Origin: Lutibacter flavus | GTDB lineage: Bacteria > Bacteroidota > Bacteroidia > Flavobacteriales > Flavobacteriaceae | Direction of reading: 5' to 3' | Length of the DNA stretch: 64,000 bases | Assembly: GCF_900188355.1 (NCBI RefSeq) | Contig: NZ_FZNX01000001.1 | Coordinates: 481,754 to 545,753, forward strand | In this document: positions 1 through 64,000 of the stretch, piece after piece | How positions within the stretch are numbered: position 1 is the stretch's first letter | Layout: each line of letters starts with the position of its first letter | The notes under the pieces: generated by a model | Told to the model about the DNA's origin: nothing | Database searches by the model: none | The model's input: only the letters and a program-made list of their open reading frames with translations | Position numbers and translations under genes: made by a program

Positions 1-1403
1 ACGAATCTGAAGAAGCTTTTAGCACGTATGTGTACAGAACAAAATCGGATCAATATTTAATAATTGGTTCACATAGTACGGTATCAACGGAATATAGGAT
101 TTTAGAGGCCGATAATCCTACCGGAGAATTCCGAATATTTCAACCTAGAGAACGTGATTTAGAGTATAATATAGCTCATTATAATGGCGATTTTTATGTA
201 CTTACAAATAAAGATGATGCTACTAATTTTAAATTAATGAAAACTTCAGAAAAGGAGACATTAAAAGAAAATTGGGTTGATGTGATTCCACATAGATCAG
301 ATGTTTTATTAGAAGATATTTCTATTTTTAAAGATTTTTTAGTTGTGGAAGAAAGAAGTGAAGGATTAAATAAAATTAGAATTATTCGCTGGGATAATTC
401 AGAAGATTTTTACCTTCCTTTTGAAGAAGAAACCTATTCTGCAGGCGTTTATTACAATCCGGAATTTGATACAAATGTAATTCGATACGGATATAATTCT
501 ATGACAACTCCTAGTTCTGTGATAGATTTTAATGTAGATACAAAAACTAAGGAAATCAAAAAAGAACAAGAAGTTTTAGGAGGTAAATTTGACAAAAATA
601 ATTATATAAGCGAACGTTATTGGGCAACATCTAAAGATGGAACTAAAATAGCAATTTCTTTAGTTCATAAAAAAACTTCTAAATTATCAAAAAATACACC
701 ATTGCTTTTATATGGTTATGGTTCTTATGGTCATACCATTGATGCAGGGTTTAGTTCAACAAGATTAAGTTTATTAGATAGAGGTTGGGCATTTGCGATT
801 GCACATGTTAGAGGAAGTGAGTACTTAGGGCGCAATTGGTATGAAGACGGAAAGTTGTTAAATAAATTAAACACATTTTATGATTTTATTGATTGTTCCA
901 AATTTTTAATTGAACAAGGATTTACTTCAAAAGAACATTTATATGCAAGTGGTGGATCAGCTGGTGGTTTATTAATGGGGGCAATTATAAATATTCACCC
1001 AGAATTGTATAATGGGATTATTGCAAGTGTACCTTTTGTTGATGTTTTAACAACTATGTTAGATGATAGTATTCCATTAACAACTGGGGAATATGATGAA
1101 TGGGGAAATCCAAATGAAATAGAATCGTATAATTATATGAAATTATATTCGCCATATGACAATGTGAAAAAGCAGAATTACCCTAATATGTTAGTTACAA
1201 CAGGTCTTCATGATTCACAAGTACAGTATTTTGAACCTGCCAAATGGGTAGCAAAATTGAGAGAGTTGAAAACGGATAAAAATATTCTAATAATGCACAC
1301 AGATATGGAAGCTGGACACGGTGGGGCATCTGGAAGATTTGATGCATTAAAAGAGATTGCAAGAGACTACAGTTTTATAATTGACTTAGAAGTTACACAA
1401 TAA
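1..1403 (+). CDS. ptrB: Oligopeptidase B (S9A serine peptidase), 5' end cut by the window
   Basis: C-terminal portion of a prolyl-oligopeptidase-family peptidase, which cleaves short peptides after basic residues. The reading frame is open from base 3, and the GTG at 30 is internal, so the start lies upstream of the window. The visible part holds the end of the beta-propeller and the whole alpha/beta-hydrolase domain. It shows the nucleophile elbow GGSAGG, the acidic-residue region TGLHDSQVQYFEPAKW and the catalytic histidine in EAGHGGASGR near the C terminus. The stretch EYDEWGNPNE is typical of oligopeptidase B and separates it from prolyl oligopeptidase and acylaminoacyl peptidase. No signal peptide can be judged. 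Confidence 0.9.
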   Translation, partial: ESEEAFSTYVYRTKSDQYLIIGSHSTVSTEYRILEADNPTGEFRIFQPRERDLEYNIAHYNGDFYVLTNKDDATNFKLMKTSEKETLKENWVDVIPHRSDVLLEDISIFKDFLVVEERSEGLNKIRIIRWDNSEDFYLPFEEETYSAGVYYNPEFDTNVIRYGYNSMTTPSSVIDFNVDTKTKEIKKEQEVLGGKFDKNNYISERYWATSKDGTKIAISLVHKKTSKLSKNTPLLLYGYGSYGHTIDAGFSSTRLSLLDRGWAFAIAHVRGSEYLGRNWYEDGKLLNKLNTFYDFIDCSKFLIEQGFTSKEHLYASGGSAGGLLMGAIINIHPELYNGIIASVPFVDVLTTMLDDSIPLTTGEYDEWGNPNEIESYNYMKLYSPYDNVKKQNYPNMLVTTGLHDSQVQYFEPAKWVAKLRELKTDKNILIMHTDMEAGHGGASGRFDALKEIARDYSFIIDLEVTQ

Positions 1404-1417
1404 TTAAAAAAAATTAT

Positions 1418-1425
1418 TAAATTTG
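1418..1425 (+). promoter_or_regulatory. Candidate -7 box TAAATTTG for the cysteate synthase-like gene
   Basis: Exact match to the Bacteroidota consensus TAnnTTTG in the gap after the peptidase gene, about 65 bases before the ATG at 1489. No well-placed TTG -33 element is visible, so the assignment is tentative. Confidence 0.4.
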
Positions 1426-1488
1426 CATCTTAGATTAGTATTAATAATTCAATCATTGGATTTAAATTTTTGAATTAAACTCTAAAAA

Positions 1489-2526
1489 ATGACACATAAC
1501 ACTGGAATAAGTAAAAATATTTTAGACCACATTGGTAATACTCCTTTAATTCAGTTAAACAAAATCACAAAAGATCTTCCTGGTAATTTTTATGCAAAAT
1601 ATGAAGGATTTAATCCGGGGCATTCTATGAAAGATAGAATTGCATTGCATATTATTGAAGAAGCAGAAAGACAAGGTTTACTTAAGGAGGGAAGTACAAT
1701 AATTGAAACAACATCTGGAAATACTGGATTCAGTATGGCCTTGGTGAGTATCATTAAAGGTTATAAATGTATTTTAGCAGTTAGCTCTAAAGCTTCTGCA
1801 GGAAAAATCAATATGCTTAAAGCTATGGGAGCTAAAGTCTATGTTTGTCCTGCACACGTAAAAGCGGATGATCCTAGATCATATTATGAAGTTGCAAAAA
1901 GGTTACACTCTGAAACTGCAAACTCTTTTTATATCAATCAATATTTTAATAAATTAAATATTGATGCACATTACAATTCAACGGGTCCTGAAATTTGGGA
2001 GCAAACTAATGGTGAAATAACCCATTTAATTGCTGCAAGTGGTACGGGAGGAACTATTTCTGGAGTTTCTAAATATCTAAAAGAGCAAAATCCTGATATT
2101 AAAACATTAGGTGTAGATGCTTTTGGATCGATATTACAAAAGTTTCATGCAACGGGAGAATTTGATAAAAATGAAATATATCCATACAGAATTGAAGGAT
2201 TAGGGAAAAACTTAATCCCTTCTGCTACAAATTTTAATGTTATAGATGTTTTTGAAAAAGTTACAGATGAAGCTGCAGCTCATAGAGCTAGAGAGTTAGC
2301 AATTTCAGAAGGTTTGTTTACGGGGTATACAAGTGGTGCAATTTTACAAGCTGCAATACAGTACGCAGAAAAAGGTTATTTTGACGAAAATTCAAAAGTT
2401 GTTTTAATTTTACCAGATCACGGTTCTCGTTATATGGAAAAAATTTATTGTGATGATTGGATGAAAGAACAGGGTTTTTTCGACTCACAAAAACAAGCAC
2501 ATCAAAAAGTAGAATTTATAAAGTAA
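1489..2526 (+). CDS. CBS/CysK-like PLP enzyme, probable cysteate synthase of sulfonolipid synthesis
   Basis: Fold type II PLP enzyme of 345 residues without C-terminal CBS domains. The PLP lysine is K48 in NPGHSMKDR, the substrate loop SGNTG is at 76-80 and the phosphate-binding loop GTGGT is at 185-189. The C terminus (PDHGSRY, then a DDWM element) follows cystathionine beta-synthase more than CysK. However, the serine that normally contacts the PLP ring nitrogen (PDSG/PDSV) is H311. In capnine-producing Bacteroidota a CysK/CBS-like enzyme makes cysteate from O-phosphoserine and sulfite next to an alpha-oxoamine synthase. The neighbour at 2679 is such a synthase, hence the call. An ordinary cysteine synthase or cystathionine beta-synthase remains possible. 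A terminator separates the two genes, so they are adjacent but probably separately transcribed. Confidence 0.7.
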
Positions 2527-2550
2527 AAGTTCTAATATAATAATTAAAAA

Positions 2551-2583
2551 GAGGCTAAATTTAAATTATTAGCCTCTTTTTTT
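2551..2583 (+). terminator. Intrinsic terminator after the cysteate synthase-like gene
   Basis: Eight-base stem GAGGCTAA/TTAGCCTC (2551-2558 with 2569-2576) followed by a run of T to 2583. Confidence 0.85.
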
Positions 2584-2596
2584 GTATTAGTAAGAT

Positions 2597-2627
2597 TTGA
2601 TTAGAAACAAAAAAATACCGTACTTTG
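2597..2627 (+). promoter_or_regulatory. Candidate promoter of the acyltransferase gene
   Basis: TTG at 2597-2599 and TACTTTG at 2621-2627, about 20 bases apart. This resembles the flavobacterial TTG / TAnnTTTG pair with one base missing in the -7 box. It lies between the terminator and the ATG at 2679, which supports separate transcription of the downstream gene. Confidence 0.4.
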
Positions 2628-2678
2628 CACTCATGTAAAATATAATTGTGGTATTACAATTTTTACAAAATAACTTAT

Positions 2679-3923
2679 ATGAAAGATTTATTTGAAAGAA
2701 TAGTTAAAGATAAAGGTCCATTAGGAAAATGGGCAAAACAAGCTGAAGGATATTATGTGTTTCCAAAATTGGAAGGTCATATTTCTAATAGAATGATATT
2801 TAATGGTAAAAATGTAGTTACCTGGAGTATTAACGATTATCTTGGATTGGCAAATCATCCTGAAGTTAGAAAAGCGGATGCAGAAGCTGCAGCTGAATAT
2901 GGAATGGCATACCCAATGGGGGCAAGAATGATGTCTGGACATACAAAATATCATGAACAATTAGAGCAAGAATGTGCTGAGTTTGTTGATAAGGAAGCCG
3001 CTTATTTAGTAAATTTCGGTTATCAAGGAATGGTATCTGCAATTGACGCTCTTGTAACAAAACATGATGTTATTGTTTATGATATTGATTCACATGCTTG
3101 TATTATTGATGGTGTTAGATTGCATCATGGTAAAAGATATACATACCAACATAATGATATTGAAAGTTTAGAAAAAAACCTTCAAAGAGCTACCAAAATT
3201 GCGGAAGAAACTGGTGGAGGAATTTTGGTGATTTCAGAAGGAGTTTTTGGAATGCGTGGAGAGCAGGGTAAATTAAAAGAAATTGTAGCTTTAAAAGAAA
3301 AATATAATTTTAGATTTTTAGTAGACGATGCACATGGTTTTGGAACTTTAGGAGAAGGAGGACAAGGAGCTGGATTTGAACAAGGAGTTCAAGATGGCAT
3401 TGATGTGTATTTTGCAACTTTTGCAAAATCTATGGCCGGTATCGGTGCATTTTTTGCTGCTGATAAAGATATTATTCAGTATTTACAATACAATATGCGT
3501 TCTCAGATGTTTGCAAAATCATTACCTATGGCAATGGTTAAAGGAGCATTAAAACGTTTAGATATGCTTAGAACGATGCCAGAACTTAAAGATAAGTTAT
3601 GGGAAAACGTGAATGCACTTCAAAATGGATTAAAAGAGAATGGGTTTAATATTGGAAAAACAAATACATGTGTAACTCCTGTATTTTTAGAAGGAGATAT
3701 ACCAGAAGCAATGGCAATGGTTCACGATTTACGTGAGAATTACGGTATTTTCTGTTCGATTGTTGTTTATCCGGTAATACCAAAAGGGTTAATTATATTA
3801 AGGTTAATTCCTACAGCTGCACATACTTTAGAGGATGTAAAAGTTACGATTGAATCTTTTTCTGGAATTCGTGAAAAACTTGAAAAAGGAATTTATAAAC
3901 GTATAGCTGCATCAATGTTATAA
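2679..3923 (+). CDS. Alpha-oxoamine synthase, probable cysteate (or serine) C-acyltransferase
   Basis: PLP fold type I enzyme of the family that includes serine palmitoyltransferase, KBL and BioF; it condenses an amino acid with an acyl thioester. I start it at the ATG at 2679 (414 residues), because an in-frame GTG at 2646 would add eleven residues with no family support. The PLP lysine is K250 in ATFAKSMAG, the ring-nitrogen aspartate lies in DDAHGFG (216-222), and SHA at 138-140 holds the stacking histidine. Bacteroidota use such enzymes for sphinganine or for capnine, the sulfonolipid base made from cysteate. The upstream CBS-like gene favours capnine. Flavobacterial genomes often mislabel this protein as BioF or KBL. 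Substrate choice cannot be read from the sequence. Confidence 0.75.
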   Translation: MKDLFERIVKDKGPLGKWAKQAEGYYVFPKLEGHISNRMIFNGKNVVTWSINDYLGLANHPEVRKADAEAAAEYGMAYPMGARMMSGHTKYHEQLEQECAEFVDKEAAYLVNFGYQGMVSAIDALVTKHDVIVYDIDSHACIIDGVRLHHGKRYTYQHNDIESLEKNLQRATKIAEETGGGILVISEGVFGMRGEQGKLKEIVALKEKYNFRFLVDDAHGFGTLGEGGQGAGFEQGVQDGIDVYFATFAKSMAGIGAFFAADKDIIQYLQYNMRSQMFAKSLPMAMVKGALKRLDMLRTMPELKDKLWENVNALQNGLKENGFNIGKTNTCVTPVFLEGDIPEAMAMVHDLRENYGIFCSIVVYPVIPKGLIILRLIPTAAHTLEDVKVTIESFSGIREKLEKGIYKRIAASML

Positions 3924-3942
3924 ATTGAGAATGCAATGAAAT

Positions 3943-3978
3943 AAAAAAGCCTTTTAGAAAAATCTAAAAGGCTTTTTT
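3943..3978. terminator. Bidirectional terminator between the acyltransferase and fnr genes
   Basis: Near-perfect long stem (AGCCTTTTAGA with TCTAAAAGGCT, four-base loop) flanked by an A-run and a T-run, placed between convergent genes. Confidence 0.9.
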
Positions 3979-3993
3979 ATAATATAATTAAAA

Positions 3994-4686
3994 TTAATAT
4001 CCTTCAGATATGTTTTTTAATGCAATTTTATTTATAATTTTTATTCTTTTACCCAATAAATCAATTACACCGTCTTTCTTTAAGTTGGATAATAATCTAA
4101 TAGCAGATTCTGTTGCTGTACCAATGGTATTTGCAATTTCTTCTCTCGTTAAAACAACATCAATACATTTTTCATTGTCAACTCCAAAAATTTCTTCTAA
4201 ATACAATAAAGTTTCAGCTAACCTATCTTTTACAGGTTTTTGAGCCATTTGAGATATTGAAGTATTAGCATCATTTAATTGCTGAGAAATATTTTTCATT
4301 AAATTTAAAGAAAACTGAGTATTCTCTTTTATGGTATCTAATATATCTCCTTTTGGGATAAAGCATACATGCATATCTTCTAGAGCGATTGCATTTAAAC
4401 CGACTAAATCTTCACTTAAAATAGATCTGTGACCTAATATATCACCACCTTTTATAAATTTTATTATTTGCTCTTTACCGTTAGTGTTTAATTTTGTTAG
4501 CTTTCCTTTGCCATCTTTAATACAGTATAACCCATTTATTGCATTACCTTCAGTCATTAAATTTTCGCCCTTCTTAATTAAAAGTGAAGTTTTATGGTCA
4601 GATATTCTTTCTAACTCTTCATTAGTTAATGTTTTAAGGGCATTAAATCTTTTGATAATACATTGTCTGCAATTCGACATATTCAT
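3994..4686 (-). CDS. Crp/Fnr-family regulator with a three-cysteine Fnr-like pattern
   Basis: 230 residues: a cyclic-nucleotide-like sensor fold (about 20-140), a dimer helix, and a winged-helix DNA-binding domain with recognition helix around 188-200. C6-x2-C9 at the N terminus and C108 in MHVCFIPKGD align with Fnr C20, C23 and C122. The position of C29 is N15, so one canonical cluster ligand is missing; C55 and C174 are the other cysteines. The recognition helix keeps the Fnr glutamate and arginine (E193, R197) that read the TGA core, but the intervening Fnr serine is I196. It is divergent from ccoI, and a TGAT-N4-ATCA box sits between them. It is likely the oxygen- or redox-responsive regulator of the cbb3 genes. 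Cluster binding is inference. Confidence 0.85.
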   Translation of the reverse strand: MNMSNCRQCIIKRFNALKTLTNEELERISDHKTSLLIKKGENLMTEGNAINGLYCIKDGKGKLTKLNTNGKEQIIKFIKGGDILGHRSILSEDLVGLNAIALEDMHVCFIPKGDILDTIKENTQFSLNLMKNISQQLNDANTSISQMAQKPVKDRLAETLLYLEEIFGVDNEKCIDVVLTREEIANTIGTATESAIRLLSNLKKDGVIDLLGKRIKIINKIALKNISEGY

Positions 4687-4712
4687 ACAATTAGTTTAAG
4701 TGCTAAAAGTTG

Positions 4713-4720
4713 CAAATGTA
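4713..4720 (-). promoter_or_regulatory. -7 box TACATTTG of the Fnr-type regulator gene
   Basis: Exact TAnnTTTG on the minus strand, 27 bases from the start codon. The Fnr-type palindrome at 4731-4742 is centred only 16.5 bp upstream of this box. It therefore covers the core promoter, which would suit autorepression. Confidence 0.55.
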
Positions 4721-4730
4721 CAAAATAAAA

Positions 4731-4742
4731 TGATTTTTATCA
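4731..4742. promoter_or_regulatory. Fnr-type operator TGAT-N4-ATCA in the fnr/ccoI divergent promoter
   Basis: Perfect 12-bp palindrome, flanked by A and T, matching the inner part of the Fnr box TTGAT-N4-ATCAA. Its centre is 28.5 bp before the ccoI -7 box and 16.5 bp before the fnr -7 box. This geometry suits activation of ccoI and repression of fnr. Confidence 0.7.
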
Positions 4743-4764
4743 TTTATTAAAAAGAATAAATGAA

Positions 4765-4772
4765 TAGTTTTG
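4765..4772 (+). promoter_or_regulatory. -7 box TAGTTTTG of ccoI
   Basis: Exact TAnnTTTG 19 bases before the ccoI ATG. There is no TTG at -33, as expected for an activator-dependent promoter. The Fnr-type palindrome occupies the region near -41. Confidence 0.55.
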
Positions 4773-4790
4773 TTGCGAAAATAAATCAAA

Positions 4791-7160
4791 ATGACATTAA
4801 ACAATTGTTATCATTGTGGAATAGACTGTGGAAGAACGCCTATTGAATTTAATGATAAATATTTTTGCTGTAACGGTTGTAAAACTGTTTACGAAATATT
4901 AAATGTAAATGAATTAACTTGTTATTATGATTTAGAAACCTCTCCTGGAACTATTCCAAAAGATATTAAAGGTAAATACAACTATTTAGATAATAAAGAT
5001 ATTATTGAAAAACTTTTGGAATTCAATGATACAGAAACTTCAGTAGTTGAATTTTATATTCCAAGTATACATTGTAGTTCATGTATTTGGGTGTTAGAAA
5101 ATTTGAGTAAATTAAACGAAGGCGTAACAACTTCTATGGTAAATTTTCCAAAGAAATTATTACGTATTACATTTAAAAATAAAAGAACCAATTTAAAAGA
5201 ATTGGTAGAGTTAATTACTTCAATTGGTTACGAACCTTATATTAGCTTAGAGGATGCAGATTCAAAAAATAAAAATGTTGATAAAACCTTAATTTATCAA
5301 GTTTCAATAGCAGCATTTGCTTTTGGAAACATAATGTTACTCTCTTTTCCAGAATATTTTGAAGTTGATGAGTTTTGGCTGGAAAAGTACAAACATTTAT
5401 TTAGATTATTAATGTTTACAATGGCGATTCCTGTTGTATTTTATTCTGCAAAGGACTATTTTATTTCAGCTTATAAAGGGTTGCGTCATAAACTATTGAA
5501 TATTGATGTGCCTATTGCTTTGGGAATTTCAGTTTTATTTATTAGAAGTACAATTGAAATACTTTTAGATATTGGATCTGGTTTTTTTGATAGTTTGGCA
5601 GGATTGATTTTCTTTTTGTTATTAGGTAAATTTTTTCAACAAAAAACATACAATTTTCTTTCATTTGAAAGAGATTATAAATCTTATTTTCCTATTGCAG
5701 TAACCTTAATTTTGAATAATAAAGAAACAAGTGTTCAAGTAAAAGATATTAAAAAAGGGGATCGACTTTTAATAAGAAATGAAGAATTGATTCCAGTTGA
5801 TGGAATTTTAATTAATGGAAATGCAGCAATTGATTATAGCTTTGTAACTGGTGAATCTATTCCTGTAATGAAACAATCTGGTGATAAATTGTTTGCAGGT
5901 GGCAAACAAACTTCAGGAGCTATTGAAATGGAAGTAATTAGTTCAATTTCTCAAAGTTATTTAACTCAATTATGGAGTAATGATATTTTCAATAAAAGTG
6001 AAGACTTCACAATTAAAAATATTACAGATAGAATTAGTAAATATTTTACAGTTGCAATTTTATTAATTGCAATGTTTGCAGGTGTGTTTTGGTATTTTTA
6101 TAATGCTTCTATGGCCTTTAATGTGGTTACAGCAGTATTGATTATTGCTTGTCCTTGCGCATTGGCTTTATCTGCTCCATTTGCTTTTGGTAATATTTTA
6201 AGAATTTTTGGATACAAAAAATTTTATTTAAAAAATGCAGAAACCATTGAGAATATATCGAAAGTTGATACAATTATTTTTGATAAAACGGGTACAATTA
6301 CTTCTAACAATAAAACGAATATAGATTATAAGGGTACAGAATTAACTAATGAAGAAAAAACAGGGTTGAAAAGTGTTCTACGTGCATCAAATCATCCACT
6401 AAGTAGGTCTCTTTATGAGTTAATAAATGAAGATGCTATTGCTGAAAAACCTTCTGAATTTAAAGAGATTTTAGGAAAAGGAATTGTTGCAACTATAAAT
6501 GATATGAATTTTAAGTTGGGTTCTTCAAGTTTTGTTGAAGCTAAAACAATAAATGCAAATGAAACATCAATATATATTAAAATAAATGATGAGTATAAGG
6601 GTTTTTATATATTTAAAAATAGTTATAGAGAAGGTTTAAAAGAAGTTTTTAATAAATTGTCAAAACATTATAAATTAATTATTCTTTCAGGAGACAATGA
6701 AGGAGAACAACCTTATTTAGAAAAATTATTACCAGCTAATATTCAATATCAATTTAATCAAAAACCAGAAAATAAATTGGAGTTTATAAAGAATCTTCAA
6801 GAAAAAGGAGAAAGGGTTATGATGATAGGGGATGGATTGAATGATGCTGGAGCATTAGCTCAAAGTAATGTTGGAATCTCCATTTCTGAAGATGTAAATG
6901 TTTTTTCGCCCGCTTGTGATGCAATTTTAGATGCAAAACTTTTTAACAAACTGCCAAAGTTCTTAACATTGTCTAATAAAACTATAAAAATTATTAAAGC
7001 GAGTTTTGTACTTTCTTTGTGTTATAATGTTATTGGGATGTATTTTGCATTAAACGGATTGCTAACACCCGTAGTTGCTGCCATATTAATGCCTTTAAGC
7101 TCAATTTCTATAGTAGTATTTGTAACAATTTTAACTAATTGGGTATCAAAAAAAATATAA
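4791..7160 (+). CDS. ccoI: Copper-type P1B ATPase of cbb3 oxidase assembly (CcoI/FixI)
   Basis: Inner-membrane ATPase expected to move copper for the CcoN active site. Order: a cysteine-rich N-terminal metal-binding region (C6, C9, C13, C26, C27, C30), a heavy-metal-associated domain with CSSC at 95-98, membrane helices, the actuator TGES, the ion-path motif CPCAL, the phosphorylation site DKTGT, the nucleotide-domain SNHPLSR and the hinge GDGLNDAGAL. The length of 789 residues fits the FixI group, which carries the extra zinc-ribbon-like N terminus absent from plain CopA. It precedes ccoS by 114 bases and has its own Fnr-box promoter. Position beside ccoS-NO-Q-P fixes the role. Confidence 0.93.
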   Translation: MTLNNCYHCGIDCGRTPIEFNDKYFCCNGCKTVYEILNVNELTCYYDLETSPGTIPKDIKGKYNYLDNKDIIEKLLEFNDTETSVVEFYIPSIHCSSCIWVLENLSKLNEGVTTSMVNFPKKLLRITFKNKRTNLKELVELITSIGYEPYISLEDADSKNKNVDKTLIYQVSIAAFAFGNIMLLSFPEYFEVDEFWLEKYKHLFRLLMFTMAIPVVFYSAKDYFISAYKGLRHKLLNIDVPIALGISVLFIRSTIEILLDIGSGFFDSLAGLIFFLLLGKFFQQKTYNFLSFERDYKSYFPIAVTLILNNKETSVQVKDIKKGDRLLIRNEELIPVDGILINGNAAIDYSFVTGESIPVMKQSGDKLFAGGKQTSGAIEMEVISSISQSYLTQLWSNDIFNKSEDFTIKNITDRISKYFTVAILLIAMFAGVFWYFYNASMAFNVVTAVLIIACPCALALSAPFAFGNILRIFGYKKFYLKNAETIENISKVDTIIFDKTGTITSNNKTNIDYKGTELTNEEKTGLKSVLRASNHPLSRSLYELINEDAIAEKPSEFKEILGKGIVATINDMNFKLGSSSFVEAKTINANETSIYIKINDEYKGFYIFKNSYREGLKEVFNKLSKHYKLIILSGDNEGEQPYLEKLLPANIQYQFNQKPENKLEFIKNLQEKGERVMMIGDGLNDAGALAQSNVGISISEDVNVFSPACDAILDAKLFNKLPKFLTLSNKTIKIIKASFVLSLCYNVIGMYFALNGLLTPVVAAILMPLSSISIVVFVTILTNWVSKKI

Positions 7161-7197
7161 CTTTTATAAACTGATTTTTTTTGCTAAATTTATAATA

Positions 7198-7209
7198 TGA
7201 TAATTATCA
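7198..7209. promoter_or_regulatory. Fnr-type operator TGAT-N4-ATCA upstream of ccoS
   Basis: Perfect 12-bp palindrome inside an 18-bp perfect palindrome (7195-7212). Its centre is 28.5 bp before the -7 box at 7232, the same spacing as at ccoI. Confidence 0.75.
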
Positions 7210-7231
7210 TATAATTTTTCCAATAAAAAAT

Positions 7232-7239
7232 TATTTTTG
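7232..7239 (+). promoter_or_regulatory. -7 box TATTTTTG of the ccoS-NOQP operon
   Basis: Exact TAnnTTTG 35 bases before the ccoS ATG and downstream of the Fnr-type palindrome. It indicates an internal promoter separating ccoI from the structural oxidase genes. Confidence 0.6.
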
Positions 7240-7274
7240 TAGATAAAATCAAAAGAAAAACTAGTAGCTAAAAA

Positions 7275-7460
7275 ATGGAAGTCGTATACATTACAATAGG
7301 CGTAAGTATAGTTGTTGCCGTATTTTTTTTCATAATATTTATTAAATCAGTTAAATCGGGGCAGTACGAGGACATGTACACGCCTTCAATTCGTATGTTG
7401 TTTGATGATGAACTAGTCACTACAAAAGAAAAAGATAAAAAAGAAAAGTCAACTAAATAA
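7275..7460 (+). CDS. ccoS: cbb3 oxidase maturation protein CcoS
   Basis: 61-residue single-span membrane protein needed for insertion of heme b and copper into CcoN in studied systems. The helix spans residues 4-25. It is followed by the family motif of a charged GQYEDMYTPSIRMLFDDE segment. It is first in the operon, with ccoNO starting 24 bases downstream. The size and motif match CcoS well. Confidence 0.88.
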   Translation: MEVVYITIGVSIVVAVFFFIIFIKSVKSGQYEDMYTPSIRMLFDDELVTTKEKDKKEKSTK

Positions 7461-7484
7461 TAATTAATAATTAATCAAACACGT

Positions 7485-9653
7485 ATGGAAAAAGAACAGT
7501 TTTATTATGATAATAAAATCGTAAAAATGTTTCTTTGGGCTACAATTCTTTGGGGAGTTGTAGGAATGTTAGTAGGGCTATTAGTAGCGCTACTTTTTGT
7601 TTTCCCAGGATTATTGGAATTTGCAGGAGCAGACAATGCTATTTCTTGGTTAAGTTTTGGTCGTTTACGCCCATTACATACCAATGCTGTAATTTTTGCC
7701 TTTGTAGGTAATGGAATCTTTTTAGGGATTTATTATTCTACTCAAAGGTTGCTTAAAGCAAGAATGTTTAATGATGTTTTAAGTAGAGTACATTTTTGGG
7801 GATGGCAAGCAATTATTGTTGCTGCTGCTATTACATTACCATTAGGGTTAACTTCTTCAAAAGAATATGCAGAATTAGAATGGCCAATTGATATTGCTGT
7901 TGTTTTAATTTGGGTGATTTTTGGAATTAATTTAATTGGTACCATTTTAAAGCGAAGACAACGACATATTTATGTTGCAATCTGGTTTTATATAGCCACC
8001 TTTATTACAATTGCGGTTCTATACATATTTAATAATTTAGAAATGCCGGTAAGTGCTTTTAAAAGTTACTCGGTGTATTCTGGTGTTCAAGATGCTTTAG
8101 TGCAATGGTGGTATGGACATAATGCGGTGGCGTTTTTCTTAACAACTCCAGTATTAGGTTTAATGTATTATTTTGTTCCTAAAGTAGCAAATAGACCAGT
8201 TTATTCATATAGACTTTCTATCATCCACTTCTGGACCTTAATTTTCTTATACATTTGGGCTGGACCTCACCATTTATTATATACGGCATTGCCAGAATGG
8301 GCGCAAAACTTAGGTACTGTATTCTCTATAATGTTAATTTTCCCATCTTGGGGTGGTATGATCAACGGTTTGTTAACACTACGTGGTGCTTGGGATAAAG
8401 TTAGAGAAAACCCGGTTTTAAAATTCTTTGTTGTTGCAATTACAGGTTATGGAATGGCAACGTTTGAAGGTCCAATGTTATCATTTAAAAACTTAAATGC
8501 AATTGGTCATTATACCGACTGGATTGTTGGTCATGTTCATATTGGAGCTTTGGCTTGGAACGGATTTATGGTTGCAGGTATTGTTTATTGGTTAGCTGAA
8601 AAACTTTGGAAAACACCATTATATTCTAAAAAATTAGCTAACACTCATTTCTGGTTAGGTACTTTAGGTATTTTATTTTATGCAATTCCGTTATATGTTG
8701 CTGGCTTTACGCAAGCATTTATGTGGAAACAATTCAACCCAGATGGAACATTAGTTTATGGAAATTTCCTAGAAACTGTTACGCAGGTTATACCAATGTA
8801 TGCAATGCGTGCAATAGGAGGAACTTTATATTTAACAGGTTTTATTTTATTAGCAATTAATGTAATTAAAACTGCAAAAGCAGGTTCAACTGTAGAAGAC
8901 GAATTAGCAGAGGCTGCACCATTGAAGAAAATTAGTGGTAAAAGAGTTGCTGGTGAAGGATTCCATACTTGGTTAGAAAGAAGAGTAGTTTTATTTACAA
9001 TATTAACAACTATTGCAATTTTAATTGGTGGTTTAGTGGAAATTGTTCCTTTGATATTAGTAAAATCAAATGTGCCAACAATTACAAGTGTTAAGCCTTA
9101 TACACCTTTAGAATTAGAAGGTAGAGACATTTATATAAGAGAAGGTTGTAATAACTGTCACTCTCAAATGATTCGCCCTTTCCGATCGGAAGTTGAGCGA
9201 TATGGAGAATATTCTAAAGCAGGTGAGTTTGTATATGATTTCCCATTCTTATGGGGTTCACGTAGAACTGGACCAGATGTTCATAGAATTGGAGGTAAAT
9301 ACAACGATAACTGGCACTTTAATCACATGATGGATCCTCGATCTACTTCACCTGGTTCGATTATGCCGCGTTACACTTGGTTAATTAAAAATGACATGAA
9401 TGCTTCTAATTTAGAAAGTAAAATGACTGGTTTAGTTTCTTTAGGTGTACCATATACTCCAGAACGAATAAGTGGAGCTAAACAAGAATTGTTAGCACAA
9501 GCAAAAGAAGTTGAAAATAATTTAAGACAAGATCCAGAGTTTGTTAAAAATTATGGTTCTAGTAATATACAAAATAAAGAAATTGTTGCATTAATTGCTT
9601 ACTTACAGCGCTTAGGTACTGACATAAAAGCAAATAAAACAGCATTAAAATAA
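7485..9653 (+). CDS. ccoNO: Fused CcoN-CcoO subunit of cbb3 cytochrome c oxidase
   Basis: 722 residues joining the catalytic subunit I and the heme-c subunit II, a fusion usual in Bacteroidota. Residues 1 to about 480 are the twelve-helix CcoN part, with heme and copper ligands in RLRPLHTNAV, WWYGHNAVAFF, AGPHHLLYTALPEW and GHYTDWIVGHVHIG. A further helix near 500-525 anchors the periplasmic CcoO domain, whose heme site is C555-x2-C558-H559. The distal methionine is probably in SPGSIMPRY. It reduces oxygen to water at low oxygen tension while pumping protons. It is followed by ccoQ after 6 bases. Confidence 0.95.
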   Translation: MEKEQFYYDNKIVKMFLWATILWGVVGMLVGLLVALLFVFPGLLEFAGADNAISWLSFGRLRPLHTNAVIFAFVGNGIFLGIYYSTQRLLKARMFNDVLSRVHFWGWQAIIVAAAITLPLGLTSSKEYAELEWPIDIAVVLIWVIFGINLIGTILKRRQRHIYVAIWFYIATFITIAVLYIFNNLEMPVSAFKSYSVYSGVQDALVQWWYGHNAVAFFLTTPVLGLMYYFVPKVANRPVYSYRLSIIHFWTLIFLYIWAGPHHLLYTALPEWAQNLGTVFSIMLIFPSWGGMINGLLTLRGAWDKVRENPVLKFFVVAITGYGMATFEGPMLSFKNLNAIGHYTDWIVGHVHIGALAWNGFMVAGIVYWLAEKLWKTPLYSKKLANTHFWLGTLGILFYAIPLYVAGFTQAFMWKQFNPDGTLVYGNFLETVTQVIPMYAMRAIGGTLYLTGFILLAINVIKTAKAGSTVEDELAEAAPLKKISGKRVAGEGFHTWLERRVVLFTILTTIAILIGGLVEIVPLILVKSNVPTITSVKPYTPLELEGRDIYIREGCNNCHSQMIRPFRSEVERYGEYSKAGEFVYDFPFLWGSRRTGPDVHRIGGKYNDNWHFNHMMDPRSTSPGSIMPRYTWLIKNDMNASNLESKMTGLVSLGVPYTPERISGAKQELLAQAKEVENNLRQDPEFVKNYGSSNIQNKEIVALIAYLQRLGTDIKANKTALK

Positions 9654-9659
9654 TTTTAT

Positions 9660-9860
9660 ATGTTAAAATTTATTAAACATAATTTAGAAGGTATAGATGG
9701 AGTTGAAATTTATCCTATAATTTCACTACTACTTTTTTTTACTGTATTTATTACAATGATTATTTTTGTATATAAACTACCAAAAAAAAGTATCGAAGAA
9801 GTAAGTCAGTTACCTTTAGATCAAGATACTAATATTAAAGAAAACAGTCATCATGAATAA
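9660..9860 (+). CDS. ccoQ: Small cbb3 subunit CcoQ
   Basis: 66-residue one-span membrane protein (helix about 19-39) between ccoNO and ccoP, overlapping ccoP by 8 bases. The KLPKKSIEEVSQLPL segment after the helix matches the CcoQ/FixQ pattern of a hydrophobic span followed by a short charged cytoplasmic tail. The call rests mainly on position and topology. Confidence 0.75.
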   Translation: MLKFIKHNLEGIDGVEIYPIISLLLFFTVFITMIIFVYKLPKKSIEEVSQLPLDQDTNIKENSHHE

Positions 9861-10500
9861 GAATTCAGAGAACATATCGGGTTGGAAAAAATTTATGAAA
9901 TCCATGACAAAAGCCCACGATTTAGGAACAGAGGAAGACATAATGTTGGATCATGATTATGATGGGATAAAAGAATTAGATAATGTACTACCGCCTTGGT
10001 GGTTATATGGTTTTTATATAACCATAGCAATTAGTGCATTTTATATCTTTCAAGTATTTTATAATTCTGAAAATTATAGCCAAACCAAGGAATATGAAAC
10101 GGCAGTTGCAGAAGGGAAAGCAGAGGTCGAAGCCTATAAAGAAGCTAATCCACAATTATTTGACGATAGTAATATTGTAGCGTTAACAGATGCTGCTGAT
10201 ATTGCAAAAGGTAAAGAGTTATTTACTTCAAAAACTTGTACAGCTTGTCATTTAGCAGATTTAGGAGGAAGTATTGGCCCAAACTTAACTGATAATAAAT
10301 GGATTTTAGGAGGAGATGTAAAAAGCCTTTTTAATACTATTTCTAAAGGCGGAAGACCAGGAAAAGGGATGATAGCTTGGGAAAGCACCATTAGTAGAGA
10401 TGAAAGAATTCAATTGGCAAGTTATATTATCTCAATGCAAGGTACAGAGCCCGCAACTCCAAAACCTGCCGAGGGAGATATTATTTGGCCCGAAGAATAG
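9853..10500 (+). CDS. ccoP: Monoheme CcoP subunit of cbb3 oxidase
   Basis: 215 residues: a short cytoplasmic N terminus, one membrane helix (about 48-70), a helical linker and a single cytochrome c domain with C129-x2-C132-H133. The likely distal methionine is in GKGMIAWE. Textbook CcoP has two c-hemes; here the first heme domain is replaced by the short acidic linker, so this oxidase carries only two c-type hemes in total (CcoO and CcoP). The start codon overlaps ccoQ. A strong terminator follows. Confidence 0.9.
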   Translation: MNKNSENISGWKKFMKSMTKAHDLGTEEDIMLDHDYDGIKELDNVLPPWWLYGFYITIAISAFYIFQVFYNSENYSQTKEYETAVAEGKAEVEAYKEANPQLFDDSNIVALTDAADIAKGKELFTSKTCTACHLADLGGSIGPNLTDNKWILGGDVKSLFNTISKGGRPGKGMIAWESTISRDERIQLASYIISMQGTEPATPKPAEGDIIWPEE

Positions 10501-10505
10501 TATAT

Positions 10506-10548
10506 AAAAATATAACCCTCGAAAGAGGGTTATATTTTTGATTTTTTT
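10506..10548 (+). terminator. Strong terminator closing the ccoSNOQP operon
   Basis: Fifteen-base perfect stem (10506-10520 with 10525-10539) closed by a GAAA tetraloop and followed by a T-rich run. Confidence 0.92.
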
Positions 10549-10662
10549 AGTTAGTAGTAAATGCGAGGAGTAAGTAGTAGGTTTATAATTTATAAAATTA
10601 AATCAACTAATTAATCCTTTTTTTTTGCCACAATTGTTTCAGGTTTGTTATTTAATTAATAA

Positions 10663-10670
10663 TAAATTTG
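10663..10670 (+). promoter_or_regulatory. -7 box TAAATTTG of the ccoG operon
   Basis: Exact TAnnTTTG 32 bases before the ccoG ATG. TTG triplets at 10634 and 10645 are not ideally spaced. No TGAY-N4-RTCA box is present here, unlike ccoI and ccoS. Confidence 0.45.
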
Positions 10671-10702
10671 AAATAAAAAATTCAAATCATATTTAAAAAA
10701 AT

Positions 10703-12118
10703 ATGGAAAAAGCACCCGAAGAAAAATTTAGAGATTCTATTGCGACAATTGATAAAAGTGGGAAGCGTAATTTTATTTTTCCTAAAAAGCCAAAAGGAAA
10801 GTTTTATAATTATAGAACTTTAGTGAGTTGGATTCTTTTAATAATTTTAATAGCAGCACCTTTTATTAAAATTAAAGGAAACCAATTTTTGCTATTTAAT
10901 GTTATAGAAAGAAAATTTCATATTTTCGGATTTCCTTTTTGGCCACAAGATTTTCATTTATTAGTAATTTCAATGCTTGTAAGTGTCGTATTTGTTATAT
11001 TATTTACAGTTGTTTTTGGGAGAATATTTTGTGGTTGGATGTGTCCTCAAACTATTTTTATGGAAATGGTTTTTAGAAAAATAGAGTATTTGATAGAAGG
11101 AGATAGATCAAAGCAAATTAAATTAGAAAAACAAAATTGGGATGCTGAAAAAATCAGAAAACGATTATTAAAGTGGTTTGTGTTTTTTATAATTTCTTTT
11201 ATAATTTCAAACGTTTTTTTAGCTTATATAATTGGCTCAGATCAAGTTTTAGGGTATATAATTGATGGGCCATTAGAGCATATAAATATGCTTTTTTACC
11301 TTTTAATTTTTACTGGAGTTTTCTATTTTGTTTTTGCATGGTTTAGAGAGCAAGTTTGCATTATTGTTTGTCCTTATGGAAGATTACAAGGTGTTTTATT
11401 AGATAATAAATCTATAAATGTAGCTTATGATTTCGTAAGAGGTGAAGGTGATAATGGCAGAAAAAAGTTAAGAAAGGATGAAAATAGAGATGAATTAGGG
11501 AACGGAGACTGTATAGATTGTAAACAATGTGTTCATGTTTGCCCTACAGGAATTGATATAAGAAATGGAACACAATTAGAATGTATTAATTGTACCGCAT
11601 GTATTGATGCCTGTGATGAAATAATGGATAAAACAGGATTTGATAGAGGTTTAATTAGATATGCTTCAGAAGATAATATTTTAAAAAAGGAAAAATTTAA
11701 GTTTAATGCAAGGCTAATTGCATATTCAATTATTTTAACCATTTTGGTTGGTGTTTTGGTAACAATGTTGTTTTTACGTAATGATCTTGAGGCAACTATT
11801 TTAAGGTTGCCTGGTCAAACATTTCAAAGTACTGAAACCACCATAAAAAATGTGTATACAGTTAAATTAATAAACAAAACTACCGAGGATATTGAAGATA
11901 TTGATATTAAATTAATTTCCCCCGAAGGCTCTATTGATTTAGTAGGTGGTACTATTGATTTAGCAAAACAAGGTTTAAAAGAAGGAACTCTATTTATTGA
12001 AATTAATAAAAAAGACTTAAATTCGTCGAAAGTAAAATTAAAAATTGGAGTTTACTCAAAAGGAAAGCTAATTGAAACTACTTCAACCAATTTTACTGGA
12101 CCATTAAAAATTAAGTAG
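10703..12118 (+). CDS. ccoG: cbb3 oxidase accessory ferredoxin CcoG (FixG/RdxA)
   Basis: 471-residue membrane iron-sulfur protein thought to reduce copper during cbb3 assembly. Several helices occupy the N-terminal half, with conserved cysteines in FCGWMCPQ and CIIVCPYGRLQ. Two 4Fe-4S motifs follow at C270, C273, C276, C280 and C294, C297, C300, C304. Then come a last helix and an Ig-like periplasmic domain. It directly abuts fixH: the next ATG follows its stop codon immediately, so the two are likely translationally coupled. Confidence 0.93.
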   Translation: MEKAPEEKFRDSIATIDKSGKRNFIFPKKPKGKFYNYRTLVSWILLIILIAAPFIKIKGNQFLLFNVIERKFHIFGFPFWPQDFHLLVISMLVSVVFVILFTVVFGRIFCGWMCPQTIFMEMVFRKIEYLIEGDRSKQIKLEKQNWDAEKIRKRLLKWFVFFIISFIISNVFLAYIIGSDQVLGYIIDGPLEHINMLFYLLIFTGVFYFVFAWFREQVCIIVCPYGRLQGVLLDNKSINVAYDFVRGEGDNGRKKLRKDENRDELGNGDCIDCKQCVHVCPTGIDIRNGTQLECINCTACIDACDEIMDKTGFDRGLIRYASEDNILKKEKFKFNARLIAYSIILTILVGVLVTMLFLRNDLEATILRLPGQTFQSTETTIKNVYTVKLINKTTEDIEDIDIKLISPEGSIDLVGGTIDLAKQGLKEGTLFIEINKKDLNSSKVKLKIGVYSKGKLIETTSTNFTGPLKIK

Positions 12119-12571
12119 ATGAAATTAAAAATAAGTTGGCCAACAGCTATTATTGTATCCATTGTTGCGTTTATGATATTTATTTTATCATTTGTATATA
12201 AAGTAACTTTTTTACCAGAATACGATCATCATTTGGTATCTGAAGAATATTATAAAGATGAATTAAACTATCAAAAAGAAATTGATAAAGAAAATAAAGG
12301 TATTGCTTTAAAAGAGAACGTTATAGTCGCTAAAGTTAGTGAAGGTTTGTTAATTTCATTTCCAAAAGAATTTAATCCAAAAGAAATTTCTGGAAAAATA
12401 TCCTTTAAAAGATTATCAAATAGTAAAATAGATTTTGAACATCCTATTAAGTTAGAAAGCAGTGATTTTTTAATTAAAAATGAGAACTTATTAAAAGGTA
12501 GGTGGGATTTACAAATTGAATGGGTTGTTAAGGAAAATGTTTACTTATTTAAAGAGAAATTAATGTATTAA
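12119..12571 (+). CDS. fixH: FixH family protein
   Basis: 150 residues with one N-terminal membrane helix (about 8-28) and a small periplasmic beta domain. It matches the FixH/CcoH group that stabilises cbb3 assembly intermediates. The SEEYYKDELNYQKEIDK segment after the helix is the recognisable FixH feature. It sits tightly between ccoG and the TauE/SafE-like gene, with one base separating it from the latter. Confidence 0.85.
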   Translation: MKLKISWPTAIIVSIVAFMIFILSFVYKVTFLPEYDHHLVSEEYYKDELNYQKEIDKENKGIALKENVIVAKVSEGLLISFPKEFNPKEISGKISFKRLSNSKIDFEHPIKLESSDFLIKNENLLKGRWDLQIEWVVKENVYLFKEKLMY

Positions 12572-12572
12572 T

Positions 12573-13295
12573 ATGCTTTGGACTGCGTTAGTTTTGGGAT
12601 TAGCAGGAAGTTTTCACTGTATTGGTATGTGTGGACCAATTGCATTTGTACTGCCAGTTGATCGCTCTTCAAAATCCAAATTAATTTTTCAAACTTTTTT
12701 ATATCATTTAGGAAGATTGATAAGTTATTCTTTAATAGGATTACTTTTCGGGTTTATAGGTAAGGGGCTCTATCTTGCTGGTTTTCAACAACGTTTGTCT
12801 GTTTTAATGGGTGTTATAATGATTGCTGCAGTTTTAATACCAATTTCTATTCTTAATAAATATAATTTTTCAAAACCTTTATATAAAATTATTGGGCGAG
12901 TAAAACAAAAGCTAGGTTCTTATTTAAGTAAAAAATCAAATAAAGCAATATTTTCTATTGGATTTTTTAATGGGTTTTTGCCTTGTGGTTTGGTTTATAT
13001 GGCTCTAATTGGCTCAATTTCAACAGGAAGTATTTTAATGGGATCATTGTATATGATGTTATTTGGATTGGGAACAATTCCATTGATGACAGGTGCAATT
13101 TTGCTTGGAAATTTTGTAAATTTATCTTTAAGAACAAAAATTCAAAAAGTAATACCAGTTTTTGTTGTTATTATCGGATTATTATTTATTTTGCGAGGGC
13201 TTGGATTAGGAATTCCTTATGTTTCACCATCAGACGCGAAACTGCAAATTTCTAATAATCCTGCTGAATGTATAACTGTTGATAAGGCCGAATAA
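12573..13295 (+). CDS. TauE/SafE-like (DsbD_2/UreH-type) membrane protein of the cbb3 cluster
   Basis: 240-residue polytopic protein with about six helices. It begins with the motif GSFHCIGMCGP, whose His and Cys residues recur in this family as a probable metal path, and has a second motif NGFLPCGLVY near residue 133. Members in cco clusters are thought to take part in copper handling or oxidase maturation, and are often mis-named sulfite exporters. The end carries a further Cys (AECI). It is translationally clustered with fixH and with the PPK2 gene 2 bases downstream. Confidence 0.8.
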   Translation: MLWTALVLGLAGSFHCIGMCGPIAFVLPVDRSSKSKLIFQTFLYHLGRLISYSLIGLLFGFIGKGLYLAGFQQRLSVLMGVIMIAAVLIPISILNKYNFSKPLYKIIGRVKQKLGSYLSKKSNKAIFSIGFFNGFLPCGLVYMALIGSISTGSILMGSLYMMLFGLGTIPLMTGAILLGNFVNLSLRTKIQKVIPVFVVIIGLLFILRGLGLGIPYVSPSDAKLQISNNPAECITVDKAE

Positions 13296-13297
13296 CG

Positions 13298-14155
13298 ATG
13301 GGAGAAAATCCAAAATTAACTATAGAAGATTTTGAGAAAGCGACTTCAAATAAGGAACTTTTAGAAATTATAAGAGAAAAAAATATTCCAATAGATAAAC
13401 CTATGAATAAAATTTTTTATGAGAGCGAATTGAAGAAACTTCAAATTGAACTTGTAAAACTTCAAAAATGGGTTTCAAAAAATAACAAACGCGTTGCTAT
13501 TATTTTTGAAGGAAGAGATGCTGCAGGAAAAGGCGGAAACATTAGAAGATTTACAGAACATTTAAATCCACGTTCAACACGTTTAGTTGCCCTTACAAAA
13601 CCTACAGAAGTAGAAAGAGGTCAATGGTATTTTAGACGTTATATTAAAGAATTACCAAACCCTGGTGAAATTGTTTTTTTTGACCGAAGTTGGTATAATA
13701 GAGCAGTTGTTGAGCCTGTTATGGGTTTTTGTAATGAGGCTCAGTATGATAATTTTATGGTTCAAGTTCCAGAATTTGAGCATATGTTATATGAAGATAA
13801 CATGGTATTAATAAAATTTTGGTTCTCAATATCTAAAAATGAGCAACTAGCTCGTTTTAATTCGCGTTTAGAAACACCGTTAAAACGATGGAAATTTAGC
13901 CCAGTGGATAGAATGGGACAGGAATTATGGGATAAATATTCACATTTCAAAGAACAAATGTTTAGCAAAACACATACTAGTTACAGTCCATGGATTACGG
14001 TAAAGGCAAATGATAAGAAAGTAGCTCGTTTAGAAAGTATACGATATGTATTATCTCAATTTGATTATGAAGGAAAAGATGAAGCATTAACAACTGTGCT
14101 ACCAGATCCTAATATTATTATGAGATATTATAGATCTGCAAAACAATTGGATTAA
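13298..14155 (+). CDS. ppk2: Polyphosphate kinase 2 family protein, first of a tandem pair
   Basis: 285 residues with the PPK2 core: Walker A at 72-80 (GRDAAGKGG), lid arginines in NPRSTRLVAL and Walker B FFDRSWYNR at 127-135. PPK2 enzymes transfer phosphate between polyphosphate and nucleoside mono- or diphosphates. The subclass (ADP- or AMP-phosphorylating) cannot be decided by eye. It begins 2 bases after the cbb3 accessory gene and ends 2 bases before a paralogue, so it likely belongs to the ccoG transcript. Confidence 0.92.
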   Translation: MGENPKLTIEDFEKATSNKELLEIIREKNIPIDKPMNKIFYESELKKLQIELVKLQKWVSKNNKRVAIIFEGRDAAGKGGNIRRFTEHLNPRSTRLVALTKPTEVERGQWYFRRYIKELPNPGEIVFFDRSWYNRAVVEPVMGFCNEAQYDNFMVQVPEFEHMLYEDNMVLIKFWFSISKNEQLARFNSRLETPLKRWKFSPVDRMGQELWDKYSHFKEQMFSKTHTSYSPWITVKANDKKVARLESIRYVLSQFDYEGKDEALTTVLPDPNIIMRYYRSAKQLD

Positions 14156-14157
14156 TT

Positions 14158-14949
14158 ATGGAAGAGAAATTTAAGTTAAAGGAAGAAGATGTTGCTATTC
14201 TTAATTCTAATAAAGGGTTGACAGCATTATTATCTAAAGAACCGTATAATTTAGAAAAGGCTATTAGATATGTGAAATATGAGAAGAAAATTAAAAAACT
14301 TCAAGTTGAACTTATAAGGTTGCAGCATTGGGCTATAGATGAAAATGAGCGGATAATTATAATTTTTGAAGGTAGAGACGCAGCTGGAAAAGGTGGTGCA
14401 ATTAGGCGAGCTACAGAAAGAATGAATCCTCGTCATTTAAGAATTGTGGCTTTACCAAAACCAACTATTGAAGAACGTACTCAATGGTATTTTCAGAGAT
14501 ATGTAAATCAATTTCCGAAAGCAGGTGAAATCATATTTTTTGATAGAAGTTGGTACAATAGAGCAGTGGTTGAGCCGGTAAATGGGTTTTGTTCAGAAGA
14601 AGAATACAAAATTTTTATGAGTCAGGTGAATGATTTTGAGCGGATGATTACAGAATCAGGTATTCGTTTGGTTAAAATATATATGTCAATTTCGAAAAAA
14701 GAACAAAAAAAACGATTTGATGATATAAAAAAGAATCCTTTAAAACAATGGAAAATGACTGAGGTTGATGAAAAAGCTCAGGAATTATGGGATGTATATA
14801 CTGAATATAAAAGTAAGATGTTTGAAAAAGCAAAAGAAGGGAATTCTCCTTTTAATGTAATAAGAGCAAATAGAAAAACCTATGCTAGAGTAGATGCAAT
14901 AAATCATATTCTAAAAAAAATACCTTACGATAAAAATAGAGAAGTTTAG
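14158..14949 (+). CDS. ppk2: Polyphosphate kinase 2 family protein, second of a tandem pair
   Basis: 263 residues with the same catalytic core as its neighbour: Walker A 72-80, lid NPRHLRIVAL and Walker B FFDRSWYNR. It is shorter at both ends, and the two proteins differ throughout (for example VTGFC versus NGFC regions and the C-terminal tails), so the duplication is old. A division of labour between the copies, such as AMP to ADP and ADP to ATP, is plausible but unproven. The gene closes the operon at a bidirectional terminator. Confidence 0.92.
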   Translation: MEEKFKLKEEDVAILNSNKGLTALLSKEPYNLEKAIRYVKYEKKIKKLQVELIRLQHWAIDENERIIIIFEGRDAAGKGGAIRRATERMNPRHLRIVALPKPTIEERTQWYFQRYVNQFPKAGEIIFFDRSWYNRAVVEPVNGFCSEEEYKIFMSQVNDFERMITESGIRLVKIYMSISKKEQKKRFDDIKKNPLKQWKMTEVDEKAQELWDVYTEYKSKMFEKAKEGNSPFNVIRANRKTYARVDAINHILKKIPYDKNREV

Positions 14950-14951
14950 AT

Positions 14952-14990
14952 AAAAAAAGCCTCAAATAAATAATATTTGAGGCTTTTTTT
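14952..14990. terminator. Bidirectional terminator between ppk2 and secA
   Basis: Sixteen-base stem (14952-14967 with 14975-14990) with A-run and T-run arms between convergent genes. Confidence 0.9.
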
Positions 14991-15008
14991 TATAATTTAA
15001 TTAGAATT

Positions 15009-18000
15009 TTATTCATCTACAATTACCCAATCTCCTTTTTGAATTAGTGGGATAGCTTGCTTATATTTAACACTTTTATTTTCACCACTCATTACATTTT
15101 TAATTGTAACATGTTCATTTCTACCTATTTTACGTTCAGTACGTACTATAGTTTCAATAACTTGTGGTTGTTGTGTTTGATTTGTTTGTGTTCCTTCAGA
15201 AGAATTTTTATAATCTTCTTTACTTAATTTAACTTTTTCTCGTTGTTGTTCTCTGGCCTGTGAAACCTGACTAGCATCTTGTGATGGTAATTCACCTTTA
15301 AATAAGAAAGACAAAACTTCTTTATTTACTTTATCCAACATACCATTAAACAATTCAAACGATTCAAATTTATAAATTAATAATGGATCTTTTTGCTCAT
15401 AAGTAGCATTTTGAACCGATTGTTTTAATTCATCCATTTGACGTAAATGATCTTTCCACGTATCATCTATTATTGCCAATGTAATATTTTTTTCAAAATC
15501 TGTAACTAAACCTCTACCTTCAGTTTCATAGGCTTCTTTTAAATTAGTAACAACTTTTAATTCTTTTGTTCCGTCGGTAAATGGAACCACAATTCTCTCG
15601 TATTTATCACCTTGATTTTCATAAACATCTTTAATAACTGGAAAAGCTGCTTTTGCACTTCTTTCAAGTTTTGCTTTATAGTGTTTATAAACAACATCAA
15701 AAAGTTGATCAGTTAATTCCTGTTCAGTAAGTGTTTTAAATTGTTCTTCATCAAAAGGTGAACTTGTTGATGAAAAACGAATTAATTCAAATTCAAAACT
15801 GCTGTAATCGTTTGAAAGTTTGCTTTCTCTAACTAAAGAACTACAGGTGTCATAAACCATATTTACAATATCAACTTGCAAGCGTTCGCCATATAAGGCG
15901 TGTCTACGACGTTTGTAAACAACTTCACGTTGAGAATTCATAACATCATCATATTCAAGTAATCGTTTACGAACACCAAAGTTATTTTCTTCAACTTTAC
16001 GTTGTGCTCTTTCAATAGATTTTGTAATCATAGAATGCTGAATAACTTCACCTTCTTGAAGCCCCATTCTATCCATCATTTTAGCAATACGTTCCGATCC
16101 AAATAAACGCATTAGGTTATCTTCTAAAGAAACATAGAATTGAGAAGATCCTGGATCTCCCTGACGACCAGCACGACCACGTAACTGACGGTCAACACGA
16201 CGAGAATCATGACGTTCTGTACCAATAATTGCTAAACCTCCGGCAGCTTTTACTTCGTCAGATAATTTAATATCGGTACCACGACCAGCCATATTAGTTG
16301 CAATTGTTACAATACCAGGCTGACCAGCTTGTGCAACAATATCAGCTTCTTTTTTATGAAGTTTTGCATTTAATACATTGTGGTTTATTTTTCTAATTGA
16401 TAGCATTCTACCCAACAATTCTGAAATTTCTACAGATGTTGTACCAACTAAGACAGGACGGCCTTGATTTACTAAATTTTCAATTTCATTAATAACCGCA
16501 TTGTATTTTTCTCTTTTAGTTTTAAAAACTAAATCTTCTTTATCTTTACGAACTAAAGGAACATTTGTTGGTATTTCAATAACATCTAACTTGTAGATAT
16601 CCCAAAATTCTCCAGCTTCCGTAATTGCTGTACCCGTCATACCAGAAAGTTTACGGTACATTCTAAAGTAATTTTGAAGTGTTACAGTTGCATACGTTTG
16701 AGTTGCAGCTTCAATTTTTACATTCTCTTTAGCTTCAATCGCTTGGTGCAGCCCGTCTGAATAACGACGACCATCCATAATACGACCAGTTTGCTCATCA
16801 ACAATTTTAATTTTATCTTCCATTATCACATATTCAACATCTTTTTCAAATAATGTATATGCTTTTAAAAGTTGATTCATTGTATGAATACGCTCACTTT
16901 TAATACTGAATTCTCTAAATAATTCTTCTTTTTTTGAAGTGTTTTCTTCGGGATTTAAGTTACTACTGTCAATTAGACCAATTTCAGTACTTAAATCTGG
17001 TAAAATAAAGAAACTCTCATCACCGTCATCACCAGATAAAAAAGAAATTCCTTTATCAGTTAACTCAATTGAGTTATTTTTTTCATCAATCACAAAATAC
17101 AATTCCTCGTCAATTTTTGGCATTTCACGATTGTTGTCTTGCATATAAGTATTTTCGGTTTTCTGCAAAAGTTGCTTAATACCTTCCTGACTTAAAAATT
17201 TAATTAAAGCTTTACTTTTTGGAAGACCACGATACACACGGAGTAATAAAAAACCACCTTCTTTAGTATCACCTTCTTTTATTAATTTTTTTACTTCAGC
17301 TAAAACACCAGTCAGGTAATTACGTTGAATAGAAACAATTTTATCTACACTTGGTTTTAACTCGTTAAATTCATGGCGATCGGCATTTGCGGTTGCACCA
17401 GAAATAATTAATGGAGTTCTGGCATCATCAACTAATACAGAATCCACCTCATCTACAATTGCGTAATTATGAGGGCGCTGTACTAAATCATTTGGAGAGT
17501 GTGCCATATTATCACGTAAATAATCGAAACCAAATTCGTTATTTGTACCGTAAGTAATATCTGAGTTATAAGCTTTTCTTCTGGCATCAGAATTTGGTTG
17601 GTGATGATCTACACAATCAACACTTAAACCGTGAAACTCAAAAATAGGAGCCATCCAAGCAGCATCACGTTTTGCTAAGTAATCATTTACAGTAACAACA
17701 TGAACACCTTTTCCTGATAATGCATTTAAGTAAACAGGCAAGGTAGAAACCAATGTTTTCCCTTCTCCAGTCATCATTTCAGCAATTTTACCTTGGTGCA
17801 AAACAGAACCACCAATTAACTGAACGTCATAGTGAATCATATCCCAAGTCACTTCTTTACCTTGAGCATCCCAGGTATTTGACCAAAAAGCTTTATCATC
17901 TTCAAGTGTAATATTATTTTTTGTTGCAGAAAGTTCTCTATCAAAAGGAGTTGCAGTTACAATAATTGCTTCATTTTCTGTAAAACGTTTTGCAGTCTCT

Positions 18001-18347
18001 TTAATAACTGCAAATGCTTCAGGCATAATATCGTTTAAAACTTTTTCTGAAGTCTCATAAGAATCATCTTCCAATTGATCTATCTCTGTATAGATTTCTT
18101 CTTTTCTATCAACATTTGCTTCGTGTGCTTCTTCTTGAAGTTGGTTAATTTTTGAGGTGAATTCTTTTGTAGCCTCCGAAATTTTTTCTTTAAAATACGT
18201 TGTTTTAGCTCTTAACTGGTCATTTGATAAATTTGAAATTTCACTCTCAAAGGCAGCAACCTTTTTTACAACAGGTTGAAGCAGTTTTAAATCGCTTTTC
18301 TTCTTATCACCAACAAATACCTTTAAAACGGAATTTAATATACTCAT
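15009..18347 (-). CDS. secA: Preprotein translocase ATPase SecA
   Basis: 1112-residue motor that drives proteins through SecYEG. It shows Walker [10 protein letters not shown], the Walker B region [16 protein letters not shown], the motif [10 protein letters not shown] and the second-lobe [15 protein letters not shown]. It is longer than E. coli SecA (901), mainly through an insertion in nucleotide-binding fold 1 (about residues 330-470) shared by Bacteroidota. The C terminus keeps the IGRNE lead-in of the zinc-binding SEC-C module. The cysteines are absent and are replaced by [11 protein letters not shown], so no zinc site can form. A Gln/Lys-rich linker precedes it. Confidence 0.96.
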
Positions 18348-18483
18348 AATTTATTGTGTCAAATTATATAATTTGCCTAAAAAACAGGCGTGTTTTTTTC
18401 TAATGTTAAATTGTATGCGAATTTAAAATATTTATATTTTAAAAACCTTAAAATTAAACTTAATTTATTCTTAAAATAAAAGC

Positions 18484-18512
18484 AAAAAAAAAGCCTCGTT
18501 AGAGACTTTTTT
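18484..18512 (-). terminator. Imperfect terminator after the DUF2795 gene
   Basis: Stem of A-run plus GCCTC pairing with GAG-A-CTTTTTT around a GTTA loop, with one mismatch. It lies just downstream of the minus-strand DUF2795 gene. Confidence 0.55.
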
Positions 18513-18525
18513 GAATTTTGATTTT

Positions 18526-18747
18526 TTAGTATTCATCTTCATTCCAAAGATAATCATCTTCGGATGGATAGTCTGGCCAAATTTCAAGAATTGACTCAAA
18601 ATTTTCATCTGCATCTTCAATTTCTTGAAGATTTTCTACAACTTCTAAAGGAGCTCCTGTTCTAATTGCATAATCGATCAACTCGTCTTTTGTTGCTGGC
18701 CAAGGTGCATCTGATAAATATGATGCTAATTCTAGTGTCCAATACAT
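18526..18747 (-). CDS. DUF2795 family small acidic protein
   Basis: 73 residues, very rich in Asp and Glu in the second half, ending in YLWNEDEY. The ordered first half (YWTLELASYLSDAPWPATKDELIDYAIRTG, in two pieces) carries the DUF2795 pattern in which a PWPATK-type turn precedes a short helix. The function of the family is unknown. It stands alone with its own -7 box and terminator, which suggests an abundant or independently regulated protein. Confidence 0.8.
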   Translation of the reverse strand: MYWTLELASYLSDAPWPATKDELIDYAIRTGAPLEVVENLQEIEDADENFESILEIWPDYPSEDDYLWNEDEY

Positions 18748-18772
18748 AACTTTTTTTGTATTATATTTTTTG

Positions 18773-18780
18773 CAAAAATA
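18773..18780 (-). promoter_or_regulatory. -7 box TATTTTTG of the DUF2795 gene
   Basis: Exact TAnnTTTG followed by C on the minus strand, 26 bases before the start codon. Confidence 0.5.
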
Positions 18781-18837
18781 ATTTTTTTACTCAAAAATCC
18801 AAGTTATTTCTTGCTTTTTTTCAATAATAAAATGAAC

Positions 18838-19413
18838 TTATTTAATTTTCTCAGGAATCCAAGGGATTTCTTGAGCTTGATTATCAATAGTCAATTTTCG
18901 TGCCAGTACAAAAAGATAGTCAGAAAGTCTATTTAAATACATTATTATTTGTGGGTCTATAGGGCTCTCATCGTTTAACTGTGTGCATATTCTTTCAGCT
19001 CTTCTACAAATACATCTTGCAATATGACAAAATGACACCGTTGTATGTCCTCCAGGTAAAACAAAGTTAGTCATAGGAGGTAAAGTTTCATTCATTTGAT
19101 CCATCTCACTTTCTAAAATTGCAATTGAATCCTTATTTATTTTATTGATGTTTAATCTTTCACTCCCATTTTTCAGAATTTCTTTTTCTGGGGGAGTAGC
19201 TAACATTGCACCTAGCGTAAATAATTCATTTTGAATTTTAAGAATGGTTTTAATTGAATGCTTATCAATTTTTTGATCTCTTATTAAACCCAAGTAAGAA
19301 TTTAATTCATCTACGGTACCGTAAGCTTCAATTCTTATGTGGTGTTTTGGAACTCTTGTACCTCCAAAAAGAGATGTTTTTCCCTTATCGCCAGTTTTTG
19401 TATAAATTTTCAT
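18838..19413 (-). CDS. Cob(I)alamin adenosyltransferase, PduO type
   Basis: 191 residues. It adenosylates cob(I)alamin with ATP to make coenzyme B12 for enzymes such as methylmalonyl-CoA mutase. The ATP-binding N-terminal motif TGDKGKTSLFGGTRV and the C-terminal RCICRRAERIC helix are diagnostic of the PduO/MMAB family. It lies 22 bases downstream of the methyltransferase gene in the same direction, so the two are probably co-transcribed. No other cobalamin gene is in the window, which fits a salvage role. Confidence 0.92.
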   Translation of the reverse strand: MKIYTKTGDKGKTSLFGGTRVPKHHIRIEAYGTVDELNSYLGLIRDQKIDKHSIKTILKIQNELFTLGAMLATPPEKEILKNGSERLNINKINKDSIAILESEMDQMNETLPPMTNFVLPGGHTTVSFCHIARCICRRAERICTQLNDESPIDPQIIMYLNRLSDYLFVLARKLTIDNQAQEIPWIPEKIK

Positions 19414-19435
19414 TGTATAAAAGTAATTAATAATG

Positions 19436-20212
19436 TTAAACTCTAATTGTAAAATGTTGCTTTACTTGTTCTGTTCTAAAAAAAACAAATCCCCAAAAAT
19501 AGGTATCGATTGTAACAGTAACTCTTCGATGATTTTTAATTTCTATCCAAGCCTCTTGCATTTCTTTAGACCAATTTATATCATCAAAAATAAATACAGA
19601 ATTATTATGAGCTGAATTTAAGCAAACATTAAAATATTGCAGCGTTGCTTCCTTTTGATGATTTCCATCAAAATAAATTAAATCAAATTTATTTTCTAAT
19701 AAAACTTGTGGCAACGTATTATTAAACTCACCAATAATTAATTGAATATTTAATAGATTAAAAAAGTTGAAGGTTTCTTGAGCTATTTTGGCTGTGTTTT
19801 TACATCCCTCAAGGCTAATTATTTTAGCATTCCGATTTCCAATACTTAGTGAAGAGGTTCCTAATCCTAAAGAACAACCCAATTCTAAAATAGTAGTTGG
19901 GTTAAAATATTCGACCACTCTAATTAATAACGAGGCTCTTTTTTTTGAAATACCTGCAATTTTGGCAATTTTAGAGATCTTTCTTATATTGCTTTTAAAT
20001 ACTTTTGATCCGTTGCCAAAATCATTTACCTCTATAGTATAATTATTTTTATACAAAATATTTCTAATACTATTAAGTAATTGAAGTTTATGAACAGCCG
20101 TTTTTTTATTAAAACATTTAGTAACTAAATTGTAAACAAAAGGTGAATGAATACCATGTTTATTGGTTGACTTAATTAAAAAAATAAAGTATGATTTAAT
20201 TTTAAAAAACAT
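19436..20212 (-). CDS. Class I SAM-dependent methyltransferase
   Basis: 258 residues with a Rossmann methyltransferase core starting about residue 105. Motif I is ILELGCSLGLGTSSLS, an acidic residue follows in SLEGC, and motif IV is LIYFDGNHQ. The last matches the catechol O-methyltransferase-like group. The N-terminal HGIHSPFVYNL segment is a conserved lead-in in Bacteroidota homologues. The substrate is unknown. It is upstream of the adenosyltransferase on the minus strand and divergent from wza. Confidence 0.8.
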   Translation of the reverse strand: MFFKIKSYFIFLIKSTNKHGIHSPFVYNLVTKCFNKKTAVHKLQLLNSIRNILYKNNYTIEVNDFGNGSKVFKSNIRKISKIAKIAGISKKRASLLIRVVEYFNPTTILELGCSLGLGTSSLSIGNRNAKIISLEGCKNTAKIAQETFNFFNLLNIQLIIGEFNNTLPQVLLENKFDLIYFDGNHQKEATLQYFNVCLNSAHNNSVFIFDDINWSKEMQEAWIEIKNHRRVTVTIDTYFWGFVFFRTEQVKQHFTIRV

Positions 20213-20271
20213 GCATTAAGTAGTTTCATGCGAAATTAACAGAAAAATTATTTTAAACCGCTATTAAAAAT

Positions 20272-20279
20272 TATATTTG
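20272..20279 (+). promoter_or_regulatory. -7 box TATATTTG of the wza-wzc operon
   Basis: Exact TAnnTTTG 23 bases before the ATG at 20303. No clear TTG at -33. Confidence 0.5.
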
Positions 20280-20302
20280 TGTCACCTGCAATCCTATTTT
20301 AT

Positions 20303-21082
20303 ATGAAGAATATTTTTTTGTGCTTAATTATTTTACTTTTTTTTTCGTCCTGCATTTCAACTAAACAAATGACTTATTTTCAAGGAGAACCAATTAGTGA
20401 AACTGAAATTCAAAAATTAAATAACGAGCCTTACAGATTACAAATTAATGATATTTTATATATAGATATTAAAGCTAACAATCCTGAAATTGTTTCAATG
20501 TTTAAAACCAGTGGAGGAAATGAAAGCTCTTCGAATAAAGGAGAAGGTTTGTATTTTTCTGGTTATAGTATTGATAGACATGGAAATATTAGAATGCCTT
20601 ATTTAGGCGATGTAAATGTTTTGGGATATTCAGAAAAAGAAGTTAGAGAGAAAATAGAAGTTGAATTAGGGAAGTTTTTTAAAAATCCTGAATTGATTTT
20701 TGTTACAGTAAAATTAGCAGGAATTAAACTTATTGTTACAGGAGAAGTTGGTTCTCCAGGAACAATTAATTTAGCTCAAAATCAAGTAAGTATTATAGAT
20801 GCAATTTCAAATGCTGGAGAAATAACACCTTTTGGAAATAGGGAAGAGGTAACAGTAATTAGAAAATCTATTGATGGAGTAAAAAAATATAATTTAGATT
20901 ATACAAAAATTAGCATTTTCACATCAGAAAACTTTTATTTGCAACCAAATGATATTGTTTATGTTTCGCCATTAAAACAGAAATCTTGGGGTACTGGCGC
21001 AACAGGTTTTCAGTCATTTACAACAGTTGTAACAATTTTATCATTTTTAGTTAGTTCAGTTTTACTAGTTAAAAATTTATAA
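20303..21082 (+). CDS. Polysaccharide export outer-membrane lipoprotein (Wza family)
   Basis: 259 residues starting at the ATG at 20303; the upstream in-frame GTG at 20279 lies inside the -7 box and is not used. A lipoprotein signal ends at FFSSC, giving C17 as the acylated residue. Then follow the polysaccharide-export domain (YRLQINDILYIDIK onward) and a soluble-ligand-binding beta-grasp repeat (IVTGEVGSPGTINL). A C-terminal hydrophobic stretch near 230-255 could be the outer-membrane helix. It pairs with the Wzc kinase 8 bases downstream to form the envelope-spanning export path for an exopolysaccharide. Confidence 0.88.
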   Translation: MKNIFLCLIILLFFSSCISTKQMTYFQGEPISETEIQKLNNEPYRLQINDILYIDIKANNPEIVSMFKTSGGNESSSNKGEGLYFSGYSIDRHGNIRMPYLGDVNVLGYSEKEVREKIEVELGKFFKNPELIFVTVKLAGIKLIVTGEVGSPGTINLAQNQVSIIDAISNAGEITPFGNREEVTVIRKSIDGVKKYNLDYTKISIFTSENFYLQPNDIVYVSPLKQKSWGTGATGFQSFTTVVTILSFLVSSVLLVKNL

Positions 21083-21090
21083 TATTTAAT

Positions 21091-23541
21091 ATGGATAATA
21101 GATTTAATTTTATTGAAAATTCAAGTGAGCATATTTCTGATATTAAAGATTATTTATTAAGAATAGTATCCAATTGGAAATGGTTTGTTTTAGCAATATT
21201 AATAGCATTGTCAATTGCATATTATTTTAATATTTCAGCTGAAAAAATATATGGTTTATCTACTACAATTGAAGTTAAAGAAAAACAAAATCCATTATTT
21301 TCAACAGGAACCAATATTGCATTTAATTGGGGAGGTGTAAGTGATAAAGTTGAATCTATACGAAAAGCATTAACATCCAGATCACATAATGAAAATGTTG
21401 TTAAAGAATTAGATTTTTATGTGGATTACCTAAAAGATGGAAGATTTAGACAGGAAGATGTATATGGGTATACTCCATTTGAAATTATTTTACAACCTAA
21501 TCAACATCAATTACTAAATTGCTTAATTAAAATTGAATTTATTAACGATGACAGTTTTAATTTGTCGGTTGAATTTGATCCTGAGCTCAATTATAATTTA
21601 ATAAATTATAAAGATGAAAGTGTATATAAATTTCACCCAGAATCTTTAAGTTTTACCAAAAAATTCTCGTTTGATGAGTATATAAATCTACCATTTTTAA
21701 AGGCGCAATTAATTAGAGTTAACGGGAAAAAAATTATTGAAAACGAAACATTCTATTTAAAGTTAAATTCAATTAATGATGTTACTGGCAGATATAAAAA
21801 TGTTAGAGCCAAAGGACTTTCAGGAACTTCGTTAATAGAGCTTTCTCAAACAGGTTCTAATAAAAATAGAATTGTTGATTATTTAAATAAAACTGTAAAG
21901 GTTTTGGCTGAAGTTGAATTGGAACAAAAAACCAATTATGCCAGAAGCACAAAAGAATTTATTGATGCCCAGTTTAAAAGCACATCGGATAGTTTAAAAA
22001 TTATTGAAAAAAACATAGAAAATTTTAAGCAACAAAATTCTATTTATAATTTATCAGCTCAGGGAGGCGAGATATTTTCTCAAACAACAGGTTTAGATAA
22101 ATTACAAATTCAATTTAAGGATAGAATTCAATATTTTGAAAATTTAGAAACATATATTAAAACGAATGATAATTATTCAAAAATTCCAGCACCAGCAATT
22201 ATAAATATAGAAGATGCTTCAATTTCTGGAATGGTTGGAGAATTAACAAAACTCTCTATTGAAAATGAAAGACTTTCAAATGAGGTGACTCCAAATCATC
22301 CATCATTAAAATTAAATAATGAAAAAATAATTACCACAAGAAATGTTTTACTTGAAAATTTATCATCTCTAAAAAAAGCTACATTAATAAGTTTAGACAA
22401 TAGTAAACAACGATTAAATTCTTATAATTACAAGTTAAATAAACTTCCAAATAAAGAGCAGAAGTTATTAAATTTTCAACGTAAATATAGTCTTACAGAG
22501 TCTAATTATGTGTTTTTAATGCAAAAGAGATACGAAGCCGATATAGCTATTGCAGCAAGTGTTTCAGATATTACAGTGTTGGATTCGGCTAAAGATACAG
22601 GACAAGGGACCATTTTACCACGAAAGCCTTTTAATTATATGATAGCCTTATTATTAGGAGCTATTTTACCATTGTTTGTAATTATTGCAATGGAAATATT
22701 TGATAATAAAATTCATACTGCTGAAGAAATTGAGCGATTAACACCAATTCCAGTTTTGGGAGTTGTAGGTAAAAATTCAGCCATAAATAATTTGGCAGTA
22801 TTTTTAAAACCAAAATCGACTGTTGCAGAATCCTTTAGGGCATTGCGGTCAAATATTCAATTTTTGTTTGATAGAAGCATAAAAGATAAATCTAAAACAA
22901 TTGTAGTAACTTCTTCTGTTAGTGGAGAAGGGAAAACCTTTATTTCAATAAATATGGCAACTGTTTTTGCTTTAGGAGGCAAAAAAACAATTCTGGTTGG
23001 GTTAGATTTAAGAAAACCAAAAATATTTGGGGATTTTGAATTAACAAACGAAAAGGGTGTGGTTAATTATTTAATTGCTGAAGAAAACCTTCCTAATATT
23101 ATTCAGAAATCTAAAATCCCGAACTTAGATGTTATTACTGCCGGTCCTGTTCCACCAAATCCTTCAGAATTATTAATAAGTTCAGCGACAGAAGAATTAA
23201 TTAATACATTAAAAAAGGATTATGACTATATAATATTAGATACACCTCCTATAGGACTTGTAAGTGATGCACTTGAATTATTAAAATATGCCGATTCAAC
23301 CATTTATGTTTTAAGACAAGGATATACTCAAAAAGGGATGCTTAGAATGATAAATGAGAAGTACAAAAAGGAAGAAGTATCAAAAATTAGTATTGTTTTA
23401 AATGACTTTAAAATAAAAACTAAATATGGATATGGTTACGGCTATGGATATGGCTACGGCTATGGAAAATATTCAAATGGTTATACAGAGGTTGAAAACC
23501 AATCTTTTTTTAAAAAACTATTTAATAAGAAAAAATCTTAA
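21091..23541 (+). CDS. Polysaccharide co-polymerase / BY-kinase (Wzc family) with a Tyr-Gly tail
   Basis: 816 residues: a Wzz chain-length domain with helices at about 30-48 and 515-535, a long periplasmic coiled coil, then a cytoplasmic bacterial tyrosine kinase. The kinase shows Walker A SSVSGEGKTFIS, Walker A' LVGLDLRKPKIF and Walker B YIILDTPPIGLVSDA. The C-terminal tyrosine cluster that Wzc autophosphorylates is here seven consecutive Tyr-Gly dipeptides (about 779-792) plus later tyrosines. It works with the Wza protein just upstream. No glycosyltransferase or flippase gene is nearby. It converges on hutI with a 4-base stop-codon overlap. Confidence 0.92.
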   Translation: MDNRFNFIENSSEHISDIKDYLLRIVSNWKWFVLAILIALSIAYYFNISAEKIYGLSTTIEVKEKQNPLFSTGTNIAFNWGGVSDKVESIRKALTSRSHNENVVKELDFYVDYLKDGRFRQEDVYGYTPFEIILQPNQHQLLNCLIKIEFINDDSFNLSVEFDPELNYNLINYKDESVYKFHPESLSFTKKFSFDEYINLPFLKAQLIRVNGKKIIENETFYLKLNSINDVTGRYKNVRAKGLSGTSLIELSQTGSNKNRIVDYLNKTVKVLAEVELEQKTNYARSTKEFIDAQFKSTSDSLKIIEKNIENFKQQNSIYNLSAQGGEIFSQTTGLDKLQIQFKDRIQYFENLETYIKTNDNYSKIPAPAIINIEDASISGMVGELTKLSIENERLSNEVTPNHPSLKLNNEKIITTRNVLLENLSSLKKATLISLDNSKQRLNSYNYKLNKLPNKEQKLLNFQRKYSLTESNYVFLMQKRYEADIAIAASVSDITVLDSAKDTGQGTILPRKPFNYMIALLLGAILPLFVIIAMEIFDNKIHTAEEIERLTPIPVLGVVGKNSAINNLAVFLKPKSTVAESFRALRSNIQFLFDRSIKDKSKTIVVTSSVSGEGKTFISINMATVFALGGKKTILVGLDLRKPKIFGDFELTNEKGVVNYLIAEENLPNIIQKSKIPNLDVITAGPVPPNPSELLISSATEELINTLKKDYDYIILDTPPIGLVSDALELLKYADSTIYVLRQGYTQKGMLRMINEKYKKEEVSKISIVLNDFKIKTKYGYGYGYGYGYGYGKYSNGYTEVENQSFFKKLFNKKKS

Positions 23542-24773
23542 ATTTCTTTACCTTCAATAAAAACCTTGTCAATTTGATGATTGCCAAATGAGTAAGGGAT
23601 AAAGTTGTAACTAGGTATTTCTTTTGTAATTATAAAATTAGCTTTTTTTCCAATACAAATAGTTCCATGTGTTTTGTGTAAATTCATTGCGTAAGCACCA
23701 TTAATTGTTGCAGCATTTATAGCTTCTTCTGGTGTCATTTTCATTTTAATACAAGCAGTTGATACCACAAAATTCATATTTCCAGATGGTGTTGAGCCAG
23801 GATTGTAATCTGTTGCTAAAGCTAAAGGTAATCCTGCATCAATCATTTTTCTTGCAGGAGTATAAGGAATACTTAAAAAGTAGGAACAAGATGGAAGTGC
23901 TACAGGCATTGTTTTAGTTCCTTTTAAACATTCTATATCTATTGCTCTCATTTCTTCTAAATGATCTACAGAAAGGGCGTTATATTTAATTACTGCTTGT
24001 ATGCCACCAATTGCTGTAAACTGATTTACATGAATTTTAGGAATTAAGCCAAATTTATTCCCTGCTTTAAGTATTCGCTCGGTATCTTCAACAGAAAAAT
24101 AACCTGTTTCACAGAAAATATCTATAAACTCAGCTAATTTTTCTTTTGCAACTATTGGTAAAATTTCATTGATAACTAAGTCCAAATATGCTTTTTTATT
24201 ATTTTTAAACTCGGTTGGTAAGGCATGTGCTCCTAAAAACGTGGATTTAATTGTAATTGGATAGTTTTTATCTAACCTTTTAATAACGCGCAACATTTTT
24301 AATTCAGCTTTTTTTGTTAAACCATATCCAGATTTAATTTCAACAGCTCCGGTGCCAAGCTTCATAACTTCTTCAATACGCTTAGAAGACTGATTATATA
24401 ATTCATCTTCTGAGGTGTTTTGTAGTTCTTTGGCTGAATTTAAAATTCCTCCACCTTTATTAGCTATTTCTTCATAAGTAAGCCCATTTATTTTATCAAT
24501 AAATTCTTGTTCACGATGCCCAGCATAAACTATATGCGTGTGACTATCGCACCAAGTAGGAAGTATTATTTTTCTTTTTGCATCAATTCTTTTATCAACT
24601 TTAAGGTCCTCTAAAAAAATCATTTCACCAAAATCTATAATAATTGAATCTTCAATTAATAAAAAAGCATTTTTTATTGTTGGTAAAATTTTCATTTGTT
24701 TTCCTGAAACAAATAGTTTTGGGGTTTTTTCAACTTGAAGTAATTCTTGTATATTGGTGATTAAAATTTTCAT
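23538..24773 (-). CDS. hutI: Imidazolonepropionase
   Basis: 411-residue amidohydrolase that opens the imidazolone ring in histidine degradation to give N-formimino-glutamate. Metal and substrate residues are visible in CDSHTHIVYAGHR, EIKSGYGLT, HVNQFTAIGG, VDHLEE and LATDYNPGS. The length is usual for HutI. It stands alone, without hutH, hutU or hutG in the window. It shares a divergent promoter region with pta that holds a TGAC-N4-GTCA palindrome. Confidence 0.95.
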   Translation of the reverse strand: MKILITNIQELLQVEKTPKLFVSGKQMKILPTIKNAFLLIEDSIIIDFGEMIFLEDLKVDKRIDAKRKIILPTWCDSHTHIVYAGHREQEFIDKINGLTYEEIANKGGGILNSAKELQNTSEDELYNQSSKRIEEVMKLGTGAVEIKSGYGLTKKAELKMLRVIKRLDKNYPITIKSTFLGAHALPTEFKNNKKAYLDLVINEILPIVAKEKLAEFIDIFCETGYFSVEDTERILKAGNKFGLIPKIHVNQFTAIGGIQAVIKYNALSVDHLEEMRAIDIECLKGTKTMPVALPSCSYFLSIPYTPARKMIDAGLPLALATDYNPGSTPSGNMNFVVSTACIKMKMTPEEAINAATINGAYAMNLHKTHGTICIGKKANFIITKEIPSYNFIPYSFGNHQIDKVFIEGKEI

Positions 24774-24792
24774 TTTTTAATTAAATTATCTT

Positions 24793-24800
24793 CAAATATA
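24793..24800 (-). promoter_or_regulatory. -7 box TATATTTG of hutI
   Basis: Exact TAnnTTTG on the minus strand, 20 bases before the hutI start. The palindrome at 24848-24859 is centred 53.5 bp upstream of it. Confidence 0.5.
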
Positions 24801-24847
24801 CAGATATTTTTATGAGGTTTATAAATGAATAATTTTTTAAATAAAGG

Positions 24848-24859
24848 TGACAAAAGTCA
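24848..24859. promoter_or_regulatory. Crp/Fnr-type palindrome TGAC-N4-GTCA between hutI and pta
   Basis: Perfect palindrome, 14 bp with its flanking G and C. Its centre is 50.5 bp before the pta -7 box and 53.5 bp before that of hutI, about where a class I (near -62) activator would bind. The identical 12-mer, in reverse complement, occurs at 54130. Confidence 0.6.
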
Positions 24860-24903
24860 CTAAATTTTAAGGTGTTTTCCAAGGCAGAACAAGTTGTTTA
24901 GGT

Positions 24904-24911
24904 TATATTTG
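24904..24911 (+). promoter_or_regulatory. -7 box TATATTTG of pta-ackA
   Basis: Exact TAnnTTTG followed by C, 17 bases before the pta ATG. Confidence 0.55.
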
Positions 24912-24928
24912 CAAAAAAAATATAAAAA

Positions 24929-27022
24929 ATGAAAAAAGCCATTTATATAGCAACAAGTGAAGCCAATAGCGGTAAGTCCATTGTTGCATTAGGGTTAATG
25001 AGAATGTTATTAGGACAAACAGCTAAAGTTGGATATTTTAGACCAATTATTGATGGAAACAAGAAAGGTAAAAAAGACAATCATATAAATACTGTAATAT
25101 CTCATTTTAAATTAGATATAGACCCAAAAGAAGCCTTTGCTTTTACTCGAAAAGAATTTATTAATAAAAGGAATGAAGGAAAAGAGGGTGAAATATTTGA
25201 CACTATTATTGAAAAATACAAGGCTTTAGAAGAAAAAAATGACTTTATGTTGGTAGAGGGTACTGATTTTTCTGGAGAAGGTACTGCAATTGAGTTGGAT
25301 GCAAATATTTTAATTGCCAAAAACTTAGGGATTCCTGCAATTATTGTTTCTTCTGGAGTTGGTAAAACGTTAGATGAGTTTGTAAATGGAGTTCATATAG
25401 CTTATGATTCTTTTAAAGAAAAAGAAGTTGAAGTATTAGCTGTAATTGCTAACAAAGTTCAAGAAGAAAATATTGAAATTGCTAAAAAAGGTATTGAGAA
25501 AAATTTACCTAAAGATATTTTTGTAAGTGTTATACCTTTAATAACTTCATTAAGCAATCCTACAATAAAGGAAGTTGCTAAAGCAATTGATGCTAAAGTT
25601 TTATTTGGAAAAGAACATCTAAATAATCAATCTTCAAAATTTATAGTAGGTGCCATGCAATTAAGAAATTATTTGGGGCATTTATGTGAAAATTGTTTAA
25701 TTATCACACCTGGTGATAGAGCAGATATTATTTTAGGGGCATTGCAAGCAAATATTTCAACTAATTATCCAAAAATTTCTGGAATAGTGCTTACAGGTGG
25801 AATAAAACCAGAAAAGCCTATTATTAAGTTAATAGATGGATTATCTCAAATTGTACCAATATTATCAGTTAAAGAAGGAACGTTTGCAGTTGCAAATAAA
25901 ATTGGAGCAATTCGTTCTCATATGTATGCAGAAAATAAAGAAAAAATTATTACATCATTAAATACATTTGATAAATATGTTGCAGTTGATAAATTAAATG
26001 AGAAGCTAGTTACATTTAAAAATGAGAGTATAACTCCTAGAATGTTTCAGTATAATTTATTAAAACGTGCAAAACAACATCGCAAACATATTGTTTTACC
26101 AGAGGGTAATGATGATAGAATTATTAGTGCTGCTGTTAAATTAATTGAAACGGATATTGTTGATTTAACAATTTTAGGTCAAAGAGATGAAATTGAAAAT
26201 AAAATTGGGCGACTAGGATTGAAAGTTGATTTAAATAAAATAAATATTATAAACCCAATCGAATCTGAAAATTTTAAGGATTTTGCAAATACATTGTTTG
26301 AATTAAGAAAGGCCAAAGGTATGACAATAGATATGGCCGAAGATTTAATGGGTGATGTTTCTTATTTTGGAACTATGATGGTGCATAAAGGGTTAGCAGA
26401 TGGAATGGTTTCAGGTGCTGCTCATACTACCCAACATACTATATTACCAGCGTTACAATTTATAAAAACCAAGCCGGGAGTATCTGTAGTTTCTTCCATA
26501 TTTTTTATGTGTTTAGAAGATAGAGTGTCCGTTTTTGGAGATTGTGCAATTAATCCAAATCCAAATTCTGAGCAATTAGCAGAAATTGCTATTTCTTCAG
26601 CAGATTCTAGTATTAATTTTGGAATGGATCCAAAAATTGCAATGCTTTCATACTCTTCAGGAGCTTCTGGAAAAGGAGCTGATGTTGATATTGTGAGAAA
26701 AGCAACAGAAATTATTAAAGAAAAAAGACCAGATTTAAAAGTAGAAGGCCCTATTCAATATGATGCTGCTGTTGATATTACAATTGGTAGAAGTAAATTG
26801 CCAGAATCTGAAGTAGCCGGCCAAGCAAATGTTTTAATTTTCCCTGATTTAAATACAGGAAACAATACTTATAAAGCAGTACAACGTGAAACGGGAGCAT
26901 TGGCTATTGGACCAATGTTACAAGGTTTAAATAAGCCAGTAAACGATTTAAGTAGAGGTTGTACAATAGATGATATATTTAATACAGTAATATTAACTGC
27001 CATACAAGCACAAGGAATATAG
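24929..27022 (+). CDS. pta: Phosphate acetyltransferase, long three-domain form
   Basis: 697 residues. It interconverts acetyl-CoA and acetyl phosphate. The N-terminal BioD-like P-loop domain shows SEANSGKSIVALG; a DRTGG domain lies in the middle (about 210-330); the catalytic PTA domain starts near 370 (HIVLPEGNDDRI, then SYSSGASGKGADVD and GPIQYDAAVD). This is the long, allosterically regulated type, not the short catalytic-only enzyme. ackA follows after 83 bases, so acetate formation with ATP gain is encoded as a unit. The promoter holds a Crp/Fnr-type palindrome, which suggests oxygen control. Confidence 0.96.
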   Translation: MKKAIYIATSEANSGKSIVALGLMRMLLGQTAKVGYFRPIIDGNKKGKKDNHINTVISHFKLDIDPKEAFAFTRKEFINKRNEGKEGEIFDTIIEKYKALEEKNDFMLVEGTDFSGEGTAIELDANILIAKNLGIPAIIVSSGVGKTLDEFVNGVHIAYDSFKEKEVEVLAVIANKVQEENIEIAKKGIEKNLPKDIFVSVIPLITSLSNPTIKEVAKAIDAKVLFGKEHLNNQSSKFIVGAMQLRNYLGHLCENCLIITPGDRADIILGALQANISTNYPKISGIVLTGGIKPEKPIIKLIDGLSQIVPILSVKEGTFAVANKIGAIRSHMYAENKEKIITSLNTFDKYVAVDKLNEKLVTFKNESITPRMFQYNLLKRAKQHRKHIVLPEGNDDRIISAAVKLIETDIVDLTILGQRDEIENKIGRLGLKVDLNKINIINPIESENFKDFANTLFELRKAKGMTIDMAEDLMGDVSYFGTMMVHKGLADGMVSGAAHTTQHTILPALQFIKTKPGVSVVSSIFFMCLEDRVSVFGDCAINPNPNSEQLAEIAISSADSSINFGMDPKIAMLSYSSGASGKGADVDIVRKATEIIKEKRPDLKVEGPIQYDAAVDITIGRSKLPESEVAGQANVLIFPDLNTGNNTYKAVQRETGALAIGPMLQGLNKPVNDLSRGCTIDDIFNTVILTAIQAQGI

Positions 27023-27105
27023 ATGTAAAAAGCATTCAAATTTTATTTTAAAAGATAATAATAAAATCGAACTGCAGATATTCCACTAAAAATTAAAGTT
27101 TAAAA

Positions 27106-28296
27106 ATGAAAATATTAGTTATAAATTCAGGAAGTTCTTCAATTAAATATCAGTTATTTAATATGCCTTCCGAAGAGGTAATTTGTTCAGGAATAGTTGA
27201 ACGAATTGGATTAAAAAATCCAAAAGTTAAATACGAGTCGAAAGATGATAAAATTGAAAGGGTTTGTAGAATTAGCGATCATAAGACTGGTTTAGAAAAA
27301 GTGGTTAAGTTCTTATTAGATGATAAATTAGGGGTAATTAAATCTACTTCTGAAATTGGAGCTGTAGGGCATAGAGTGGTACACGGAGGGAGTGATTTTT
27401 CAAAAACAGTTATAATAAATGAAGAGGTAAAAGAAAAAATTAAAGATTTATTTTCCTTAGCTCCATTACATAATCCAGCTAATTATGAGGGAATTATAGT
27501 AGCTGAAGAAATTTTTCCTAATGCAAAACAAATAGCAGTTTTTGATACAGCTTTCCATCAAACTATGCCTATTGAAGCTTATAAATATGCAATTCCAAAT
27601 AAGTTTTTAGAAGAGCATAATATTCGTAGATATGGATTTCATGGTACAAGCCATAAGTATGTTGCAGAACAAGCTATTGAGTATGTAGGAAAAGAAAAAA
27701 GCAAGAAAATTATTACAATACATTTAGGTGGTGGTTGCAGTATAACAGCTATTAAGGATGGTAAAAGTGTTGATACTTCATTAGGATTTGGGCCTGTTGC
27801 AGGTTTAATAATGGGTGGTAGAAGTGGAGATATAGATCAATCTATCATATTTCATTTAGTTAATAATTTAGGGTATAAATTAGAAGAGGTTAACAATATG
27901 CTTCAAAAAGAAAGTGGTATGGTTGGTTTAACCGATGGCTTATCCGATTATAGAGATATTGAGGCTGAAGCAGAAAATGGGGATGAGAAATGCCAGTTAG
28001 CATTAGATATGGCTGCTTATAGAATTAAAAAATATTTAGGTAGTTATATGGCTATTTTAAATGGAGTTGATGTGATAGTATTTACGGCTGGTGTTGGAGA
28101 AAACTCTATTCCAATGCGTAGGATGGTTTGTGAAAATATGGAATTCTTTGGAATTGATATTGACGTTGAAAAAAATAAAATGAAAGCCAGAAAAATAGAA
28201 GAAATTCATAGCGATACTTCAAAAGTAAAAATATTAGTTATTCCTACAAATGAAGAAGTAGAAATAGCCAAACAATCTTATCAATTAATAAATTAA
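27106..28296 (+). CDS. ackA: Acetate kinase
   Basis: 396-residue ASKHA kinase forming acetate and ATP from acetyl phosphate. The N terminus KILVINSGSSSIKYQLF, the active-site segment DTAFHQTMP, RRYGFHGTSHKYV and the GGGCSITAIKDGKSVDTS loop are textbook acetate kinase motifs. It sits downstream of pta, with no terminator between them. It ends at a very strong bidirectional hairpin. Confidence 0.97.
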   Translation: MKILVINSGSSSIKYQLFNMPSEEVICSGIVERIGLKNPKVKYESKDDKIERVCRISDHKTGLEKVVKFLLDDKLGVIKSTSEIGAVGHRVVHGGSDFSKTVIINEEVKEKIKDLFSLAPLHNPANYEGIIVAEEIFPNAKQIAVFDTAFHQTMPIEAYKYAIPNKFLEEHNIRRYGFHGTSHKYVAEQAIEYVGKEKSKKIITIHLGGGCSITAIKDGKSVDTSLGFGPVAGLIMGGRSGDIDQSIIFHLVNNLGYKLEEVNNMLQKESGMVGLTDGLSDYRDIEAEAENGDEKCQLALDMAAYRIKKYLGSYMAILNGVDVIVFTAGVGENSIPMRRMVCENMEFFGIDIDVEKNKMKARKIEEIHSDTSKVKILVIPTNEEVEIAKQSYQLIN

Positions 28297-28303
28297 AAAT
28301 TGT

Positions 28304-28352
28304 AAAGAATAATAGTATTATAGTTTTTGAAACTATAATACTATTATTCTTT
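28304..28352. terminator. Perfect 23-bp stem terminator shared by ackA and the T9SS protein gene
   Basis: Arms 28304-28326 and 28330-28352 are perfect complements around a TTG loop, with T-runs on both strands. The right arm contains the last five codons and the stop of the minus-strand gene. Confidence 0.9.
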
Positions 28353-29478
28353 TAAAGGTCATTTTAGAATCATTAATAACTCTAATAATATATAAGCCTT
28401 GTTGTAAAGTAGGGAAAATTATTTCGTTTTTTGAATTAGATACTTCCTTAGAGAAAATTAAACTCCCTTTTGTATCATAACAAATTATTTTTGAAGTACC
28501 GTTTAATTTTGTAAAATCGTAATATAATTTATAATTATTATAATATAATAGAATATTGGCTTTTAAAGCTTCATCATCATTACTTAAAGTTCTACCAGTA
28601 GCGGTAGGATCGATACATTCTCCTTGATAAACCCATTTAGCATCTGTTCCAGGTAACTGGCCTGCTCCAATGTAAGAACTATTTTGATATAATTTATTAT
28701 TATAATATACAAGAGTATCATAAATTGAATAAATATTATATTCATTATACATTTGAGCTCCACAATATCCGTAATCTGGTTCGGTACATTCAGTACTTTC
28801 GTTACAGTCAGATTCATATTGCCACGAAGAAGTTGTACCTGGTACTATTGGAGTTTCTACTGTTTGATCCATATAACCAGCTGAGTACCAAATTTTACAA
28901 TCATAATAAACTCTAGTTCCATCAATATGATAAAGTAAATATTTGTTGTATGGTTCAATTCCACAAACGGGTTTAGGTTCTGTACATCCGCTTAATGAAT
29001 CATAGCAATTATCAATAAAAATCCAGGTATTATCAATTCCTGGGTCAATACCACTTGATGCTTTTCCTGGTCCGCGATTCCATATGATGCAGTTAAAAAA
29101 AACAGTGTCATCCTTTGAATAATTAATTGAGTTATCATATTCTTCTGCCCCACAATAAACAGCTTGAGTTTTATTGTGGCTATTTATAAAGGTTGATGGA
29201 TTTAGTTTCTTGTTACTAAGACCAGATGTAATAGTTGTATCAACTGCTTTAAAATCACTATTTAAAGCAGTCTTAAGTAGGGAATTGAAATTTGTATTGA
29301 CTACTGCTTTAAAATCATTATTTAAAGCAGTCTCTAGTAGGGAATTGAAATTTGAATTGTTAACTGTAATTTTATCAAAATTACTATCAATTTCTAAAAT
29401 AGTATTTGCATTTATTTTTATAAGTGAAAATATTACAATAAAAATTATAATTATATTTTGGGGTTTTCGATTAAACAT
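28333..29478 (-). CDS. Secreted protein with three CBM5/12-like cysteine repeats and a T9SS sorting domain
   Basis: 381 residues, no known full-length match that I recognise. There is a signal peptide (hydrophobic 9-24). A tandem 20-residue repeat (about 42-61 and 62-81) follows, then three repeats at about 109-158, 172-225 and 239-288. Each repeat starts with CG, has a YxxxxxY and a Tyr/Cys/Ile-Trp core, and ends PGT/PGI-x-W-x6-C. They resemble small chitin-binding (CBM5/12) modules with an added disulfide. The last 80 residues (SLIFSKEVSNSKNEI, then TLQQGLYIIRV) are a type A C-terminal sorting domain for type IX secretion. There is no catalytic domain. It is probably a surface or released polysaccharide-binding or adhesive protein. 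Confidence 0.75.
   Translation of the reverse strand: MFNRKPQNIIIIFIVIFSLIKINANTILEIDSNFDKITVNNSNFNSLLETALNNDFKAVVNTNFNSLLKTALNSDFKAVDTTITSGLSNKKLNPSTFINSHNKTQAVYCGAEEYDNSINYSKDDTVFFNCIIWNRGPGKASSGIDPGIDNTWIFIDNCYDSLSGCTEPKPVCGIEPYNKYLLYHIDGTRVYYDCKIWYSAGYMDQTVETPIVPGTTSSWQYESDCNESTECTEPDYGYCGAQMYNEYNIYSIYDTLVYYNNKLYQNSSYIGAGQLPGTDAKWVYQGECIDPTATGRTLSNDDEALKANILLYYNNYKLYYDFTKLNGTSKIICYDTKGSLIFSKEVSNSKNEIIFPTLQQGLYIIRVINDSKMTFKRIIVL
29241..29360. repeat. Two-copy 60-bp tandem repeat inside the T9SS protein gene
   Basis: Units 29241-29300 and 29301-29360 differ at only a few bases and encode the NFNSLLxTALNxDFKAV repeat. Each unit also holds a 10-bp inverted repeat (CTGCTTTAAA/TTTAAAGCAG) that could fold as a hairpin. 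The near identity points to a recent duplication. Confidence 0.9.
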
Positions 29479-29770
29479 TATTTATCCTCGGGGTAGGAAC
29501 AGGATAAATTTAAGTCAAATACCGAATCAATATTTTTCTTTTTAACAAATGGGTGGTTAAAATTAGTAAAATACACGATTTTAAGTATAAATGGAAAAAA
29601 TAATAAAAGACTAATTAGTTCCTTATAAAAAGCTGATTAATAGTAATGTAGTAGGTTGATTGAAAATAAAAACAGGATAATAATTTAAATTTATAATACA
29701 ATCTATCGTTTATATTTATAGGTTTAAAATTTCTTTTAGACTCCTCTAATAAATTTATTAAAATGATAGC
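29479..29770. other. Gene-free stretch upstream of the T9SS protein gene
   Basis: About 290 AT-rich bases with no supportable ORF. It holds an 8-bp inverted repeat TTTATCCT/AGGATAAA (29481-29488 with 29501-29508, 12-base spacer) only two bases before the minus-strand start codon, as a possible 5'-UTR hairpin. I see nothing else convincing. Confidence 0.6.
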
Positions 29771-31168
29771 TTATTTTAATGAACCAATCATGTTTTCTGG
29801 TTTTACCCAAGCATCATATTCTTCAGGTGTAACATAACCTAATCTAACAGCTTCTTCTTTTAAAGTAGTACCATTTGTATGAGCAGTATTTGCAATTTCA
29901 GCAGCTTTATAATATCCGATTTTTGTATTTAAAGCTGTTACTAACATTAACGAATTATTTACTAATTCTGTAATTCTAGAATAATTTGGTTCAATTCCAA
30001 CAGCACAATTTTCATTAAAACTTGCGCAAGCGTCACCAATTAAACGGGCAGATTGTAAAAAGTTAGCTGCCATTACTGGTTTAAACACATTTAGTTCATA
30101 GTGGCCTTGGGTTCCTCCAACTGTAATAGTAACATCATTACCCATTACTTGAGCACAAACCATAGTTAATGCTTCAGACTGAGTAGGGTTCACTTTACCT
30201 GGCATAATTGAACTTCCTGGCTCGTTAGCCGGGATAATTAATTCACCAATTCCTGAGCGAGGTCCTGAAGCCATCATTCGAATATCATTTCCTATTTTGT
30301 TTAATGAAACGGCTAATTGTTTTAAAGCTCCGTGACTTTCAACAATTGCATCGTGAGAAGCCAAAGCTTCAAATTTATTTTCGGCAGTGATAAAAGGTAA
30401 TCCAGTAAATTCAGCAATTTTTTCAGCAACTAAAACATCATATCCAGCTGGTGTATTTAATCCAGTTCCAACTGCGGTTCCTCCTAATGCTATTTCTGCT
30501 AAATGAGGTAAAGTATTTCTTAATGCTTTTAAACCGTGGTTTAACTGAGAAACATATCCAGAAAATTCCTGACCAATTGTTAAAGGAGTAGCATCCATTA
30601 AGTGAGTTCTACCAATTTTAACCACATCTTTAAATTCTTCAGATTTTGTTTTAAGTGTGTCTCTAAGTTGCTCAACTCCAGGAATTGTTGTGTCAATAAT
30701 CATTTTATAACATGCAATATGCATCCCTGTAGGGAAGGTGTCGTTACTTGATTGGGATTTATTAACATCATCATTTGGTTGAATCGTTTTTTCTCCTTCG
30801 CCAATAACATTTCCAGCAATTTCATGTGCTCTGTTTGCAATAACTTCATTACAGTTCATATTGCTTTGAGTTCCTGAACCTGTTTGCCAAATTACTAACG
30901 GAAATTGATCGTCATGTTTTCCTTCTAATATCTCCTCACAAACAGCAGAAATTAAATCTCTTTTTCCCTCAGATAAAACTCCTAAGTTGCAATTTGCATG
31001 TGCAGCAGCTTTTTTAAGATAAGCAAATCCATAAACAATTTCTAATGGCATTGATCCGGATGGACCAATTTTGAAATTATTTCTTGAACGTTCAGTTTGA
31101 GCTCCCCAATAGTTGGCTGCAGGAACTTCAACTTTTCCCATGGTGTCTTTTTCTATTCTATATTTCAT
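29771..31168 (-). CDS. fumC: Class II fumarate hydratase
   Basis: 465-residue homotetrameric, metal-free fumarase of the TCA cycle. The superfamily signature [15 protein letters not shown], the active-site [13 protein letters not shown] segment and [12 protein letters not shown] are present, and the length is standard for FumC. It is divergent from a class I fumarase gene, with an inverted-repeat element in the gap. A near-consensus -7 (TATATTTA, 31190-31197, minus strand) lies just upstream. Confidence 0.96.
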
Positions 31169-31223
31169 AAAAGCTGTGTTTGTTAATTTTAAATATATGC
31201 ATTAATTTTTGAGGATGATTTTT

Positions 31224-31341
31224 CGTCAGTTCGAGTGATTTTCAATAGAAAATCTTATCGAGAATAGAAAAATTATCATTAAAAATGATTCTCGATACTT
31301 TTTTTGTTCCGTTTCACTACACAAAAAAACTCGAACTGACG
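31224..31341. repeat. Nested inverted-repeat (MITE/REP-like) element
   Basis: 118 bp bounded by a 13-bp perfect inverted repeat (31224-31236 with 31329-31341). It contains a second inverted repeat ATCGAGAAT/ATTCTCGAT (31257-31265 with 31288-31296) and a small central hairpin. It carries no ORF. The layout is that of a non-coding mobile repeat, or a folded RNA. Confidence 0.75.
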
Positions 31342-31439
31342 TTTTTAATAATTAAACCCAACGAGTAATTATATAATTTTCTTGTAAATTAAAAAGGATA
31401 AAATACCTTTATTTTACCTACTATTTTCTTATTCCATTG

Positions 31440-31447
31440 TATATTTG
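31440..31447 (+). promoter_or_regulatory. -7 box TATATTTG of the class I fumarase gene
   Basis: Exact TAnnTTTG 36 bases before the ATG, outside the repeat element. Confidence 0.5.
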
Positions 31448-31483
31448 TGTGAATAAAAATAAAGTTACAAAAAATTATATAAG

Positions 31484-33091
31484 ATGTCTGAATTTATATA
31501 CCAAAAGCCGTTTCCTATTACAAAGGACACTACAAAGTATCGTTTGTTAACTAAAGACCACGTTTCTGTCGTGGATTTTGATGGACGAAAAATTTTAAAA
31601 GTTGCACCTGAAGGTCTTGAGTTGCTTTCACAAGCAGCATATCATGATGTGTCTTTTTATCTACGTGCTTCTCATTTAAAAAAATTAGAGACAATTCTTA
31701 AAGATCCAGAAGCTACAGATAATGACCGTTTTGTTGCTTATACAATGTTGTTAAATCAAATGGTAGCAGCAGCTGGTGAATTACCAACTTGCCAAGATAC
31801 CGGAACCGCAATTTGTGTTGGAAAAAAAGGAGAAGATGTATACACTGGTGTAGTTGATGCTGAATGCATTTCAAAAGGAGTGTATAATACCTACGAAAAT
31901 GATAATCTTCGTTTTTCTCAAATTGTTCCTCAAACAATGTTAGAAGAAAAAAACTCGGGGAATAATCTTCCTGCTCAAATAGATATTTATGCAGCAACGG
32001 GTAATAAATACGAATTTTTATTTATAACAAAGGGTGGAGGTTCAGCTAATAAAACGTACCTGTATCAAATGACCAAGTCATTGTTGACAGAAGAAAACTT
32101 AACCAGCTTTGTGAAGAAACATATTATGGATTTAGGAACTTCAGCTTGTCCTCCTTACCATTTAGCGTTTGTAGTTGGTGGAACTTCTGCTGAAGCTAAC
32201 TTAGCAACAGTAAAGAAGGCATCTGCGGGTTATTTAGATCATTTACCAACAGAAGGAAACGATGGTGGTCAAGCTTTCCGTGACCTTGAATGGGAAGAAA
32301 AAATTACGAAGATTTGCCAAGAAAGTGGAGTAGGAGCTCAGTTTGGTGGAAAATATTTTGTGCACGATGTACGTGTTATTCGTTTGCCTCGTCACGCGGC
32401 ATCTTGTCCAGTAGGATTGGGTGTTAGTTGTAGTGCCGACCGTAATGTAAAAGGTAAAATTACTGAAGAAGGTATTTTTCTTGAAGAACTAGAAAAAAAT
32501 CCAAAACAATTCTTGCCAAAAGAAGCACCGCACTTAAAGGATGCAATTGAGTTGGATTTAGATCAACCAATGGAAAAAATTCGTGAGGAGCTTTCAAAAT
32601 ATCCAGTAAAAACACGTTTCAGCTTAAGAGGAACTTTAATTGTAGCTCGTGATATGGCACATGCAAGAATTAGTGAGATGTTAGCCAACGGAGAAGCAAT
32701 GCCTCAATATTTTAAAGACCATCCAGTTTATTATGCAGGACCTGCAAAAACACCTAAAGGAATGGCTTCTGGTAGTTTTGGACCAACAACAGCTGGTCGT
32801 ATGGATCCTTATGTAAATGAATTTCAAAAAGCAGGAGGAAGTATGGTAATGGTTGCAAAAGGAAATCGCTCTCAACAAGTAACCGATGCTTGTAAAGCAA
32901 ATGGAGGTTTTTACCTTGGTTCTATTGGTGGACCTGCGGCTATTTTAGCTAAAAACAGTATAAAATCTGTAGAAGTTATTGACTTTCCAGAATTAGGAAT
33001 GGAAGCTGTTCGTAAAATTAGAATTGAAGATTTTCCAGCATTCTTATTAGTTGATGATAAAGGGAATGATTTCTTTGCAGAATTTAAATAG
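31484..33091 (+). CDS. Class I (iron-sulfur) fumarate hydratase
   Basis: 535-residue fused alpha/beta fumarase of the FumA/FumB type, which uses an oxygen-sensitive 4Fe-4S cluster. Cluster cysteines are likely in [20 protein letters not shown] and [18 protein letters not shown]. The C-terminal domain carries the [12 protein letters not shown] segment. It sits back to back with fumC, so this strain encodes both an oxygen-tolerant and an oxygen-sensitive fumarase at one locus. It is a tartrate/fumarate-family enzyme; fumarase is the best call. Confidence 0.93.
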
Positions 33092-33222
33092 TTAGTAAAA
33101 AATAGTACTTAAATTTTAAATAAAACAAAGAATTTTGCTAGGTGTCTTTTTTCTAAACTATTAAATGAGAAATATCATCTAAAAAAAAATAAAAAGTTGT
33201 ACCATAAATAGAAAATAAATAT

Positions 33223-33230
33223 TATTTTTG
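33223..33230 (+). promoter_or_regulatory. -7 box TATTTTTG of the 55-residue protein gene
   Basis: Exact TAnnTTTG with TTG at 33197-33199, a 23-base spacer, within the flavobacterial range. It lies 28 bases before the ATG and supports the small gene being real. Confidence 0.55.
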
Positions 33231-33258
33231 TAAAAAGTTAAAACAACCTTTATTAGTT

Positions 33259-33426
33259 ATGGATTTATCACAATTTTCAGGATTTTTAGTATTCTTAACA
33301 GTTTTCACAATGGGATTTTGGTTAATGATTTTCCTAATAACATTTGTAATTCCTTACTGGTTAGTTGGGTATTTTAGAGAAGCTTGGAAATACAGAAAAG
33401 AAGGTAGAGCAGTACCAAAAAAATAA
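33259..33426 (+). CDS. Small membrane protein, 55 residues
   Basis: I do not recognise this family. ATG at 33259, stop TAA at 33424-33426. One long hydrophobic span (about 8-36, rich in Phe, Leu and aromatic residues) is followed by a basic amphipathic tail (YFREAWKYRKEGRAVPKK). It has its own promoter-like sequence and a strong terminator immediately after, so it is an independent transcription unit. It is too short for many gene callers. The pattern of one span plus a basic cytoplasmic tail suggests an inner-membrane accessory peptide. Confidence 0.65.
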   Translation: MDLSQFSGFLVFLTVFTMGFWLMIFLITFVIPYWLVGYFREAWKYRKEGRAVPKK

Positions 33427-33442
33427 TTAGATTATATAATAT

Positions 33443-33476
33443 AAAAAAAAGGGCAACTATTTAGTTGCCCTTTTTT
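33443..33476. terminator. Bidirectional terminator between the small protein and receptor genes
   Basis: Nine-base GC-rich stem GGGCAACTA/TAGTTGCCC with a TT loop, flanked by an A-run and a T-run. Confidence 0.92.
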
Positions 33477-33480
33477 GGTT

Positions 33481-35925
33481 TTATGCTTTAAACATTTCTT
33501 CATCACCACCGTTATAATTACCACCTTGTCTTTGACGTTGTTTTTTCTGATTTAATCTATATGTAAAATTCAGCATAATTTGTCGTTGACGCCATTGAAA
33601 TTCACCTTCTGAAATTGTTGTTGGTGAATAACTTGTAGATTTTCTTTTACGGGAATTTAATAAATCGCTAACCCTTAGAGATAAAGTTCCTTTTTCATTT
33701 AAAATATCTTTGCTAAAAGCCAAATCAACGCTGATTATTGCTTTTCTTTTAGATTGAGCTCCTTCGCTGGGAGCCATATACATTGCTTTAGTCTGCCAAT
33801 CTATACCGCCTGGTAAAGTAATTCTAGAATCCAATCGAGTAAACCAACTTACATTCTTTATATCGTAATTTATATTATCATATTCTCCATCAGTAATAGA
33901 TTCAAAAAAATTAAAACTGTTGGTAAGTTTCCACCATTTAAACGGATTGTAATTAGCCGTAAATTCAAAACCATAGCGATCTTGTTGACTTAAATTTACA
34001 GGGCTTCTAACAATTACAAGTGTTTCAACGTTGTCTACTAACCTTAATTCATCAATTTGTATAAATTCAATATTATTTATGGCATGTTGAAAATAAATTG
34101 ACGAATTAAATGTTAACTTCTCCCATCTCTTTAAGTATCCCAAATCAAATGAATTTGTATATGTTGGGTCTAAATTTACATTTCCCTTTCTAACGTAAGT
34201 TTCACTAGTTCTTGACTCAAAAGGATTTAAAAACCAATGACGTGGTCTTCTAAGCCTTCTACTATATCCTAAAGTAAAACTTTCAGTATCGTTTAACTCT
34301 AAGCCTAAATTTACTGTTGGGAATAATTCAGTAAATTTTTTATTATAAACTTCATTTGTTTGAATTAAATTAATTCGTCGGTCTGTGGTTTCTGATCTAA
34401 GACCTAATAAATATGAAAATTTATTAATTTTTTTACCGTATTGACTGTAAAAAGCATAAATATTTTGCTCAAATTCTAATGTGTTTGAAAAATTAGTATT
34501 GTTTATATATTGATTATTTTCAAATTCTTCAACTAAATAATCAGAATTTAATTTATCCATTACAATATTAAATCCTAATTCAAATTGTGCTGTTTCTCCT
34601 AATGGCAACGTATAATCACCTTTAAATTGAAATCCAGTATCAGATTCATCAGTTATATTACGTTCAGGGGCATTTTCAATCAATGATGGAAACGTGTCTT
34701 TATCTGTTATATAAGTGAAATTATCTTCATTACTTTTTCCATATTGTAAATCCAATGTTAATTTATGTCCGGAAGTATTAAAATCTTTTGTAAAATTTAG
34801 GTTGTACTCAATTGTTTTGTCATCTTCACTTTCAGATTCAAGTCTTGAACTGGCAATAAGTAGATTTTTAGTTACTCCTAATTCTGTAATTGAATTTGTG
34901 GCTAAATCATCACCATTAGATTTTCTATATAACACAGAACCTGTTAATGAGCTTTTATCAGTTAAGAAATATTCTAATCCAAAGCGAGTATTTAAGCCTT
35001 TATTTTCGCGTTTGTATTCAATTTCTTCATTTCTGTAATTTAAAGTATTTCCAAAGTCGTCAAAATATGTAACTTTTGAAAATGAATTCCCTGGAGAATT
35101 TCTATATGAGTATCCTAAATTGGTGAAAAAGTTGACCTTTTTAGTTCTATAGTTTAAGTTGGTCGATACTCCTAAATTATCGGGATTTCCGGCCGATAAA
35201 GTAAACGTACCATTAAATCCAAGTGCTTTTCCTTTTCTCAATATTATATTTAAAATTCCAGCGGTTCCTTCTGCATCATATCTGGCGGACGGACTGGTAA
35301 TTACTTCAACTTTTTCTATAGCATCAGCAGGGAGTTGACGTAAAGCATCTGTACCACTTAAACCAACTAATCCGGAAGGTTTGCCATTAACAAGTATTCT
35401 TACGTTTTCATTTCCTCTTAAACTTACATTCCCTTCAACGTCAACCGAAACCGATGGTACATTGTCTAAAACATCTGATGCTGTTCCTCCTTTTACGGTC
35501 ATATCCTTACCAACATTGTATATTTTTTTGTCTAAACGAATTTCTACAGTACTTTTTTCGGCAATAATTTCAACTTCATCAAGAGCTTGTGCATCAATTT
35601 CTAAAGAAATTACCCCCAAATCAGTTGTTTTAGTTATCTCTTTATTTCTAAATGTATACGTTTTAAATGAAATAAATTCTACTGATATATTATAAGTTCC
35701 TCTTGAAATTAAAATATCAAATGAACCATTATTGTCAGTAATTCCACCTGTTACAATTTCACCTTCTAATGATTTAACAACAATTGTTGCATATTCTAAT
35801 GGTAGTTTAGTTTCATTATCAATTACTTTTCCAAAAATAGAAATCTTTTCTAAGGGATCAGAATTTTCAGCAATAAGTGTAGTTGCAAAAAAACTGAATG
35901 AAATCAAAAATACAAGATTTTTCAT
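33481..35925 (-). CDS. Outer-membrane beta-barrel receptor (TonB-receptor-like), copy 1
   Basis: 814 residues: a signal peptide, a carboxypeptidase-regulatory-like beta domain (about 28-110), a TonB-plug-like domain (SVDVEGNVSLRGNENVRI onward), then a long barrel of the OMP_b-brl_3 type ending in FTYRLNQKKQRQ. The ligand is unknown. The extreme C terminus is basic and polar, not a classical terminal aromatic. It is paralogous to the gene at 36544 with the same domain order; arsC lies between them. The promoter region has a -7 box and a GTTAAC-N4-GTTAAC motif. Confidence 0.85.
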   Translation of the reverse strand: MKNLVFLISFSFFATTLIAENSDPLEKISIFGKVIDNETKLPLEYATIVVKSLEGEIVTGGITDNNGSFDILISRGTYNISVEFISFKTYTFRNKEITKTTDLGVISLEIDAQALDEVEIIAEKSTVEIRLDKKIYNVGKDMTVKGGTASDVLDNVPSVSVDVEGNVSLRGNENVRILVNGKPSGLVGLSGTDALRQLPADAIEKVEVITSPSARYDAEGTAGILNIILRKGKALGFNGTFTLSAGNPDNLGVSTNLNYRTKKVNFFTNLGYSYRNSPGNSFSKVTYFDDFGNTLNYRNEEIEYKRENKGLNTRFGLEYFLTDKSSLTGSVLYRKSNGDDLATNSITELGVTKNLLIASSRLESESEDDKTIEYNLNFTKDFNTSGHKLTLDLQYGKSNEDNFTYITDKDTFPSLIENAPERNITDESDTGFQFKGDYTLPLGETAQFELGFNIVMDKLNSDYLVEEFENNQYINNTNFSNTLEFEQNIYAFYSQYGKKINKFSYLLGLRSETTDRRINLIQTNEVYNKKFTELFPTVNLGLELNDTESFTLGYSRRLRRPRHWFLNPFESRTSETYVRKGNVNLDPTYTNSFDLGYLKRWEKLTFNSSIYFQHAINNIEFIQIDELRLVDNVETLVIVRSPVNLSQQDRYGFEFTANYNPFKWWKLTNSFNFFESITDGEYDNINYDIKNVSWFTRLDSRITLPGGIDWQTKAMYMAPSEGAQSKRKAIISVDLAFSKDILNEKGTLSLRVSDLLNSRKRKSTSYSPTTISEGEFQWRQRQIMLNFTYRLNQKKQRQRQGGNYNGGDEEMFKA

Positions 35926-35950
35926 GAATGATTTATTAGTTAGTATGATG

Positions 35951-35958
35951 CAAATATA
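35951..35958 (-). promoter_or_regulatory. -7 box TATATTTG of receptor copy 1
   Basis: Exact TAnnTTTG followed by C on the minus strand, 26 bases before the start codon. Confidence 0.55.
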
Positions 35959-35980
35959 CTTTAGATTTACCTTTTTAAGT

Positions 35981-35996
35981 GTTAACTAGTGTTAAC
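35981..35996. promoter_or_regulatory. Candidate operator GTTAAC-N4-GTTAAC
   Basis: Two GTTAAC hexamers with a 4-base spacer form a symmetric site centred about 30 bp upstream of the receptor -7 box, where an activator would bind. Function unknown. Confidence 0.35.
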
Positions 35997-36155
35997 GTTT
36001 GTTTAATGTATTATTAAATGTGTTAAACAAAAAAATCCAAAACGGATTTCGTTTATTAACTTAGCAGTCAGCAAGTTGTTTTGTGTTTTTGAGAAAAATT
36101 AAATGAGAATAAAAGAAATTAAGTCATTTTTTGTGTGTTAAAAAAAGCTTAAATT

Positions 36156-36494
36156 TTATAAAATTGATTTTATAATTTCAGGTGGACGCCCAATAACAGC
36201 TTTGCCGTTATTAATAACAATTGGTCTTTCTATAAGTTTTGGATTTTCAACCATTGCGCTAATAATAGCATCATCGGTTAAAGTTTTTCCTTTATAGTTT
36301 TCTTTCCAATAAGCTTCATTTTTTCTAACCAAATCAATAGGAGCTATTTTCAATAATTTTATAATTTCTTCAAGTTCTTTTTTAGAAACAGGAGTGTCTA
36401 AATATTTAATTGTTTCAAATTCTAATTCAGATGCTTCTAAAATGGCTAAACCTTGTCGGCTTTTACTGCAACGCGGATTGTGATATATTTTCAT
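36156..36494 (-). CDS. arsC: ArsC/Spx-family arsenate reductase-like protein
   Basis: 112 residues starting at the ATG at 36494; a start six codons upstream (36512) has no family support. It has a thioredoxin-like fold with the catalytic cysteine C9 in IYHNPRCSKSR and the C-terminal RPIVINNGKAVIGRPPE motif, which carries the substrate arginines typical of glutaredoxin-linked ArsC. No other ars gene is near, so true arsenate reduction or a thiol-redox role are both open. It lies between two receptor paralogues; co-transcription with the copy at 36544 (32 bases upstream) is likely. Confidence 0.85.
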   Translation of the reverse strand: MKIYHNPRCSKSRQGLAILEASELEFETIKYLDTPVSKKELEEIIKLLKIAPIDLVRKNEAYWKENYKGKTLTDDAIISAMVENPKLIERPIVINNGKAVIGRPPEIIKSIL

Positions 36495-36543
36495 TTTTTT
36501 AATTTTAAACAAAAATAACCATTTTTGTGAAGGAGCATACTAA

Positions 36544-38934
36544 TTAGTAAATAGGTTTATTTTCTTTCCTGTCAAAATCAATTTTTCTATCTTTTTTACT
36601 TTGGTTAAATCGGTATGTATAAGAAAGTAAAATTGTTCTGTATTTATTTTCGATTAAACTTTTTGAAAAATAATTAGGGTTAAACCGGTCTCTATTTGTG
36701 TCATTTGATAAAAATAAATCATTGACAGTTAAACTTAAAGTTGCTTTATCATTAAATAAATCTTTGTTTATTGCAGCACTAGCATAAGTATATGCTTTTC
36801 TTGTTGAATATTTAGCTTTAGATATTAGATAATGCTTGGCATTAATTTGGAAGTTAAATAAATTAGGGATTTTAAGTTGTGTTAATAAACTAAATTCGCC
36901 ATTTAGATTTACGTTATTATAGTCTAGAGAAATAGTTTCATTTGCTGAATTTACAGTTTCAAATGTTCCAGTTTGATCAAAATTCATTATTGTAATATTA
37001 CTGGAAAAACTTAAGATTTTATTAGGTTTATAAATTGTTGAAATATTCATTCCATAGTAATCAACTTTTCCTAAGTTAACAGGTGTCGTTATCGTTTTGT
37101 CTACACCTTCAATTTGCTCCCCCGTTTCATAGGTTACGTCCTGTATCATATCAGTATATCTAGTGAAAATAATGGCAGGGGCAAATGTAATTTTATTTCC
37201 ATAATAAGTAAAAGATAAACTTGCGTTATCTGTATAAATTGGATTTAATTCAGGATTCCCTTTATAGAATGAAGTCTCGCTAAATTTTTGTTGAAAAGGT
37301 TGTCTATCTAATAAGCCTGGTCTTTTAATACCTCGGTCATAACCTATGCTTATGCTTTTTGTTTCACTAATAGAATATTCTGTATATACAGCTGGAAAAA
37401 AATCGTTAAAACTATTATCCTGTTTGGTATTTAAAGATTTATAATCAACGCTATTTTTTGTTAATTCAGTTCTTAATCCAATTCCAAAATAATAATTACT
37501 TAACTCATATTCATATTCAATAAAGGCCTTATGAATATTTTCTGAATAATCAATTTTGTTTGAAAAATTAGTTCCTAAATATTCAAAAGGAATTTTACCA
37601 AATTCACTTTGGTAACCTGTGGTAATTGCAGATGATTCTCCAATTGGATTTGTAAATTTTAATTCAAAAGTTGTATTAGTTAATTTATTTTTCTCAATAT
37701 AATCTTCACTTATATAATTTATGTTGGAATTTGTTATTGTATTATTAAAAGTATCAACATCATTTATATACTGTACAAAAGAAGTTAATTTTTGACCTTC
37801 TTTTTTAAAATTGTGCTCTAAATTAATAATATACTCCATCGCTTCATTATCATATTTTCCTATATGATTTCTATTATTTGTTGAAGTTGGTGTTTGATTT
37901 GGATCAAAAATATCAGAATTTGTTAATGTATTTCTTTTTTGATTTAAATTTTGATAATTTATACTTGTTGTTAGCGTAGTTCTATTCGAAAGGTAAAAGT
38001 CTGCTCCAACTGTTGTATAAAAGGTATTATTTTTACTGTTAAATTCACTATTTTCATTTAAAAATGAAGAAGTCGTATTGTTTTCAAAATATTCACTTTC
38101 TGAAATTGAGGTTGTAATTGGGTTGCTACTATTAAAAGAAACGTTTGTATAAAAGTTTGTTTTTTGTGTTTTGTGGTTTAATGTTATTAAACTGCCATAA
38201 TAATCTTTATAACCTCCTGTTCCTGTAATTGAAGCATTTAATCCTTCATTTACACCCTTTTTTAAAATAATATTTATAATGCTAAGTGCAGAAGCATTGT
38301 ATTGAGCGCCGGGATTTGTAATAACCTCAATATTTTCCAGAGAACCGGCTGGCAAAGATTTTAAGGCACTTTCTTTAGAGAGTAAAGACGTTTTACCATT
38401 GATTAATACTTGTACTTGACCTTTCCCTCTTACGGTTATTCCACCTGCTGGGTCAACAGAAACCGAAGGGATATTATTTAAAATGTCGGCAGCTGTTCCT
38501 CCAGCAGCCATTAGGTCTTTGCCAACATTAAATACAATTTTATTAGGCTTAAATTCAATTGTCTTTTTTTCGCCTAATATTTCTATAGCATCTAAAAATT
38601 CTGTATCGGTTTCTAATGCAATAGTTCCAATATTGAAATCTCTAGAAATGGTAGATATGTTTATTTTTTTTTCTTTGTAAGAAATATATGTTACTGACGC
38701 ATTATAAGTTCCCTCTTCAACATCAATATTGAAATTTCCTCGGGCATTAGTTATTCCTCCACACTTTATGGTGTTAGAATCAATGCTTTTAAAAATAACT
38801 GTTGCATCTTCTAATGGTTTTTTAGTTGATGAATCAATAATTTTTCCTGAAATCGTATATGTGGGGTTGCTTTTTTTCTGACTAAAACTTATTAGTGGGG
38901 GTAATATGATTAGTAATAATAAAATTCTTCTCAT
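36544..38934 (-). CDS. Outer-membrane beta-barrel receptor (TonB-receptor-like), copy 2
   Basis: 796 residues with the same order as the 33481 gene: signal peptide, carboxypeptidase-regulatory-like domain (about 27-110), plug-like domain (SVDPAGGITVRGKGQVQVLINGK, in two parts), then the barrel. The two share the key plug motifs but differ strongly along the barrel, so they probably recognise different ligands. It uses many Asn, Thr and Ser residues in predicted loops. It lies upstream of arsC on the minus strand. Confidence 0.85.
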   Translation of the reverse strand: MRRILLLLIILPPLISFSQKKSNPTYTISGKIIDSSTKKPLEDATVIFKSIDSNTIKCGGITNARGNFNIDVEEGTYNASVTYISYKEKKINISTISRDFNIGTIALETDTEFLDAIEILGEKKTIEFKPNKIVFNVGKDLMAAGGTAADILNNIPSVSVDPAGGITVRGKGQVQVLINGKTSLLSKESALKSLPAGSLENIEVITNPGAQYNASALSIINIILKKGVNEGLNASITGTGGYKDYYGSLITLNHKTQKTNFYTNVSFNSSNPITTSISESEYFENNTTSSFLNENSEFNSKNNTFYTTVGADFYLSNRTTLTTSINYQNLNQKRNTLTNSDIFDPNQTPTSTNNRNHIGKYDNEAMEYIINLEHNFKKEGQKLTSFVQYINDVDTFNNTITNSNINYISEDYIEKNKLTNTTFELKFTNPIGESSAITTGYQSEFGKIPFEYLGTNFSNKIDYSENIHKAFIEYEYELSNYYFGIGLRTELTKNSVDYKSLNTKQDNSFNDFFPAVYTEYSISETKSISIGYDRGIKRPGLLDRQPFQQKFSETSFYKGNPELNPIYTDNASLSFTYYGNKITFAPAIIFTRYTDMIQDVTYETGEQIEGVDKTITTPVNLGKVDYYGMNISTIYKPNKILSFSSNITIMNFDQTGTFETVNSANETISLDYNNVNLNGEFSLLTQLKIPNLFNFQINAKHYLISKAKYSTRKAYTYASAAINKDLFNDKATLSLTVNDLFLSNDTNRDRFNPNYFSKSLIENKYRTILLSYTYRFNQSKKDRKIDFDRKENKPIY

Positions 38935-39099
38935 ATAAAAACTTATTTAAACAATTCATAGCATTTTTTAACAATAAAAAATTAACATTACATTAGTTGT
39001 TAATTAATACGAAAATACAAAATATTGTTAATATACAACTGTTTATATGAAAAAAATTACTGTTTGTTGTTAAATTGGGAATTTTTTATTTTTAAAAGG

Positions 39100-39720
39100 T
39101 TAATATTTTAATTGTGCAAATTGTAGTTCTTTTTTGAGTTGTTTACCATTTTTAAAATGGATTCCTTGTATTTTTAAATTGTTTGCAGCAATAATATTAT
39201 CTAAGTTATCATCTATAAAAAGAGCCTTTTCAGGAGTGATATTATACCTGTTTAGAATTATTTTATAGATTTCAGGAAAAGGCTTTCTAGTCTTTTCTTG
39301 CCCCGAAACTACAACTCCGTCAAAATCATTAAAAAAAGGAAATAATTCTAAAGCTTTATCCCATTTTTCGGCACTCCAATTAGTTAGCGCATAAATTTTA
39401 TAATTTCCAGAAGCTTTTAATTTTTTAAAAAGTTCAACATTTTCTAAAATCGGTCCAGAAAACATTTGAGGCCAATCTGAATAAAACAAACGAATCAATT
39501 TTTCATATTGTGGAAATTCTGCAATTTTAATGGCATTTGCTTCTTCAATTGTTCTACCAGCGTCTTGTTCTGCATTCCATTCTGGAGTACAAACAGTATT
39601 TAAAAACCATTTCACTTTTTCTTCATCACCATTAAATACTTTTAGATACAAATATTCAGGCTTCCAATCAACTAAAACGCCGCCAAGGTCAAATATTATA
39701 GTGTTAATTTTAGGTGACAT
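39100..39720 (-). CDS. HAD-superfamily hydrolase, subfamily IA
   Basis: 206 residues. Motif I is IIFDLGGVLVDW, motif II is ALTNWS, the lysine of motif III is in KTRKPFPEIY, and motif IV is FIDDNLDNI. The cap between residues 20 and 90 is the helical type of 2-haloacid dehalogenase/sugar-phosphatase relatives such as YihX. The substrate is unknown. The start codon overlaps the prfB stop by one base, so the two are translationally coupled. Confidence 0.85.
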   Translation of the reverse strand: MSPKINTIIFDLGGVLVDWKPEYLYLKVFNGDEEKVKWFLNTVCTPEWNAEQDAGRTIEEANAIKIAEFPQYEKLIRLFYSDWPQMFSGPILENVELFKKLKASGNYKIYALTNWSAEKWDKALELFPFFNDFDGVVVSGQEKTRKPFPEIYKIILNRYNITPEKALFIDDNLDNIIAANNLKIQGIHFKNGKQLKKELQFAQLKY

Positions 39721-40826
39721 TATAACTCATTTTTATCTTCGGTTTGTCCCTGTTGCATTAAATATGCTTTAATAAAAGCATCTATTTCTCCATTCATAAC
39801 AGCATCAACATTACCAGTCTCAAAAGAAGTTCTAACGTCTTTCACTAATTTATAAGGATGCATTACATAATTTCTTATTTGTGATCCAAAATCAATTTTC
39901 ATTTTTCCAGCTTCAATATCACTTCTTGCTTCCTGTTGTTTTTTTAATTCAATTTCATACAACTGAGATTTTAGCATTTGCATTGCTCTATCTCTGTTTT
40001 CGTGCTGTGAACGCGTTTCAGAACAGGAAATTTGAATACCAGTTGGCTTGTGTGTTAACTGTACTTTTGTTTCTACTTTGTTCACATTTTGTCCACCTGC
40101 ACCACTTGAGCGCGAAGTAATAATTTCAATATCAGCAGGGTTTATATCAATTTCTATACTATCATCTACAAGTGGATATACATAAACGGATGCAAACGAA
40201 GTATGTCTTTTTGCATTGCTATCAAATGGTGAAATTCTAACCAATCGATGCACGCCATTTTCACCTTTTAAATAACCAAAAGCATATTCGCCTTCAATTT
40301 CAATTGTAACGGTTTTAATACCAACTACATCACCAGCCTGAAAGTTTAATTCTTTCACCTTAAAACCTTGCTTTTCGCTCCACATTAAATACATACGCAT
40401 TAACATTTGAGCCCAATCACAACTTTCTGTTCCTCCGGCTCCAGCTGTTACTTGTAAAACGGCACTTAAATTATCTCCTTCATCAGAAAGCATATTTTTA
40501 AATTCCAGGCTTTCAATTAAATCTATGGCTTTATTGTAAACTTTTTCTACTTCTTTTTCAGTTGCTTCGCCTTCATTAAAAAAATCTAATAAAATTGAGG
40601 TTTCTTCATAGTAATTTTCAATGGTATTAAAATCTTCAACCCATTTTTTCTTAGACCTTAATTGTTTCATTACAATTTCAGCCTCTTTTGGATTGTTCCA
40701 AAAATCAGGGTTTGCAGTTTTTTCCTCCTCATTAGAAACTTCAATTAGTTTTTTGTCAATTTCTAAGTAAGTTTTTAACTTGGCAATGCGTTCTTGTAAT
40801 TTATAGAGTTGTTCGTTTGAAATCAT
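39720..40826 (-). CDS. prfB: Peptide chain release factor 2
   Basis: 368 residues, full length. It recognises UGA and UAA and triggers peptide release. The GGQ motif is in [12 protein letters not shown]. The RF2 tripeptide region is in [19 protein letters not shown], where the SPF motif specifies UGA. The frame runs uninterrupted through the region that in many bacteria holds the in-frame UGA and frameshift (here KTYLEIDKK), so no programmed +1 frameshift is needed. It is co-transcribed with the HAD gene. Confidence 0.96.
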
Positions 40827-40844
40827 ATTAAGGTTTAAGAATTA

Positions 40845-40852
40845 CAAAAATA
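40845..40852 (-). promoter_or_regulatory. -7 box TATTTTTG of prfB
   Basis: Exact TAnnTTTG on the minus strand, 19 bases before the start codon. Confidence 0.5.
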
Positions 40853-40938
40853 ACCTTTCATTTTTAAACAATGAAAATTAATTAAATACATATTATATAA
40901 ATTACGAAAGCAATGGTTTAGTTGTTATTTTTACTTAC

Positions 40939-40946
40939 TATATTTG
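40939..40946 (+). promoter_or_regulatory. -7 box TATATTTG of ltaE
   Basis: Exact TAnnTTTG 24 bases before the ATG. A TTG at 40922 is closer than usual (14-base spacer). Confidence 0.5.
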
Positions 40947-40969
40947 ATTCATAAAATTTAATTTAAACG

Positions 40970-41992
40970 ATGCAAATAAATTTAATTAGTGACACGGTTA
41001 CAAAGCCAACGAAGGGAATGTTAAAAGCAATGATGAATGCTGAAGTTGGTGATGATGTTTTTAAATCAGATCCAACGGTTAATAAACTTCAAAGTAAAAT
41101 TGCTGAAATGTTTGGTATGGAAGACGCCTTATTTTTTCCTTCTGGAACAATGGCAAATCAAACAGGAATAAAAATACATACACATCCAGGAGATAAAATG
41201 TTTTGCGATAAATGGGCGCATGTTTATAATTTTGAAGGTGGAGGCGCAGCATTTAACTCTGGAGTAACTTCGCATTTAATTGATGGGGAGCGTGGAACTT
41301 TTACAGCGAATCAATTACAAGAAGCCGTTTCAGGTGGAAGATCTGATATTCACGTGCCTTATTCTCGATTGGTTGCAATTGAAAATACTACAAATAAAGG
41401 TGGTGGAGCTTGTTGGGATTATGAAGAAATTTTAAAAATTAAAAAAATATGCTCTAATAATAAATTAGCATTGCATCTAGATGGTGCGAGGTTGTTTAAT
41501 GCTTTAGTAGCTAAAAAGGAATCCCCAGAGCAATATGGGAAAGTTTTTGATACCATTTCTATTTGCTTGTCAAAAGGGCTAGGAGCTCCTATTGGATCTT
41601 TATTATTAGGTACAAAAAGTCATATAGAACAAGCATTAAGAGTTCGTAAATTATTTGGCGGTGCTATGCGTCAATCAGGTTATTTAGCAGCAGCAGGTAT
41701 TTATGCCTTAGATAACCATATAGATCGACTTGCCATAGACCATACAAGAGCCCAAATTATTGGTGTTACCTTAAATAATTGCCCTTTAATAAAACATGTA
41801 GAACCTATTGAAACCAATATTATCATATTTAATGTTATTGATGAAATAAATGAAAATGATTTTATAAGCCGGATGAATGATGCAGGAATCGAACTAATCT
41901 CAATGGGACAAGGTAAATTAAGAATGGTAACGCATTTAGATTTTACTGAAGAAATGCTGGAGAGTGTTGTATTAACAATAGAAAATATATAA
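40970..41992 (+). CDS. ltaE: Low-specificity threonine aldolase
   Basis: 340-residue fold type I PLP enzyme that cleaves threonine or allo-threonine to glycine and acetaldehyde. The ring-nitrogen aspartate is in LHLDGARLFNA and the PLP lysine in ICLSKGLGAPIGS. The N-terminal NLISDTVTKPT is the usual family opening. An M28 peptidase gene follows 12 bases later, so they may share a transcript. Confidence 0.93.
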   Translation: MQINLISDTVTKPTKGMLKAMMNAEVGDDVFKSDPTVNKLQSKIAEMFGMEDALFFPSGTMANQTGIKIHTHPGDKMFCDKWAHVYNFEGGGAAFNSGVTSHLIDGERGTFTANQLQEAVSGGRSDIHVPYSRLVAIENTTNKGGGACWDYEEILKIKKICSNNKLALHLDGARLFNALVAKKESPEQYGKVFDTISICLSKGLGAPIGSLLLGTKSHIEQALRVRKLFGGAMRQSGYLAAAGIYALDNHIDRLAIDHTRAQIIGVTLNNCPLIKHVEPIETNIIIFNVIDEINENDFISRMNDAGIELISMGQGKLRMVTHLDFTEEMLESVVLTIENI

Positions 41993-42004
41993 AATTTAAT
42001 AATT

Positions 42005-43363
42005 ATGAAATCTTCTTATCAAGTTGTTTTAGTACTTTTTTTTATGATAAGTACTGTAAGTTTTTCACAATCTAAAATAGATAAAATTTTAACTGAAATT
42101 TCAACTGCAACATCTGCACAAAGAATTGAAAATGATATTAAAAAACTGGTGAGTTTTGGAACTAGGCATACCTTATCTGATACTGTTTCAAACAATAGAG
42201 GAATTGGAGCTGCAAGAAGATGGATAAAATCTGCTTTTGAAGAAGTTTCAACAGCATGTAATAATTGTTTAGAAGTAAGTTATTTAGGTGATATTGTAAA
42301 AGCTGATGGAAGAAGAATAATTACAGATACAAAAGTTGTTAATGTATTGGCAATTCAAAGAGGTACAAAATATCCAAATCATTATGTAATTATGTCTGGG
42401 GATATAGATTCCAGAGTTTCGGACGCTAATAATTTCACTTCAGATTCTCCCGGAGCAAATGACAATGCAACAGGAATGGCCGGCACTATTGAGGCTTCAA
42501 GAGTTTTAAGTAAATACAAATTTCCGGTTTCTATAATTTATGTTGGCTTGTCCGGTGAAGAACAAGGATTGTTTGGTGGAAAAATTATGGCCAATTACGC
42601 GAAAGAGCATAATTGGAATATAATTGGCGTTCTTAACAATGATATGATTGGTAATATTGAAGGAATTGATGGTGTTATTGACAATAGTACTTTTAGAGTT
42701 TTTTCTGAAGCGATTTCTATGGAAACAACAGATAGAGAAAAAGCAAGTATGCGTTTTTATGGAGGTGAAGTAGATGGGCCTTCTCGTCAATTGGCTCGTA
42801 GAGTTGATCAATTAACAGATGCATATATGACTAATTTAGATGCAATTATGATTTATAGATTGGATCGTTTTGGTAGAGGAGGACATCATCGTCCGTTTAA
42901 CGATGCAGGTTTTACCGGAGTTAGAATTATGGAAACCCACGAAAATTACAATCGTCAGCACCAAGATATTAGAGTGGAAAATGGCATAAAATATGGTGAT
43001 GTTATGGAAGGTGTAAATTTTGACTATGCTGCAAAATTAACTGCGGTAAATTGTTTAACATTGGCTTCAATAGCTGCTGCACCACCAGCTCCAGAAAATG
43101 TAATGATTGCTGGTGCAGTGCAACCTTCAACACGATTAAAATGGGACCCAATTGAAGATGATGCCATAATTGGGTATAAAATATATTGGAGAGATACAAC
43201 CTCACCTCAATGGCAATACAGCAGATTTGTTGGCAATACTGCAGATTACACATTGAAAAACATTGTAATTGACAATTATTTATTTGGTGTTGCTAGTGTT
43301 AGTGAAAGCGGCGCAGAAAGTTTAATTCAATTTCCAAGAAAACAAATTCCAAGTGGTATGTAA
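42005..43363 (+). CDS. Secreted M28 zinc aminopeptidase with a C-terminal fibronectin-like domain
   Basis: 452 residues: a signal peptide (cleavage near VSFSQ, residue 23), an M28 catalytic domain with zinc-ligand regions GDIDSR (the usual HxD histidine is Asp here), SPGANDNATG, LSGEEQGLFG and NNDMIGN, and a late histidine in GGHHRPFND. A fibronectin type III-like domain runs from about 360 to 445. The GEEQG glutamates are the catalytic base and a metal ligand. Replacement of the first ligand H by G-D in MSGDIDSR is noteworthy. It probably degrades peptides outside the cytoplasm. Confidence 0.85.
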   Translation: MKSSYQVVLVLFFMISTVSFSQSKIDKILTEISTATSAQRIENDIKKLVSFGTRHTLSDTVSNNRGIGAARRWIKSAFEEVSTACNNCLEVSYLGDIVKADGRRIITDTKVVNVLAIQRGTKYPNHYVIMSGDIDSRVSDANNFTSDSPGANDNATGMAGTIEASRVLSKYKFPVSIIYVGLSGEEQGLFGGKIMANYAKEHNWNIIGVLNNDMIGNIEGIDGVIDNSTFRVFSEAISMETTDREKASMRFYGGEVDGPSRQLARRVDQLTDAYMTNLDAIMIYRLDRFGRGGHHRPFNDAGFTGVRIMETHENYNRQHQDIRVENGIKYGDVMEGVNFDYAAKLTAVNCLTLASIAAAPPAPENVMIAGAVQPSTRLKWDPIEDDAIIGYKIYWRDTTSPQWQYSRFVGNTADYTLKNIVIDNYLFGVASVSESGAESLIQFPRKQIPSGM

Positions 43364-43407
43364 TTAAATAGACTATATTTCGACTCATTTTAAAAATAAT
43401 TTATAAA

Positions 43408-44037
43408 ATGAAGAAAATAATACTAACGGTAGTTGTTTTTGCAATAACTACAGTAACTATTTTTGCCCAATCAACTATTACTAAAAAAAATAATATGTCA
43501 ATTCAATTAGAAACTGCAACTTTTGCAAATGGTTGTTTTTGGTGTACCGAAGCTATTTTTCAACTTTTAGATGGTGTTGAAAGTGTAACTTCTGGGTATA
43601 CTGGCGGAACAATTAAAAATCCAACCTATAGAGAAATTACAACAGGTAGAACAGGACACGCAGAAGCAATTCAAATAAAATATGATGCTTCAAAAATTAG
43701 TTATCAGGAAATATTGGATGTTTTTTTTAGTACCCATGACCCAACAACGTTAAACAGACAAGGGTATGATAAAGGGACTCAGTATAGATCTGCAATATTT
43801 TATCACAATTTAGAGCAAAAAGAAATAGCTGAAAATTTTATTGAGGCATTAACAAAAGAAGGTGTTTTTGATGATCCAATAGTAACTGAAGTTACGGCTT
43901 TAGATGTGTTTTATAAAGCTGAAGAATACCATCAAAATTATTACATCAATAATAAAACTCAAGGTTATTGTGTGGCTGTTATAAATCCTAAATTAGAAAA
44001 ATTCATTAAAAAATATAAAACCAAATTAAAGCAATAA
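43408..44037 (+). CDS. msrA: Peptide-methionine (S)-S-oxide reductase, exported form
   Basis: 209 residues. It repairs methionine-S-sulfoxide. The catalytic cysteine is C43 in ANGCFWCTEAIF, with the family motifs SGYTGG and YHQNYYINN. Residues 1-21 form a signal peptide ending in FAQ, so this copy is predicted to act in the periplasm. A start at the internal M30 would give a cytoplasmic enzyme, but the clean signal sequence argues against it. It is 44 bases downstream of the peptidase gene. Confidence 0.92.
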   Translation: MKKIILTVVVFAITTVTIFAQSTITKKNNMSIQLETATFANGCFWCTEAIFQLLDGVESVTSGYTGGTIKNPTYREITTGRTGHAEAIQIKYDASKISYQEILDVFFSTHDPTTLNRQGYDKGTQYRSAIFYHNLEQKEIAENFIEALTKEGVFDDPIVTEVTALDVFYKAEEYHQNYYINNKTQGYCVAVINPKLEKFIKKYKTKLKQ

Positions 44038-44461
44038 AATTTGTATTTTCATAGCTTTACCAGAGTTTGTAAATAGTTGTGTAATATATTTTAGTTGTCA
44101 TTCAGATCGATAGAGAAGAATCTCAAGTATTATTATTGCATTGTGTTTTGTCATACCTGCGTAGGCAGGTATCCAATAATAAACATGTAAATAGATTCAT
44201 GTCTTCGCAGGAATGACATCGTAGTTTTATTTGGCAGTCTTGTGAAAACAGGAATCCATGGTAAGATTGTCACAATCGAAATTACAGGGTTTAGATTCCT
44301 GCCTTCGCGGCTATGACAAGTAAATTTTATATATTTTTTCATTTTACAACATAAGATGATAAAAATAATTTATAATAATCTAATCTATAATTGAGGTTTA
44401 AAAATAAAGCAAAAAAGTTGGCATTTTAATTGCTATATATTTAGAAAGAATATATTTATTT
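44038..44461. other. Gene-free stretch holding a repeat cluster
   Basis: 424 bases without a supportable gene. Bases 44098-44320 are palindromic repeats. The rest is AT-rich and featureless apart from likely promoter sequence for the gene at 44462. Confidence 0.7.
44098..44320. repeat. Cluster of degenerate palindromic intergenic repeats
   Basis: At least three related units built on the motif GTCAT-n-CCTGC-n-AGGCAGG-TATCC and its reverse complement. They are GTCATTCAGATCG (44098), GTCATACCTGCGTAGGCAGG (44150) with an inverted partner ending GCAGGAATGACA (44206-44217), and a unit from AGGAATCC (44250) to GCCTTCGCGGCTATGACA (44301-44318). These are the widely dispersed GTCATTCCTGCGAAGGCAGG-type elements of many bacterial genomes. 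They are non-coding. Confidence 0.8.
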
Positions 44462-44740
44462 ATGCAAAAAAAATACAAATTATTATTACTAGGTTTATTG
44501 TTTGATGGAATTGGAATGCTCTCTTTTGTTGTTCCGTTTGTTGGCGAATTTACCGATGTTATCTGGGCTCCGGCCGCTTCATTTTTAATTTATAAAATGT
44601 ACCAAGGTACAGAAGGAAAAATAGGAGGATTGGTTACTTTTGTTGAAGAAGCCGGTTTTTTTGGAACCGATTTTTTACCAACATTTACCTTAACTTGGGT
44701 GTACAAATACTTAATAAAAAAAGGAAAGAAAAAAAACTAG
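44462..44740 (+). CDS. Small membrane protein, 92 residues, unknown function
   Basis: I do not recognise a characterised family. There are two hydrophobic segments (about 6-26 and 33-46), a glycine-rich middle (KIGGLVTFVEEAGFFGTDFLP) and a strongly basic end (KYLIKKGKKKN). It converges on the gene at 44737 with a 4-base overlap in which the two stop codons share CTAG, with no terminator. Similar short proteins occur in Bacteroidota. Confidence 0.7.
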   Translation: MQKKYKLLLLGLLFDGIGMLSFVVPFVGEFTDVIWAPAASFLIYKMYQGTEGKIGGLVTFVEEAGFFGTDFLPTFTLTWVYKYLIKKGKKKN

Positions 44741-45048
44741 TTTTCTTTATTTAACCCTTTTATCCCCATTCTTATTAGCACTTTTTTTGTGAAAAAATTC
44801 CAAAAGAATTTAAATTGCCCAAAGCAATAACCAACCAATGGCAATGTTATTTGGTAAATTATAAAAATTAAAATAATTCTAACTGGCCAAAATAACCAAG
44901 GATTTGTAGTTTCAGGATTTAAACCAATAAAAATTGTTAATGGTTTTGCAATAAAAGCTGCAAAAGAACCATTAATTGAAAAAACAATTAATATTAATAC
45001 TACTTGAAAGTTAGATGTTAATCCCCAACGTTGTTTTAATTTTTCCAT
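44737..45048 (-). CDS. DUF6787-like small membrane protein
   Basis: 103 residues with two long hydrophobic segments (about 15-37 and 50-72). It opens with MEKLKQRWGLTSNFQ and has a conserved WLFWPVRIILIF and GYCFGQFKFFW core, as in Bacteroidota proteins filed under DUF6787 (sometimes mislabelled as diacylglyceryl transferase). Function unknown. Confidence 0.7.
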   Translation of the reverse strand: MEKLKQRWGLTSNFQVVLILIVFSINGSFAAFIAKPLTIFIGLNPETTNPWLFWPVRIILIFIIYQITLPLVGYCFGQFKFFWNFFTKKVLIRMGIKGLNKEN

Positions 45049-45161
45049 TTAAAATAATTTCAGGGCAAAAATACATTTATATTTTACATTTAAAATAATT
45101 GTATAAAAAAAGGTCAAACTTATTAGCCTGACCCTAAATTTATTTTTAAAATAGCATTTTC

Positions 45162-45800
45162 TTATTTTCCGAAAAGTCCACCAAGTAATCCGCCAAGACC
45201 ACCTTTCTTTTTTCCACCACCTAAAATCATTCCTGCAACATCATCAATTATACTTCCGTCACCATCAGCATCTAATAATCTAGTAACTAAACTTTGTTGC
45301 TCATTAGAAGCGCCACCAAGCATTCCACCTAATAAATCTCCAATTCCATTTTGATCAGCAACACCTTTTTGACGAGTTTCTTTACCCAAAGCACCCATTA
45401 CTAATGGACCAGCGACTTTTAAAATATTCATTGCAGTATCTAAATCAATACCACTAGATTTACTTACAGCTTGTGCAACATTTTGCTCGCGACCTCCAAA
45501 TACATGTCCTAAAATTCCAGCACCATCATCAAGTACGTTTTGATCTACACCACCTCCACCTAGGATACTTCCAAGGTTGTCTAATATTCCACCACTATGC
45601 TTATCGTTTCCTAATGCTTTTAATAATCCTGAAGCACCATCTGGAGTAGAAGCATTGTTTTTCATTGCCCCTAAAATTAAAGGAAATGCAGCGTTTAAAG
45701 CGCTAGTTGTTTTTCCTTCATCTTGTCCAAATTGTTTGCTCGCTCCACTAATAAGAGTTTTTCCTAAGTCACTGTTTAATAAATCTAAAATTCCTGCCAT
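45162..45800 (-). CDS. DUF937 (YidB-like) protein
   Basis: 212 residues, glycine-rich, alternating helical segments with GG-rich turns. The N-terminal part (MAGILDLLNSDLGKTLISGASKQFG) and the repeats LILGAMKNN and LVMGALGKE are the DUF937 pattern. Residues 178-186 (DADGDGSIIDD) form an EF-hand-like calcium loop. The C terminus is GGKKKGGLGGLLGGLFGK. Function unknown. It has its own transcription unit. Confidence 0.8.
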   Translation of the reverse strand: MAGILDLLNSDLGKTLISGASKQFGQDEGKTTSALNAAFPLILGAMKNNASTPDGASGLLKALGNDKHSGGILDNLGSILGGGGVDQNVLDDGAGILGHVFGGREQNVAQAVSKSSGIDLDTAMNILKVAGPLVMGALGKETRQKGVADQNGIGDLLGGMLGGASNEQQSLVTRLLDADGDGSIIDDVAGMILGGGKKKGGLGGLLGGLFGK

Positions 45801-45979
45801 TTTTTGTTTTTATGTTAATAATTTCTCTAAAATAATTAAAAAAATAATTTAATTACATTTTTTATGACACATAATTTATAATCAAGTCACAATAAAATAA
45901 TAATATACAAAATACGTTGTTATTTTAATGGCATAAACTTTGTTTCCCTTTAAACGTATAATTTAAAAATTAACTTATT

Positions 45980-46468
45980 ATGAAGAAAATATTTTTAATG
46001 TCAATGTTGGTTTTTTGTGGAATTTTATTTACAAATGCTCAGGAAATTTCGGAAAATGCAATAGGGATTAGGTTTGGAGATAATGATGGTTTTGGAGGCG
46101 AAATATCATATCAAAAAAGATTAGATGATGATAAAAGATTAGAGGTGGATTTTGGTTATAGAAATCATAAAGATTATGATGCGTTTAAATTAACTGGGGT
46201 TCATCAATGGGTATGGAATATTGATGGAGGTTTTAACTGGTATGCAGGTTTTGGTGCAGGAGTAGGATCTTGGAGCTATAGTAATGGAATAAATACAGAT
46301 AAAGAAGATGGATTGTTTATAAATGCAGATGGAAATGTAGGAATAGAATATAATTTTGACAGCACTATTTTAATTTCACTGGATTTTAGACCTGAAATTG
46401 GAATTATTGGAGATTATGGAAAGGATACAGATTTAGATTTGGCCTTATCATTTAGGTATCAGTTTTAA
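45980..46468 (+). CDS. Small outer-membrane beta-barrel protein
   Basis: 162 residues: a signal peptide (cleavage after TNAQ, residue 21), then alternating amphipathic strands with many aromatic residues and glycines (GIRFGDNDGFGGEISYQKRL onward), ending in LALSFRYQF. The terminal phenylalanine is the usual barrel-insertion signal. This suggests an 8-stranded barrel. Function unknown. It is followed by a terminator. Confidence 0.78.
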   Translation: MKKIFLMSMLVFCGILFTNAQEISENAIGIRFGDNDGFGGEISYQKRLDDDKRLEVDFGYRNHKDYDAFKLTGVHQWVWNIDGGFNWYAGFGAGVGSWSYSNGINTDKEDGLFINADGNVGIEYNFDSTILISLDFRPEIGIIGDYGKDTDLDLALSFRYQF

Positions 46469-46490
46469 TAAATTAAAGGTATAAAATTTT

Positions 46491-46516
46491 AAAAAGCACT
46501 TCAGGTGCTTTTTTTT
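46491..46516 (+). terminator. Terminator after the barrel protein gene
   Basis: Nine-base stem AAAAAGCAC/GTGCTTTTT with a 5-base loop followed by T-run. Confidence 0.85.
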
Positions 46517-46580
46517 ATGCTTAAAATTTAATGAAGTTCATCAGTATTTTTTATCTTTCCAAGAATTTAAAAATTATTTA

Positions 46581-47885
46581 ATGAAAAAATTAGCATTACA
46601 CTGGCAAATAATATTAGGAATGGTAATTGGAGTAGGTGTTGGTATTTTAATGACTCAATTTGACGGCGGCAAAGAAATTGTTCAAGATTGGATTAAACCT
46701 TTTGGTAAAATATTTATAAATTCATTAAAACTTATTGCAGTTCCTTTGATTTTAGCGTCATTAATTAAAGGTGTTTCTGACCTAAAAGATATTTCTAAAC
46801 TTTCAAAAATGGGAGGAAGGACAATTGGTTTGTATTTATTAACTACAATAGTTGCCGTTTCAATTGGGCTATTATTAGTTAATATTATTAAGCCTGGGAA
46901 TTCAATTACAGAAGAAACGCGTTTAGAGCTAGTTCAAAATTATAGTGGAGATGCGCTAAAGTATAAGGAAGAAGCAAATAAACAAAAAGATAGTGGGCCG
47001 CTTCAGGCATTGGTTGATATTGTTCCGGATAATATTTTTGGAGCAGCAACAGAAAATAAAAATATGCTCCAAGTTATATTCTTTGCAATATTTTTTGGTA
47101 TTGGTTTGATATTAATTCCTGAAAAGAAATCTAAACCTGTTAAAAAATTCTTTGATGGTTTTAATGAAGTAATTTTAAAAATGATTGACCTTATAATGCT
47201 CGCTGCACCTTATGGTGTTTTTGCATTATTGGCAGCCTTGGTTGTAGAATCTCCAAGTATAGATCTTTTTAAAGCTTTAGTTTGGTATGCTTTTACTGTT
47301 ATTTTTGGACTGTTTTTAATGATCGTTTTTTATAATTCAATTGTTTGGATGGTAACCAAAAAAAATCCATCAACATTCTTAAAGGGAATATCACCAGCAC
47401 AATTATTGGCATTTTCAACAAGTAGCAGTGCTGCTACTTTACCAGTAACAATGGAAAGAGTTACGGAACATTTGGGAGTAGATGAGGAAGTAAGTAGTTT
47501 TGTATTACCTATTGGAGCTACAATTAATATGGATGGGACGAGTCTATATCAAGCTGTGGCTGCAGTTTTTATTGCTCAAGCTTTTGGCATGGATTTATCA
47601 TTAGGAGTTCAATTAGGGATAATTGTAACAGCAACTTTGGCAAGTATTGGATCTGCTGCTGTGCCAGGAGCAGGAATGGTTATGTTAGTAATTGTTTTAG
47701 GGCAAGCAGGTATCCCGGAAGCTGGTTTGGCATTAATATTTGCTATTGACAGACCGTTAGATATGTGTAGAACAACTGTAAATGTTACAGGTGATGCTTC
47801 AGTTTCTATGTTGGTAGCAAAATCAATAGGGAAGCTCCACAAACCAAAAGTTAAAGATTGGGATGATTATTATCCAAAAAAATAA
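46581..47885 (+). CDS. Dicarboxylate/amino acid:cation symporter (DAACS family)
   Basis: 434-residue inner-membrane transporter of the GltP/DctA fold. The serine-rich re-entrant hairpin STSSSAATLPVTME, the NMDGTSLYQ motif of helix 7 and DRPLDMCRTTVNVTGD of helix 8 are all present. The R in DMCRTTVN points to acidic amino acids (glutamate/aspartate) over neutral ones. Its 3' end overlaps the convergent DCC gene by 63 bases. Confidence 0.92.
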   Translation: MKKLALHWQIILGMVIGVGVGILMTQFDGGKEIVQDWIKPFGKIFINSLKLIAVPLILASLIKGVSDLKDISKLSKMGGRTIGLYLLTTIVAVSIGLLLVNIIKPGNSITEETRLELVQNYSGDALKYKEEANKQKDSGPLQALVDIVPDNIFGAATENKNMLQVIFFAIFFGIGLILIPEKKSKPVKKFFDGFNEVILKMIDLIMLAAPYGVFALLAALVVESPSIDLFKALVWYAFTVIFGLFLMIVFYNSIVWMVTKKNPSTFLKGISPAQLLAFSTSSSAATLPVTMERVTEHLGVDEEVSSFVLPIGATINMDGTSLYQAVAAVFIAQAFGMDLSLGVQLGIIVTATLASIGSAAVPGAGMVMLVIVLGQAGIPEAGLALIFAIDRPLDMCRTTVNVTGDASVSMLVAKSIGKLHKPKVKDWDDYYPKK

Positions 47886-48293
47886 ATTAATAAATCTATT
47901 TATCAGTTTTGGTGAAGGAATCATGCAAGATTCTTTTTTTCCATACCATTTATAGCGGTTTTTTGCAATGTAATTATAAACCCAATCTCTTATAAATTTG
48001 GGGATAATTATAAACAAATAAAGGAATTTAAAACCACCTGATAAACTTTTGGCAATTCTTAAGGCTGCTGTAGATTTTTCGTAAATTTCATTCTTTTCAA
48101 TTAAAACAATTGAATCAAATTTTATTTTTTTTGAATTGTATTGTAACAATATTTCTTTTGCTGCGTCTGATTGTAGTGAGGCAAATAAAAACTGTTCTTT
48201 TTTATCGTGTTTGATGATAAAGTAAACTGATGCATTGCAAAGGTTACAAATACCATCAAATAATATAATAGATTTGTTTTTATTTTTGTTCAC
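47823..48293 (-). CDS. DCC (DUF393) thiol-disulfide oxidoreductase-like protein
   Basis: 156 residues. The family hallmark DGICNLCN gives the CxxC pair at C16 and C19. YKWYGKKESCMIPSP matches the conserved C-terminal block where most homologues end. This copy continues for about 20 hydrophobic residues (INLFFWIIIIPIF onward), read from the opposite strand of the symporter gene's last codons. The extension may be real or may result from loss of an earlier stop. Confidence 0.82.
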   Translation of the reverse strand: MNKNKNKSIILFDGICNLCNASVYFIIKHDKKEQFLFASLQSDAAKEILLQYNSKKIKFDSIVLIEKNEIYEKSTAALRIAKSLSGGFKFLYLFIIIPKFIRDWVYNYIAKNRYKWYGKKESCMIPSPKLINRFINLFFWIIIIPIFNFWFVELPY

Positions 48294-48391
48294 AAAGCTA
48301 AGTTACATATTTAAAGATTAACTGTCTTTTAACAAAATATTAATACGAATTCTCATAAGCAATTTATATTTTCGTTTAAAACAACAACCAA

Positions 48392-49084
48392 ATGATAAAG
48401 ATTGAAAAACTTCATAAATCCTATCCAATAGGAAAAGATTCTCTACATGTTTTAAAAGGTTTAGATTTACATATTAAAGAAGGTGAATTTGTTTCTATTA
48501 TGGGATCTTCAGGATCTGGAAAATCAACCTTATTAAATATAGTTGGTCTGTTAGATGGTCATGATGAAGGAAATTATTTTTTGAATGGTCAAAAAATTGA
48601 AAATTTAGACGAAAAGAAAGCAGCAATTTTAAGAAATAAATTTTTAGGATTTATTTTCCAGTCGTTCAATTTGATAACCTATAAAACTGCAGTAGAAAAT
48701 GTTTCGCTTCCATTGTATTATCAAGGAATGGGTAGAAAAGAGCGTCAAAAAATCGCATTACAATATCTAGAAAAAGTAGGTTTAAAAGATAGAGCTGACC
48801 ATTTACCAAGCGAACTTTCTGGAGGTGAAAAACAGCGTGTGGCAGTTGCTCGAGCATTAGCTACTAAACCAAAAGTTATTTTGGCAGATGAGCCTACGGG
48901 GGCGTTGGATTCAATTACTTCTGCTTCTGTAATGGAATTGTTGAAAGAAATTAATCGCGATGGAATGACCGTTTTTGTAATTACTCATGAAGAGGATATT
49001 GCAGAACAAACAGATAGAATAGTTCGATTAAAAGATGGAGTTATTATAAGTGATGAATTGACAGCTAAAAAAGTAAACGCATAA
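48392..49084 (+). CDS. MacB/LolD-type ABC transporter ATPase
   Basis: 230 residues with Walker A GSSGSGKSTLL, Q-loop FIFQSFNL, signature LSGGEKQRVAVARAL, Walker B VILADEPTGALD and H-loop VITHEED. It is the energising subunit of the four genes downstream, in a MacAB-like mechanotransmission exporter. The next gene starts 3 bases after the stop. The cargo is unknown. Confidence 0.93.
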   Translation: MIKIEKLHKSYPIGKDSLHVLKGLDLHIKEGEFVSIMGSSGSGKSTLLNIVGLLDGHDEGNYFLNGQKIENLDEKKAAILRNKFLGFIFQSFNLITYKTAVENVSLPLYYQGMGRKERQKIALQYLEKVGLKDRADHLPSELSGGEKQRVAVARALATKPKVILADEPTGALDSITSASVMELLKEINRDGMTVFVITHEEDIAEQTDRIVRLKDGVIISDELTAKKVNA

Positions 49085-49087
49085 GCT

Positions 49088-50317
49088 ATGTTTGATTTAG
49101 ATCGTTGGCAAGAAATTTTCCAAACCTTAAGAAAAAACAAACTAAGAACAGCACTTTCGGGGTTTACAATTGCATTTGCTATTTTATTATTTACCCTTTT
49201 ATTTGGAGTTGGAAATGGTTTAAAACACACTTTTGAAAAACAGTTTGCTAGTGATGCTGTTAACTCTGTTTATGTTTATGGAGGTAGAACTACCAAACCA
49301 TATAAAGGGATGCAAAGCGGCAGGAACATTCAGTATAGAAATGATGATGCTAAGTTTATGAATGAAAAATTTGAAGACGAAATTCAATTTTTCAGCCCAA
49401 ATATTCAACGGAGTATGCAGGTTATTTATAAAGGAGAGCAAAATCGTTATACAATTCGTGGGGTATATCCAGATTATCAGCCATTAGAGTCTGCTGTAGT
49501 GCAGGACGGTAGATTTTTAACTTATTTAGATATAGAACGACGTTCTAAAGTTGTTGCAATTGGTAGACTTGTTGAAAAGGATTTATTTGGAAATTTAAGT
49601 GGTCTTGGAAAGAATTTAAATATAGAAGGGATTTCTTATAAAGTTGTTGGCGTTTTTAATGATCCAGGAGGAGATAACGATGAACGATTTATATATGCGC
49701 CTTTTACAACAATTCAAGGAATGTATAAGCCTAATGATGAATTAGATTATTTTGGATTGACATTTAATCCAAAAATGGATGTAGATCAAGCATTGGCATT
49801 TAGTAATTTACTTACTAAATTATTAAAAGAAAAACACAATGTAGATCCAAGAGATCAAGGAGCCATTAGAGTTAGAAATTATGCTGAAGGTACAAGAGAT
49901 GTTCAAAGCTTTATGATGGTTTTAAATGTAATTATTCTATTTATTGGTATTGGAACTTTAATTGCAGGTATTATAGGTATCAGTAATATTATGGTATATA
50001 TTGTAAAAGAGCGTACAAAAGAATTAGGAATTAGAAAAGCTCTAGGAGCAACTCCAAAATCAATAGTGGGAATGATAATGCTCGAGTCAATTTTTGTAAC
50101 AGCACTAGCCGGTTATTCAGGTTTGATGTTAGGTGTTTTTGCTTTAAGAGCTTTGGGTGATACTTTAGAAAAATATTTCATTTTAAATCCAAGTGTTGAA
50201 ACCTATGTTGTAGTGGGTGCTACAATTGTACTTATAATTGCCGGTACAATTGCAGGTTATATTCCAGCCAAAAGAGCAGCAAGAATTAAACCGATTGTAG
50301 CACTAAACGACGAATAA
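49088..50317 (+). CDS. MacB/FtsX-type ABC permease, first of three
   Basis: 409 residues: an N-terminal helix (about 20-42), a MacB-type periplasmic core domain (to about 275), and three C-terminal helices. Its hallmark is KERTKELGIRKALGATPKSIVGMI, the cytoplasmic coupling segment after helix 2. It is clearly more distant from the two following permeases than they are from each other. It ends PAKRAARIKPIVALNDE, the usual family terminus. Confidence 0.9.
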   Translation: MFDLDRWQEIFQTLRKNKLRTALSGFTIAFAILLFTLLFGVGNGLKHTFEKQFASDAVNSVYVYGGRTTKPYKGMQSGRNIQYRNDDAKFMNEKFEDEIQFFSPNIQRSMQVIYKGEQNRYTIRGVYPDYQPLESAVVQDGRFLTYLDIERRSKVVAIGRLVEKDLFGNLSGLGKNLNIEGISYKVVGVFNDPGGDNDERFIYAPFTTIQGMYKPNDELDYFGLTFNPKMDVDQALAFSNLLTKLLKEKHNVDPRDQGAIRVRNYAEGTRDVQSFMMVLNVIILFIGIGTLIAGIIGISNIMVYIVKERTKELGIRKALGATPKSIVGMIMLESIFVTALAGYSGLMLGVFALRALGDTLEKYFILNPSVETYVVVGATIVLIIAGTIAGYIPAKRAARIKPIVALNDE

Positions 50318-50336
50318 TAAATAATTACCGTAAACA

Positions 50337-51575
50337 ATGAAATTTTTGTTTGACAAAGATACCTGGCAAGAAATATATAGTAGTATTCGTAAAAATAAAA
50401 CGCGTACTGGTATTACCATTATTGGTGTAATGTGGGGTATTTTTTTATTGGTTGTTTTATTGGGTGCAGCAAAGGGTGTTGAGAATAATTTTAATAAACT
50501 ATTTGGTGATTTTGCTACGAATAGTGTTTTTATTTGGGGGCAATCTACAAGTAAACCTTTTAAAGGTTTCCAGGAAGGTAGGCAAGTTGCTCTTAAAATA
50601 GATGATATAGAAAAGATCAAACAAGAAGTAAAAGGGGTGGAATTAATAGCTCCAAGAAGTCAGGATGGCGGTTTAGTAATTAGAAAATTTCAATCAGGAA
50701 ATTTTAATATTTCAGGAGATTTCCCTGTTTTAGATAAAATTCAAAACAAGGACTTGATTTATGGAAGGTTTATTAATGATAATGATATTAAAGAAAAGAA
50801 AAAGGTTTGTGTTATTGAAGAAGAGGTTTATAAACAACTTTTTGAAAAAGATGAGTATCCAATTGGCGAGTTAGTAAACATAAATGGAATTAATTATAAG
50901 GTTGTAGGCTTGTTTAAGGAAAGTCAAACAATTAGATTGGGGGATAATATTCATATACCATTTACTACATTTCAGCAAGTTTACAATAGGGGAGATAATA
51001 TAAGTTGGATGATTATAACTGGAAATGCTGAAAGCAGTATTGTTCAAATTGAAAAAGACGCAAAATTAATAATAAAGAATTTGCATAAGATTCATCCAGA
51101 AGATAAAAGAGCTCTTGGAGGAATTAATTTAGGAGATATGTTTAAAAAGATTACAGGATTTTTAATTGGAATGCAATTTTTAACATGGTTTGTTGGAATT
51201 GCAACACTAATAGCAGGAGTTTTTGCAATTGGGAATATCTTATTAATAACTGTAAAAGAAAGAACAAAGGAAATAGGAATAAGACGTGCTTTAGGAGCAA
51301 AACCTTGGGAAATTAAGCGTCAAATAATGTTGGAATCTGTTTTTTTGACAAGTATTGCAGGCGCGTTTGGAATTATTTTTGGTGGGCTAATACTTATGTT
51401 AATTGATGCTACTTTAGGAAAAGGTCCTGATGCTGCATTAACAAATCCGACAGTAGATATACCAATTGTTTTAATAGCAGCATTAACACTGGTTGTCCTG
51501 GGAACATTAATTGGGCTTATTCCAGCTCAAACAGCGGTTAGTATAAGGCCTATTGAGGCATTAAGGGAAGAATAA
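50337..51575 (+). CDS. MacB/FtsX-type ABC permease, second of three (tandem duplicate A)
   Basis: 412 residues with the same topology as the first: an N-terminal helix, periplasmic core and three C-terminal helices. The coupling motif is KERTKEIGIRRALGAKPWEIKRQI. It starts with a block (MKFLFDKDTWQEIYSSIRKN) identical to the next gene's, and the C-terminal 120 residues are also nearly identical. The periplasmic core is the most diverged part. Confidence 0.9.
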   Translation: MKFLFDKDTWQEIYSSIRKNKTRTGITIIGVMWGIFLLVVLLGAAKGVENNFNKLFGDFATNSVFIWGQSTSKPFKGFQEGRQVALKIDDIEKIKQEVKGVELIAPRSQDGGLVIRKFQSGNFNISGDFPVLDKIQNKDLIYGRFINDNDIKEKKKVCVIEEEVYKQLFEKDEYPIGELVNINGINYKVVGLFKESQTIRLGDNIHIPFTTFQQVYNRGDNISWMIITGNAESSIVQIEKDAKLIIKNLHKIHPEDKRALGGINLGDMFKKITGFLIGMQFLTWFVGIATLIAGVFAIGNILLITVKERTKEIGIRRALGAKPWEIKRQIMLESVFLTSIAGAFGIIFGGLILMLIDATLGKGPDAALTNPTVDIPIVLIAALTLVVLGTLIGLIPAQTAVSIRPIEALREE

Positions 51576-51608
51576 ATAAAACTAATATTCAATTGATAAG
51601 AAGGTAAA

Positions 51609-52853
51609 ATGAAATTTTTATTTGACAAAGATACTTGGCAAGAAATTTATAGCAGTATTCGAAAGAATAAAATGCGTACTGGTATTACTATAATTGGAGT
51701 AATGTGGGGTATTTTTTTATTAGTTGTTTTATTAGGGGCTGCAAAAGGAGTTGAAAATAATTTTAATAAATTATTCGGAAACTTTGCTACAAACAGTGTT
51801 TTTGTTTGGGCGCAACAAACAAGCAAGCCTTTTAAAGGTTTTCAGGAAGGCAAAAGCCTCACCTTGAAAATGTCTGATTTAGAAAATATTAGGAGCGAAA
51901 TTAAAGGGCTTGATTTTGTAGTGCCTCGTCACCAAACCCAAGCAATGGCAATTAATAATTTTAAATCTGGAACTTTTGGAATTTTTGGAGATTATCCGGA
52001 GTTAGATAAAGTTCAGAAAAAAGATATGGTTTATGGTAGGTTCATAAATGATAATGATATTAAAGAAAAGAAAAAAGTTTGTGTAATTGAAGAGGAAATT
52101 TATAAGCAACTTTTTGATAAAGATGTTTACCCTATAGGTACCTATATAAAAATAAATGATATCAATTATATTGTAGTTGGAATGTATAAACAAGGACAAG
52201 TTGGAAGTGGTGGACCTCAAGGAAATATTCATATTCCTTTTACAACATTTCAACAAGTTTATAATAGAGGAGATAGCATTGGATGGATGATGATTACGGG
52301 GAAAATGGAATATGATATTTCACAAATTGAAGCAGATGTTAAATTATTATTAAGAAATTTACATAAAGTACACCCAAATGATGAAAGAGCTTTTGGTAGC
52401 TTCAATTTAGGGGAAAGAATAGCTCAGGTTACTGGATTTTTAACTGGGATGCAATTTTTAACATGGTTTGTTGGCATTGCTACACTAATAGCTGGAGTTT
52501 TTGCAATTGGAAACATTTTATTAATTACTGTTAAAGAACGGACCAAAGAAATAGGAATTAGAAGAGCTTTAGGTGCAAAACCTTGGGAAATAAAACGTCA
52601 AATAATTTTAGAATCTGTATTTCTAACAAGCATTGCAGGAGCTTTAGGTATTATTTTTGGCGGTTTAGTTTTAATGTTAATTGACGCAACAATTGGTCAA
52701 GGACCTGATGCAGCATTAACCAATCCAACGGTTGATATTCCGGTTATTATTATTGCTGCAGTAACGTTAGTAGTTTTAGGAACATTAATAGGTTTAATTC
52801 CAGCTCACACAGCAGTAAGTATTCGGCCTATAGAAGCATTAAGAGAAGAATAA
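51609..52853 (+). CDS. MacB/FtsX-type ABC permease, third of three (tandem duplicate B)
   Basis: 414 residues, paralogue of the gene immediately upstream. Membrane parts are almost identical between the two. The periplasmic region (about residues 70-210) differs more, including a small insertion GSGGPQG at the periplasmic tip. Many synonymous codon differences show the duplication is not very recent. The two may form a heterodimer or alternate in the exporter. Confidence 0.9.
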   Translation: MKFLFDKDTWQEIYSSIRKNKMRTGITIIGVMWGIFLLVVLLGAAKGVENNFNKLFGNFATNSVFVWAQQTSKPFKGFQEGKSLTLKMSDLENIRSEIKGLDFVVPRHQTQAMAINNFKSGTFGIFGDYPELDKVQKKDMVYGRFINDNDIKEKKKVCVIEEEIYKQLFDKDVYPIGTYIKINDINYIVVGMYKQGQVGSGGPQGNIHIPFTTFQQVYNRGDSIGWMMITGKMEYDISQIEADVKLLLRNLHKVHPNDERAFGSFNLGERIAQVTGFLTGMQFLTWFVGIATLIAGVFAIGNILLITVKERTKEIGIRRALGAKPWEIKRQIILESVFLTSIAGALGIIFGGLVLMLIDATIGQGPDAALTNPTVDIPVIIIAAVTLVVLGTLIGLIPAHTAVSIRPIEALREE

Positions 52854-52901
52854 AAAGAATAATAGTAATAAAAAGAACAATAAACTGAAAATCAATAACT
52901 A

Positions 52902-54017
52902 ATGAAGAAAAAAATAATTTTTGGAACAATAGCAGTCGCACTTATAGCTGTTTTAGCTTGGTTTGGAGCTAAGAATAGTAAATCACCTGTGCAATATGAA
53001 ACGGAAAAACCTTTTAAAACAAATATTGTTAGAAAAACTGTAGCTACTGGTAAAGTAGTTCCTTTGGAGGAAGCTGAAATTAAACCTAAGGTTTCAGGAA
53101 TTATTGAGAAAATTTATGTTGAAGAGGGGGCTCAAGTAGAAGTTGGGGATTTAATTGCAACAATTAGAGTTGTGCCTAATATACAAAGTTTAAACAGTGC
53201 ACAAGGAAGCGTAAAAACTGCTCAATTACGTTTTGACAACGCAAAAACGAATTACAATAGAATTAAAGGTCTGTTTGAAAAGGGTGTTAAATCTCGTTCA
53301 GAATTTGAAACTGCAGAATTAAGTTATAATAGCTCTGTTCAAGATTTAAGTAATGCAAGAAATAACTTACAAATCATACAAAAAGGATCTGCCGCTGGAA
53401 TGGGTAAAACAGCAAATACTTATGTGACAGCAGAAATTTCTGGTACAATTTTAGAGATTCCAGTACGTAAAGGAAATCAGGTAATTGAAAGTAATACTTT
53501 TAATGCAGGTACTACAATTGCTACTATTGCTGATATGACAAAAATGATTTTTGAAGGTAAAGTTGATGAAGCTGAAGTTGGTAAAATTAAAAATGGAACG
53601 GTATTAGAAGTTTCTTTAGGTGCCATTGAAAAGAAAAAATATCCTGCAAAATTAAACTTTATTGCTCCAAAGGGAACTGAAGAAAATGGAGCAGTTCAAT
53701 TTAAAATTAAAGGTGATGTAACTTTAGATGATGAATTTTTTGTTAGAGCTGGTTATAGTGCAAATGCTGATATAGTTTTAGAAAAGAAAGATAGTGTTCT
53801 TTCAATAAAAGAGGCTTTATTGCAATTTGATAAAAAAACTGAAACACCATATGTTGAAGTAAAAACGGGAGATCAGGAATTTGAAAAACGTGATGTTGAG
53901 TTAGGAATTTCAGATGGTATTAATGTTGAAGTTTTATCAGGTGTTGATAAAGAAGATGAAATAAAGATTTGGAATAAAACATCTAAAAAAGATGAAGATG
54001 AAAACGGTAATAACTAA
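52902..54017 (+). CDS. Periplasmic adaptor (MacA/HlyD family)
   Basis: 371 residues: an N-terminal anchor helix (about 4-23), barrel-sandwich lipoyl halves (VVPLEEAEIKPKVSGIIEK and AEISGTILEIPVRKGNQV), a short coiled-coil hairpin between them (about 105-160) and a beta-barrel domain. It would link the ABC complex to an outer-membrane channel, but no TolC-type gene is in this operon. It is last in the operon, with a terminator 20 bases on. Confidence 0.9.
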   Translation: MKKKIIFGTIAVALIAVLAWFGAKNSKSPVQYETEKPFKTNIVRKTVATGKVVPLEEAEIKPKVSGIIEKIYVEEGAQVEVGDLIATIRVVPNIQSLNSAQGSVKTAQLRFDNAKTNYNRIKGLFEKGVKSRSEFETAELSYNSSVQDLSNARNNLQIIQKGSAAGMGKTANTYVTAEISGTILEIPVRKGNQVIESNTFNAGTTIATIADMTKMIFEGKVDEAEVGKIKNGTVLEVSLGAIEKKKYPAKLNFIAPKGTEENGAVQFKIKGDVTLDDEFFVRAGYSANADIVLEKKDSVLSIKEALLQFDKKTETPYVEVKTGDQEFEKRDVELGISDGINVEVLSGVDKEDEIKIWNKTSKKDEDENGNN

Positions 54018-54035
54018 TACCGAAAATTAATAATA

Positions 54036-54073
54036 ATAAAAAAAGCGTTTTAATTAAATTAAAACGCTTTTTT
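54036..54073 (+). terminator. Terminator of the ABC exporter operon
   Basis: Long stem (AAGCGTTTTAATT with AATTAAAACGCTT, short loop) with A-run and T-run arms. Confidence 0.9.
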
Positions 54074-54129
54074 TATATCTTTATAGGAGAGTACTTTTAA
54101 AATTAAATTTTACTTAAAAATGTTAATTA

Positions 54130-54141
54130 TGACTTTTGTCA
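54130..54141. promoter_or_regulatory. Crp/Fnr-type palindrome TGAC-N4-GTCA upstream of the coiled-coil gene
   Basis: Perfect palindrome. The 12 bases are the exact reverse complement of the hutI/pta site. Its centre is about 65 bp before the ATG at 54201. A clean TAnnTTTG box is not visible at the matching distance (the nearest is TAGAAATT at 54163). Confidence 0.55.
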
Positions 54142-54200
54142 GAGTAATTTTTAAAAAAAAGTTAGAAATTTATTGTATAAAATTTAAAAGCAAATAGAGT

Positions 54201-54581
54201 ATGGAAAGTCAATTATTATTTTTAAGTGATTTAAACTTCAATCTTGAAGTATGGAAAAGAGAGTTGAAATTTCAAGAAAGTGAAATGGATTATTTTGAAG
54301 AGAAACTAGAGCATATAGCTATGCGTGATCTTGGAAATGACGTTATGGCTCAATTGGAAGTATTTCAGAATAAAATAATAAGAGAGAGACATGTAATGGG
54401 TGAATTAAGGCATCGAATACGAATGAAAAAAAGAGAAATAGCTCAAGCAAAATATGATAATAACAGTGAAGTAAAATTTCACGAAAAACAAGTACTGCTT
54501 AAAGATCAAATGAAAACTTTTGTTAAAATGCATTACGAGTTAAAAGAAGATATGATGGATTTTTTCTTAAAATATCTATAA
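54201..54581 (+). CDS. Small coiled-coil protein of unknown function, possible Fnr-regulon member
   Basis: 126 residues, not a family I can name. It is almost wholly helical and charged, with heptad-like spacing over about 10-110 (LNFNLEVWKRELKFQESE, then FEEKLEHIAMRDLG and MGELRHRIRMKKREIAQAK). It has no cysteines, signal peptide or membrane span, so it is presumably cytosolic and oligomeric. It is a monocistronic unit between two terminators. The palindrome shared with pta suggests induction under oxygen limitation. Confidence 0.75.
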   Translation: MESQLLFLSDLNFNLEVWKRELKFQESEMDYFEEKLEHIAMRDLGNDVMAQLEVFQNKIIRERHVMGELRHRIRMKKREIAQAKYDNNSEVKFHEKQVLLKDQMKTFVKMHYELKEDMMDFFLKYL

Positions 54582-54584
54582 TTT

Positions 54585-54623
54585 AAAAAAAAGACCTTTC
54601 CAGAAATTGAAAGGTCTTTTTTT
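54585..54623. terminator. Bidirectional terminator between the coiled-coil gene and hbd
   Basis: Stem AAGACCTTTC/GAAAGGTCTT with an 8-base loop, flanked by A-run and T-run. Confidence 0.9.
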
Positions 54624-54640
54624 ATAGGTCAAAATTGTTT

Positions 54641-55528
54641 TTATCTAAATTGTTTTGAAATTATTTCAGCCTTACGGTTTTCGGAATAGTCATAAAAACC
54701 TTCACCTGATTTTGAGCCAAGTTTACCAGCTTGTACCATATTAACTAATAGCGGACAAGGAGCATATTTTGGATTTTTAAAGCCATCATACATTACATTT
54801 AAAATTGATAAACAAACATCTAGGCCAATAAAGTCAGCCAATTGTAACGGACCCATTGGATGCGCCATTCCTAATTTCATTACAGTATCAATTTCATAAA
54901 CGCCTGCAACTCCATTGTATAAGGTTTCAATAGCCTCGTTTAGCATTGGCATTAAAATACGGTTTGCTACAAAGCCTGGATAGTCATTAACTTCAACAGG
55001 AACTTTTTTAAGATTTTCTGAAAGATCCATAATTGTTTTGGTAACCTCATCAGAAGTGTTATAACCTCTAATTATTTCTACCAATTTCATTATTGGAACA
55101 GGATTCATAAAATGCATTCCAATTACTTTTTCTGGTCTTTTTGTTACCGATGCTATTTTAGTAATTGATATTGATGATGTATTTGAAGCTAAAATTGCAT
55201 TAGCCGGAGCTTCTTCATCAATTTGTTTAAATATTTTTAATTTTAAATCGATGTTTTCAGTTGCAGCTTCAACAACTAAATCTATATCTTTAACACCTTC
55301 AGCAATAGAAGTATAAGTTGTAATATTATTTAAAGTTTGTGCTTTAATAATACTAGTGATTTTTTCTTTAGAAAGTAATCTATCAAGGTTTTTAGTAACT
55401 GTAGCTAAACCTTTGTCTAAAGCCGCCTGAGATATATCTATTAAGTTTACTTTGTAATTATTTTGAGCGAACACATGAGCAATTCCATTTCCCATGGTCC
55501 CAGCTCCAATAACAGCTATATTAGTCAT
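54641..55528 (-). CDS. hbd: 3-hydroxybutyryl-CoA dehydrogenase
   Basis: 295-residue NAD-dependent short 3-hydroxyacyl-CoA dehydrogenase. The N-terminal Rossmann motif is AVIGAGTMGNGIAHVFAQN and the catalytic region is GMHFMNPVPIMKLVE, with the histidine in HFMNP. The length is that of stand-alone Hbd/PaaH, not of the FadB fusion. It is last in a three-gene minus-strand operon with phzF-like and Gfo/Idh/MocA genes. It could serve fatty-acid, polyhydroxybutyrate or phenylacetate metabolism. Confidence 0.92.
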   Translation of the reverse strand: MTNIAVIGAGTMGNGIAHVFAQNNYKVNLIDISQAALDKGLATVTKNLDRLLSKEKITSIIKAQTLNNITTYTSIAEGVKDIDLVVEAATENIDLKLKIFKQIDEEAPANAILASNTSSISITKIASVTKRPEKVIGMHFMNPVPIMKLVEIIRGYNTSDEVTKTIMDLSENLKKVPVEVNDYPGFVANRILMPMLNEAIETLYNGVAGVYEIDTVMKLGMAHPMGPLQLADFIGLDVCLSILNVMYDGFKNPKYAPCPLLVNMVQAGKLGSKSGEGFYDYSENRKAEIISKQFR

Positions 55529-55537
55529 AATTAATAA

Positions 55538-56314
55538 TTAAATAGTTAATTTTCCTTTTAAATAAGTGATTGCTTGTCCACTCATTTCAACACGTTCATT
55601 TAAATATTCACATTTTAAATATCCCGTTCTGTTAGATAATTGAATAGCTTCTAAACTATTTAATTTTAGCTTTTTAGCCCAAAATGGAATTAATAACGTA
55701 TGTGCAGAACCAGTTACCGGGTCTTCATTAATACCAATTTTTGGAGCAAAAAAACGAGAAACAAAATCCACTTTATCTCCTTGTGCAGTAACAATAATTC
55801 CTGCGTGTTCCAAATTTGCTAATTTTGAAAAATTAGGAGTTAAATTTTTAACTGCACTTTCATTTTCTAATTCCACAACCAATTTCCATTTACCTTCAAA
55901 AGTTTTAATTATTGGAACTTTTAACGCATCCTTTAAAAGTTGCGGTGTTTTAATTTCAATAATTTCTTCAGACGGAAAATTTAAAGTGTACCAATCTTCT
56001 TTTTTTTCAACTTTTAAAATGCCACTTTTTGAATTGAATTCTATTACTTTTTTGTCATAATCTAATTCTGAAAATATAATATGTGCAGCAGCTAAGGTAG
56101 CGTGACCACATAAATCAATTTCACAAGAAGGTGTAAACCATCTAATTTCAAAATGATCTTTAACTTTCACAAAGAATACAGTTTCAGATAAATTGTTTTC
56201 TTCAGCAATAGCTTGCATTAATTCTTCCGAAATCCATTTAGTTAGAGGGCAAACTGCAGCTGGATTTCCTTTGAAAATCTCGTTTGTAAAAGCATCAACT
56301 TGATAAATAGTCAT
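55538..56314 (-). CDS. PhzF-family isomerase/epimerase-like protein
   Basis: 258 residues of the DAP-epimerase fold, in two halves. The N terminus YQVDAFTNEIFKGNPAAVCPL and the catalytic glutamate E44 in NNLSETVFF identify the PhzF group. CGHATLAAAH and DPVTGSAH are further family motifs. No phenazine genes are present, so this is one of the common PhzF relatives of unknown substrate. It is spaced by 1 base from the upstream oxidoreductase gene and 9 bases from hbd. Confidence 0.9.
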   Translation of the reverse strand: MTIYQVDAFTNEIFKGNPAAVCPLTKWISEELMQAIAEENNLSETVFFVKVKDHFEIRWFTPSCEIDLCGHATLAAAHIIFSELDYDKKVIEFNSKSGILKVEKKEDWYTLNFPSEEIIEIKTPQLLKDALKVPIIKTFEGKWKLVVELENESAVKNLTPNFSKLANLEHAGIIVTAQGDKVDFVSRFFAPKIGINEDPVTGSAHTLLIPFWAKKLKLNSLEAIQLSNRTGYLKCEYLNERVEMSGQAITYLKGKLTI

Positions 56315-56315
56315 C

Positions 56316-57275
56316 TTAAAAATCGTTTATAATCATATGAGCAACTCTTAATGCTTCTGTACCTTGTTCTAAAGTTACAATTGGAGTTGTATTATTAGTA
56401 ATTGCGTCTGCAAACGTTTCTAATTCATCTAAAATAGCATTATTTGCTTCAACAGTTGGGTTTTCAAAATAAATTTGCTTTTTAATTCCTTCAGCATTTT
56501 GTAAAATCATATCAAAATCACCTGGTATTTTAGGCGCATCTTGCATTTTAACCACTTCTGTTGCTTTTTCAAAGAAATCAACAGCTATATAAGCATCCTT
56601 TTGAAAAAAACGTGTTTTACGCATATTTTTTAATGAAATTCTACTTGCCGTTAAATTAGCAACACATCCATTTTCAAATTCAATTCGAGCATTTGCAATA
56701 TCCGGAGTTTCACTAATCACAGAAACACCACTGGCATTCACACTTTTTACTTTAGATTTTACAACACTTAAAATAATATCTATATCATGAATCATTAAAT
56801 CTAAAACAACAGGCACATCGGTACCACGTGGATTAAACTCTGCCAATCTATGGGTTTCAATAAACATTGGTTTATTTAAAGAATCCTTAACGGCAGTAAA
56901 TGCTGGATTAAAACGCTCTACGTGACCAACCTGACCTTTAACCTTGTGTTTATTAGCAAGTTCAATTAATTTCTCAGCTTCTTCAACTGTCTTAGTAATT
57001 GGTTTTTCAATAAATATATGTTTTCCTTTTTCGATGGCTTCTTTTGCACAATCAAAATGCGAAAGGGTAGGTGTAACTATATCTACAACATCTACGGCAT
57101 CTATTAACTCTTGAATAGTATCAAATGATTTGTAGCCAAATTCTTCTTCAACTTTTTGAGCGTTTTCCTTTATAGGGTCGTAAAATCCTACTAAATTGTA
57201 TTTTTCAGATTGATTTAATAATTTTAAGTGAATTTTTCCGAGATGTCCGGCTCCTAAAACTCCTGCTTTTAGCAT
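56316..57275 (-). CDS. Gfo/Idh/MocA-family NAD(P)-dependent oxidoreductase
   Basis: 319 residues. The N-terminal Rossmann fold shows GVLGAGHLGKIHLKLL, the EKPITKT motif follows strand 5 (about 93-99), and the C-terminal alpha/beta domain begins near GHVERFNPAF. Family members oxidise or reduce sugars, inositols or related compounds. The substrate is unknown here. It is first in the operon and divergent from pcm. Confidence 0.88.
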   Translation of the reverse strand: MLKAGVLGAGHLGKIHLKLLNQSEKYNLVGFYDPIKENAQKVEEEFGYKSFDTIQELIDAVDVVDIVTPTLSHFDCAKEAIEKGKHIFIEKPITKTVEEAEKLIELANKHKVKGQVGHVERFNPAFTAVKDSLNKPMFIETHRLAEFNPRGTDVPVVLDLMIHDIDIILSVVKSKVKSVNASGVSVISETPDIANARIEFENGCVANLTASRISLKNMRKTRFFQKDAYIAVDFFEKATEVVKMQDAPKIPGDFDMILQNAEGIKKQIYFENPTVEANNAILDELETFADAITNNTTPIVTLEQGTEALRVAHMIINDF

Positions 57276-57361
57276 AATAAGATTGTTTATTTTTATGTAA
57301 ACAAAAGTAACAATCTTTATGCATTTATTCCTATTTTTAGCATCTCAAATTTAATTAATTA

Positions 57362-58003
57362 GTGAAAGATTCGCACAAACATCAAGGACTTAGAAATCAA
57401 TTAGTAGCAATATTATCTAAAAAGGGAATTACTGATAAAAATGTTTTGAAAGCAATTTCAATTATACCAAGGCATTTATTTATGGATTCTAGTTTTGCAG
57501 ATTTTGCGTATCAGGACAAGGCGTTTCCAATTGCTGCCGAACAAACTATTTCACAACCTTATACTGTTGCATTTCAAACAGAATTGTTACAAGTTAAACC
57601 TAATGATGAAATATTAGAAATAGGGACAGGTTCGGGTTATCAAACTGCTGTTTTAATAGAAATGGGAGCAAAGGTTTATACTATAGAGCGACAACTAGAA
57701 CTTTTTAAAAAGACGAAATTATTTTTGCCAAAATTAAATTATAAGCCTAAAAAAGTGATTTTTGGTGACGGTTATAAAGGTTTGCCAGAAAATGCTCCTT
57801 TTGATAGAATTATTGTAACTGCCGGTGCTCCATTTGTTCCAAAACCTTTGTTGAGTCAATTAAAAATAGGAGGGAGATTGGTAATTCCCATTGGGGATGA
57901 AGTACAAACAATGACTTTGTTTGTTAGAACAAGTGAAAAGGATTTTGAAAAGCACGAATTGGGCGATTTTAGGTTTGTGCCAATGCTAAAAGAGAGGAAT
58001 TAA
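57362..58003 (+). CDS. pcm: Protein-L-isoaspartate O-methyltransferase
   Basis: 213 residues, starting at GTG 57362; a stop codon two codons upstream and the family alignment (KDSHKHQGLRNQLV) support this. It methylates isoaspartyl residues to start their repair. The SAM-binding motif is ILEIGTGSGYQTAVL, and the Pcm-specific segments PRHLFMDS and EQTISQPYTVA are present. The next gene begins 50 bases downstream. Confidence 0.93.
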   Translation: MKDSHKHQGLRNQLVAILSKKGITDKNVLKAISIIPRHLFMDSSFADFAYQDKAFPIAAEQTISQPYTVAFQTELLQVKPNDEILEIGTGSGYQTAVLIEMGAKVYTIERQLELFKKTKLFLPKLNYKPKKVIFGDGYKGLPENAPFDRIIVTAGAPFVPKPLLSQLKIGGRLVIPIGDEVQTMTLFVRTSEKDFEKHELGDFRFVPMLKERN

Positions 58004-58053
58004 ATTAATAATATGCCTTCATTTTTATGAGTATTGTTTTTTATATTTAACCA

Positions 58054-59229
58054 ATGAAAAAATTATTCCTCTTTTTCTTTATTGGATTTTCTTGTTTGGG
58101 TCAAAATGAACAAACATTTGGGGAATATGCTCTTAGGCCAGAATTATTTTTTGGAAAAACCATTGCTGCATTTGAATTGTACCCAAATACAAATTCTCAA
58201 TTTATAATTGGGATGAGTTTTGAAAAGAAAAATTTATTTCCTGAAAAACAATGGGAAAGTATTTTAAATTTTCCAACCACAGGTGTTTCAGTATATTTTA
58301 CTAATTATGGTAATAAAGATTTATTGGGACGCTCAGTGAGTGTTTTACCATTTATAAAACTAAATTTAAATAAAAAACAAAATTTTCATTTTAAAGGAGG
58401 TCTTGGAATTTCTTATTTTGATACACGTTATGACGTGGTAAATAACCCTAGAAATTCTGCAATAAGCACAAAATTAACATGGGCTTTTCAAACATTTTTG
58501 TATTACAATTTGCTTTCGAAAAACAATAAAGATTTACAATTAGGAATTGGTTATATACATCATTCAAATGGTCATGCACAACTACCAAATGAAGGGTTGA
58601 ATTCTGCTTTAATGAGTATTTCAACAAAAATTGATGTTAAAAAAAGTATTATTAAAAATGATACTAAATTTGATTTAAACAATGTTAAAACGTTTTCAAA
58701 AGGTTTTTATTCAATACGTTACGGACAAGGAATACATAAATTTGTTAAAAATGAAAGTTTGGTAAAAGCTATTAATTCAATTGAAGTATATGGAGGTTTG
58801 TTTTATAAAGATATTTTTAAAGTCAGTTTAGGAGCTACCTATAGATTTTATCATCATTATTACGATTATATAAATGAAAATGAATTAGAACCTTATTACT
58901 CTAAACCTATACTAAATGCATCAAATTTATATTTGTCGGTTGGTGTTGAGGCTATGCTGGGACATATTGGGATTGATTGGGAAGGCGGTTTAAATTTGCA
59001 CAAACCATTTTATAAAGAGCAATATTTACTTGAGGAACCAGAGCTTGATTTTTTTTATGATCTTAAAAAATTGTTTTTAGGACGTTTAGGTTTAAAATTA
59101 TATGCTATAAATACTTCAAAAATGCCAAAAAATAATTTTTATTTAAGTGCTCACATTAATTCTAATTTAAGTCAGGCTGATTTTTCAGAATTAAGTTTGG
59201 GGTTTACCCATAGAATATTTACTAAATGA
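58054..59229 (+). CDS. PagL-like acyloxyacyl hydrolase / outer-membrane lipid A deacylase
   Basis: 391 residues with a signal peptide (residues 1-16, ending SCLGQ) and repeated amphipathic strands consistent with an outer-membrane barrel. The motif YIHHSNGHAQLPNEGLNS (H169/H170, S171, E180) mirrors the HxSN...EG active site of PagL, which removes the 3-O acyl chain of lipid A. The protein is about twice the length of Pseudomonas PagL, with an extra C-terminal barrel-like half (about 225-391). Activity on lipid A is inferred. Confidence 0.72.
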   Translation: MKKLFLFFFIGFSCLGQNEQTFGEYALRPELFFGKTIAAFELYPNTNSQFIIGMSFEKKNLFPEKQWESILNFPTTGVSVYFTNYGNKDLLGRSVSVLPFIKLNLNKKQNFHFKGGLGISYFDTRYDVVNNPRNSAISTKLTWAFQTFLYYNLLSKNNKDLQLGIGYIHHSNGHAQLPNEGLNSALMSISTKIDVKKSIIKNDTKFDLNNVKTFSKGFYSIRYGQGIHKFVKNESLVKAINSIEVYGGLFYKDIFKVSLGATYRFYHHYYDYINENELEPYYSKPILNASNLYLSVGVEAMLGHIGIDWEGGLNLHKPFYKEQYLLEEPELDFFYDLKKLFLGRLGLKLYAINTSKMPKNNFYLSAHINSNLSQADFSELSLGFTHRIFTK

Positions 59230-59278
59230 CACTGTATTTATAAAATTTGAAATATTAGAAACTAAGTTTATTGTTAAA

Positions 59279-59710
59279 TTAATTAACTCTGGTCCAGTAT
59301 TGAGTTCTTCCAATTAAAGCAAAACCAATATAGCCTCTAACTTTTAGTTTGTTATTATCTTCAAGGGTTATATAACATTTGTATTCTTTTCCTGTCTTAG
59401 GATCTAATATTTTGGCTCCATTCCATTCACTACCATCTTTTGAAAGGCCATTTATAATAACCATTCCTTTAATTGATTTATTTTTATTTGTTCCTTTACA
59501 GTTTTCACAAACTTTATTTTCATTTCCTTTTTTCAATAATTGCTTAATTACAGCATAAGCTTTTCCATTTTCTTGATAAACTTCAACAATAGATTTTTCG
59601 TTACCAGTTTCATCATCAATAGTTTTCCATTCTCCAAAAATAGATTGAGCTTGTAAAGAAATAGCTCCTGAAAATAAGAGAGTTAGAGTTATTAGAATAA
59701 TTTTTCTCAT
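59279..59710 (-). CDS. Secreted DUF2147 protein
   Basis: 143 residues from the ATG at 59710. Upstream in-frame ATGs at 59743 and 59728 fall inside the preceding gene and lack a signal-like start. A signal peptide ends at LQAQ (about residue 22). The mature domain (SIFGEWKTIDDETGNEKSIV to GRTQYWTRV) is the lipocalin-like DUF2147 fold. VCENCKG holds a CxxC. The ATG lies 4 bases after the kdsC-like gene stop, so it is in the same operon. Confidence 0.85.
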   Translation of the reverse strand: MRKIILITLTLLFSGAISLQAQSIFGEWKTIDDETGNEKSIVEVYQENGKAYAVIKQLLKKGNENKVCENCKGTNKNKSIKGMVIINGLSKDGSEWNGAKILDPKTGKEYKCYITLEDNNKLKVRGYIGFALIGRTQYWTRVN

Positions 59711-59714
59711 ATTA

Positions 59715-60242
59715 TTAATCATATTTTGCATCAAATTGTCCATTCCATTTTCCTTGAACTTTTAAAACTTGCTCAATTACATCTCTCACACATCCATTTC
59801 CACCTTTTTTTTGTGAAATATATAATGAAATATCTTGAATTTCTGGAACTGCATCTTTTGGACAACTGGGTAAACCTACTTTTTTCATGACCTTATAATC
59901 TGGAATGTCATCACCCATAAATAAAATTTCTTCAGGATTTAATTTATGAATTGTAATGTATTCTTCAAATTGTTCCATTTTATTATGAGTGCCTAAATAA
60001 ATATCTGTAATTCCTAAGTTTTGAAGTCGAGAACGCACGCCTTCATTACTTCCACCAGAAATTATACATATCTTAAAGCCCTGATCTATTGCTGTTTTTA
60101 AGGCATATCCATCTTTGATGTTCATTGTTCTAATCAATTCTCCAGTAGTGGTAATTGTAATCATTCCATTAGTTAAAACGCCATCTACATCAAACATAAA
60201 TGTTGTAATTTGAGGCATTATTTCTTTATAACTTTTTCCCAT
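59715..60242 (-). CDS. kdsC: KdsC-like HAD phosphatase (KDO 8-phosphate phosphatase type)
   Basis: 175 residues, C0-capped HAD hydrolase that forms tetramers. Motif I is FDVDGVLTNG, motif II is IISGGSNEGV, and motif IV is FMGDDIPDY. The family releases phosphate from KDO 8-phosphate in lipopolysaccharide-core synthesis; relatives act on other acidic sugars. Its start overlaps the end of the DUF2520 gene by 17 bases, which implies translational coupling. Confidence 0.87.
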   Translation of the reverse strand: MGKSYKEIMPQITTFMFDVDGVLTNGMITITTTGELIRTMNIKDGYALKTAIDQGFKICIISGGSNEGVRSRLQNLGITDIYLGTHNKMEQFEEYITIHKLNPEEILFMGDDIPDYKVMKKVGLPSCPKDAVPEIQDISLYISQKKGGNGCVRDVIEQVLKVQGKWNGQFDAKYD

Positions 60243-60987
60243 AGGTATTTTGTATTGATTTTGTAAGCAAATTATAAATTTCCTTTTGCTGTTTATTTAA
60301 AATTGCTTTGTGGTTTTTTATAGTTTTGGTATCGTTTCTTTTTGCAGGACCAGTTTGAGCCTTTAAAGGTGGTATTTCTACTATTTTTTTTGAAGTTTTT
60401 TCAATTAAAGGGTGCAAAATCTCAAAGGGAATTCCATTTTCTTCACAAATTTCATTTCCGATATGATATAAATGATTCACAAAATTATTTACAAAAACAG
60501 CTGCAACATGCAAATGTTTGCGTTGTTCAGAATTTATTAGATAATATTTTTTTGCAATAGATTTTGCTAATTTTTCCAGTAAATCTAAATCTGTTTTTGT
60601 TTCAGCCTCAATACAAATTGGAATAGATGTAAAATCAATTTTATTTTCTTTTGAAAATGTTTGTAAGGGGTAAAAAACACCTTTGTTAGATTTAGATTTT
60701 AATTCATTTAAATTGGCTGCCCCTGAAGTATGAACAACTAATTTATTTTTGAAATTTAATTTTGAAGAAACTTCTGAAATTGCATTATCTGCAACCGCAA
60801 CAACATAAATATCAGCAGCTTCCAATGCATTTAAGTTATCTGTTATTGCAGTTTTTGATTTTAAATATTGAATTTTATCAATACTTCTATTATAAACCTG
60901 AATAAGGTTAACAGCTTTATTATTTAACAAATTTTTTGTTAAATGAAAGGCTAAATTTCCACCACCAAGTAATACAACTTTAATCAT
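60226..60987 (-). CDS. Rossmann-fold DUF2520 protein
   Basis: 253 residues. The N-terminal dinucleotide-binding motif is VVLLGGGNLAFHLT. A pyrroline-carboxylate-reductase-like domain is followed by the helical DUF2520 part (HLHVAAVFVNNFVNHLY to AQTGPAKRNDT). The conserved GPAxRxD motif is characteristic. It probably uses NAD(P) on an unknown substrate. It is first in the DUF2520-kdsC-DUF2147 operon. Confidence 0.85.
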   Translation of the reverse strand: MIKVVLLGGGNLAFHLTKNLLNNKAVNLIQVYNRSIDKIQYLKSKTAITDNLNALEAADIYVVAVADNAISEVSSKLNFKNKLVVHTSGAANLNELKSKSNKGVFYPLQTFSKENKIDFTSIPICIEAETKTDLDLLEKLAKSIAKKYYLINSEQRKHLHVAAVFVNNFVNHLYHIGNEICEENGIPFEILHPLIEKTSKKIVEIPPLKAQTGPAKRNDTKTIKNHKAILNKQQKEIYNLLTKSIQNTYGKKL

Positions 60988-61018
60988 ATTGCGAAGATAC
61001 TTTAATTGTTATATATAA

Positions 61019-61053
61019 AAAAACTCCATCTTTTTTAAAAAGATGGAGTTTTT
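61019..61053 (-). terminator. Terminator of ppdK
   Basis: Seventeen-base complementary arms around AACTCCATCTT / AAGATGGAGTT with T-runs on both strands, directly after the ppdK stop on the minus strand. Confidence 0.88.
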
Positions 61054-61076
61054 ATAACTAACTAAAAAAACCTATA

Positions 61077-63806
61077 CTATGCTTGTTTTTTAATTACCGC
61101 CTGAGCCGAAGCTACACGTGCAATTGGAACTCTATAAGGAGAACAACTAACATAATTCATTCCGGTATTGTAACAAAATTCTACTGAACTTGGCTCACCA
61201 CCATGTTCACCACAAATACCAACTTTTAAGTCTGGTTTTGTCATTCTACCTTTTTCTGTACCCATTTTTACTAATTGTCCAACACCTTCTTGGTCAAGAA
61301 CTTCAAATGGATCAACTTTTAATATTCCTTTTTCTATATAAACTGGTAAGAATTTACCAGCATCATCTCTTGAATAACCAAATGCCATTTGAGTTAAATC
61401 ATTTGTTCCAAATGAGAAGAACTCAGCTTTAGCAGCAATTAAATCAGCTGTTAAAGCAGCTCTTGGAATTTCAATCATAGTACCTACTAAATATTCGATA
61501 GTATCATTTCTTTCTTCAAAAACTTTATTGGCTGTATCTCTAATAATTTTTTCTTGACTTTCAAATTCAGCCAAAGTACCAATTAAAGGAACCATAATTT
61601 CAGGTTTTGCTTCAATTCCTCTTTCTTTTAAATTTAAAGCAGCTTCAATAATTGCTCTTGCTTGCATTTCAGTAATTTCAGGATATGTAATTCCTAATCT
61701 ACAACCTCTATGACCTAGCATTGGGTTAAATTCTTCTAACTCTGCAATTTTACTTTTTACAGCTTCTAATGAAATATGCATTTCTTCAGCTAAATCTTTT
61801 TGAGTAGCTAAAACGTGAGGTACAAACTCATGTAAAGGTGGATCTAATAAACGAACTGTTACTGGAAGACCAGCCATTGCTTCAAAAATACCTTCAAAAT
61901 CTTCACGTTGCATTGGTAATAATTGGTCTAACGCTTGTTTTCTTCCTTTTACAGTATCTGAAAGTATCATTTCACGCATTGCCTTAATTCGGTCAACTTC
62001 AAAGAACATATGTTCAGTTCTTGTTAATCCAATACCTTGTGCTCCAAAACTACGAGCTACTTTTGCATCTTTAGGAGAGTCAGCATTTGTTCTAACTTTC
62101 ATTGTCGCAAATTTATCAGCCAATTCCATAATTTCAGCAAATTCTCCGCTTAATTCAGGCTCAATCGTTGCAACTTTTCCGTCAATAATATTTCCAGTAG
62201 AACCGTTTAATGAAATCCAATCACCTTCATGATATTCGTGACCATCAACTGTTAAAGTTCTATTTTTATAGTTTATTTTTAAAGCACCAGCACCAGAAAC
62301 ACAACATTTACCCATACCACGAGCAACAACAGCTGCGTGAGAAGTCATACCACCACGTGCAGTTAATATTCCTTTTGCAATATTCATTCCTTCTAAATCT
62401 TCAGGAGAAGTTTCTATACGAACTAGAATACTTGTTTTATATTTTGAAGCTTCATCAGCAAAAAATACAATTTGACCAGTTGCAGCTCCAGGAGAAGCAG
62501 GTAAACCTTGCGCAATTACATTAGATTTTTTTAAAGCTTTAGGATCAAAAACAGGATGTAATAATTCGTCTAATTTATTTGGTTCTATAGAAAGTAAGGC
62601 TTCTTTTTCAGTAATAGCACCTTCTTTTAATTTGTCAATTGCAATTTTTACCATTGCAGAACCAGTACGTTTACCATTTCTTGTTTGTAAAATCCAAAGT
62701 TTACCATCTTGCATAGTAAACTCCATATCTTGCATATCTTTATAATGATCTTCTAATTTTTGTTGGTAGTCATTTAACTCATTATAAATAGATGGCATTA
62801 ACTCTTCTAAAGAAGGGTAATTTGCTAATCTGTCATCTTCTTCAACCTTAGCTAATTCAGCCCAACGTAAAGAACCAACTTTAGTAATTTGTTGAGGAGT
62901 TCTTGTTCCAGCAACTACATCTTCACCTTGTGCATTGATTAAATATTCTCCATTGAAAAGATTTTCTCCAGTTCCAGCATCACGTGTAAAACAAACTCCT
63001 GTACCAGAATTGTCTCCCATATTTCCATAAACCATTGCTTGCACGTTTACAGCAGTTCCCCATTCACTTGGGTATCCATTCATATTTCTGTAATAAATAG
63101 CTCTATCACCGTTCCAACTATTAAAAACTGCCATAACAGCTCCCCATAATTGATCCCAAGGATTTGTAGGGAAATCATGACCAGTACGTTTTTTTACAGC
63201 ATCTTTAAAATCGTAAACTAAATCTTTTAAATCTTGTATTGTAAATTCTGTATCTAATTCAATATCTCTTTTATGTTTAAGAGCTTCCATTATTTCTTCA
63301 AAAGGATCAATATCTTCTTTAGATTCTGGTTTCATACCTAAAACAACATCACCGTACATTTGTATAAAACGTCTATATGAATCCCATGCGAAACGTTCGT
63401 TTCCAGATTTAATAGCTAAGCCTTCAACAACTTCATCGTTTAAACCTAAGTTTAATACAGTATCCATCATACCTGGCATAGAAACTCTTGCTCCAGAACG
63501 AACTGAAACTAATAAAGGGTTTTCTTTGTCTCCAAATTTTGATCCCATTATATTTTCAATATTCTCTATTGCTTTTTCAACTTCAGGAACAATCATACCA
63601 ACAACAGCATCTTTTCCTAATAGGTTATATTCAGTACAAACTTCTGTAGTAATTGTAAATCCTGGAGGAACAGGGATTCCAATTGCGCTCATTTCAGCTA
63701 AATTAGCTCCTTTACCACCTAATAGGTTTTTCATTGTACTATTACCATCAGTATTTTTATCTCCAAACTTGTATACTCTGGCTTTGACTTCTTGTATCGT
63801 CTCCAT
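61077..63806 (-). CDS. ppdK: Pyruvate, phosphate dikinase
   Basis: 909 residues. It interconverts pyruvate, ATP and phosphate with PEP, AMP and pyrophosphate. The N-terminal ATP-grasp domain starts LLGGKGANLAEM; the swivelling domain carries the phospho-histidine in GGMTSHAAVVARGMGK; the C-terminal TIM barrel has FGTNDLTQMAFGYSRDDAGK and CGEHGGEPSS. The threonine two residues before the catalytic His (T-S-H) is the site of regulatory phosphorylation in plants. An Fnr-type box lies at the promoter. Confidence 0.97.
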   Translation of the reverse strand: METIQEVKARVYKFGDKNTDGNSTMKNLLGGKGANLAEMSAIGIPVPPGFTITTEVCTEYNLLGKDAVVGMIVPEVEKAIENIENIMGSKFGDKENPLLVSVRSGARVSMPGMMDTVLNLGLNDEVVEGLAIKSGNERFAWDSYRRFIQMYGDVVLGMKPESKEDIDPFEEIMEALKHKRDIELDTEFTIQDLKDLVYDFKDAVKKRTGHDFPTNPWDQLWGAVMAVFNSWNGDRAIYYRNMNGYPSEWGTAVNVQAMVYGNMGDNSGTGVCFTRDAGTGENLFNGEYLINAQGEDVVAGTRTPQQITKVGSLRWAELAKVEEDDRLANYPSLEELMPSIYNELNDYQQKLEDHYKDMQDMEFTMQDGKLWILQTRNGKRTGSAMVKIAIDKLKEGAITEKEALLSIEPNKLDELLHPVFDPKALKKSNVIAQGLPASPGAATGQIVFFADEASKYKTSILVRIETSPEDLEGMNIAKGILTARGGMTSHAAVVARGMGKCCVSGAGALKINYKNRTLTVDGHEYHEGDWISLNGSTGNIIDGKVATIEPELSGEFAEIMELADKFATMKVRTNADSPKDAKVARSFGAQGIGLTRTEHMFFEVDRIKAMREMILSDTVKGRKQALDQLLPMQREDFEGIFEAMAGLPVTVRLLDPPLHEFVPHVLATQKDLAEEMHISLEAVKSKIAELEEFNPMLGHRGCRLGITYPEITEMQARAIIEAALNLKERGIEAKPEIMVPLIGTLAEFESQEKIIRDTANKVFEERNDTIEYLVGTMIEIPRAALTADLIAAKAEFFSFGTNDLTQMAFGYSRDDAGKFLPVYIEKGILKVDPFEVLDQEGVGQLVKMGTEKGRMTKPDLKVGICGEHGGEPSSVEFCYNTGMNYVSCSPYRVPIARVASAQAVIKKQA

Positions 63807-63849
63807 CTTAAAATTTTATATTTGTGTTAATCTCTTGTTTTAATGAGAA

Positions 63850-63857
63850 CAAATTTA
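63850..63857 (-). promoter_or_regulatory. -7 box TAAATTTG of ppdK
   Basis: Exact TAnnTTTG on the minus strand, 44 bases before the start codon. Confidence 0.55.
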
Positions 63858-63880
63858 AGCACAGTATTTAAAGTTTATTA

Positions 63881-63892
63881 TGATTTATGTCA
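63881..63892. promoter_or_regulatory. Crp/Fnr-type site TGAT-N4-GTCA upstream of ppdK
   Basis: One step from a perfect palindrome: a TGAT half-site and a TGAC half-site. The centre is 29.5 bp before the -7 box, one base off the spacing at ccoI and ccoS. Confidence 0.55.
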
Positions 63893-64000
63893 TTCTATTT
63901 TTCGATTTGTAATTTAAAGTAACTATTGTTACAGAAAAAGTCAAAACATACTATATTTCAGCACTTTATATATTTTAAATTATTATAAATGCAATTATTT

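Follow-up and report, generated by a model that had tools for sequence, protein, structure and literature searches.

At the Class II FNR- and CRP-dependent promoters of E. coli, the operator lies at −41.5, the textbook position for both regulators, where it overlaps the upstream core element and is flanked by A/T tracts; the FNR box itself reads TTGAT-N4-ATCAA, and Crp/Fnr operators inside promoters can also repress. The usual Bacteroidota promoter takes the form TTG-N17–23-TANNTTTG, in which TTG is the −33 element. For Flavobacterium psychrophilum, passages of PMC9723704 place the −7 box, TAnnTTTG, at −12 to −5 and describe strong up-regulation of the cbb3 oxidase under oxygen limitation. According to passages of PMC7888657, a rhizobial operator termed the anaerobox lies upstream of both fixNOQP and fixGHIS and is bound by FixK, which belongs to the FixL pathway, and by FnrN. 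We regard the rhizobial anaerobox as the closest known system to the one described here; the case for functional likeness is strong, and we read the site discussed below as a putative 'anaerobox' shared among Bacteroidota.

We analysed a stretch of 64,000 nucleotides of the Lutibacter flavus genome (the window) that carries a ccoS-NOQP operon, ccoI and, divergent from ccoI, a gene for an Fnr-like regulator (Table 1); its ccoNO shares 96% identity with ccoNO of Lutibacter oceani. An earlier note on this DNA had described an 18-bp perfect palindrome containing TGAT-N4-ATCA upstream of ccoS, and both the sequence and the coordinates proved exact, as did the claim of equal geometry at the ccoS and ccoI promoters: the gap from ATCA to the TA of the −7 box measures 22 bp in both, corresponding to 28.5 bp from operator centre to box. 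Our proposal, at a probability of roughly 0.86, is that a dimeric activator of the Crp/Fnr family uses the palindrome as its Class II operator and would turn on ccoS-NOQP as oxygen falls. A further site of this kind, TGACATAAATCA followed by TAAATTTG at gap 23, is found on the minus strand at 63850–63892 of the window (G000:C8:545603–545645).

Table 1. Promoter elements and genes of the cco region in the window, with positions counted from its first nucleotide
Feature	Position	Strand	Remarks
Fnr-like regulator gene	3994–4686	−	C6, C9, C55, C108; recognition helix TATESAIR
−7 box of the divergent fnr-like promoter	4713–4720	−	TACATTTG; gap 10, operator centre near −28.5; autorepression predicted
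Operator common to the fnr-like/ccoI divergent intergenic region	4731–4742	.	TGATTTTTATCA
−7 box of the ccoI promoter	4765–4772	+	TAGTTTTG; gap 22
ccoI, copper-transport P-type ATPase for cbb3 assembly	4791–7160	+	Pfam E1-E2_ATPase, ATPase-cat_bd, HMA
Crp/Fnr-type operator at ccoS	7195–7212	.	ATATGATAATTATCATAT; core TGAT-N4-ATCA 7198–7209, centre 7203.5, predicted −40.5
−7 box of the ccoS promoter	7232–7239	+	TATTTTTG; primary sigma factor of Bacteroidota; cf. TAnnTTTG in F. psychrophilum (passages of PMC9723704)
ccoS	7275–7460	+	Pfam FixS, 1.4e-18
ccoN-ccoO fusion	7485–9653	+	Pfam COX1 and FixO
ccoQ	9660–9860	+	Pfam FixQ, 6.7e-05, 23.2 bits (below the cut-off of 29); position
ccoP	9853–10500	+	Pfam FixP_N and Cytochrome_CBB3

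The significance of the ccoS palindrome comes from its spacing and conservation and not from the palindrome itself. The window contains one perfect 18-mer palindrome against 0.88 expected in a first-order Markov simulation, and since any such window should hold about one 18-mer of this kind, we rejected the palindrome as evidence on its own; TGATN4ATCA occurs four times against an expectation of 2.07, a count reached by 12 of 100 shuffles. The motif TTGATN4ATCAA was likewise uninformative, with 107 matches at up to two mismatches against 112 expected. Combined with the box, the motif is no longer ordinary: within the 3.89-Mb home genome, TGATN4ATCA-N22-TANNTTTG matches only the ccoS and ccoI sites (reversed control, 0). 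When the gap is allowed to vary from 8 to 38, TGATN4ATCA followed by TANNTTTG gives 29 matches there, against 3 for the reversed pattern; 12 of these lie at gap 23, two at gap 22 (the ccoS and ccoI sites) and two at gap 24, with 13 scattered. Of the 1238 operator/box pairs detected in 149 family genomes, 529 have gaps of 22–24, where an even spread across 31 spacings would place 3/31; the reversed control has 35 of its 406 pairs there. At least one such pair is present in 124 of the 149 genomes.

Conservation was assessed in the best 80 of at least 590 loci encoding CcoNO, with neighbouring genes placed by tblastn. Upstream regions of up to 220 bp were taken for ccoS from 70 of the 80 loci and for ccoI from 63, in each case together with the window; loci whose ccoS or ccoI start lay more than six residues from the query start, or whose upstream sequence was too short, were left out. 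A search for TGAY-N4-RTCA followed by the box NANNTTT(G/A) at gaps 8–38 found a pair in 45 of 71 ccoS and 45 of 64 ccoI upstream regions. Among the flavobacterial loci (L040–L090 and the window), a site at gaps 22–24 is present in 42/47 ccoS and 40/42 ccoI regions, so that the palindromic site is kept in the alignment of orthologues by which the earlier note had proposed to check it; three loci (L042, L043 and L086) fail at ccoS solely through a one-letter mismatch in the box. In the remoter loci (L091–L119), the site is present in only 3/24 ccoS and 4/22 ccoI regions. The consensus of the cco operators is (A/C)TGAY-N4-RTCAT, with ATGAT-N4-ATCAT in the window; the orthologues thus show TGAY where the half-site had been taken as fixed at TGAT. 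Judged by this conservation, the ccoS site is considered functional.

The spacing needs a correction. Gap 23 accounts for 70 of the 82 flavobacterial sites (37/42 at ccoS, 33/40 at ccoI), which makes 29.5 bp the modal distance, and 28.5 bp, which had been offered as the defining spacing, was rejected as the architecture. Each Lutibacter-type locus (window, L040 and L041) has gap 22 at both of its cco promoters, six of six in total, against only 2 of 76 promoters elsewhere (Fisher p = 8e-8, for related loci that are not independent). From this distribution we take the conserved spacing to be 29.5 bp and the 28.5-bp form to be a lineage-specific shortening by 1 bp that affects both promoters. 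Counted on both strands of the whole 80 cco loci, gaps of 23, 22 and 24 occur 66, 6 and 4 times and gaps of 9, 10 and 11 occur 9, 8 and 2 times; every remaining gap occurs at most three times, leaving two peaks only (23 and 9–11), and reversed sequences have none. Several features of these loci were recorded alongside. The ccoI −7 box has T at −12 in 8 of 44 cases and the ccoS box in 45 of 45 (L040–L119), and the Lutibacter-type ccoI boxes combine T at −12 with the shorter spacer. Many of the L040–L090 loci share a AGGTATAAATGAGCAAA-like leader downstream of the ccoI −7 box and ahead of the start codon, and L087–L090 have an extra operator at gap 23–24 downstream of the cco operon (minus strand, about 13.3–13.9 kb).

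If the box is placed at −12 to −5 as in F. psychrophilum, a gap of 23 puts the operator centre at −41.5 and a gap of 22 puts it at −40.5; the modal promoter would therefore have its operator at the Class II position, and the window's own sites would lie at −40.5. The upstream core element expected of Bacteroidota promoters is absent: TTG at 17–23 bp from the −7 box was found in 0 of 89 cco promoters, where shuffled segments predict 9.0 ± 2.3. In a small, mechanically chosen sample, TTG was present in 7 of 60 control promoters that lack the palindrome and in 0 of 21 that have it. All 76 aligned gap-23 promoters have T at −35, and the operator is flanked symmetrically by an A-tract at −53 to −50 and a T-tract at −33 to −30. 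The complete lack of TTG therefore supports the wording 'in place of the missing −33 element', and together with the conserved site it upholds the proposed architecture in which a Crp/Fnr-type dimer site replaces −33. Mechanistically, a Crp/Fnr-family dimer at the operator would switch on ccoS-NOQP as oxygen falls. The dimer would overlap the position at which sigma region 4 otherwise reads −33 and would hold RNA polymerase by protein contact instead, so that the promoter would be weak without it. The operator at 4731 would activate ccoI and, lying near −28 of the divergent promoter, would also repress the fnr-like gene.

The divergent promoter explains much of the second peak. Among 30 loci with a divergent fnr-like gene, 16, the window included (gap 10), have the fnr-like box 9–11 bp from the operator, which puts the operator near −28; the rest have a box at 23 in four cases (which would correspond to activation), at other distances in five, and none within 40 bp in five. 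The 17 operators without an adjacent fnr-like gene have a box at 9–11 in one case and at 23 in four. The 9–11 peak of the cco loci thus comes largely from the divergent fnr-like gene, and since the operator sits near −28 of its promoter, the simplest reading would be autorepression by promoter occupancy.

Turning to the regulator, the product of the fnr-like gene comprises cNMP-binding and HTH_Crp domains, and all 29 aligned orthologues keep its cysteines C6, C9, C55 and C108. In an alignment with Aliivibrio fischeri FNR, C6, C9 and C108 correspond to cluster cysteines of that protein. N or S stands in place of the third FNR cysteine (C29 of the E. coli protein), and the invariant C55 lies where FNR has Ala, so that only three of the four cluster cysteines are at FNR positions. 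The NCBIfam Fnr model NF008365 is the best of 12 NCBIfam matches, at 86.5 bits against a cut-off of 228. The predicted model (pLDDT 83) has the Crp fold, with a cNMP-binding-like domain and HTH_Crp; its best structural match is a Porphyromonas Crp/Fnr protein (TM 0.88), and it superposes on holo-FNR (5e44) with a TM of 0.81. As a label for the protein, the 'Fnr' of the earlier note is tentative: the neighbouring regulator is Fnr-like, but its cysteine pattern differs, it misses the NCBIfam cut-off, and the site is kept in genomes where the protein was not found. This adjacent four-cysteine protein is most likely the regulator in Lutibacter flavus.

Searching the home genome for TGAY sites at gaps 22–24 yielded 42, of which 32 lie at gap 23, with none in the reversed control. 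We inspected the surroundings of 33 of these sites in addition to the two cco sites. By Pfam, the genes behind the sites include a POR-domain oxoacid:ferredoxin oxidoreductase subunit, ferredoxin, NuoA, a ResB protein, FeoA and a Flavodoxin_5 protein, the last of which we take to be HemG-like. Genes for a rhodanese and a glyoxalase, and a further gene of the Crp/Fnr family, also follow such sites. A cytochrome c that appears NorC-like by eye matches Pfam Cytochrom_C and no NCBIfam model, and HypA-like and OorD-like proteins score 83.5 and 55.6 bits against NCBIfam cut-offs of 88.1 and 93, respectively. Two of the 33 inspected sites lie inside long reading frames, several precede genes without an evident link to oxygen, and three more, one of which precedes a usp gene, have no reading frame of at least 60 aa starting within 300 bp. 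Judged by these annotations, the POR-domain subunit, ferredoxin, NuoA, the ResB protein and FeoA, with the Flavodoxin_5, HypA-like and OorD-like proteins, make up a set that suits oxygen limitation. An operator stands ahead of a second Crp/Fnr-family gene, of 217 aa (L016/L035, G000:C8 near 77400–78100), which suggests a possible regulatory cascade.

Beyond the home genome, TGAY sites at gap 23 occur in 29 of 29 other genomes of the family (263 sites; control, 5), in 5 of 6 genomes of the order (24 sites; control, 0), in 31 of 37 of the class (112 sites; control, 7) and in 58 of 223 of the phylum outside the class. One genome of the same phylum but outside the class (G459, family f46) has 28 gap-23 sites, with a control of 0, compared with the 32 of the home genome.

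These data bear unequally on the alternatives to an activator site. That the palindrome arose by chance in AT-rich DNA, or is the stem of an RNA hairpin or terminator behind ccoI, is a reading to which we attach almost no weight: the expectation of about one 18-bp palindrome per window would allow it, but chance does not account for conservation and a fixed −7 box spacing across genera and unrelated genes, and the stem, which holds one G-C pair and is otherwise A/T, precedes the predicted start. The hairpin or terminator was accordingly rejected on position and fixed spacing. It is also very unlikely that the site serves a repressor, or an oxygen-independent Crp-type regulator such as one responding to a cyclic nucleotide. 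The fnr-like promoters, with their operator 9–11 bp from the box, would suit repression; the other promoters, however, are dominated by an operator at −41.5 with −33 absent, the classical activating geometry, and a repressor site would need neither the fixed spacing nor the loss of −33.

A rival that we consider unlikely, though far less so than these, accepts the activator site and assigns it to another protein: the principal regulator would be a two-component pair, made up of a FixL/DosP-like PAS histidine kinase and a receiver-cNMP-Crp fusion acting on the same TGAY-N4-RTCA, rather than the Fnr-like protein. Against this rival, 31 of 51 flavobacterial loci, a few of them truncated, have the fnr-like gene divergent from ccoI, and in 30 of the 51 the distance is within 200 bp. 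Co-occurrence was followed in 46 genomes behind cco loci, chosen to be rich in loci without an fnr-like gene nearby. Among them, 25 genomes have a cco site and 21 have none at the places tested; an Fnr-like protein (E 1e-45 or better) was found in 13 and 6 of these, respectively, and the link between protein and site is loose for that reason. Of the six, L092 and L100 carry a gap-23 site at another place in their locus, the L084 locus comes without its upstream region, and in Myroides (L081), L091 and L107 the protein is present and a matching site absent. Conversely, the Fnr-like protein was not found in 12 genomes with a cco site, among them five isolates: Mangrovimonas (L055), Psychroflexus (L061), Aquimarina (L073) and Aequorivita (L074 and L083). 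The operator stands at ccoI only in L055 and at both ccoS and ccoI in the other four, and a search of the five genomes for HTH_Crp_2 proteins found none with an N-terminal CxxC; the absence of the Fnr-like protein could also reflect a gap in the genomes.

Each of the five isolates has, by Pfam, one receiver-cNMP-HTH_Crp fusion, and its recognition helix, GIA(T/P)E(S/T)LIR, is close to the TATESAIR of the Fnr-like protein. The neighbours of the fusion in every isolate include a PAS histidine kinase and, as the next gene, usp (Pfam Usp, barely above the cut-off in L165), which itself carries the operator at gap 23; in the home genome, one of three such kinase/fusion/usp modules has a usp operator at gap 23. 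When compared with solved structures, the PAS domain of one home kinase (L121) matches FixL first (1d06, 8.6e-14) and then DosP, and it keeps the aligned FixL His and Arg. The PAS His of FixL is its heme ligand. The His is kept in all five isolate kinases and the Arg in four, but the kinases of the other two home modules (L120 and L122) lack the His. Fusion-sized relatives, near 350 aa, are also encoded in genomes without a cco operator (e.g., L102, L106, L108, L114 and L116), so that receiver-Crp fusions do not predict the operator. We infer that both the Fnr-like protein and the receiver-Crp fusion can read the same operator: the Fnr-like protein remains our preferred regulator in Lutibacter flavus, the pair of FixL-like kinase and receiver-Crp fusion probably uses the operator too, and in some genomes this pair is the only candidate found. 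In three of the five isolates (L166–L168), sites at gaps 24–25 just before the gene for the FixL-like kinase suggest that the kinase module may be autoregulated.

Taken further, and held with slightly more doubt than belief, the observations could describe an oxygen-response network of the Bacteroidota's own, built on one operator, TGAY-N4-RTCA, which at −41.5 would replace −33 at dozens of promoters. Two independent sensors would read it: the Fnr-like protein, with C6, C9, C55 and C108 as a rearranged ligand set, and a FixL-like heme-PAS kinase working with a response regulator-Crp activator fusion, as though the rhizobial FixL-FixJ-FixK cascade had been collapsed to two proteins. The outcome is a promoter rule for low-oxygen genes that can be put to the test in a large phylum with non-textbook promoters, along with two candidate sensors and, for the Lutibacter flavus genome, a predicted regulon of about 40 promoters. 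If the proposal is true, high-affinity respiration in flavobacteria would follow a two-sensor logic of the rhizobial type with differently built parts.

Among the titles and abstract openings listed from the open-licence literature, none concerned an Fnr-type operator, or such a geometry, in Bacteroidota. One review (PMC10620806) contains both 'Fnr' and 'TAnnTTTG', and the nearest paper on Crp/Fnr proteins in such genomes (PMC8510549) places homologues of one Flavobacteriales bin near MalR. With the Bacteroidota sigma-A promoters of PMC9723704, in the passages describing them, the cco promoters share the −7 box, and they differ in that the −33 TTG is missing and an operator stands in its place. 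Like E. coli Class II promoters, they have a −41.5 operator over the upstream element and A/T-tract flanks; unlike those, they use Bacteroidota elements, and their spacing is taken to TAnnTTTG and not to a mapped start. Neither ATGAT-N4-ATCAT nor the cco consensus has the FNR-box sequence. The Fnr-like protein resembles A. fischeri FNR (PDB 5e44 and relatives) in fold and in three aligned cysteines and departs from it in the N or S at the third cysteine and in C55 for Ala. Closest of all is the rhizobial anaerobox as passages of PMC7888657 present it: there too a single Crp/Fnr operator sits at a fixed position in front of the cbb3 operon and another in front of the assembly operon, two routes of oxygen sensing converge on one operator (predicted here), and the Fnr gene is autoregulated through a promoter-proximal site (likewise predicted here). 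The flavobacterial system differs from that account in belonging to another phylum, in its −33/−7 (TAnnTTTG) promoter and TGAY half-site without the leading TT, in the fusion of its response-regulator and Crp parts, and in the cysteine pattern of its Fnr-like protein.
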